Source: Nitrospiraceae bacterium
Lineage (GTDB): Bacteria > Nitrospirota > Thermodesulfovibrionia > UBA6902
Direction: 5' to 3'
DNA: 32,080 nt
Assembly (NCBI GenBank): GCA_003599505.1
Contig: QZKO01000072.1
Span: 1 to 32,080, forward strand
Position numbers and translations under genes: made by a program. The notes under the pieces were generated by a model. That model had not been told where the DNA came from. It made no database searches and was given only the letters and a program-made list of their open reading frames with translations. Positions 1-32,080 of this stretch are shown here, in pieces (position 1 is the first letter of the stretch; each line of letters opens with the position of its first letter).

Positions 1-348
1 GTTATACGCTTCGATACTGATTGCCTTTTCTTCAGCGAATGCTTTAAGTCTCTCGAGCTCTTTCTCTTTTTCCTTGAGCTTTCCCACAAGATCATGAAAT
101 GTATCAACGACAAAACCGACGTCCGAGCGTTCTTTTGTGTTTTCTGATGCCTTGAGGGAATTTTTCTTTTTGAAAATGTAAACCGCTGTGCCTGCAAAGG
201 CCCCTGCTGAAATCAGCAGCGCGGAAATCCCCGGGACAAGCTGTTTTCCCGGACCTGTCGAGGCAAACACAAAGGCAATAGCGACAAACAATCCGAGGGA
301 TGCGAGAAAGAAGAGCGTTAAGTTCCTGATTAAAGTGTCCTGCCGCAT
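1..348 (-). CDS. Membrane sensor protein, probably PAS/histidine kinase (N-terminal part, cut by window edge)
   Basis: Reading leftward from an ATG at 348, 116 codons stay open to the window edge, so the C-terminal part lies outside. The visible protein has a short cytoplasmic start, TM1 at about residues 8-30, a short GPGK turn, TM2 at about 38-60 followed by FKKK, then a charged coiled coil at about 87-112 (KEKEKELERLK). Two helices followed by a signalling helix is the usual front end of small PAS-containing histidine kinases. The kinase identity is inference because no PAS, HisKA or ATPase motif is visible. The frame opens after a TAG at about 412-414, and no ribosome binding site is obvious at the ATG. 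It lies 55 nt downstream of pilD on the same strand, so a PilS-like role is possible. It could also be a diguanylate cyclase front end. Confidence 0.6.
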   Translation of the reverse strand, partial: MRQDTLIRNLTLFFLASLGLFVAIAFVFASTGPGKQLVPGISALLISAGAFAGTAVYIFKKKNSLKASENTKERSDVGFVVDTFHDLVGKLKEKEKELERLKAFAEEKAISIEAYN

Positions 349-403
349 GGTTTTTATAATCTTTTCGACAACTTTGATGATATTCTTTATAATTTCATGC
401 GGA

Positions 404-1189
404 CTACCCTAAATACCATCTCAATATCTCCTCTCCCCACAGGAGGCTTATCAGCGCCCCTGTGGCGAGATAAGGGCCGAAGGGAATTTTTCCTCCCCAT
501 TCCCTTCCCTTCAGGATTATGAGCAAAACACCGATAACAGACCCCAATAAGCTGCCTGTAAACGTCGTAAGTATTACTCCCTTCCATCCCAGCAGCCCGC
601 CGACCATTGCCATCATCTTTATGTCCCCTCCGCCCATTGCGTCCTTTTTCAGTACCGCCTTTCCGATGGCGGCTATCAGATAAAAAGAGCCTCCGCCCGC
701 AAGAAATCCGATAACGGAAGACTTGACTCCAAGCAGCTCGCTCCGGGAAAACGGATCAGGCAGTACGGTGGAGCCCAGGATAACGGCAAGTATTGTCCCC
801 GGCAAAGTAATGCCGTCGGGAATGATCTGATGATCGAGGTCGATAAAGAAGATCACGACAAGAGAGGAGACAAATAAACAGTAGGCGAGCAAAATCAAAG
901 GAGAACCAGCGACGGACCGGTCGAGCAAAATTACGTATAACGCCGCGTTAAGGAATTCTACAAGGGGATACCGGACAGACAGTCCGGCTTTGCAATGCCT
1001 GCACTTCCCACCCAGCAGCATAAAACTGATAAGCGGAATGTTGTCATAAAATTTTATCGGCGTGCCGCATGAAGGGCACCGTGAAGAAGGGCGTACCACA
1101 GATAAGCCTCGCGGTACGCGGTATATGCACACGTTGAGGAATGAGCCGATTACCGCCCCAAGAATAAAGATGAAGATGTAGGGGGTCAT
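404..1189 (-). CDS. pilD: Type IV prepilin peptidase / N-methyltransferase (PilD, A24 family)
   Basis: This bifunctional inner-membrane aspartic peptidase cleaves prepilin leaders after Gly and methylates the new N-terminal Phe. All family landmarks are present in 261 residues. The N-terminal helix contains GSFLNVCIYRVPRG. The cytoplasmic domain has two CxxC pairs (C38/C41 and C63/C66). The first catalytic Asp is in FFIDLDHQIIPD (D117), and the second is in the GxGD motif GGGDIK (D189). Several hydrophobic helices follow. The length is normal for the family. The start codon overlaps the stop of the upstream coiled-coil gene by 4 nt (ATGA), which indicates translational coupling. Its likely substrates include the two prepilin-like proteins at 27723-30259, both with a G-FTLVE site. 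Confidence 0.96.
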   Translation of the reverse strand: MTPYIFIFILGAVIGSFLNVCIYRVPRGLSVVRPSSRCPSCGTPIKFYDNIPLISFMLLGGKCRHCKAGLSVRYPLVEFLNAALYVILLDRSVAGSPLILLAYCLFVSSLVVIFFIDLDHQIIPDGITLPGTILAVILGSTVLPDPFSRSELLGVKSSVIGFLAGGGSFYLIAAIGKAVLKKDAMGGGDIKMMAMVGGLLGWKGVILTTFTGSLLGSVIGVLLIILKGREWGGKIPFGPYLATGALISLLWGEEILRWYLG

Positions 1190-1500
1190 TCGGGCAGCTT
1201 GCTCAGGTCCTTTGCCTGGTTTTTATAGTCCTCCGCCGCTTCTCTCATATGCTTTATCTCATCGAGCGCCTGCTGGACAACGAAATCCCTCCAGATGGAC
1301 TTCTCCCCTTTTTCCCTGAGCTCCGCAACCCTTTTGCCTATGTCCCTGTACAGGTCGTCAATCCTGCCCTCAATCTTCGTGCTCTCAAACAGAAGCCTGG
1401 CGATCTCTGTCTCTGCCTTGGTCCTCTCTGCGAGGAACGTCGCAACCCACTTGAGCTGGTCCAGCCCCCTGTTTAAATTTTTCCTTATCCTGTCTATCAT
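1186..1500 (-). CDS. Small charged coiled-coil protein of unknown function
   Basis: This 104-residue protein is highly charged, has no signal peptide or membrane segment, and is predicted by eye to be almost entirely helical with coiled-coil character (ERTKAETEIARLLFESTKIE, then KRVAELREKGEKSIWRDFVV). I do not recognise a named family. The start is secure: a GGAGG (complement of 1505-1509) lies 4 nt upstream of the ATG. The gene ends inside the first codon of pilD (ATGA overlap) and follows recG by 37 nt, so it is probably co-transcribed with both. Its place between recG and pilD does not identify a function. Confidence 0.85.
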   Translation of the reverse strand: MIDRIRKNLNRGLDQLKWVATFLAERTKAETEIARLLFESTKIEGRIDDLYRDIGKRVAELREKGEKSIWRDFVVQQALDEIKHMREAAEDYKNQAKDLSKLPE

Positions 1501-1520
1501 AATTCCTCCGGAATTAGAGT

Positions 1521-1548
1521 TTCATAACTCATAACTGTTAACTCTTCA
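1521..1548. repeat. Degenerate heptamer array at the recG stop
   Basis: Four consecutive 7-nt units can be read on the plus strand: TTCATAA, CTCATAA, CTGTTAA and CTCTTCA. The array covers the recG stop codon (1538-1540) and the recG/coiled-coil gene junction. It is one of several period-7 or period-8 tracts with different unit sequences at gene boundaries in this window. Confidence 0.55.
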
Positions 1549-3667
1549 TAAGCTCCAGCCTTCCCATCCATTTCTTTTTCAAGGTCTCTTTAAGCAATGG
1601 ATAACTCCTCAGATCAGGCCCGGCCTCAATTAAATCAAAGGCCTCTCTTCTCGCGGCCTCAAGCAACTTAATATCCCTTACTATATTAGCAATTTTCAAG
1701 TCAGGTATGCCCGACTGACGGGTCCCGAAGAAGTCGCCGGGGCCGCGGATGTCGAGATCTTCTTCCGCAATCTTAAATCCATCGCATGTGGACTCCATAC
1801 CCTTGAGCCTTCTTTTTGCTTCTTCGCCGAAAGGGGGATATGCCATAAGCAGGCAATGTGAATCGTGTCCTCCCCTGCCTATTCTCCCCCTGAGCTGGTG
1901 CAGTTGCGCGAGTCCGAACCTCTCGGCATGGATTACGAGCATAAGAGAGGCATTCGGCACGTCTATGCCCACTTCGATGACCGTTGTTGCTACAAGGATA
2001 TCGATCTCTCCGGCCTTGAACTTTGCCATCACGGCCTCTCGTTCATCGCGCGGTATCCTGCCGTGGACCAGGCCGATCTTCCTTTCAGGGAAAATCCTTT
2101 TGAACGCCTCAAACCCTTCAACGGCTGATTTAAGATCAAGCTTTTCGGACTCTTCTATGAGCGGATACACAATGTAAATCTGCCTGTCGCCGGAGAGCTC
2201 CTCTTTCATAAGAGAGAGGACCTTCTCCTTCTGGCTCGAAAAAAACACCCTGGTAATTATCGGTTTCCTGCCCGAAGGGAGCTCGTCTATTATGGATATG
2301 TCAAGGTCTCCGTATAAGGTCAGCGCCAGGGTCCTCGGTATCGGGGTCGCCGTCATAATAAGGATGTCGGGACTGGAACCCTTGCGCCTCAGATCGGCCC
2401 TCTGGACAACGCCGAACCTGTGCTGCTCGTCTATTATCGCCAGACCGAGCTTACTGAACTTCAGATGCTCCTGTATAAGCGCGTGCGTGCCGATTACGAT
2501 CTGCGCGGTCCCCTGTGCTATATCGCCGGAAGATTTACCTTTGCTTCCCGACGTAACAAGTACAATGTTGATGCCGAGCGCCTCGACCATCCTGTGTATA
2601 TTTATGAAATGCTGTTCCGCCAGGAGCTCGGTCGGCGCCATGAGGCACGCCTGGTAACCGTTTTCAACGGCAATGAGCATCGACACGAGCGCGACAACCG
2701 TCTTGCCGCAGCCCACGTCTCCGTGAACAAGCCTGTTCATCGGCAGCGGCCTCTTCATGTCCGCCCTGATCTCCGCCATCACACGCTTCTGGGCGGCAGT
2801 AAGTTCAAAGGGGAGTCCCTGCAGAAACCTGTTTACGAGAACGCCTTTATCCTCAAAACTTATCCCCTCCTCGATGGTCTCTCTTTTTTTCAGGACCGCA
2901 AGGCCGAGTTCGAGCAGGAAAAATTCATCGAAGGCAAGACGCCTGTGCGCGGGGCTTACCCCCTGGTTCAGGGCCCCCGCGTCAGTGAATTCCTCCGGAA
3001 AATGGGCTTCCTGCACCGCCTGATGCAGAGGCATCAGCCCGTTCCTTCCCAGGACTTCGGCCGGCAAATAATCTTCTATAATGGACGAACAGTTGGTTAC
3101 GACATTAAACATAATGGTCCTGACCTGTTTCGGCGATATCCCTTCAGTGGCTTTATATACGGGGACCATCCTTGCGGTGTGTATAAATGTATCTTCATCC
3201 CCGACCAGCTCATAATCGGGATTATCCATCTCGGCGCCGGTCATGGAATACGGGTTACCCTTTACGACGCCGCTCAGAATCACCTTCTGTCCCTTCTTGA
3301 AATACCTTTCCAGGTAAGGCTGATTGAACCACCTGGATTTCAGATAACCTGTTTTATCGGTGACCGTGATCTCGAATATCTTCATCTTCCTTTTCGGGGT
3401 AGTAATTATTTCCGCCGACGTCACCTCGCACATCGTTGTCTCAAGGTTGCCGTAGCGCAGGTCGCGGATATTTTTCAGATTCTTCCTGTCTTCGTAACGC
3501 CAGGGGAAATAGTAAAGCATGTCTTCGAGGGTCTTCATACCGAGACGTTCAAGGAGTCTGGCGCGCGCCGGACCGACTCCTTTCACATACTGGACAGGGG
3601 TATCTTTTGATATCTGCGGGTTAAAATTTGAGTCTTTGTTGTGGGTAAGGTTTTTGACCTTGTCCAT
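1538..3667 (-). CDS. recG: ATP-dependent DNA helicase RecG
   Basis: RecG is a superfamily 2 helicase that reverses stalled replication forks and branch-migrates Holliday junctions. The N-terminal part (about residues 25-230) has the HhH-like VQYVKGVGPARARLLE and the OB-fold wedge region. The motor shows motif I GDVGCGKT (about 316-323), a DEQH box (about 413-416), motif III TATPIPRTLAL and a C-terminal helicase half with HGRIPRDERE and the RGRIGRG arginine-finger region. The length (709 residues) is normal. I place the start at the ATG at 3667; a TTG two codons upstream (3673) is possible and neither has a clear ribosome binding site. It follows nusA by about 21 nt, where infB is found in many bacteria. 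Confidence 0.97.
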   Translation of the reverse strand: MDKVKNLTHNKDSNFNPQISKDTPVQYVKGVGPARARLLERLGMKTLEDMLYYFPWRYEDRKNLKNIRDLRYGNLETTMCEVTSAEIITTPKRKMKIFEITVTDKTGYLKSRWFNQPYLERYFKKGQKVILSGVVKGNPYSMTGAEMDNPDYELVGDEDTFIHTARMVPVYKATEGISPKQVRTIMFNVVTNCSSIIEDYLPAEVLGRNGLMPLHQAVQEAHFPEEFTDAGALNQGVSPAHRRLAFDEFFLLELGLAVLKKRETIEEGISFEDKGVLVNRFLQGLPFELTAAQKRVMAEIRADMKRPLPMNRLVHGDVGCGKTVVALVSMLIAVENGYQACLMAPTELLAEQHFINIHRMVEALGINIVLVTSGSKGKSSGDIAQGTAQIVIGTHALIQEHLKFSKLGLAIIDEQHRFGVVQRADLRRKGSSPDILIMTATPIPRTLALTLYGDLDISIIDELPSGRKPIITRVFFSSQKEKVLSLMKEELSGDRQIYIVYPLIEESEKLDLKSAVEGFEAFKRIFPERKIGLVHGRIPRDEREAVMAKFKAGEIDILVATTVIEVGIDVPNASLMLVIHAERFGLAQLHQLRGRIGRGGHDSHCLLMAYPPFGEEAKRRLKGMESTCDGFKIAEEDLDIRGPGDFFGTRQSGIPDLKIANIVRDIKLLEAARREAFDLIEAGPDLRSYPLLKETLKKKWMGRLELMKS

Positions 3668-3676
3668 ATACAAAAA

Positions 3677-3705
3677 GGGGTCAAGGGTTCAAGGGGTCGA
3701 GGGGG
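3677..3705. repeat. Degenerate tandem tract of TCAAGGGG-like units at the nusA/recG junction
   Basis: The plus strand shows units TCAAGGG, TTCAAGGGG and TCGAGGGGG in succession, spanning the nusA stop codon. Read in the direction of nusA it is a CTTGACCCC-type tract. It therefore encodes the last few residues of NusA and runs into the recG leader. Similar tracts occur at 6409, 16141 and 20541. Confidence 0.5.
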
Positions 3706-4822
3706 CATCCCCTGAATCCCGGCTTTCTCCGCTCTCTTCTTTCCCCTCGGCTTCTTCAAACTGCGCCTCTGCTTCACCCCTTCTCATCTTGTTATATTCC
3801 GTCTCGCTGAATATCTCGATGTCCCAGCCGGTGAGTTTCATCGCCAGCCTGACGTTCTGTCCCTTTTTGCCGATAGCCAGGGAGAGCTGCTGGTCATTCA
3901 CTACAACTATTGCGGATTTCTCTTCCTCGTTTGTCCCTATACTTTCGATGGCGGCGGGACTTAACGCCTTTGCGATAAGCACACGCGCATCATCGGACCA
4001 GGGGATAATGTCGATCCTTTCCCCCTTTAATTCCCGCACGATTGATTGCACGCGGGTGCCTTTCATTCCCACACAAGCGCCTACCGGGTCCACCATCTGG
4101 TTCTTTGAATATACCGTAAGCTTGGTCCGGTCGCCTGCTTCCCTTACGATATTTTTGATAACGACCAACCCTTCATAAATCTCCGGGATCTCCATCCTGA
4201 AAAGCTCGGCGACAAAATTCGGATGTGTCCTTGACAGGAGAATAACCGGCCCCTTCGGGGTCACTTTTACTTCCTCAATATAGGTCCTTACCGTCTCTCC
4301 CCTTTTCAGGTTCTCGCCCGGCAATGTGGATTTTATGGGAAGCGTTGCCTCGGCCCTTCCGAGGGCCACGAAATAGCTCCCTTTTTCTTTGCGGATTACC
4401 ACGCCGCTTACTATCTGACCCGCCTTGTCCTTGTATTCTTCAAAGATGGCCTCTTTCTCCGCTTCCCTCACCCGCTGGAAAAGCACCTGCTTGGCTGTTT
4501 GCGCCGCGATCCTGCCGAAGTCTTCAACCGCAACGGACGACTCAATCATGTCGTCAATCCCCTTTGAGGGGTCTGTTTTCTGCGCTTCTTTCAGTGAGAT
4601 CTCTTCCATCGGGTTCTCAACTTTCTGAACAATCTTTTTCAGCGCGGTTATTGCTATATCTCCTGATTCGGCGTCGATCTTTATATTTATTTCAACCTTC
4701 AGTCCATATTTTTTTCTTACGGCGGACAAAAGGGCAGATTCAAGGGTGCCGATAATAGAGTCTTTCGGAATGCCCCTTTCTTTACTCATCTGTTCAATTA
4801 TGTGAATAAGTTCCCTGCTCAT
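3689..4822 (-). CDS. nusA: Transcription termination/antitermination factor NusA
   Basis: NusA binds RNA polymerase and nascent RNA and modulates pausing, intrinsic termination and antitermination. The 377-residue protein has the N-terminal polymerase-binding domain (about 1-125), an S1 domain (about 135-200; GQIVSGVVIRKEKGSYFVAL), KH1 (about 230-285; GACVGMKGTRVQSIVREL) and KH2 (about 300-345; LAIGKKGQNVRLAMKLTGWD). The two C-terminal acidic repeats of the E. coli protein are absent, as in many non-gammaproteobacteria. A short acidic, low-complexity tail follows, and its last residues are encoded by an intergenic-type repeat. The ATG immediately follows the rimP stop with no gap, and a GGAG in the rimP 3' end serves as ribosome binding site. 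This is the conserved rimP-nusA pair. Confidence 0.97.
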   Translation of the reverse strand: MSRELIHIIEQMSKERGIPKDSIIGTLESALLSAVRKKYGLKVEINIKIDAESGDIAITALKKIVQKVENPMEEISLKEAQKTDPSKGIDDMIESSVAVEDFGRIAAQTAKQVLFQRVREAEKEAIFEEYKDKAGQIVSGVVIRKEKGSYFVALGRAEATLPIKSTLPGENLKRGETVRTYIEEVKVTPKGPVILLSRTHPNFVAELFRMEIPEIYEGLVVIKNIVREAGDRTKLTVYSKNQMVDPVGACVGMKGTRVQSIVRELKGERIDIIPWSDDARVLIAKALSPAAIESIGTNEEEKSAIVVVNDQQLSLAIGKKGQNVRLAMKLTGWDIEIFSETEYNKMRRGEAEAQFEEAEGKEESGESRDSGDAPSTP

Positions 4823-5287
4823 TTATATCTCCACCTCCAGTCTTGCCTTTGAAATATTTTTATAAGGTATGACGACTGTTTTGTCTTTAGGCAGGAGAAG
4901 CGATATCCCGTCATCCCCTGCCTCCGAGATTATTCCTGTAAAAAAAGACTGCCTGTCTATCGGTTCATGCGTAACGACCCTAACTGTTTTCCCGGTATGC
5001 TTCCTGAAGTCCGCCGGCGAGGCAAGCGGCCTGTCGAGGCCGGGTGATGAAACCTCAAGGACATACGAATACGGGATGGGGTCTTCCACATCCAGCGCCG
5101 CCTCAATCTCACGGCTCGCGCGTTCACAGTCATCTATTGTCACGCCGCTCTCTTTCTCTATAAAGACCCTCAACAGCCCCTTTCTCCCCATTTTGCCAAA
5201 CTCCACGCGGTCCACCGCGAGCCCGAGGGACTTTATGACCGGCTCTATGATTTCCAGGACCTTATTCTTTATCTTGTCCGTGTTCAT
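4823..5287 (-). CDS. rimP: Ribosome maturation factor RimP
   Basis: RimP is a cytoplasmic assembly factor for the 30S subunit. The 154-residue protein has the usual two-domain layout. The N-terminal alpha/beta domain contains IEKESGVTIDDCERASREIE and YVLEVSSPGLDRPL, the family signature. The C-terminal Sm-like barrel begins near the TGKTVRV segment. Length and motifs are typical. It abuts nusA, the conserved partner. No strong ribosome binding site is visible before the ATG. The leader between the candidate promoter (5423-5452) and the start is about 130 nt long and contains a stable hairpin, which suggests control of the operon at the RNA level. Confidence 0.96.
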   Translation of the reverse strand: MNTDKIKNKVLEIIEPVIKSLGLAVDRVEFGKMGRKGLLRVFIEKESGVTIDDCERASREIEAALDVEDPIPYSYVLEVSSPGLDRPLASPADFRKHTGKTVRVVTHEPIDRQSFFTGIISEAGDDGISLLLPKDKTVVIPYKNISKARLEVEI

Positions 5288-5361
5288 GGCAAACTTTTTT
5301 CATTCCCCGTCCGGCCGGCGAATCCACCTTTCGGTAATCGTCAAAAACCTCCACAAAAGCA

Positions 5362-5385
5362 AAAGAGTGGGAATGCCCACTCTTT
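5362..5385 (-). promoter_or_regulatory. Leader hairpin upstream of rimP-nusA (possible attenuator)
   Basis: A perfect 10-bp stem (AAAGAGTGGG pairing with CCCACTCTTT) closes a 4-nt loop. In the rimP direction it is followed by T, GC and TTTTG, a weak U-tract, and lies about 75 nt upstream of the rimP ATG. It may be an attenuator or a site for NusA-linked autoregulation. Those roles are inference; the stem is directly visible. Confidence 0.6.
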
Positions 5386-5422
5386 AAAAAAAATCTGCTT
5401 CAGGGTAGTAAAAACTATGGAA

Positions 5423-5452
5423 AGAATAACACTTTTTAAATAGAAAAGACAA
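5423..5452 (-). promoter_or_regulatory. Candidate sigma-70 promoter for rimP-nusA-recG
   Basis: On the minus strand, TTGTCT (complement of 5447-5452) and TATTCT (complement of 5423-5428) are separated by 18 nt. Each matches the consensus at 4 of 6 positions. The predicted start would give a leader of about 130 nt that includes the hairpin at 5362-5385. Confidence 0.35.
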
Positions 5453-5479
5453 TAGGTCTGCGCATAGGATTCGATGCAC

Positions 5480-5509
5480 TTGACATATCAGGTACAAATA
5501 AGGTTCAAT
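5480..5509 (+). promoter_or_regulatory. Candidate sigma-70 promoter for the DUF1207 gene
   Basis: A perfect TTGACA (5480-5485) is followed after 18 nt by TTCAAT (5504-5509, 4 of 6 matches). The predicted transcript start is about 40 nt before the ATG at 5556. The spacing is slightly long. Confidence 0.35.
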
Positions 5510-5555
5510 TTTACGTTGCGTTTGCGGCAGACTTCCGATTGACCGGGGATAACGA

Positions 5556-6401
5556 ATGAATTTTTCAAGGTTTTGTTTCTTTATCATCACAGTTCTGATT
5601 TTTTCAGGTACGGCGTCGGCAGAGGCCCCTGCTAAGGGGCCTGCCCAAAATAACGGCAAGGATTTATTCGCCCCCCTGATCGCGGACCCACGCTGGCCGC
5701 ATTTCTCGCTTGCCTACCAGTACTATACTCACGGAGGGGGGTTGAAAAATGTCGCCGCGGTGAGCTTTGGAGAGACCCTGCCTTTTTATAATGACGATAC
5801 TCCTTCAGGCGGCCGGTGGCAGGCAGGGATACAGGCGGCGGTATTTGCTGTCTTTGACCTTGATACGCCTTCATGGGACCTGCTCAATGAAGATTACATC
5901 GTGGCCCTGCCTGTTGCCTATAAGAAGGAGCCATTTTCAGGCCTCATCCGCGTATATCATCAAAGCTCTCATATAGGCGATGAACTGCTGCTGCGTTCGA
6001 GGATTGACAGGGTGAACTTCAGTTATCAGGCTGCGGACCTTAAACTGTCATATGACCTTGAGAAATGGTTTCGCTTTTACGGCGGCGGAGAATATGCCTT
6101 CAGCAGAACACCCAGGGACCTGAAACCCTGGGCGACACAGTACGGCTTTGAGATTAAATGCCCCTGGAAGTATTGGAGCAAAGCTGTAGTCCCGGTGGCC
6201 GGGGCCGATTTCAAGAACAGGGAAGAGAACGACTGGCATAGTGAAATATCTTTAAGCGCGGGAGTCTGGATAGAGAGCCCCAAAACGATGTGGCATAAGG
6301 TCCACCTCATGGTCGGTTATTACAACGGTAATTCTCCAAACGGGCAGTTCCGGGACGAGCTGATTGAATTTTTAAGTCTCGGGGCCCATTTTTATTTTTA
6401 A
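5556..6401 (+). CDS. DUF1207-family outer-membrane protein
   Basis: This 281-residue protein starts with a clear signal peptide (MNFSRFCFF, a hydrophobic core, then TASA-E cleavage near residue 22). The mature start has the DUF1207 hallmark region LFAPLIADPRWPHFSLAYQY. The rest alternates aromatic and polar residues in beta-strand fashion, and the chain ends in HFYF with a C-terminal Phe, as expected for a protein inserted by the BAM machinery. The most likely location is the outer membrane as a beta-barrel. The biochemical function of the family is not known to me. It stands alone, divergent from rimP and followed by the LOG-family gene with its own ribosome binding site. Confidence 0.85.
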   Translation: MNFSRFCFFIITVLIFSGTASAEAPAKGPAQNNGKDLFAPLIADPRWPHFSLAYQYYTHGGGLKNVAAVSFGETLPFYNDDTPSGGRWQAGIQAAVFAVFDLDTPSWDLLNEDYIVALPVAYKKEPFSGLIRVYHQSSHIGDELLLRSRIDRVNFSYQAADLKLSYDLEKWFRFYGGGEYAFSRTPRDLKPWATQYGFEIKCPWKYWSKAVVPVAGADFKNREENDWHSEISLSAGVWIESPKTMWHKVHLMVGYYNGNSPNGQFRDELIEFLSLGAHFYF

Positions 6402-6408
6402 CCATCGG

Positions 6409-6435
6409 CTTGACCCCTTGGCCCCTTGGCCCCTG
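6409..6435. repeat. Tandem tract of TTGACCCC-like octamers after the DUF1207 gene
   Basis: Units CTTGACCCC, TTGGCCCC, TTGGCCCC and TGG follow the stop codon by 7 nt. Orientation relative to the upstream gene is the same as in the tracts after nusA and after the PilZ-like gene. Confidence 0.5.
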
Positions 6436-6514
6436 GAATTTTAAAATAGGTTAATATATAGACTGTTATCCTATTGTGTATTATTTCCGATAAGATACAG
6501 AAGGAGATTTCATT

Positions 6515-7573
6515 ATGCAGGAACCGGAACTTGCTCATTTAAGGGAACTTCACTTTACAAAGACTAACGGGCCGGTCGATGACGCTATCGAGAGTTTAAT
6601 TGAGCTCGCGGGCTGTATTCAGCATGGGGACCTGGTCAGGGAGATGATTATTTCAGCCCTGAAGACCGGACAGGAGGGAAACGACAGGGCCCACATGAAA
6701 CTGATGAACACAACGATGAAAGAGATGAGGTTTACCGGAAAAGTATTCGGCCCTTACCGTACGACGCGGAAGGTCACCGTTTTCGGGTCCGCAAGGACCC
6801 GGCCTGACGAGCCGATTTACGGAATCGCGCGGGAATTCGGGAAGAAGCTTGCCGGGGCCGGGTATATGGTCATTACCGGAGGAGGGGGAGGGATTATGCA
6901 GGCGGTCAATGAAGGCGCGGGACCTGAACATTCTTTCGGCGTTAATATCCTCCTCCCTTTTGAGCAGAAGCCGAACCCCGTCCTCGCGGGCAATCCCAGG
7001 CTTATTACATACAAATATTTTTTTAACAGGAAGGTGGCCTTTCTCAAAGAGGCGGACGCGGTCGTCCTCTTCCCGGGAGGGTTCGGCACTCTTGACGAGG
7101 CCATGGAAACGCTTACCCTTTTGCAAACGGGCAAGCATAACCCTATACCTCTGATCCTTATTGAAGAGCCGGGCAACGGCACTTACTGGAAACGCTTCTT
7201 CATGTTTCTGAAGGATGAGCTTTTCGCTGAAAATTATATCAGCGAATCGGATTTCAGCCTGTTTGAATGCGTTGACTCCGTAGACACCGCGGTTGAACGG
7301 ATCAATCTTTTTTACGGGCGTTATCACAGTTTGAGATATATCAACAAAAAACTCGTTATACATCTTCTGTCGCCTGTAGACACACCCTTCATTGAGAAGC
7401 TGAATAAAAAGTTTTCAGACATCCTTGAGCCGGGGGGCGGAATATATCCGTCTCTTCCTCTGCCTGAAGAAGCCGACCCCGAGATCGCCCACCTGCCGAG
7501 GCTTGTAGTGGATTTCAACTACAGGGATTTCGGAAGACTGAGGAATTTTATCGATGAGATCAACAGGATTTGA
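6515..7573 (+). CDS. LOG-family (TIGR00730-like) Rossmann-fold protein, possible nucleotide 5'-monophosphate phosphoribohydrolase
   Basis: The core shows both signatures of the LOG/'lysine decarboxylase-like' family: a nucleotide-binding ITGGGGGIMQAVNEGA (about 120-135) and the catalytic PGGFGTLDE (about 187-195, with an upstream conserved NRK at about 171-173). Characterised members release ribose 5-phosphate from purine nucleotide monophosphates; they are not lysine decarboxylases. This 352-residue version is longer than minimal LOG proteins, with about 85 residues before the Rossmann core and about 80 after it, and the extra parts carry no motif I recognise. The ATG is preceded at 6500-6505 by a good ribosome binding site (GAAGGAG). 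Exact substrate unknown. The next gene encodes a receiver-like protein 36 nt downstream and may be co-transcribed. Confidence 0.88.
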   Translation: MQEPELAHLRELHFTKTNGPVDDAIESLIELAGCIQHGDLVREMIISALKTGQEGNDRAHMKLMNTTMKEMRFTGKVFGPYRTTRKVTVFGSARTRPDEPIYGIAREFGKKLAGAGYMVITGGGGGIMQAVNEGAGPEHSFGVNILLPFEQKPNPVLAGNPRLITYKYFFNRKVAFLKEADAVVLFPGGFGTLDEAMETLTLLQTGKHNPIPLILIEEPGNGTYWKRFFMFLKDELFAENYISESDFSLFECVDSVDTAVERINLFYGRYHSLRYINKKLVIHLLSPVDTPFIEKLNKKFSDILEPGGGIYPSLPLPEEADPEIAHLPRLVVDFNYRDFGRLRNFIDEINRI

Positions 7574-7609
7574 TATGGGACCCTTGAACCCTGTTTTCCC
7601 GGGTCCGTC

Positions 7610-7999
7610 ATGAACAAGCTCAAGGTATTGATCGCCGACAATACCGATTCCCTCAGGCAATTCATAAAATACGCGATCGAGAAACATTTTCCCCATATCG
7701 TCACCGAGACCGCAAGCAGCGGCAAAAACATTCAGCAGAGGATAGAGAGCAGCAGTTACGACCTTATACTTTACGAAAAGGAGATGCCGCTGCTGGACGG
7801 CAACACCCTGCTGGAATGGTTGAGAAAACATGATTCACTGAAAACCACTCCTCTGATAATGATGTCTTCAGGGACAGATGAGGAGGGCATCAAGAAAGCG
7901 ATTGAATTGGGGGCAGATGCCTATCTGTTGAAGCCCTTTAAGATCGATAGCTTGATCAGTAAGGTTGCCTCGATAGTAAAAAGGTTCAACAGGGACTAA
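7610..7999 (+). CDS. Stand-alone receiver-domain protein with Glu in place of the phospho-acceptor Asp
   Basis: The 129 residues form one complete CheY-like receiver fold and nothing else. Strand 1 is KVLIADN, giving one acidic residue (D10) where two are usual. The switch Ser is in LIMMSSGTD and the conserved Lys is in LLKPF. At the phosphorylation site the family pattern DLILxDxxMPxxDG reads DLILYEKEMPLLDG, so the acceptor position is E56 (codon GAA). Such a protein may be locked in one state or act as a phosphorylation-independent adaptor. No output domain is present. The start has no clear ribosome binding site. The stop codon overlaps the stop of convergent malQ by 2 nt. Confidence 0.88.
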   Translation: MNKLKVLIADNTDSLRQFIKYAIEKHFPHIVTETASSGKNIQQRIESSSYDLILYEKEMPLLDGNTLLEWLRKHDSLKTTPLIMMSSGTDEEGIKKAIELGADAYLLKPFKIDSLISKVASIVKRFNRD

Positions 8000-9498
8000 T
8001 ACCCCCTGCCGTAAATCCTGGTCATCTCCGACAGCTTTTTCGAGAGGGCCGGAGAAAGCTGGTCCGGAAGCATCCTCCATTCCCAGTTGCCGCTTGGACT
8101 TGCAGGGAGGTTCATCCTGTCTTTTTCCCCGAGACCGAGGACATCCTGCATGGGCACAATTATTATGCCGGCAACGGACATCATGGCAAGCCGTATGACC
8201 TCCCAATGCACGGTTTTGTCTGTGACCTCGCGCCCAAGGTATTCAAAGAGCCTTTTTCTGCCTTCATGGTCCAGCTCTTTCTTAAACCACCCTTTCACTG
8301 TATTGTTATCATGAGTGCCTGTATAGACCACGCAGTTTTTGACATGATTGTGGGGGGCGTATGGATTTGCCGGGAGGTCTTCGGAAAAGGCAAAGAGCAG
8401 CACCTTCATCCCGGGGAAGCCGAATTTGTTCATGATTTCCCTTACATCGTCCGTAATGACGCCGAGGTCTTCGGCAACAATGGAAATATTCGGGAAATGT
8501 TTCAGGATTGTTTTAAAAAAATCTTCAGCGGGGGCTTTTACCCACTTCCCGTTTATCGCGGTCTTCTCGCCGGCCGGGACTTCCCAGTAACCGACAAATC
8601 CCCGGAAATGGTCTATTCTGAACAGATGGTACAGTTTCAGGTTATGCTCGATGCGCCTGACCCACCAGGAATAATCGTGCTTTTTCAGGACCTCCCAGTG
8701 ATAAACCGGATGTCCCCATAATTGTCCTGTAGAGCTGAAATAATCAGGCGGGACCCCGGAAACAAAGGCAGGCCTTTTTTCATGGTCCAGGCTGAATATT
8801 TTAGGGTTGGCCCAAACGTCCGCGCTGTCGTAATTCACATAAATGGGGATATCGCCGAATATCCTGATGTTGATGCTGTCACAGTAAGTCTTAAAGGACG
8901 ACCACTGGGTAAAAAAGATATACTGCATAAACTTTTCTCTCAGTATCTCCTCCTGCAACTTTTCCGACCATTCCCGCAGGGCGCCCGCTTTCCGGTCCCT
9001 CAGCTCTTCCGGCCAGCGTCCCCATTCAATCCCTCCCAGGTTATTTTTGAGGGAGATAAAAAGGCTGTAGTTATCAAGCCAGTGTGAATGCTCACCGCAG
9101 AATTCCTGGAAATCCTGATGCCCCGCCAGCTTGTCTCTGTTTTTTCTGTAAGCCAGGCTGAAGATGTCCTCTTTGTATCCGGTAACGGCCTGATAATCGA
9201 CCTTTTCCAGGGGGAACGCGGGAGGGCTTTGTATATCGGACTCCAGCAGAAATCCATCGCGGACCAGCCGGTCGGGACTTATGAGAAGGTGGTTCCCCGC
9301 AAACGCTGAAAAGCTGCTGTAAGGGGAATTCCCGTATTCAGTGCAGGTGAGATTGAGGGGCAGTATCTGCCAGAACCGCTGACGGGATTCGACAAGAAAG
9401 TCCGCGAACCTGTAAGCTTCAGGTCCGAAATCCCCGATGCCGTATTGCGAAGGGAGCGATGTTATATGAAGAAGTATCCCGCTGCTGCGTTTGTCCAT
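7996..9498 (-). CDS. malQ: 4-alpha-glucanotransferase (amylomaltase, GH77)
   Basis: Amylomaltase transfers alpha-1,4-glucan segments between maltodextrins in the cytoplasm. The 500-residue protein has the bacterial GH77 layout from SGILLHITSLPSQYGIGDFG onward. The three catalytic carboxylates are visible: the nucleophile in FRIDHFRG (D296), the acid/base in VAEDLG (E343) and the transition-state Asp in GTHDNNT (D397). The substrate-loop region DIPIYVNYDSADVWANP is also present. It starts 1 nt after the stop of the GH57 gene, so translation is probably coupled, and it is the last gene of a glgB-GH57-malQ operon. This organisation points to glycogen turnover and not to maltose uptake, as no transporter is present. 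Confidence 0.96.
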   Translation of the reverse strand: MDKRSSGILLHITSLPSQYGIGDFGPEAYRFADFLVESRQRFWQILPLNLTCTEYGNSPYSSFSAFAGNHLLISPDRLVRDGFLLESDIQSPPAFPLEKVDYQAVTGYKEDIFSLAYRKNRDKLAGHQDFQEFCGEHSHWLDNYSLFISLKNNLGGIEWGRWPEELRDRKAGALREWSEKLQEEILREKFMQYIFFTQWSSFKTYCDSINIRIFGDIPIYVNYDSADVWANPKIFSLDHEKRPAFVSGVPPDYFSSTGQLWGHPVYHWEVLKKHDYSWWVRRIEHNLKLYHLFRIDHFRGFVGYWEVPAGEKTAINGKWVKAPAEDFFKTILKHFPNISIVAEDLGVITDDVREIMNKFGFPGMKVLLFAFSEDLPANPYAPHNHVKNCVVYTGTHDNNTVKGWFKKELDHEGRKRLFEYLGREVTDKTVHWEVIRLAMMSVAGIIIVPMQDVLGLGEKDRMNLPASPSGNWEWRMLPDQLSPALSKKLSEMTRIYGRGY

Positions 9499-9499
9499 C

Positions 9500-11920
9500 T
9501 CAGACCTTCACATGCAAATAATAACCGAGTTTGTTAAAGCCTTCCACCCATTTTTGAGCGGCGCTGTCGCCGTCCCGCTCCTGCTCCTTCATTTTATTCA
9601 ACATGCTTTTTCCTATTGAAAAATAAATATTCTGCGCGTTCCAGAGATTCAGGGAAAGTGAGAGGGGTTTGATGAGATCAAGGGTCTCGTAGACCTTTTC
9701 AAAAAGGCGTACGTCTTCGGGACGCTCGCTTAATTTCCCCATTACCGAGGTCGCCCAGGAGCTCGCGATGAACCCGATGGTGGTCGTGTCGATTTTAACG
9801 GACCATCTCCTGGTTTCATCCATTAATTTTTTCAGCTTTTCCGTATCCAGATATTCTTCTTCGAAAATCCTCTTGAGGTCCGTATTAATGATGTATTCAG
9901 CCGCGTACAGAAAGGGCCTCGGTATCCTGTGCTGCAGGCTCTGGTAGAAATTCATGATCGCGGAGTTGTTCTCATATATCTGGCGGTAGGAAGACTCAAC
10001 GCTTTCATAGGTAAACTTAAGCACCATGTCAAGTACATGCCTCTGCTCGTCTTTAAAGAGATGCCAGAGAGAGAAGATATTGCCGTTAAAATGTTTGTCC
10101 ATAAGACGTATGACTTCCGGGAGGTCGCCTCTTTCAAAGGCCCCTGTGATCTCCGCCTGCATGGCGGAAAAGTCATGTTCGCCCCGGAAGTCCCTGACGC
10201 CTGCGTTTATATTGTGGTCTCCCAGATGCAGCACCGTAAAGCTTATGGTCTTTTCATCCCATGTTATATCGGAGCTGATTACCGCCTTTCCCGTGGCGAG
10301 TTTCAGTTTTCCGGCTTCTCTCCTGTCATAAACTTCGCTTTTCGCGGTATAGCAGTATATTTTTATGTCTTCAGGATATTCTTCAAATACAGAGGATATA
10401 CAGTAATGCGCCCCTACCCGCAGGAGGTCGCTTTTCGCGTTTTTTACGAACATCTCATAAGGCTGCGCGGCGTTTCTGTACACGTTGCTGTGCGCCATTG
10501 TCATATGCTCCAGATATTCTTCCTCAAGCGACAGCCCCCTGATTTCTTCCATGTACTGTATGGCCTTTGAGGCATACTGCATAATCTGGACGGTCTCAAT
10601 GCCCGAGACTTCATCGAAGAACCATCCGCAGCTTGTATACATCAACATGGCGTTCCTCTGGGACTCGAGGAGTTTCAGGGCGGTCATTTTTTCACTTTTT
10701 GTCAGGTCCCTTAAGGCGTATTTTGAGAAAAACCGGTCAATATTTTCCCGCGACCTGTCGAGAATAACCTCAATATAGGCGTTCCTCGCGTCCCACGGGT
10801 TCCGGAAATATCCGGCGGCCTCTGTTCCATAAACCGGAATAAGCTTGTCCCTCAGCCAGTCCATCGCTTCTCTCAGGGGGCTTCTCCATTCCTGGTTCCA
10901 TCCCGGATGGGTCCCGGAATTGCAGCCGCAATTGCTCCGCCACCGTTCCACTCCATGAACACAGCTCCAGGATGAATTTTCGAAAACATCGGCAACATGC
11001 GCGGGAGCATGTCTTTCGAGGTATTCGCCGTAATTTGTAATCCCGGCGAGACGGTTGGCCTCGATATGGTGCATGGCATAAGCAAGGGCCATGTCGCCGA
11101 AACGGTGGTGATGCCCGAAGGTCTCGCCGTCAGTGGCTATGTGGACTATCTGCGCCCATTTCCTCTGGTCGTTGAAAGCGGAAAGCAGTTTGCCGGCAAA
11201 ATCCACTCCGTTATTCAACAGCCCCCCGAATGAGACGTCGCGGGATATGGGCCCGTCATAGAAAAAAAGATTTATCGTCCTGCCGGAAGGCAGCTCGCAA
11301 AGATACGCCCTTGTAGGGTCTATCTTTTCCCCTCTGACATCATTCCATCTCCCCGGCTCTTCACTTTTCCTTATACGCTGCGCCTGCCTCGGCGCCAGTA
11401 TAGTAAACTTTATCCCGAGGCTCACAAGCACTTCGAGGGTTTCTTTATCAACCGCGGCTTCCGGAAGCCACATCCCTTCGGGGGCGCGGCCGAAGCGCTT
11501 TTCAAAGTCTTTTATCCCCCATATTATCTGGGTATATTTGTCCCTCCTGTTTGCAAGAGGCAATATCATATGGTTATATGCCTGCGCAATGGCCGAGCCG
11601 TGTCCTGAAAACCTGCTCATGCTGAGCCGGTCGGCCTTCAATATCGATTCGTATACGTCGGGTTTGTGCCGTTCGAGCCAGGACAGGAGGGTGGGGCCGA
11701 AATCAAAACTGATCTTGGAATAGATATTTACGATATCAATGATCTTCCCCTCGGTATCAAGTATCCGCGAGGACGCGTTGGGCGCGTAGCATTCTGCGGT
11801 TATCCTTTCATTCCAGTCGTGGTAAGGGTAGGCGCTGTCCTGGAACTCTATCTCTTCAAGCCAGGGGTTTTCCCTCGGGGGCTGATAAAAATGTCCGTGT
11901 ATGCAGATGTATTTGTCCAT
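9500..11920 (-). CDS. Glycoside hydrolase family 57 protein with DUF3536 domain
   Basis: This 806-residue cytoplasmic protein opens with the GH57 N-terminal signature (CIHGHFYQPPRENPWLE) followed by NERITAECYAPNA and FGPTLLSWLE. The region GMWLPEAAVD (about 170-180) matches the motif expected to hold the catalytic Glu, and TDGETFGHHHRFGD (about 265-278) matches the second catalytic motif. The C-terminal half has CGWFFDEVSGIETVQIMQYA, typical of the DUF3536 domain attached to this GH57 subfamily. Family members act on alpha-glucans (amylase, branching or glucanotransferase activities); the specific reaction here is not known. It lies between glgB and malQ with 1-nt gaps on both sides, which supports a role in glycogen structure or breakdown. 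Confidence 0.92.
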   Translation of the reverse strand: MDKYICIHGHFYQPPRENPWLEEIEFQDSAYPYHDWNERITAECYAPNASSRILDTEGKIIDIVNIYSKISFDFGPTLLSWLERHKPDVYESILKADRLSMSRFSGHGSAIAQAYNHMILPLANRRDKYTQIIWGIKDFEKRFGRAPEGMWLPEAAVDKETLEVLVSLGIKFTILAPRQAQRIRKSEEPGRWNDVRGEKIDPTRAYLCELPSGRTINLFFYDGPISRDVSFGGLLNNGVDFAGKLLSAFNDQRKWAQIVHIATDGETFGHHHRFGDMALAYAMHHIEANRLAGITNYGEYLERHAPAHVADVFENSSWSCVHGVERWRSNCGCNSGTHPGWNQEWRSPLREAMDWLRDKLIPVYGTEAAGYFRNPWDARNAYIEVILDRSRENIDRFFSKYALRDLTKSEKMTALKLLESQRNAMLMYTSCGWFFDEVSGIETVQIMQYASKAIQYMEEIRGLSLEEEYLEHMTMAHSNVYRNAAQPYEMFVKNAKSDLLRVGAHYCISSVFEEYPEDIKIYCYTAKSEVYDRREAGKLKLATGKAVISSDITWDEKTISFTVLHLGDHNINAGVRDFRGEHDFSAMQAEITGAFERGDLPEVIRLMDKHFNGNIFSLWHLFKDEQRHVLDMVLKFTYESVESSYRQIYENNSAIMNFYQSLQHRIPRPFLYAAEYIINTDLKRIFEEEYLDTEKLKKLMDETRRWSVKIDTTTIGFIASSWATSVMGKLSERPEDVRLFEKVYETLDLIKPLSLSLNLWNAQNIYFSIGKSMLNKMKEQERDGDSAAQKWVEGFNKLGYYLHVKV

Positions 11921-11921
11921 T

Positions 11922-13826
11922 TCAGCTCTTGAAAAACAGTATTCCCAGCGGAGGGAGTTTTAACGTGAGTGAAAACTCCCGGCCCTGCGACGGGACCGCT
12001 TCCGCCGTAACGCCGCCTGCGTTCCCGCAGCCGCTTCCGCTGTAGATGCCGGAATCGCTGTTGAGGACTTCCCTCCAGTAACCTCCCCGGGGAACGCCTA
12101 TCCTGTAATTCTCCCTGACGACCGGCGTGAAATTGCAGACGACAAGTATGATTTCATCCGTGCTGTGACATTTTCTGATAAAGCTTATCGAGCTTTCTTC
12201 CCAGTCGTGACAGTCTATCCATTCAAACCCTTCGTTTGAAAAATCCAGCTCGTGCATTGCCGGTTCATTCCTGTAGAGATGGTTCAGGTCGGTGACCCAT
12301 TTGTGTATCCCCTGCTGGAACCGGTAATTCAGGGCATGCCATTCAAGGCTTTCATCGTGGTCCCACTCTTTCCACTGGCTGAATTCACAGCCCATGAAAA
12401 GCAGTTTTTTGCCGGGGTGGCCGTACATGTATCCGAACAGGAGCCTCAGGTTCGCGGAGCGCTGCCACTCGTCCCCCGGCATCTTGCCGATAAGGGCCCC
12501 CTTACCGTGAACGACCTCATCATGAGAGAGGGGGAGCATGAAATTCTCCGAGAACGCATACCAGATGCTGAAAGTAATCTGGTCGTGATAGTATTTTCTG
12601 AAGATAGGGTCTTTAGACATAAACTTCAGGGTGTCGTGCATCCAGCCCATATTCCATTTCATCCCGAACCCCAGACCGCCGACATGAGTCGGTCTCGAGA
12701 CCATCGCCCACGCCGTTGATTCTTCGGCAAAGGTCTGAACGCCGGGATAAGAGCCGTAGACAGCCTCATTGAACCTCTTTATAAAAGTTATGGCGTCCAG
12801 GTCCTCGTTCCCGCCGTATTTATTGGGTATCCACTCGCCTTCTTTTCTCGCGTAATCCAGGTAAAGCATGGAAGCCACAGCGTCCACCCTGATGCCGTCA
12901 ATATGGTACTTGTCGAGCCAGAACAGGGCGCTGCTGATAAGAAAATTCCTCACCTCGTTCCTGCCGTAGTTGTAGATATAACTGTTCCATTCCGGATGAT
13001 ATCCCCTTTTCGGGTCCTGGTGCTCATAGAGATACGTCCCGTCAAAGTACGAGAGCCCGTGACAGTCAGAGGGGAAATGGGAAGGCACCCAGTCGAGTAT
13101 CACCCCTATGCCGTTCTGATGGAGATGGTCGATCATATACATAAAATCCTCCGGGGTCCCGTATCTGCTCGTGGGCGCAAAGTATCCGACGGTCTGGTAA
13201 CCCCATGAACCGTAAAAGGGATGTTCCATAACCGGAAGCAGCTCAACATGGGTAAAGCCGGTCTGTTTTACATAATCCGCGAGGTGATGCGCCAATTCCC
13301 TGTAGTTGAGGTATCTGTTGCCCTCTTCAGGGACGCGCTTCCAGGAACCGGGATGCACTTCGTATATGGCGAAAGGGGCGTTCAGGGAATTGACGTTATG
13401 CCTGTTTCCCATCCATCCGGAATCATTCCAGGCATAATCCAGGTCCCATACGATAGACGCTGTTTTTGGCGGCAGCTCCCAGTAACATGCGTATGGGTCG
13501 CCTTTATCGACCATGTAATTATTGAAATTGGATTCTATGTGATATTTGTAAATGTCTCCCTTTTTTATTCCGGGAATAAAACCCTCCCATATGCCTGAAC
13601 CGTCCCACCTTGCGGCCAACGGATGGGACCCTGTTTTCCATCCATTAAAATCACCGACAACCGATATGTTCTTTGCATTTGGCGCCCAGACGGCAAAATA
13701 GGTCCCTTCCTGCCCGGCAACAGTCATGGGGTGAGAGCCGAGCTTCTGGTACAGCCTGAAATGGTTCCCTTCTTTGAAAAGGTATATATCCTGGTCGGTA
13801 AAAAGGCTTATGTCGTGCCGCACCAT
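11922..13826 (-). CDS. glgB: 1,4-alpha-glucan branching enzyme GlgB (GH13)
   Basis: GlgB cuts alpha-1,4 chains and re-attaches them as alpha-1,6 branches. The protein has an N-terminal CBM48-like module ([20 protein letters not shown]) and a GH13 barrel with region I DWVPSHF, region [11 protein letters not shown] (nucleophile Asp), region [11 protein letters not shown] (acid/base Glu) and region [14 protein letters not shown]. The C-terminal beta domain ends ILFFKS. I choose the ATG at 13826 (634 residues) because a strong GGAGG lies 8 nt upstream. An upstream in-frame ATG at 13868 would add 14 non-conserved residues but has no ribosome binding site. It is the first gene of the glycogen operon and is transcribed divergently from the HDOD-GGDEF gene. 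Confidence 0.96.
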
Positions 13827-13832
13827 CTGTTC

Positions 13833-13839
13833 TCCCTCC
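13833..13839 (-). promoter_or_regulatory. Ribosome binding site that sets the glgB start at 13826
   Basis: The minus strand reads GGAGGGA here, with 8 nt between the GGAGG core and the ATG. The alternative ATG at 13868 lacks such a site. Confidence 0.7.
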
Positions 13840-13899
13840 GTTAACCTGTTTGTTCCGCTTGCCGTCATATCATTGGTCCGGAAATATCAAAGCAACTAA

Positions 13900-13931
13900 A
13901 TTATACAAAAAAACCAGGATAAAAATGGCAA
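13900..13931 (-). promoter_or_regulatory. Candidate promoter for the glgB operon
   Basis: A perfect TATAAT (complement of 13900-13905) lies upstream of glgB on the minus strand. The best -35 candidate, TTGCCA (complement of 13926-13931), is 20 nt away, longer than ideal. The leader to the 13826 start would be about 65 nt. Confidence 0.35.
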
Positions 13932-13933
13932 TT

Positions 13934-13960
13934 CAAGTTTTCGGCTTTCAAGGCCGATTT
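13934..13960 (+). promoter_or_regulatory. Weak candidate sigma-28-like promoter for the HDOD-GGDEF gene
   Basis: CAAGTTTT (13934-13941), an 11-nt spacer and GCCGATTT (13953-13960) resemble the flagellar sigma-28 consensus TAAAGTTT-N11-GCCGATAA at 5 of 8 and 6 of 8 positions. The same bases can form a TCGGC/GCCGA hairpin, so the match may be coincidental. Confidence 0.2.
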
Positions 13961-14004
13961 AAGGAGTGTATAACATCTGTTATAAAAAAGTTTAAAACAT
14001 AATA

Positions 14005-15519
14005 ATGAATACGGATTCCCTTCTTCAGAACATCAGCTCCCTGCCTTCACTCCCCGCGGTTGCGGTAAAGATAATCCAGGAGATAAGGAAAGACAAGTCG
14101 TCAATCGGCAAACTTGCCGATATTATCTCCGTGGACCCCGCACTCACCGCAAAGATGCTGAAAGTGGCCAATTCTTCATTCTACGGCCTCTCCCGTCAGG
14201 TGGATTCGGTAGAGAGGGCGATAAATGTTCTGGGGCTGGAAGCCATTAAAAACATAGCCCTGTCTTTTGTAATAGTCAAAGGTTTCAAAAGGGATTCCGT
14301 AGACGAATTTAACCAGGAGCTTTTCTGGAAGAGAGCGGTCACCGCTGCGGTAGGCGCGGAATTAATGGCGTCAAAGCTGAAGAGGAAACGCGAGGACATT
14401 TTCGTCACGGCCCTCCTCATGGATATAGGCGTCCTGGTCATGTATCTGGACCGGCCTGATGATTATTTAACGGTCATAAATGAAAAAATAATTTCGGAAA
14501 CAGCCTCTGCAGCCACAGAGAAGGCTGTTTTCGGGTTCGACCACCAGGAAGCGGGCAGCGAAATCCTGAAGGCCTGGGGCATACCGGAAAATATTTATAT
14601 GCCTATTTCATGCCACCATAAAACGCAGGACGCCGCGTCCGATTGGCGCGATACATCTGAGATACTTATGCTTTCCGATATGGCGTCGTCGGTTTATTAC
14701 GGGAACAGAAGCACTGAAAAATTGAGGGACCTGGGCCGGCTGCTTCATGACAGGCTGGGCATGACCGGGTCCGATGTAAACGCCTTTATAGATTCTATCG
14801 CCGAAAAGACCCTTGAAATACTCACCTGTTTTGATATTGACGCAGTCGATGTTAAACCTTATTCCGAAATCATGAGCGAGGCCGCCGAGGAAATCGGGCC
14901 GCTCAATATGACATATGAACAGCTCGCCATGGAGCTGAGGCAGGAGAAAAAGAAGACCGGGCGTCTCGCGGCGGAACTGAAGAATTCAAACGAAAAGCTG
15001 AAGATGCTCGCTAATAAAGACGGGCTTACCGGGATATACAACCACAGGTTCTTCCAGGAGTTCCTGGACCGGGAGGTTGAAAGGGCGGAACGGTATTCGC
15101 GGAATTTGTCCCTCATTATTATGGATATCGACCATTTCAGGAAGGTCAACGAAGCCTACGGGTATAACCAGGGGGACCTCGTGCTGCGCGCCCTGGCCGA
15201 GCTCTTTCAGCAGGTCGTAAGGAAACCTGATATAGTGGTCAGGTACGGCGGGGAAGAATTTGCAGTGGTTATTCCCGAGGCGGACATCAGAAAGGCAATC
15301 ATAATCGCGGAAAGATTGCGCAAGATGGTTGAAAGGCTGGAAATAAAAATTGAAGGGCAGGCAGTAAAGGTTACGATCAGCGCGGGCCTTTCCATGTATG
15401 AGCCCCAGAAAAATATGAAGGACAAGGCAAAACTGGTCGAAGCCGCGGGCAAAGCGTTGCATTATTCAAAAGTTACCGGCAGGAACAAGATAAGCGTCGT
15501 GCCGCTTGCAGGCAACTGA
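14005..15519 (+). CDS. HDOD-GGDEF protein, probable diguanylate cyclase
   Basis: The N-terminal about 200 residues are an HDOD domain (SSLPSLPAVAVKIIQEI, VDPALTAKMLKVANSSFYG, VERAINVLGLEAIKNIAL), a metal-free relative of HD phosphohydrolases used for sensing or partner binding. A coiled-coil linker (about 305-335) leads to a complete GGDEF domain starting LANKDGLTGIYNHRFF. It has metal ligands in IIMDIDHF (D374), the active-site motif GGEEF (415-419) and an intact inhibitory I-site, RKPD (406-409), exactly five residues before it. The protein is therefore expected to make c-di-GMP from 2 GTP with product inhibition. The ATG has no strong ribosome binding site. A PilZ-like gene follows after 8 nt, so maker and possible receptor are linked. 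Confidence 0.94.
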   Translation: MNTDSLLQNISSLPSLPAVAVKIIQEIRKDKSSIGKLADIISVDPALTAKMLKVANSSFYGLSRQVDSVERAINVLGLEAIKNIALSFVIVKGFKRDSVDEFNQELFWKRAVTAAVGAELMASKLKRKREDIFVTALLMDIGVLVMYLDRPDDYLTVINEKIISETASAATEKAVFGFDHQEAGSEILKAWGIPENIYMPISCHHKTQDAASDWRDTSEILMLSDMASSVYYGNRSTEKLRDLGRLLHDRLGMTGSDVNAFIDSIAEKTLEILTCFDIDAVDVKPYSEIMSEAAEEIGPLNMTYEQLAMELRQEKKKTGRLAAELKNSNEKLKMLANKDGLTGIYNHRFFQEFLDREVERAERYSRNLSLIIMDIDHFRKVNEAYGYNQGDLVLRALAELFQQVVRKPDIVVRYGGEEFAVVIPEADIRKAIIIAERLRKMVERLEIKIEGQAVKVTISAGLSMYEPQKNMKDKAKLVEAAGKALHYSKVTGRNKISVVPLAGN

Positions 15520-15527
15520 CAGGAAAC

Positions 15528-16091
15528 ATGGACATCAGGAGAAAAAAGAGACACAGTCACATATATATAGAATTAAAAATCCGGATAAACGGGGTATGGG
15601 AGCCGGTCAAGGCGCTCGACTGGAATGAAGACGGTTTTAATTTTTATATGAACCGGGCCGTGGACGCTGACAGCGTTATGTTCAAAAAAGGGGCCGCGCA
15701 ATTTTCCGGAGTTATCGTGTGGAAAAGGTTCATCCGTGACGACTACGGCGTCATTGAAATGGCATTGAACAGGTTTCTGTTTGAGGAGCTTGAAAAGCTC
15801 GATCCCGGCTCGGATACATACAGACGTATCGTGAGGCTAATCCGCGTCCAGGAAAGACCGGAGGAAAAGAAAAAACTGTTGACGGCGCTGAAAGGCGTTT
15901 CGGTCGTTGAAGACGCGGAGCTGACAGCGGAGAAATATAAAGTGGAAAATCCATTGTTCCGGTATGGAGTAAAAGTTGTTTCAGAAGAATGGAACAGAAT
16001 CGTAAGCTACGCGTTTGAGGCTTCATCTGTTGTCCGTACCCTGGATAATATCAGCAAAGAACTGTCCAGGATGGCCGATGAAATGCCGTAA
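15528..16091 (+). CDS. PilZ-like protein, possible atypical c-di-GMP receptor
   Basis: This 187-residue protein begins MDIRRKKRHSH, giving RxxxR (R4-R8), followed after about 22 residues by DWNEDG (D31-G36). PilZ domains bind c-di-GMP through RxxxR and (D/N)xSxxG, so here the Ser is replaced by Asn. The following 60 residues look beta-rich (FSGVIVWKRFIRDDYGVIEM). The C-terminal half is helical, unlike anything I recognise, and ends in an amphipathic helix. The PilZ assignment is inference from the two short motifs and from the position 8 nt after a diguanylate cyclase gene. The ATG is preceded by AGGAAAC. Without the neighbour I would call it hypothetical. Confidence 0.6.
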   Translation: MDIRRKKRHSHIYIELKIRINGVWEPVKALDWNEDGFNFYMNRAVDADSVMFKKGAAQFSGVIVWKRFIRDDYGVIEMALNRFLFEELEKLDPGSDTYRRIVRLIRVQERPEEKKKLLTALKGVSVVEDAELTAEKYKVENPLFRYGVKVVSEEWNRIVSYAFEASSVVRTLDNISKELSRMADEMP

Positions 16092-16140
16092 TAACGGTTC
16101 CATCGCTGCCTTCCCACTTGTGCCTCGCACATCCGTAATA

Positions 16141-16165
16141 CTTGACCCCTGACCCCTGCCCTGCC
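16141..16165. repeat. Tandem CTTGACCCC/TGACCCC/TGCCC tract
   Basis: Units CTTGACCCC, TGACCCC, TGCCC and TGCC lie about 50 nt after the PilZ-like gene and upstream of the gatA promoter candidate. They belong to the same CTTGACCCC-type family as the tracts after nusA and the DUF1207 gene. Confidence 0.5.
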
Positions 16166-16175
16166 CAAAACCCGG

Positions 16176-16205
16176 TTGTTACTTGGAATAATAAAGTTGT
16201 AGAAT
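16176..16205 (+). promoter_or_regulatory. Candidate sigma-70 promoter for gatAB
   Basis: TTGTTA (16176-16181) and TAGAAT (16200-16205) are separated by 18 nt, matching the consensus at 4 and 5 of 6 positions. The predicted start lies about 28 nt before the gatA TTG at 16240. Confidence 0.4.
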
Positions 16206-16230
16206 AATTCAAAATTTGTCATTTTATGCC

Positions 16231-16235
16231 GGAGG
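16231..16235 (+). promoter_or_regulatory. Ribosome binding site that sets the gatA start at 16240
   Basis: GGAGG followed by GCAA precedes an in-frame TTG at 16240. The upstream in-frame TTG at 16216 has no ribosome binding site and would place this GGAGG inside the coding sequence. Confidence 0.65.
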
Positions 16236-16239
16236 GCAA

Positions 16240-17694
16240 TTGGAGCTTTACAGTCTTACCCTTGAAGAAGCGCGGAAGGCCATTGACAGGGGCGAGATCA
16301 GTCCTGTGGAGCTGGCGGAAGCCGTATTCAAAAGGATAGATACTGTTGAAGACAAAATCCATTCCTTTATCACAGTAAACAGGGACAATGCCCTTGCCCA
16401 GGCAAGACAGGCGGAACAGCATATCAGGCAGGACATTAAACATCCGCTTTCAGGAATACCTCTCGCGATAAAAGACAACATCTGCACGGAAGGAGTAAGG
16501 ACCACATGTTCGTCAAAGATGCTTGAGAACTTTGTCCCTCCGTATGAAAGCACGGTTACAAAGAAGCTGCGGGACCAGGGCTATGTATTGACCGGGAAAA
16601 CAAACCTCGATGAATTCGCGATGGGGTCGTCGACCGAAAACTCGGCCTTCGGCCCTACGCGCAATCCATGGGACATTACAAGGGTCCCCGGCGGCTCCAG
16701 CGGCGGCTCTGCCGCAGCGGTCGCGGCGGATATGTGCATTGCCGCGCTCGGCTCGGATACAGGAGGCTCGATTCGCCAGCCCGCTTCATTCTGCGGGGTT
16801 GTGGGATTAAAACCCACATACGGGCGGGTCTCTCGCTACGGGCTTGTCGCCTTTGCGTCGTCACTGGACCAGATCGGGCCGATAACAAAGAATGTGAAGG
16901 ACGCGGCAATACTTTTGAATATCATCAGCGGCCGCGACCTCTGCGATTCCACTTCGGCAAATTTGCCTGTGCCTGATTTTACGTCCGCAGCGGGTAAAGA
17001 TATAAAAGGAATGAAATTGGGTATCCCCAAAGAATATTTCATTAAAGGTATCGCTTATGAAGTAGGGTCTTCGGTAAGACAGGCGATCAAACAACTTGAA
17101 TCGCTCGGAGCGGTTCCGGTTGAAATATCGCTTCCCCATACTGATTACGCGGTCGCGGCGTATTACATACTTGCCACGTCCGAAGCGTCTTCCAACCTTG
17201 CGCGGTATGACGGCGTGAAATACGGCCTGCGGGTCGAAGGCGAGGACCTTATTGATATGTACATGAGGACACGGGAAGCAGGTTTCGGCGCGGAGGTAAA
17301 GAGGAGGATAATCCTCGGAACGTACGCTCTGTCTTCGGGATATTATGACGCTTACTATAAAAAGGCGCAGCAGGTGAGGACGCTGATAAAGCAGGATTTC
17401 GAGAAGGCGTTTGAAAAGGTCGACGCAATAGTTACGCCGACATCGCCCGTGCCCGCGTTCAGGGCAGGAGAGAAAACCGACGACCCGCTCCAGATGTATC
17501 TTGCCGATATTTTCACGATATCCGTAAACCTTGCTGGAGTGCCGGGTATTTCAATCCCCTGCGGTTTTACTTCGGAAAATTTGCCGGTCGGCCTGCAGAT
17601 AATCGGGAAGCACTTTGATGAAGAGTCGATTTTGAAAATCGCATATGCTTATGAACAGTCGGCTGACTGGCACAAAATGAAACTGGAGTTGTAG
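16240..17694 (+). CDS. gatA: Glu-tRNA(Gln)/Asp-tRNA(Asn) amidotransferase subunit A
   Basis: GatA releases ammonia from glutamine for transamidation of mischarged Glu-tRNA(Gln) and Asp-tRNA(Asn). From the TTG at 16240 the protein has 484 residues, the usual length. The amidase-signature triad is present: Lys in IPLAIKDN (K78), the cis-Ser in [14 protein letters not shown] (about S153) and the nucleophile in [13 protein letters not shown] (S177). The spacing is that of characterised GatA. The start at 16240 is supported by GGAGG at 16231-16235 and by the typical N-terminus [10 protein letters not shown]. gatB follows after 13 nt. The third subunit gene, gatC, is not adjacent and not in the window. 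Confidence 0.96.
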
Positions 17695-17707
17695 AGAGAG
17701 ATAGTGA

Positions 17708-19141
17708 ATGCAATACGAAGCGGTCATAGGCCTTGAGATACACGCGCAGCTCCTGACGGAGTCGAAAATGTTCTGCGGGTGTTCGACAAAGTTCGGCTCG
17801 GAGCCGAATTCCCAGACGTGTCCGGTATGCATCGGCATGCCGGGAGTTTTGCCTGTGACAAACAAAAAGGCTATTGAGTATGTGATAAAGACAGGCCTGG
17901 CTGTTAATTGCGACATCGCCCCTTACAGCAGGTTTGCGAGAAAGAACTATTTCTATCCCGACCTTCCGAAAGGCTATCAGATAAGCCAGTACGAGCTCCC
18001 TTTATGCGGTCATGGGTTTATTGAGATCAACATAGACAGCGAGACCAGGAAGATAGGGCTCACCCGGATCCATCTTGAAGAAGACGCGGGCAAGAACATC
18101 CACGAAGGCGCGGGCAATTACAGCTTTGTGGATTTAAACCGCGCAGGCACCCCGCTGATGGAGATCGTCTCAGAGCCCGACATCCGCACTCCGCAGGAGG
18201 CTGTGGAGTTTATGAAAAAGCTCAGGTCGCTGGTCCGCTATATCAGCGTATGCGACGGGAACATGGAACAGGGCTCTCTGAGATGCGACGCGAATGTTTC
18301 GGTCAGGCCGGTGGGGCAGAAGGAGCTCGGCACAAAGACGGAAATCAAAAACATGAACTCCTTCAGGTTTGTCGAGAAGGCGCTTGACTATGAGATAAAG
18401 AGGCAGATAAAAATTCTCAGGGAAGGCGGGAAGATCATACAGGAAACAAGGCTGTGGGATTCAGACAGGGGGATTACGGAGTCCATGCGCTCCAAGGAAG
18501 AGGCGCACGATTACCGCTATTTTCCGGAACCCGACCTTGTGCCTGTTGAGGTCGACGACGCCTGGATTGAGCGGATACAGGCGCAGCTCGTGGAGCTTCC
18601 TGATTCAAAGCGCAAGAGGTTCAGCAGTCAGTACGGTCTTCCTGAACATGACGCGGCCCTGTTGACCTCGGAGAGGGCTATGGCGGAATGGTTTGAGAAG
18701 GCTGTGGACCTCGGAGGTGACCCGAAGGCCGTGAGCAACTGGATGATGGGCGAGCTCATGAGACTTCTTAATGAGGAAAACAGGCAGATCGAAGAGTGCT
18801 CTCTGAAGCCGGGACAGCTTGCCGGACTCCTGAATTTAATTGATCAGGGAACAATCAGCGGCAAGATCGCAAAAACGGTTTTTGAGGAAATGTACAGGAC
18901 AGGCATGGATGCCGCCGCGATTGTAAAAGAAAAGGGACTCGTGCAGGTAAGCGATGAGTCCGAGATTGAAAAGGTGATAGATGAGGTCCTTGCAAAAAAC
19001 CCCGGTGAGGTTGAGCGGTTCAGGGGGGGCGAAGAAAAGCTCATGGGATTTTTTGTCGGCCAGGCAATGAAGATGACAAAAGGCAAGGCAAACCCGAAGG
19101 TACTGAACGAGCTGCTGAAAAAGAAGCTTGGGAACTTATAG
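17708..19141 (+). CDS. gatB: Glu-tRNA(Gln)/Asp-tRNA(Asn) amidotransferase subunit B
   Basis: GatB is the kinase/transamidase subunit that activates the tRNA-bound carboxylate with ATP and receives ammonia from GatA. The 477-residue protein opens with the family signature [20 protein letters not shown]. The zinc site is intact, with C23, C25, C38 and C41 ([13 protein letters not shown]). [11 protein letters not shown] and [17 protein letters not shown], from the catalytic cradle, are present, and the tail (about 330-477) is the YqeY-like helical tRNA-binding domain ending LLKKKLGNL. It is co-oriented and closely spaced with gatA, and the sigma-54 activator gene follows 29 nt downstream. Complete and typical. 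Confidence 0.97.
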
Positions 19142-19170
19142 GACACATTGGCCATATAAGACCTATTATT

Positions 19171-20538
19171 ATGGAAACCATCCTTATTGTCGAAGACAAA
19201 GAATCCATGGCACAGATGCTGAAGGAGACGCTTGAGCTGGAAGGGTTCAAAATTGCCATTGCCCGGGATGGGGCAGAGGGGATCAGGACTCTCAGAGAGA
19301 ATAAAGTAGACCTGGTGCTGACCGATTTGAAATTGCCGAAGAAAGACGGTATCGAGGTGCTCAGGGCGTCGAAAGAAGAAAATCCGTTAATCCCTGTAAT
19401 TGTTATGACCGCCTTCGGTTCTGTTGAAACCGCTGTTAGTGCCATGAAGCTGGGCGCGTTCGATTTCATCACAAAGCCTCTTGATACGGATTACCTTCGT
19501 ATATTAATAGAAAGGTCACTGAAAAACCGGAGACTTGTCACCGAGAACCTTCTTTTAAGAGACGCGCTGTCTCATCGTATCGGCATTCCCGACATCATCG
19601 GCAAAAGCCCGAAGATGATAGCCGTAGCCGGGAATATACAGAAAGTATCTCCGGCAAAGACAACGGTCCTGCTTCTTGGCGAGTCAGGCACAGGGAAGGA
19701 GCTGTTCGCGCGTGCAATTCATGATTTGAGTCCGAGGAAAGAATATCCGTTTGTGGCGATAAACTGCGCGGCGATCCCGCGGGAGCTGCTTGAGTCCGAG
19801 CTTTTTGGTCATGAAAAAGGCGCTTTTACGGGGGCCGCCGAGAAAAAACCCGGCAAATTCGAGCTTGCGGATAAAGGCACCGTATTCCTTGACGAAATCG
19901 GTGAAATGGACCTGACCCTGCAAACCAAGGTCTTGAGGGCTTTGCAGGAAGGAGAAATAGACCGGGTAGGAGGAGCTAACCCCATCAGGGTAGACATAAG
20001 GGTCATAGCCGCGAGCAATAAAGACCTTGAGGCGGCTGTCGCTGGAAATACGTTCCGGCAGGACCTTTACTACCGGCTGAGCGTTTTCCCTATCACCATT
20101 CCTCCCCTGAGGGAACGCAGAGAAGATATCCCTGTTCTGGCTGAACATTTCATATCGAAGTTTTCTGCTGAATTAAATAAACCGCATAGAAAAGTGAGCC
20201 GGGAGGCTATGGATATCCTGAGCGGGTACTCATGGAAAGGCAATGTCAGGGAGCTTGAGAATGTCATTGAAAGGGCGATGATCCTCTGCGAAGGAGATGC
20301 CATAACGCCGGAACATCTGAGATTAAACCCGCCTGCGGCTCCTGAAGCAATGCTTATGAATATCCCGTTGGACGGCGCCCTCGAAGACGCAGCGTCAGCG
20401 GCGTTGAGGGCCGCGGAATCTTTGAGGATCAGGAAGGCACTTGAAGACACGCACGGGAACAAGACCAGGGCCGCGGAGATGCTGAAAGTAAGCTATAAGA
20501 CGCTGCTGACGAAGATCAAGGAATACAAGATAGAATAG
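19171..20538 (+). CDS. NtrC-family sigma-54-dependent response regulator
   Basis: The 455-residue protein has three domains. The receiver (1-120) has acidic D9, phospho-acceptor D52 in VLTDLKLPKKDG, T80 and K102, so it is fully functional in sequence. The AAA+ domain (about 140-375) has Walker A GESGTGKE (170-177), the sigma-54 contact loop GAFTGA (217-222), Walker B VFLDEIGEM (about 238-246) and an arginine-finger region RQDLYYRL. A Fis-type HTH ends the chain (about 415-455; HGNKTRAAEMLKVSYKTLLT). It should activate sigma-54 promoters when phosphorylated. No histidine kinase gene is adjacent, so its partner and targets are unknown. The sensor fragment at 1-348 is one candidate but lies 19 kb away. 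Confidence 0.95.
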   Translation: METILIVEDKESMAQMLKETLELEGFKIAIARDGAEGIRTLRENKVDLVLTDLKLPKKDGIEVLRASKEENPLIPVIVMTAFGSVETAVSAMKLGAFDFITKPLDTDYLRILIERSLKNRRLVTENLLLRDALSHRIGIPDIIGKSPKMIAVAGNIQKVSPAKTTVLLLGESGTGKELFARAIHDLSPRKEYPFVAINCAAIPRELLESELFGHEKGAFTGAAEKKPGKFELADKGTVFLDEIGEMDLTLQTKVLRALQEGEIDRVGGANPIRVDIRVIAASNKDLEAAVAGNTFRQDLYYRLSVFPITIPPLRERREDIPVLAEHFISKFSAELNKPHRKVSREAMDILSGYSWKGNVRELENVIERAMILCEGDAITPEHLRLNPPAAPEAMLMNIPLDGALEDAASAALRAAESLRIRKALEDTHGNKTRAAEMLKVSYKTLLTKIKEYKIE

Positions 20539-20540
20539 AG

Positions 20541-20564
20541 TCCAAGGGGTCAAGGGTCCAAGGG
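20541..20564. repeat. Tandem TCCAAGGGG-like units after the sigma-54 activator gene
   Basis: Units TCCAAGGGG, TCAAGGG and TCCAAGGG begin 2 nt after the stop codon. This is the same unit family as the CTTGACCCC tracts, but in the opposite orientation to the upstream gene. Confidence 0.5.
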
Positions 20565-20589
20565 TATGCCCTGTAGTTAGGAGATTTGT

Positions 20590-21453
20590 TTGTGGATTTT
20601 ATTCGCCCTTCTGACAGCTTTTTTTCTTGCCACGAGTGACGCTCTTACAAAGAGGATACTCGCCAAGAGGGACGAGTATTTTGTAGCGTGGGCGCGGATG
20701 TTTTTCTCCATGCCCCTGCTTTTACTGAGCCTCCTGTTTATCGATATCCCTGCTCTGAACGCGACTTTCTGGCAGGCCACTTTAGCCGCGATCCCGCTGG
20801 AAATAACCGCGCTGGTCCTGTACACAAAGGCATTGAAGGCCTCGCCGATCAGCCTGACGACGCCGTTTCTCGCGCTTACTCCTCTTTTCCTCATTGTAAT
20901 TTCATACGTAATCGCCGGGGAGAAGATATCGGTTTCCGGCGCCGCCGGAATTGTGCTCATGGCCGTCGGCAGCTACATGCTGAACCTTCACAAGATAAGA
21001 CATTCGTTTGTCGAACCGATAAAGGCGGTCCTGAGAGAAAAAGGCTGCGTGTTGATGATCGTCGTCGCCTTTATTTACAGCATGACGTCTTCACTGGGCA
21101 AGGTTGCGATAACCAATTCGTCTCCCGTCTTTTTCGGCAGTTTCTACTTTTTACTGATAACAGTGATCTTCACGCCCATCTCCATGTTCATGAACAAAGG
21201 GAAGATTGTCATTTCAAAGAAAGAAATCGCCCCGCTCTTTGTCGTGGGCATCACCCAGTCCCTTATGATTATCCTCCACATGACCGCGATGAGCATGACG
21301 AAAGTCGCATATATGATTTCAGTCAAAAGGACGAGCCTGCTTTTCAGCATAATATACGGGTATTTTATTTTTAAAGAAGAAAAGATTACCGAGAAGGCGG
21401 TGGGGGCGATGATCATGTTCGCCGGATTTCTGATGATAGTGCTGGGCCGGTAA
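20590..21453 (+). CDS. EamA (DMT-superfamily) transporter
   Basis: This 287-residue protein is almost entirely hydrophobic, with about ten predicted membrane helices in two repeats of roughly 140 residues. That is the EamA/drug-metabolite transporter layout: FALLTAFFLATSDALTKRIL starts repeat 1 and VAFIYSMTSSLGKVAI starts repeat 2. The TTG start is supported by AGGAG at 20579-20583, 6 nt upstream. Substrate cannot be told from sequence. It is followed 48 nt later by the SDR, SPT-like and GNAT genes. A candidate promoter in that gap means the transporter may or may not share their transcript. Export of a lipid precursor or product is a guess from context. Confidence 0.88.
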   Translation: MWILFALLTAFFLATSDALTKRILAKRDEYFVAWARMFFSMPLLLLSLLFIDIPALNATFWQATLAAIPLEITALVLYTKALKASPISLTTPFLALTPLFLIVISYVIAGEKISVSGAAGIVLMAVGSYMLNLHKIRHSFVEPIKAVLREKGCVLMIVVAFIYSMTSSLGKVAITNSSPVFFGSFYFLLITVIFTPISMFMNKGKIVISKKEIAPLFVVGITQSLMIILHMTAMSMTKVAYMISVKRTSLLFSIIYGYFIFKEEKITEKAVGAMIMFAGFLMIVLGR

Positions 21454-21458
21454 AAGAC

Positions 21459-21489
21459 TTGACTATAAGTTTCAACTTTGATGTAAAAT
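21459..21489 (+). promoter_or_regulatory. Candidate sigma-70 promoter before the SDR gene
   Basis: TTGACT (21459-21464, 5 of 6) is followed by TGTAAAAT, giving either TGTAAA at 17-nt spacing or TAAAAT (5 of 6) at 19 nt. Transcription would begin only about 6 nt before the ATG at 21502, which has no ribosome binding site, so the message may be nearly leaderless. Confidence 0.4.
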
Positions 21490-21501
21490 ATTGCCAATTC
21501 C

Positions 21502-22476
21502 ATGAAAGCGCTTGTCACAGGGGCCACCGGTTTTATAGGGAGCCATCTCGCAGAGGCCCTCCTTAAAAGAGGATATGAAGTTTCCTGTCTCGTAAGAAAG
21601 ACGTCAAATCCTGCCTGGCTTGATGCCCTTGACGTCAAACGCGTGGGTGGTGATTGCTCCGACAAAAGCTCCCTCCTTGATTGCGTGAAAGGGCAGGATT
21701 ACGTATTCCATCTGGCGGGGTTGACAAAGGCTGTCTGCAAAGAGCGTTTTTATTCAATAAACGCAAAAGGCACGGCGAACCTCATTGAGGCGGTCGCGGA
21801 GAACAATCCCGGGATAAAAAGGTTTGTATACCTGAGCAGCCTCTCCGCTTTCGGTCCGCAAACCGGCGGCCGTCTCCCGAAAGAGGATGAAATACCCCAT
21901 CCCGTATCCGATTACGGAAAAAGCAAGCTTGAAGGAGAAAACGCGGTGTTCCGTCATGCCGGCAGGATACCGGCGACTGTCCTCAGGCCTTCAGTTGTTT
22001 ACGGGCCGAGGGACCGGGAATTCTTCTGGTTCTTCAGAATAATCGAGAGAGGGCTTATACCTTACTGGGGCGACGGACATACCTCTTTGATATATGTGGA
22101 TGATCTGGTAAACGCGATTATCCTCGCCGCCTGCAGTAACGGCGCTGCCGGTAAAACATATTTTATTTCAGACGGCGAACTGCATTCCAATGCTGAAATA
22201 ATAAAGGAGATAGCCTCGTCCCTTGACGTTAAGGCCGTCAGGATAAGACTGCCCAAATCCTTTCTGCGTATTATTGGCTATTTTAGTGATAGAATTAGTA
22301 AAATGGTTGGTAAAAATACGATAGTCAACCGTGACAAAATAAAGGAAATCATGTATCCGGAATGGGTCTGTGATATTTCAAAGGCAAGGAGCGAGTTTTG
22401 TTTTAAGCCCGGAGTCGATATGAAAAAGGGGATAAAATGGACGGCGGACTGGTACAGAATTCACAAATGGCTGTAA
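21502..22476 (+). CDS. Extended SDR / NAD-dependent epimerase-dehydratase-like protein (CerR-like candidate)
   Basis: The 324 residues form a classical extended short-chain dehydrogenase: nucleotide-binding TGATGFIG (7-14), HLAG (70-73), catalytic Ser in VYLSSLSAFG (about 112-116) and YGKSK (Y138, K142). The C-terminal third shows GDGHTSLIYVDDLVNAI, typical of sugar epimerases and 3-beta-HSD-like enzymes. Sugar-nucleotide or steroid-like substrates would be the default reading. However, the next two genes encode an SPT-like and a GNAT-like enzyme, and in the known bacterial ceramide pathway an enzyme of this superfamily (CerR) reduces the 3-oxo group. The specific substrate is inference. It overlaps the next gene by 40 nt. 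Confidence 0.88.
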   Translation: MKALVTGATGFIGSHLAEALLKRGYEVSCLVRKTSNPAWLDALDVKRVGGDCSDKSSLLDCVKGQDYVFHLAGLTKAVCKERFYSINAKGTANLIEAVAENNPGIKRFVYLSSLSAFGPQTGGRLPKEDEIPHPVSDYGKSKLEGENAVFRHAGRIPATVLRPSVVYGPRDREFFWFFRIIERGLIPYWGDGHTSLIYVDDLVNAIILAACSNGAAGKTYFISDGELHSNAEIIKEIASSLDVKAVRIRLPKSFLRIIGYFSDRISKMVGKNTIVNRDKIKEIMYPEWVCDISKARSEFCFKPGVDMKKGIKWTADWYRIHKWL

Positions 22477-23663
22477 ATAAAGAAACGGATATTTTTGACA
22501 AGTGCAGTAAATTCACCGCGGCCCGGGAGGCTATGGCGGCAGGGCTCTATCCTTACTTCCGCGTTATTGAAAGCGCGCAGGACCCGGAGGTAATCGTTGA
22601 CGGCAGGAAAATGATTATGATCGGCTCCAACAACTACCTCGGGCTTACAAACCATCCCAGGGTGAAAGAGGCGGCCCTTGAAGCAGTCCGTAAATACGGA
22701 AGCGGCTGCGCGGGGTCGAGGTTATTAAACGGGACCCTTGACATCCATGTCAGGCTCGAAGAGAAGCTTGCGCGTTTCATGAGGAAGGAGACGGCCCTTG
22801 TTTTTTCAACCGGCTTTCAGACCAACCTCGGCGTGATATCGGCCCTTGCGGGCAAGGACGATATAATCCTGATCGACAAGATGGACCACGCGAGCATTAT
22901 TGACGGCTGCAGGCTTTCCTTCGGCGAGATCAAAAAATACAGGCATAACGATATGGAAGACCTCGAGAGACTGCTTCAGCAGAATAACGGCAAGGGGAAA
23001 CTGATAATCGTTGACGGCGTCTTCAGCATGGAAGGGGACATCGCGGACCTCCCGAATATCGTAAGGCTTTCTAAAAAATACGGCGCCAGGCTCATGGTCG
23101 ATGACGCGCACGGCATCGGCGTCCTCGGCAAGACCGGACGCGGGACCGCCGAACACTTCGGACTTGAGGACGAGGTGGATTTAATCATGGGGACCTATTC
23201 GAAATCCCTTGCGTCGATCGGGGGTTTTATAGCCGCTTCAGAAGACGTGGTCCATTATATAAAGCATTTCGCGCGGGCGCTGATCTTCAGCGCAAGCCCT
23301 CCTCCTTCTTCGGTAGCGTCTGTAAGCGCCGCGATCGACATTATTGAAGAAGAACCTGGAAGAAGAGAACGGTTATGGCATAACACCAATAAGGCGCTGA
23401 ACGGGTTCAAAGCGCTTGGTTTCGATACAGGCAAGAGCGAGACCCCCATAATACCGGTCATTGTCGGCGAGGACCGGAAGGCCTTTACCATGGCCCGGAT
23501 GCTTCACGACAGGGGGATATTCGCGAATGTGGCGGTAAGCCCGGCAGTGCCCGCCGATATGGCGTTAATACGCACAAGCTATATGGCGACCCATACGGAT
23601 GAACAGCTCGACAGGGTGCTGAAGGCGTTTGAAGAAGTGGGCAGGGCGCTGGGAATAATTTAG
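22437..23663 (+). CDS. Alpha-oxoamine synthase, serine palmitoyltransferase-like
   Basis: This PLP enzyme of the BioF/KBL/SPT family condenses an amino acid with an acyl thioester. In 408 residues the active site is complete: ring-stacking His in DKMDHASI (H151), DDAHGIG (D222, H225) and the PLP Lys in GTYSKSLASIGG (K256). Two stretches favour serine palmitoyltransferase over BioF or KBL: GCAGSRLLNGTLDIH (90-104) and VSPAVP...LIRTSYMATHT near the C-terminus. From memory these match Bacteroidetes-type SPT; no search was run. The start at 22437 overlaps the SDR gene and has AAGGGG 5 nt upstream, while an ATG at 22467 has no such site. Biotin or threonine catabolism partners are absent nearby. 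Confidence 0.85.
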   Translation: MDGGLVQNSQMAVNKETDIFDKCSKFTAAREAMAAGLYPYFRVIESAQDPEVIVDGRKMIMIGSNNYLGLTNHPRVKEAALEAVRKYGSGCAGSRLLNGTLDIHVRLEEKLARFMRKETALVFSTGFQTNLGVISALAGKDDIILIDKMDHASIIDGCRLSFGEIKKYRHNDMEDLERLLQQNNGKGKLIIVDGVFSMEGDIADLPNIVRLSKKYGARLMVDDAHGIGVLGKTGRGTAEHFGLEDEVDLIMGTYSKSLASIGGFIAASEDVVHYIKHFARALIFSASPPPSSVASVSAAIDIIEEEPGRRERLWHNTNKALNGFKALGFDTGKSETPIIPVIVGEDRKAFTMARMLHDRGIFANVAVSPAVPADMALIRTSYMATHTDEQLDRVLKAFEEVGRALGII

Positions 23664-23691
23664 TTTAAATCTCAAATCTCAAATTTAAAAT
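23664..23691. repeat. Heptamer array between the SPT-like and GNAT genes
   Basis: Four period-7 units, TTTAAAT, CTCAAAT, CTCAAAT and TTAAAAT, fill nearly the whole gap between the two genes. The ends also form a TTTAAAT/ATTTAAA inverted repeat. Confidence 0.6.
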
Positions 23692-23694
23692 ACT

Positions 23695-24801
23695 TTGATT
23701 GAAATCTTACCCGCTGACAATAAAAAAAATTTCAAAGAATTTCTGAATTTTCCTTTCAAACTATATTCCAATGACCCGTACTGGGTCCCGCCGCTTATCA
23801 GCGATATAAAAAAGCAGTTTTCAGCGCGAAACCCTTTTTTCAGGCACGCGGAGGTAATGCCTTTCATAGCCAGGCGTAACAATGAAACCGTGGGAAGGAT
23901 TACTGCGATATACAACCGGATGCATATTGATTTTCATAATGAGAAGGCGGGTTTTTTCGGGTATTTTGATTGCATAGATGAAGACGCCGTCGCCGGCTGT
24001 CTTATTGGAAAAACAAAAGAATGGCTCGCTGAAAAGGGCATGACGGTAATGAGGGGGCCGATGAATTTTTCAATAAACGAAGAATGCGGACTGCTCATTG
24101 AAGGCTTTGATTCATCGCCGATGATTATGATGCCATACAATTTTCCTTACTATCAGAAGCTGCTTGAGGGGTGCGGCCTGAGCAAGGCAAAAGACCTTTA
24201 TGCATACACCGCCGATGTGATGGATACCTTTCCGGAAAAGGTTTACAGGGTTTCGAAGGTTGCTGAAAAGCAGGGGATAAAAATCAGACCCATAAACCTG
24301 AAATCCTTTGACAGTGAAATGAGAATATTCAAGAGGATCTACGATTCAGCCTGGGGAAAAAACTGGGGACACATCCCTATGACGGATGAAGAGATTGAAC
24401 ATATGGCTGGAAAATTAAAACCGGTAATAGTCCCGGAACTGGCCCTGATTGCCGAGCTCAACGATGAGCCGGCGGGTTTCATGATGTTCCTTCCTGATCT
24501 CAATTATGTCCTAAAGAAGCTGAATGGACGCCTTTTTCCCTTCGGGATTTTCAGGGCGCTCCGGCATTCAGGGAAAACAAAAGATGCAAGATTACTACTC
24601 CTCGGCATTAAAGAGGGGGCCAGGAAGCGCGGGGTGGACTCGCTGTTGTTTATCGAAGGACTGAAGGCGCTTCATAAAAACGGCTACAGGAGGATGGAGC
24701 TTTCATGGGTGCTGGAGGACAACTATCCCGTACAGAGAATCATTGAGACCATGAACGGCAGGTTATACAAGAAGTACAGGATATATGAAAGGGAGGTCTG
24801 A
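23695..24801 (+). CDS. GNAT-fold acyltransferase-like protein (bacterial ceramide synthase candidate)
   Basis: The 368-residue protein begins MIEILPADNKKNFKEFLNFP, then LYSNDPYWVPPL (about 22-34). That start marks a family of long proteins usually labelled N-acetyltransferase. A GRITAIYNR segment (about 68-76), RGPMNFSINEECGLLIEGF (about 120-138) and a C-terminal GNAT-like part (LALIAELNDEPAGFMMFLPD, KRGVDSLLFIEGLKALHKNG, MELSWVLEDN) are visible. The bacterial ceramide synthase bCerS is, as I recall, a GNAT-superfamily acyltransferase unrelated to the eukaryotic enzyme, and the neighbours are SPT-like and SDR genes. N-acylation of a long-chain base is therefore plausible but unproven. The start is a TTG with no visible ribosome binding site. 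No signal peptide. Confidence 0.8.
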   Translation: MIEILPADNKKNFKEFLNFPFKLYSNDPYWVPPLISDIKKQFSARNPFFRHAEVMPFIARRNNETVGRITAIYNRMHIDFHNEKAGFFGYFDCIDEDAVAGCLIGKTKEWLAEKGMTVMRGPMNFSINEECGLLIEGFDSSPMIMMPYNFPYYQKLLEGCGLSKAKDLYAYTADVMDTFPEKVYRVSKVAEKQGIKIRPINLKSFDSEMRIFKRIYDSAWGKNWGHIPMTDEEIEHMAGKLKPVIVPELALIAELNDEPAGFMMFLPDLNYVLKKLNGRLFPFGIFRALRHSGKTKDARLLLLGIKEGARKRGVDSLLFIEGLKALHKNGYRRMELSWVLEDNYPVQRIIETMNGRLYKKYRIYEREV

Positions 24802-24848
24802 CCCCCCTTCCTCTTAGAGAATTAAATATGTTAACCTTAGGTGATAAC

Positions 24849-24854
24849 AGGAGG
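24849..24854 (+). promoter_or_regulatory. Ribosome binding site supporting the TTG start of ftsH
   Basis: AGGAGG lies 8 nt upstream of the TTG at 24863, which opens directly into the first membrane helix as expected for FtsH. Confidence 0.65.
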
Positions 24855-24862
24855 GACACGAT

Positions 24863-26704
24863 TTGTATAAAAGTATAGTTATCTGGGTCCTGTTCGGTCT
24901 GATGATGATTCTCGCGTTTAATCTGCTTGAAACATCCAAACCGGATGAGGAAATGATATTTTCGGATTTCGTCACGAAGTTGCAGCAGGGTGAGATTGCG
25001 GATGTAATTATAAAGAAACCGGAGAATTCAATATCCGGGACTCTGACAAACGGGACGAAATTTAAAACCTACGCCCCGGACTATCCGGACCTTATTAAGG
25101 AACTGAGAGAAAAAGGCGTGAGGATTTCAGCAAAACCCGATCATACGCCGTGGTACATGAGCATCCTCTTTAATTTCGGGCCCGTCATTCTCCTTGTTTT
25201 GCTCTGGGTATTTTTCATGAGGCAGATGCAGACCGGAGGCAATAAAGCCCTTTCTTTCGGAAGGAGCAGGGCCAAGCTTGTCTCTGAAAAAGGCATAAAA
25301 ATAACCTTTGCCGACGTTGCCGGGATTGAGGAAGCGAAAGAAGAGGTCCAGGAAATAATACAGTTCCTTAAAGACCCGCAGAGGTTTCAGAGACTTGGCG
25401 GGAAGATCCCGAAAGGCGTTATGCTTGTCGGTCCCCCGGGCTCGGGCAAGACACTGCTCGCGAGGGCGATTGCCGGCGAAGCGGGCGTTCCGTTTTTCTC
25501 CATCAGCGGCTCTGATTTCGTCGAAATGTTTGTCGGTGTCGGCGCCTCGAGGGTGCGCGACCTTTTTGATCAGGCGAAAAAGAATTCCCCATGCATTATT
25601 TTCATCGACGAGATAGACGCGGTAGGCCGTCACAGGGGGGCGGGACTCGGCGGCGGGCATGACGAGCGGGAGCAGACCCTGAACCAGCTTCTGGTAGAGC
25701 TTGACGGATTTGACCCTAACGAGGGGATTATCGTGCTTGCGTCTACGAACAGGCCTGACGTCCTCGACCCGGCGCTTCTCAGGCCCGGGAGGTTTGACAG
25801 GCAGGTGGTAGTGCCCCATCCGGACGTAAAAGGCAGGCTTGAGATAATAAAGGTCCATATCAAGAAGATCCCTCTTGACGACAATGTGAACCTTGAAGTC
25901 CTCGCGAGGGGGACGCCTGGTTTTTCAGGCGCGGACCTTGCAAATCTTATCAACGAAGCGGCATTGAACGCTGCCCGGAAGTCCAAGACAAAAGTCGAAA
26001 TGTCGGATTTTGAAGAAGCGAAAGACAAGGTCATGATGGGCAAGGAAAGAAAGAGCATGATCCTGTCCGAGGAAGAAAAGAACAATACGGCACACCATGA
26101 GGCAGGTCACGCCCTTGTAGCGAAGCTGACCCCGGGGACCGACCCGCTTCACAAGGTCAGCATCATCCCGCGCGGCATGGCGCTCGGCATCACACAGCAG
26201 CTCCCGATCGATGACAGGTATACATATTCCAGGGAATATATCCTTAACACTCTGGCGGTGCTGCTTGGCGGCAGGGCCGCTGAAGAGATAGCCCTCGGAC
26301 ATATGACCACCGGAGCGGGAAATGATCTCCAGAGGGCCACCGACCTTGCGAGGAAAATGATTTGCGAGTGGGGGATGAGCGAAAAACTCGGCCCGCTTAC
26401 TTTCGGGAAACGCGAAGAGCAGATATTTTTAGGCAAGGAGATTACGCGGCATAAAGACTATTCCGAAAGGACCGCTGAAGAGATTGATGAAGAGGTCAAA
26501 TCCATTATTACCGAAAGGTTTCGATACTCAAAACGTCTCCTCCTTGACAATAAATCAGCCCTCCTGAAGCTTGCGCACGCGCTGCTTGAAAAAGAGACCC
26601 TCGACGCCGTGGAAATAGAGGCCATAATACAGGGGACTGACGGCGATATGCCTGTTCCGGATGCAGCGCCGGAGATAAAAGTTGCGACTGAAGCAACTTC
26701 GTAA
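24863..26704 (+). CDS. ftsH: ATP-dependent zinc metalloprotease FtsH
   Basis: FtsH is a membrane-anchored hexameric AAA+ protease for membrane and regulatory proteins. The 613-residue protein has TM1 (about 5-22), a periplasmic region (about 25-98), TM2 (about 100-120) and the AAA module. The AAA module has Walker A GPPGSGKT (190-197), the pore motif [11 protein letters not shown], Walker [12 protein letters not shown] (about 245-255) and the second region of homology with RPGRFDR. The protease part has the zinc motif HEAGH (412-416) and a third ligand candidate D488 in [12 protein letters not shown]. The TTG start has AGGAGG 8 nt upstream. Length and motifs are typical. folP follows, a common neighbour pair. 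Confidence 0.97.
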
Positions 26705-26716
26705 ACGGATAAAATT

Positions 26717-26744
26717 CGAAATCCGAAGCACGAAATCCGAAACA
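26717..26744. repeat. Heptamer array between ftsH and folP
   Basis: Four exact 7-nt frames, CGAAATC, CGAAGCA, CGAAATC and CGAAACA, lie 13 nt after the ftsH stop codon. If folP were started at an upstream TTG (26682) this array would be translated as a charged, non-conserved N-terminal extension. Confidence 0.6.
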
Positions 26745-26765
26745 ACTCCAAAAAACGGTGACTCC

Positions 26766-27605
26766 TTGAACCTCATCTGGAATAATTATAATTTCGATTT
26801 CTCCCAGCGAACATACATCATGGGGATTCTAAACGTCACCCCTGATTCTTTCTCGGACGGCGGGCTCTTCTTCAATAAAAACACAGCCGTCAATCACGCG
26901 CTAAGAATGCAGGATGAGGGGGCTGATATTGTCGACATCGGCGGCGAGTCTGCAAGGCCCGGAGCTGAAAGGATTTCCGTCAGGGAAGAGATAAGACGTG
27001 TTGTGCCCGTTATTGAGGCAATCGCGCACAGGATTAAGATTCCTGTTTCAATCGACACCTATAAGTCAGAGGTTGCGAGAGCCGCGCTTTCAGCAGGGGC
27101 CTCAATTGTAAATGACATCAGCGGACTCAGGTTCGATAAAAAGATGCCGGAGGTTGTTGCCGGGCATAAAGTCCCGGTCGTTATCATGCATATTCAGGGC
27201 ACACCCCGGAACATGCAGAAGGCCCCTGTCTACAAGGCCCTTATTCCCGAGATCATGGATTATCTGAGGTGTGGAATTGAAATTGCGCGTAACGCCGGAG
27301 TTGATGACAATAAGATTATCCTCGATCCCGGCATAGGCTTCGGAAAGACCGTTGAGCATAATCTTGAGATAATAAAGCGGCTTAATAAGTTTACCGGTCT
27401 TGAAAAACCGATACTGCTGGGCCCTTCCAGAAAATCATTTATAGGCAAAATATCAGGCGACCTGCCGGTGACAGAAAGGCTTGAAGGCACTGCCGCGGCT
27501 GTTGCTGTAGGAATATTTAACGGAGCAAGTATCATAAGGGCGCATGATGTAAAAGAAATGGTCAGAGTGGCAAGGGTCGCCGACGCGATAAAAAGAGGGT
27601 TTTGA
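26766..27605 (+). CDS. folP: Dihydropteroate synthase
   Basis: FolP joins para-aminobenzoate to 6-hydroxymethyl-dihydropterin pyrophosphate in folate synthesis and is the sulfonamide target. The TIM-barrel signatures are all present: IMGILNVTPDSFSDGG, VDIGGESARPGAE, SIDTYKSEVA, IVNDISGL, MHIQGTPRNMQ, LDPGIGFGKTVEHN and LLGPSRKSFIG. I place the start at the TTG at 26766 (279 residues, normal length), with a weak GGTGA upstream. An in-frame TTG at 26682 would overlap ftsH and translate the heptamer array into 28 extra residues. The true start is uncertain by these few codons. It lies downstream of ftsH on the same strand and is probably in its operon. Confidence 0.95.
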   Translation: MNLIWNNYNFDFSQRTYIMGILNVTPDSFSDGGLFFNKNTAVNHALRMQDEGADIVDIGGESARPGAERISVREEIRRVVPVIEAIAHRIKIPVSIDTYKSEVARAALSAGASIVNDISGLRFDKKMPEVVAGHKVPVVIMHIQGTPRNMQKAPVYKALIPEIMDYLRCGIEIARNAGVDDNKIILDPGIGFGKTVEHNLEIIKRLNKFTGLEKPILLGPSRKSFIGKISGDLPVTERLEGTAAAVAVGIFNGASIIRAHDVKEMVRVARVADAIKRGF

Positions 27606-27638
27606 TCTTCTTCCTTTATTAAAGTTTCCCCGGAGTAC

Positions 27639-27667
27639 TTCCGATATATAATCAAAAGGGTTATAAT
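27639..27667 (+). promoter_or_regulatory. Candidate promoter for the first pilin gene
   Basis: A perfect TATAAT (27662-27667) has TTCCGA (27639-27644, 3 of 6) 17 nt upstream. The predicted start is about 50 nt before the ATG at 27723. No sigma-54 -24/-12 pair with correct spacing is visible. Confidence 0.35.
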
Positions 27668-27710
27668 TTGGCAGTTTATAAATTGTCAAAATACTAAACA
27701 GGATATGAAC

Positions 27711-27717
27711 AAGGAGG
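27711..27717 (+). promoter_or_regulatory. Ribosome binding site that sets the pilin start at 27723
   Basis: AAGGAGG is followed by TCCGC and ATG. This site sits inside the coding sequence of a longer frame starting at 27705, so the 27723 start is preferred. Confidence 0.8.
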
Positions 27718-27722
27718 TCCGC

Positions 27723-28283
27723 ATGAAGAAAATATCAAACCAGAGAGGATTCACACTCGTTGAGCTGGCGATAGTGATGGTCATTATCGGCCTGCTGATA
27801 GGGGCTGTCCTGAAAGGGCAGGCGATGATCGACGACGCTAAGCAAAAAAGGTTGCTGAACGATATCCAGGGGATAAGCGCCGCTTATTTTACCTATTATG
27901 ACAGGTACAACGCTATACCCGGGGACGATCTGAGCGCCCATGGTTGGGGGACTGCTGTCGGCAACGGGAGCGGTTATATCAATGGCGCTACAGAGCCGAC
28001 AGCGGCATGGCAGGTCTTAAGATATGCAGGGCTTCTCTCGGGCGACCCGGCTACGAGCGGCGCGGCAGCGCAGCCAAGGCACCCATTCGGTGGGACATAT
28101 GGTTTCGGCAGCGCAGCTTTTGGAGCGTTAGGGACAAGAAACTATATTACCATGGTTACAGTGCCGGGCAGTGTTGCCGAGTCGATTGATATCAAATATG
28201 ATGACGGAATATATAACACGGGTACGGTGCGCGGCTCCGCAGCTTATACCACAGCAACTGTTACTCTGCAATATCTCTTATAA
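27723..28283 (+). CDS. Type IV pilin / prepilin-like protein
   Basis: From the ATG at 27723 (strong AAGGAGG upstream) the protein has 186 residues. The leader MKKISNQRG is followed by the cleavage and methylation site FTLVELAIVMVIIGLLIGAV, with Phe+1 and the assembly residue Glu+5. After the long N-terminal helix comes YFTYYDRYNAIPGDD, a segment seen in many minor prepilins. The C-terminal globular part (about residues 65-186) is rich in Gly, Ala and Thr and ends in TATVTLQYLL. No Cys pair is present in that part. It may be a minor pilin or the major one; copy number cannot be told. A hairpin terminator follows 40 nt later, so it is likely a single-gene transcript. PilD at 404-1189 is the expected processing enzyme. 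Confidence 0.92.
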   Translation: MKKISNQRGFTLVELAIVMVIIGLLIGAVLKGQAMIDDAKQKRLLNDIQGISAAYFTYYDRYNAIPGDDLSAHGWGTAVGNGSGYINGATEPTAAWQVLRYAGLLSGDPATSGAAAQPRHPFGGTYGFGSAAFGALGTRNYITMVTVPGSVAESIDIKYDDGIYNTGTVRGSAAYTTATVTLQYLL

Positions 28284-28322
28284 TAAATTGGAAACAGGAA
28301 CCGCATAATTGAACTGATCAAG

Positions 28323-28344
28323 GGGGCGAGGAATCGCCCCTTTT
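28323..28344 (+). terminator. Rho-independent terminator after the first pilin gene
   Basis: A 7-bp perfect stem, GGGGCGA with TCGCCCC, closes a GGAA tetraloop and is followed by TTTTCT. It lies 40 nt after the pilin stop codon. Confidence 0.85.
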
Positions 28345-28382
28345 CTGCTTAAAACCTATATGGTGGTTTAGAATTAACGTGA

Positions 28383-28574
28383 ATGTACAGGGCATTGTTC
28401 ATAAGGCTTACCGGAATAATCGGGCTGGCGCTTGTGCTGTGCGGATATTACCTGTTCTGGATCTCGCCTGATACGGAAATAAGCGAAGCGATAACCAGGA
28501 CAAGGGCCGCGATTGTTGTCAATTTATCAGGGAATATAATGATAGTGTATTATCTTTTCAAGAGGCAGTCGTAG
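28383..28574 (+). CDS. Small two-TM membrane protein, unknown function
   Basis: This 63-residue frame reads MYRALFIRLTGIIGLALVL, then a polar stretch with SPDTEISEAITRTRAA, then a second hydrophobic segment ending YYLFKRQS. Two membrane helices (about 7-27 and 41-60) with positive ends form a coherent inner-membrane hairpin protein. I recognise no family. It sits between a terminator and the large pilin gene, and no strong ribosome binding site is visible. Its stop codon (28572-28574) touches the first base of the inverted-repeat element. Coherent membrane topology argues for a real gene, but short length keeps confidence moderate. Confidence 0.5.
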   Translation: MYRALFIRLTGIIGLALVLCGYYLFWISPDTEISEAITRTRAAIVVNLSGNIMIVYYLFKRQS

Positions 28575-28665
28575 GGGGTCAGGTCTTGATATTTGACAAA
28601 ATACATTGCAAAGCAAATACTGATAAGGCCAACACATTATTTGTCAAATGTCAAGACCTGACCCC
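28575..28665. repeat. 91-bp inverted-repeat element (REP/MITE-like) at the 5' end of the large pilin gene
   Basis: The left arm (28575-28600) starts GGGGTCAGGTCTTGA and the right arm (28640-28665) is its reverse complement over 26 nt with one mismatch. A 39-nt loop separates them. As RNA this forms a very stable stem. The element begins at the stop codon of the small membrane protein and ends 5 nt before the codons for the pilin cleavage-site Gly. The size and the long terminal inverted repeats fit a REP or miniature transposable element; no transposase is present in the window. Confidence 0.8.
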
Positions 28666-30259
28666 TCCCGGCTTTACCCTTGTTGAACTCGCAATTGTTC
28701 TTGTAATCGTCGGTTTATTAATCGGCATGGGGGCGTCACTGATAGGGCCGCTGACAAGGCGGGCCAAGCTGAATGAGACGAGAAACACGGTAAAAGAGGT
28801 CTACGAAACCATAAGCGGATTCGCTACCGCCAATAAAAGACTCCCTGCCTTGCTGACGGACCTTAGCGCAAAGACAAGAGATTCTTACAATAACATCCTG
28901 CTGTATTATCCTGCTCCAGGTCTGACCGCCTCTAATCTATGCACAACGCAGGGCACATATCTTACTCTCAACGATATGGGCTCAAACAAGACAAATGTCG
29001 CGTTTGTCATTTTAAGCCAGGGGGAGAACAGATGCAACCAGACAGGGACAGGGTCGCCGTTTGCTATAGCGGATACGGATGTAAGTACTGCGTGTACGGA
29101 CGGAAGCGGCAGCCCCGGTTATGACGACATAGTGATGTATATGGATATAAATACCCTCAGGCAGCAGATGTGCAATCCTTTCAGGATAGTGACGGACAGC
29201 CTTCCCACCGGGACAGAGGAGCTCGCTTATCCGTCAACAACCCTGGATGCTACGGACGGGACGCCTCAGATTCCGCCTTCTTATAATACATGGGCGGTGT
29301 CTTCCGGCGCGCTGCCGGCAGGGTTAACCTTGTCGAATCTGGGCGTCATTTCAGGGACCCCGACTGCCGGAGGGAGTTTTGGTTTTACTGTTTCCGTGTC
29401 TGATCTGGAGGGCAGGCCGGCGACTAAGAATTTTTCGTTGACAATAAACCCGAATGACCCGAGGATAACCACGGAGTTTCTGAATTACGGAACTGTTAAT
29501 GAGGCATATCCCAGCGCTACATTAAGCGCCACTGGAGGGAGGTCACCATACACATGGGCTGTTACATCAGGAAGCCTGCCTGCGGGTCTGGCCTTGAACG
29601 CAGGCACAGGTGAGATCTCCGGGACCCCAACAACAGCGGGGACGTCCTCATTTACCGTAAGAGTTACAGACGCCGGCTCGCGGACCGCGTCAAAGACGCT
29701 TTCCATTGCAATTAACCCCGCCGGTACCGGCGGAGGGGGAGGCGGCGGCAGCGCCCCGACGTGCAGTGTGTCCGCAAACCCTGATATTATTCCGTCAGGC
29801 GGCACTACAACACTAAACTTCAGTATTTCAAACGGACCTGCTTTTGCAAGCTTTTCGCCCCAAAACGGCACGTGTACTACTTTCTCCGGCTCGACAGGCG
29901 ACTCCTGTACAACAGGAGCGCTTTCTTCAAGGACTACTTATGTCCTTTCAGTAAGCAATGCAGACGGCAGCGGGTCATGCTCAACTACGGTATTCGTAGG
30001 ACGTACCGCATACCGGGTTTGGAATAATACAGGTTCGCGCCGGGATTTTATCGTAGACGGCACTTGCAGACGGATAAACAACGGAGGGGAAATTACGACG
30101 GCTGCGTTACGGCTCAATTCAGGTGAAACCATGTATCGGTATTCGACAAACAACGGGACCTGCGGCGGCGGGGCGCAGGCCCAGTTGAGTTACAATTCAG
30201 CGGTCTCCGCCGACAGTGATAATGATGGACTGGTGAATTTCACGGGAACAGACAGGTAG
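28586..30259 (+). CDS. Large modular pilin-like protein with tandem putative-Ig domains
   Basis: The 557-residue frame has a prepilin signature PPG-FTLVELAIVLVIVGLLIG (cleavage after G29, Glu+5 present) and a pilin-like region to about 200 with Cys residues. Two He_PIG-type putative-Ig repeats follow (about 206-288 and 296-378), each with LPAGL...G.ISGTPT. Then come a run of seven Gly (382-388), a Cys-containing Ig-like domain (about 391-472) and a C-terminal domain ending with DSDNDG (543-548), a calcium-loop-like motif. This looks like a surface pilin or tip adhesin. The only canonical start is TTG at 28586, inside the left arm of the inverted repeat; a CTG at 28658 would give a leader of MTPPG. 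The 28-residue leader is atypical. Confidence 0.82.
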   Translation: MIFDKIHCKANTDKANTLFVKCQDLTPPGFTLVELAIVLVIVGLLIGMGASLIGPLTRRAKLNETRNTVKEVYETISGFATANKRLPALLTDLSAKTRDSYNNILLYYPAPGLTASNLCTTQGTYLTLNDMGSNKTNVAFVILSQGENRCNQTGTGSPFAIADTDVSTACTDGSGSPGYDDIVMYMDINTLRQQMCNPFRIVTDSLPTGTEELAYPSTTLDATDGTPQIPPSYNTWAVSSGALPAGLTLSNLGVISGTPTAGGSFGFTVSVSDLEGRPATKNFSLTINPNDPRITTEFLNYGTVNEAYPSATLSATGGRSPYTWAVTSGSLPAGLALNAGTGEISGTPTTAGTSSFTVRVTDAGSRTASKTLSIAINPAGTGGGGGGGSAPTCSVSANPDIIPSGGTTTLNFSISNGPAFASFSPQNGTCTTFSGSTGDSCTTGALSSRTTYVLSVSNADGSGSCSTTVFVGRTAYRVWNNTGSRRDFIVDGTCRRINNGGEITTAALRLNSGETMYRYSTNNGTCGGGAQAQLSYNSAVSADSDNDGLVNFTGTDR

Positions 30260-30267
30260 TACAAACC

Positions 30268-31953
30268 CTACACAAGACCTAATGAAATCTCCCTTGCTTC
30301 TATATCGACACGTTCTATCCTGACGGTAACTTCCTTGCCGATGGAAAAGGTCTTTTTCTTCCGCCTTCCGACAAGCCGGTAGCTCTGTTCGTCAAACCTG
30401 TAATAGTCGTCAGGCATTGACGACACATGCAGAAACCCTTCCACAAAAAAATCTTTAAGCTGCACTCTCAGCCCCTGTGAAGAAATATTAGACACTGTTC
30501 CGGCATACTCATCTCCGACCTTGTCCTTCATAAACCACACCCTCATGGCGCTTACTATTTCCCTTTCAGCATCATCCGCCGCCCTTTCCGTCTTTGAAGA
30601 ATTGGCCGCTATCTCCGGCAGCAGTCTTTCAAGATATTCCCTTCTTCCCTTCGGGAGTTTTTTCCTGCCCAGGGCGTCTCTCAGTATCCTGTGGACAACA
30701 AGGTCCGGATACCGCCTTATCGGCGAGGTAAAGTGCGTGTAGCTTTCCGACGCGAGGCCGAAGTGTCCTGTATTTTCCGTGGAATACTTTGCCTGTTTCA
30801 GCGAGCGCAGAAGGAGGATGTTCAGCAGGGACTCCTCGACGGAACCCTTTATCTTTTTTAAAAGCGTCTGGAATGCGGCCGCGTCGGTCTTTTTGAAATG
30901 AAGATCAAAGGACTTGAAAACAGGTTTCAGCTCCTCAAGTTTGGCGGGATCGGGTTTTTCATGTATCCTGTAAATGGACGGCAGCTCCAGGCCTTCGAGA
31001 TGAGAGGCCACCGCCTCATTCGCCGATATCATGAACTCTTCAATAATCATATGGGCCAGGTTGCGCTCGGCCCTGACAATCGCCTCCGGCCTGCCCTGTA
31101 TGTCAAGGAGGACCTCAGGTTCCGGCAGATCAAAATCAAGACTGCCGCGCTTTATTCTCTGCTCCCTTAAAATCCCGCACAGCTCTTCCATGGTCTCAAA
31201 ACTTTCAATGAGATATCCGTACCTGCTCCGTTCAGCGGGGTCTTTATCGACAAGGATGTTTTTTACCGCCGTATAGGTCATGCGCTCGTTGCTGTTGATG
31301 ACGCTCGGATAGAAATCTTTTTTCACTATATGCCCCTTCCTGTCGATATGCATCTCAACGGTAAATGTGGGCCGGTCCTGCCGGGGCACAAGACTGCACA
31401 GGTCGTTTGAAAGTTTTTCGGGGAGCATGGGGATTACACTGCCGGGGAAATAAACACTGGTGCCCCTGCGCCTCGCTTCAATATCAACCGCTGAATCCCA
31501 CGGCACGTAGTGGCCCACATCAGCGATATGGACATGAAGGGCATATCCGTCCGGGGTCCTGCTGATTGATATCGCGTCGTCAAAATCCCTGGCCGTCTCG
31601 CCGTCAATAGTGACTGTCAGGAGTTTGCGGCAGTCTGCCCTCTTGTGCAGGGATATCTCTCCGCCCAATTCCCTGACTTCCGAAAGCGCCTGGGAAGGGA
31701 ATTTGCGGGAAAGGGCGCGCTCCTCTATAATCATGTCTATTTCATGGACGGGCTCGACTACATCAGGCAGGATTTTCAGCACCTTGCCTTCCGGGGGTTT
31801 TATGGCAGTCGGATAAGAAATAAATTCAACAAGCACAATGTCGCCGTCCCTGGCGCCGTATCTGTTGCCGGGGCTGATTACGATGCCGAAAGGTATTTTT
31901 CTGTTTTTGGGCTTCACATAAAAAATATTCCCCTCCCGCTGAAACGTCCCCAC
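30268..31953 (-). CDS. rnr: RNase R (VacB/RNB family), N-terminally truncated
   Basis: RNase R is a processive 3'-5' exoribonuclease. The visible protein keeps the second cold-shock domain (about 1-62), the RNB catalytic domain with TIDGETARDFDDA (D117, D123, D125, D126, the four metal-binding Asp of the family) and FTSPIRRYPDLVVHR, and a C-terminal S1 domain (about 470-555). At 561 residues from a GTG start it lacks the roughly 150 N-terminal residues (HTH and first cold-shock domain) of normal RNase R. Family-like sequence continues 14 codons upstream of the GTG (VIKILERAQKKVV) and then meets TAA at 31996-31998. It is probably a 5'-disrupted gene; whether a shortened enzyme is made is unknown. 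It converges with the pilin gene, 8 nt apart. Confidence 0.9.
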   Translation of the reverse strand: MGTFQREGNIFYVKPKNRKIPFGIVISPGNRYGARDGDIVLVEFISYPTAIKPPEGKVLKILPDVVEPVHEIDMIIEERALSRKFPSQALSEVRELGGEISLHKRADCRKLLTVTIDGETARDFDDAISISRTPDGYALHVHIADVGHYVPWDSAVDIEARRRGTSVYFPGSVIPMLPEKLSNDLCSLVPRQDRPTFTVEMHIDRKGHIVKKDFYPSVINSNERMTYTAVKNILVDKDPAERSRYGYLIESFETMEELCGILREQRIKRGSLDFDLPEPEVLLDIQGRPEAIVRAERNLAHMIIEEFMISANEAVASHLEGLELPSIYRIHEKPDPAKLEELKPVFKSFDLHFKKTDAAAFQTLLKKIKGSVEESLLNILLLRSLKQAKYSTENTGHFGLASESYTHFTSPIRRYPDLVVHRILRDALGRKKLPKGRREYLERLLPEIAANSSKTERAADDAEREIVSAMRVWFMKDKVGDEYAGTVSNISSQGLRVQLKDFFVEGFLHVSSMPDDYYRFDEQSYRLVGRRKKKTFSIGKEVTVRIERVDIEAREISLGLV

Positions 31954-31995
31954 GACCTTCTTCTGGGCCCTCTCAAGGATCTTTATGACAAGGTT

Positions 31996-32080
31996 TTATA
32001 AGTCTCTGCGTAACGTGAGTTAGTAACCGAAATAGTGCAATAAACCGGTGTAGTCTTATTCTCAAACGACTATCATAAAC
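31996..32080. other. Non-homologous sequence upstream of the truncated rnr
   Basis: From about 31996 to the window edge the sequence no longer encodes RNase R in any frame I can read and is AT-richer than the gene. It may be the end of an insertion element, a rearrangement junction or an assembly edge. No transposase frame or target duplication can be seen in 85 nt. Confidence 0.4.

What the first reader, a model, noticed from the sequence alone, without database searches (positions are those of the whole stretch)
28575..28665. An inverted-repeat element supplies the start codon and leader of a pilin gene
Seen: a 91-bp element with 26-bp arms (one mismatch) lies exactly between a small gene's stop codon and the pilin cleavage-site codons. 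The only canonical start (TTG at 28586), its purine-rich GGGGG 7 nt upstream and the whole 28-residue leader are encoded by the element. All initiation signals fall in the left arm and would be sequestered in the stem. Inference: the element has replaced the original leader and either silenced the gene, made translation structure-dependent, or created a new prepilin leader.
Basis: partly seen in the sequence, partly recalled or inferred. Interest (0 to 1): 0.7.

Follow-up and report, generated by a model that had tools for sequence, protein, structure and literature searches.

The report
Mobile hairpin supplying gene start codons
A short mobile hairpin has replaced the start of a pilus-protein gene and most likely now supplies its start codon and removable leader; the same hairpin family also supplies the start codon of other genes, including essential ones, in unrelated bacteria.

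Summary
28575-28665 is a 91-bp palindrome (26-bp arms, 25/26 complementary) between a 63-aa ORF and the codons for the pilin cleavage site. It is a non-autonomous terminal-inverted-repeat (TIR) element of the TIRYT/RAYT kind: outer motif GGGGTCAG, and the same ends bracket Y1 transposase genes in other phyla. The genome has one more copy of this type, 52 bp, at the trpF/cls junction.

At both sites relatives lack the element and mostly have a coupled junction (stop overlapping start), which the element has replaced. At both, the downstream ORF runs from the same element-borne TTG in the same exit frame. Only one of the 91-bp element's six frames is open, and it is the one used. The mature pilin shows no sign of decay.

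In other genomes the right arm's ATG (MSRPDP...) is the only nearby start for alanyl-tRNA synthetase (the only full-length copy found in its MAG), IspG, ComEC and others, so element-supplied starts very likely work. Pilin leaders in this genus are also a repeat sink: 29% of leader bases against 0.5% of mature-region bases.

Translation from the sequestered TTG is inferred, probably by coupling; silencing is not excluded. Element: known kind. Start-donor role: new variant.

The parts
28575..28665 (.). 91-bp palindromic TIR element, non-autonomous, TIRYT/RAYT kind
   Evidence: the repeat finder; same ends on short elements and on transposase-bearing elements elsewhere
28575..28600 (+). left arm, GGGGTCAGGTCTTGATATTTGACAAA; carries the TTG start
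28640..28665 (+). right arm, TTTGTCAAATGTCAAGACCTGACCCC; carries an ATG (28647) that is out of frame here
28573..28578 (+). SD-like AGGGGG, 7 nt before the TTG; first two bases belong to the upstream stop codon
   Evidence: read from the sequence; unpaired probability near 0 for 28574-28578 in the full fold
28586..30259 (+). pilin-type ORF, 557 aa; TTG start in the left arm, element-encoded leader LIFDKIHCKANTDKANTLFVKCQDLTP, then PG|FTLVELAIV
   Evidence: the ORF listing; N_methyl and He_PIG
28670..28675 (+). predicted prepilin peptidase site: Gly(-1) 28670-28672, Phe(+1) 28673-28675
   Evidence: G|FTLVE conserved in orthologues
28383..28574 (+). 63-aa upstream ORF, stop TAG 28572-28574; conserved in position in relatives, where its stop mostly overlaps the pilin start
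27723..28283 (+). neighbouring pilin with an ordinary 9-residue leader (MKKISNQRG|FTLVE), a control inside the window

Best explanation
The 91-bp palindrome is a non-autonomous TIR element of the TIRYT/RAYT (HUH tyrosine transposase) kind. It replaced the junction between the 63-aa ORF and the pilin gene, removing the old start and leader. [Shown: family, copies, relatives without it.] Because one frame of the element is open, the ORF now starts at the element's TTG and reads 26 element codons into ...PPG|FTLVE. [Shown as sequence; use of the TTG is inferred.] The ribosome finishing the upstream ORF at TAG 28572-28574 would unwind the foot of the stem and re-initiate 11 nt further on, which keeps the coupled translation that relatives have through overlapping NTGA junctions. 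[Inferred.] Prepilin peptidase would remove the element-encoded leader, leaving the mature pilin unchanged. [Inferred from the intact cleavage motif.] More generally these TIRs carry ready start codons (TTG in the left arm, ATG in many right arms) and can survive at gene starts by taking over initiation. [Supported by independent cases, including the only full-length alaS found in one MAG.]
For: Family: GGGGWSAS-type outer end; same ends bracket Y1_Tnp genes in L183 and L188; own C44 transposase passes REP_Tyr_transpos and has a 23-bp TIR sharing the outer 12 nt. Replacement: relatives lack the element and most have GTGA/TTGA/ATGA overlaps. Parallel: the 52-bp copy at trpF/cls replaced an ATGA junction present in 7 of 8 relatives, and gives cls the same TTG and exit frame. 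Only one of six frames of the 91-bp element is open, the one used. dN not raised on this branch. Start donation elsewhere: AlaS, IspG, ComEC, lipoprotein, TPR protein, aminotransferase start at the right-arm ATG; 10 of 13 long exit ORFs are in the MSRPDP frame.
Against: No expression or protein data. SD and TTG are fully paired in the predicted fold. TTG is a weak start. The other-genome cases mostly use ATG in the right arm, not TTG in the left arm. The own genome holds no transposase with ends of exactly this type. Only one genome carries the pilin allele, so selection since the insertion cannot be measured.
Confidence: 0.6

Rival explanations
1. The insertion silenced or strongly reduced the pilin: the start is buried in a stable stem, TTG is weak, and the gene is on its way to decay.
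For: SD and TTG unpaired probability about 0; fold -56.3 kcal/mol; some relatives lack the gene, and G004 has only a short open frame at this locus.
Against: No stop or frameshift in 557 codons; dN on this branch not raised; the element's single open frame is the one in use; same arrangement at cls and at essential genes elsewhere. A recent insertion could still leave no decay.
Confidence: 0.2
2. The element acts mainly as a cis-regulatory hairpin (a translation switch or mRNA stabiliser between the two genes) kept for regulation rather than as a tolerated insertion.
For: Very stable hairpin holding SD and start; REP-type elements are known to affect mRNA.
Against: Not conserved: each congener has a different leader, so no regulatory role is shared by the orthologues.
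Confidence: 0.1
3. Initiation is at another codon inside the element, such as CTG 28658, giving the leader LTPPG, with the rest of the element untranslated.
For: CTG 28658 is in frame and would give a minimal leader.
Against: No SD upstream of it; it too lies in the stem; the nearby ATG 28647 is out of frame. Even then the start would come from the element.
Confidence: 0.06
4. Assembly artefact: two unrelated flanks joined through a repeat during metagenome assembly.
For: The genome is a MAG in 87 contigs, and related repeats sit at some contig ends.
Against: Both flanks match the same gene order (small ORF then pilin) in congeners, with the pilin frame intact; a chimera would not restore synteny.
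Confidence: 0.02

Closest known systems
TIR repeats of TIRtrons / TIRYT (TnpA_REP subclass 2.1), PMC3733652 and PMC6006769
   Same: Outer motif GGGGWSAS, long inverted repeats bracketing Y1 HUH transposase genes, some self-complementary and dispersed as single or paired copies; DnaA-like HTH in part of the transposases.
   Different: Those papers do not describe start-codon donation in the passages read; here the repeat supplies gene starts. No transposase with exactly these ends is found in the own genome.
GTAG-tagged REP elements and RAYTs
   Same: Palindromic repeats linked to Y1 tyrosine transposases; known to supply TAG stop codons to flanking ORFs (PMC3733652).
   Different: GTAG at 28571-28574 is part of the host ORF end, and most other copies lack it; start rather than stop codons are supplied.
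Rickettsia palindromic elements (RPE), reviewed in PMC10969869
   Same: Mobile palindromes that stay in frame and become part of proteins.
   Different: RPEs lie inside ORFs and add an internal segment; here the element replaces the 5' end and brings the start codon. No sequence relation tested.

Membership tests
TIR repeats of TIRtrons (TIRYT, TnpA_REP subclass 2.1) | GGGGWSAS motif at the outer end of the inverted repeats | tested here: met
   GGGGTCAG at both ends
TIR repeats of TIRtrons (TIRYT, TnpA_REP subclass 2.1) | The same TIRs bracket a Y1 (HUH) transposase gene | tested here: met
   Ends of this type around Y1_Tnp genes in L183 and L188. In the own genome only sister types (C44, C5).
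TIR repeats of TIRtrons (TIRYT, TnpA_REP subclass 2.1) | C-terminal DnaA-type or similar HTH in the transposase | tested here: met
   Bac_DnaA_C 36.7 bits in L183, over the cut-off; 25 bits in own C44, under it; HTH_23 weak in L070; none found in L188
TIR repeats of TIRtrons (TIRYT, TnpA_REP subclass 2.1) | Repeat dispersed in more than one copy | tested here: met
   Two palindromes of this exact end in the own genome, plus looser relatives
TIR repeats of TIRtrons (TIRYT, TnpA_REP subclass 2.1) | Mobilisation by the transposase | not testable with these tools
   Needs an in vitro or in vivo assay
GTAG-tagged REP elements | Conserved GTAG tag at one foot of the palindrome | tested here: not met
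   GTAG lies next to the window copy only; other copies have other flanks
Rickettsia palindromic elements | In-frame insertion inside an ORF, both sides of the host gene retained | tested here: not met
   The element stands between two genes and replaces the old start
Type IV prepilin-like protein (the host gene) | G|F(T/S)LxE cleavage and methylation motif with a hydrophobic helix | tested here: met
   TIGR02532 19.8 bits against 16.3; N_methyl 19.3 against 21.2 on the protein but 23.5 on the genome search; conserved in 14 orthologues

The most novel reading that the evidence does not exclude
TIRYT-type TIR repeats act as portable start (and sometimes stop-start) cassettes: they land at coupled gene junctions and are kept because they give the downstream gene, essential ones included, a working start codon and a new N-terminus; the cleaved leaders of pilins are an especially open landing site.
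Probability: 0.5. Interest if true: 0.75.

Novelty: new variant of a known kind. Interest (0 to 1): 0.62.

Why it matters
REP and TIR repeats are usually placed after genes or between them, and are credited with stop codons and mRNA effects. Here one repeat family supplies the beginning of proteins in several phyla, down to an aminoacyl-tRNA synthetase and IspG. That makes a selfish repeat part of the coding start of core genes, and explains odd shared N-termini (MSRPDP..., ...CQDLTP...) that might otherwise be read as homology. It gives a simple test of how far a coupled bacterial gene depends on its own start region, and points to prepilin leaders as sites where protein sequence is nearly free to be replaced.

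Tried and rejected
GTAG-REP membership: rejected, the tag is not shared by other copies. A cognate transposase in the own genome: four Y1_Tnp genes found; two have TIRs (C44, C5), neither of the TTGATATTTGACA type. Era in G234 as a clean start-donor case: set aside, because an ATG just outside the element's left end could also start the ORF; it still reads through the element. HolB (L232), L215, L191 and L253 have their own ATG at or just after the element's end and are not counted as start donation. Branch dN/dS: dS saturated or undefined, so only dN was compared. A first version of the leader statistics script failed and was redone. Paper searches for start-codon donation by REP, RAYT, MITE or IS elements found no report in this library; most subscription papers are not held, so priority is not proven.

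Full report
OBSERVATION. The 91-bp palindrome at 28575-28665 is real: arms 28575-28600 and 28640-28665, 25 of 26 bases complementary, 39 nt apart; as RNA z = -7.6 against shuffles. It starts on the base after the TAG of a 63-aa ORF (28383-28574) and ends 4 nt before the -1 Gly codon of a pilin-type protein (ORF 28586-30259). Pfam and NCBIfam find the N-methylation motif (close to the cut-offs) and putative Ig domains. TTG 28586 is the only ATG/GTG/TTG in frame before the mature part.

WHAT THE ELEMENT IS. In the own genome (2.64 Mb, 87 contigs) the 15-mer end occurs exactly as two palindromes: here and at C12:21189-21240 (52 bp). Looser relatives (GGGGTCAGGGCTTGA..., GGGGTCAGGTTTTAAACCTGACCCC) lie elsewhere, several near contig ends. 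Four Y1_Tnp genes are present. The one on C44 is bracketed by a perfect 23-bp inverted repeat beginning TGGGGTCAGGTCT and passes NCBI's REP_Tyr_transpos cut-off (84.3 against 80). The one on C5 is bracketed by a perfect 29-bp repeat CGGTGTCAGGTCTTTGA.... Elsewhere, ends of the present type (GGGGTCAGGTCTTGACATTTGACA...) bracket Y1_Tnp genes in L183 (Elusimicrobia MAG, 1084 bp) and L188 (1031 bp), and a sister type does so in L070. Short palindromes of about 50-100 bp with these ends occur in several phyla. The outer motif fits GGGGWSAS, described for TIRs of TIRYT transposases (PMC3733652), later assigned mainly to TnpA_REP subclass 2.1 with DnaA-type or similar HTH domains (PMC6006769); Bac_DnaA_C is found in L183 and weakly in C44. 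So the element is a non-autonomous TIR palindrome of this known kind.

WHAT IT REPLACED AT THE PILIN. Orthologues were found in most congeners. None has this element. In G003, G006, G008 and G026 the small ORF ends TCGTGA with GTG overlapping the stop; G002 has TCTTGA (TTG) and G004 TCATGA (ATG). The window has TCGTAG followed at once by the element. The junction has therefore been replaced, with loss of the overlapping start. More distant relatives have ordinary short leaders (MKHASKNK|G, MNTEK|G).

A SECOND CASE IN THE SAME GENOME. The 52-bp copy lies at the trpF/cls junction. In 7 of 8 relatives trpF and cls overlap by ATGA; here the end of trpF and the ATG plus roughly 20-25 codons of cls are gone, and the element stands there. 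The cls ORF is open through the element from the TTG at element base 12, the same base as in the window, and leaves in the same frame (...VKFQDLTP|SRIESILG against ...VKCQDLTP|PGFTLVE). One further TTG 29 nt before that element, inside trpF, could also serve cls. Of the six frames of the 91-bp element only the one used has no stop.

START DONATION IN OTHER GENOMES. All 52 distinct right-arm exits (GTCAAGACCTGACCCC) with enough flank in the fetched loci were read out (fetched in part, with the loci included in the read-out). Thirteen open into an ORF of more than 150 aa: 10 in the MSRPDP frame, 3 in the QDLTP frame, 0 in the third, which has a TGA (p = 0.0016 for 10 of 13 at 1/3, not corrected for relatedness). 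In several the element's ATG is the only start before the conserved domain: AlaS in G236 (MSRPDP|IREKFLRFFEKK; TIGR00344 from profile position 2 at residue 7; the only full-length match found in that MAG), IspG in G236 (TIGR00612 position 5 at residue 7), ComEC in G163, a secreted protein with a lipoprotein-like signal in G231, a TPR protein in G236, a class IV aminotransferase in G230. In G236 many copies are solo half-elements, TAAACTCTAATGTCAAGACCTGACCCC, which carry a TAA and the ATG 9 nt on, in the same frame. That AlaS and IspG are essential is general knowledge, not tested here; it makes use of these starts very likely.

LEADERS AS A REPEAT SINK. In eight genomes, 43 of 111 pilin-like genes have short repeats inside the coding leader: 28.8% of leader bases are in 9-mer repeats, against 3.4% in the 100 nt before the start and 0.5% in the first 100 nt of the mature part (one entry is a false pilin, FtsH). 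For 81 non-pilin ORFs of the own genome, 3 of 80 upstream windows and 3 of 81 first-100-nt windows have any. Start calls were automatic and orthologues are counted apart, so the size of the effect is approximate. For the present pilin, 8 of 10 orthologues carry such repeats, of several different kinds; the other two are the window (palindrome) and G026. A cleaved leader under weak sequence constraint explains this, but an active process is not excluded.

MECHANISM. Shown: family, replacement, open frame, recurrence. Inferred: initiation at the TTG. SD and TTG are fully paired in the fold, so free initiation should be poor. A ribosome terminating at 28572-28574 covers the foot of the stem and could re-initiate, as the overlapping junctions of relatives suggest. 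The mature protein shows no raised dN on this branch (0.068 against 0.107 for G008 over the N-terminal part; 0.075 against 0.089 overall; dS saturated), but the branch is long and the insertion may be recent. Silencing remains possible, at about 0.2.

NOVELTY. The element is a new member of a known kind. In-frame palindromes (RPE, PMC10969869) and REP-supplied stop codons (PMC3733652) are known. Repeated donation of start codons by a TIR family was not found in the papers held, which cover open-licence papers only.

Noticed in passing
window 28586-28669; L140-L179 (pilin genes of G000, G002, G003, G006-G009, G026): Prepilin leaders in this genus are filled with short dispersed or tandem repeats (e.g. 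...RFKIQDSRFKIQDS......YTLHATRYTLHATR......NFKFQISNSRR): 43 of 111 leaders, 28.8% of leader bases against 0.5% of the mature start.
   Followed up: partly
L030:3190-3241 (G000:C12:21189-21240): A 52-bp palindrome of the same family replaced the trpF/cls junction and gives trpF a new C-terminus and stop, and cls a new start.
   Followed up: yes
L224, L246, L249, L232, L248, L252, L254 (G236, Elusimicrobia MAG): Solo half-elements TAAACTCTAATGTCAAGACCTGACCCC at gene starts, including alaS and ispG; the unit carries both a stop and a start codon.
   Followed up: partly
L028:1340-2336 (G000:C5): Second transposase-bearing TIR element in the own genome, with a perfect 29-bp inverted repeat CGGTGTCAGGTCTTTGATTTTAGAATTTT.
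   Followed up: no
G000 contigs C14, C44, C53 (ends): Copies of the sister repeat GGGGTCAGGGCTTGA lie within about 130 nt of contig ends, and the C14 and C44 ends share flanking sequence, as expected if repeats broke the assembly.
   Followed up: no
window 28383-28574: A 63-aa membrane-like ORF of unknown family, kept in position upstream of the pilin in most relatives and usually overlapping its start.
   Followed up: no
L099 (G004:C30): In one congener the pilin's open frame is only 84 aa (match covers profile 1-53), possibly a broken copy, though the locus held ends soon after.
   Followed up: no
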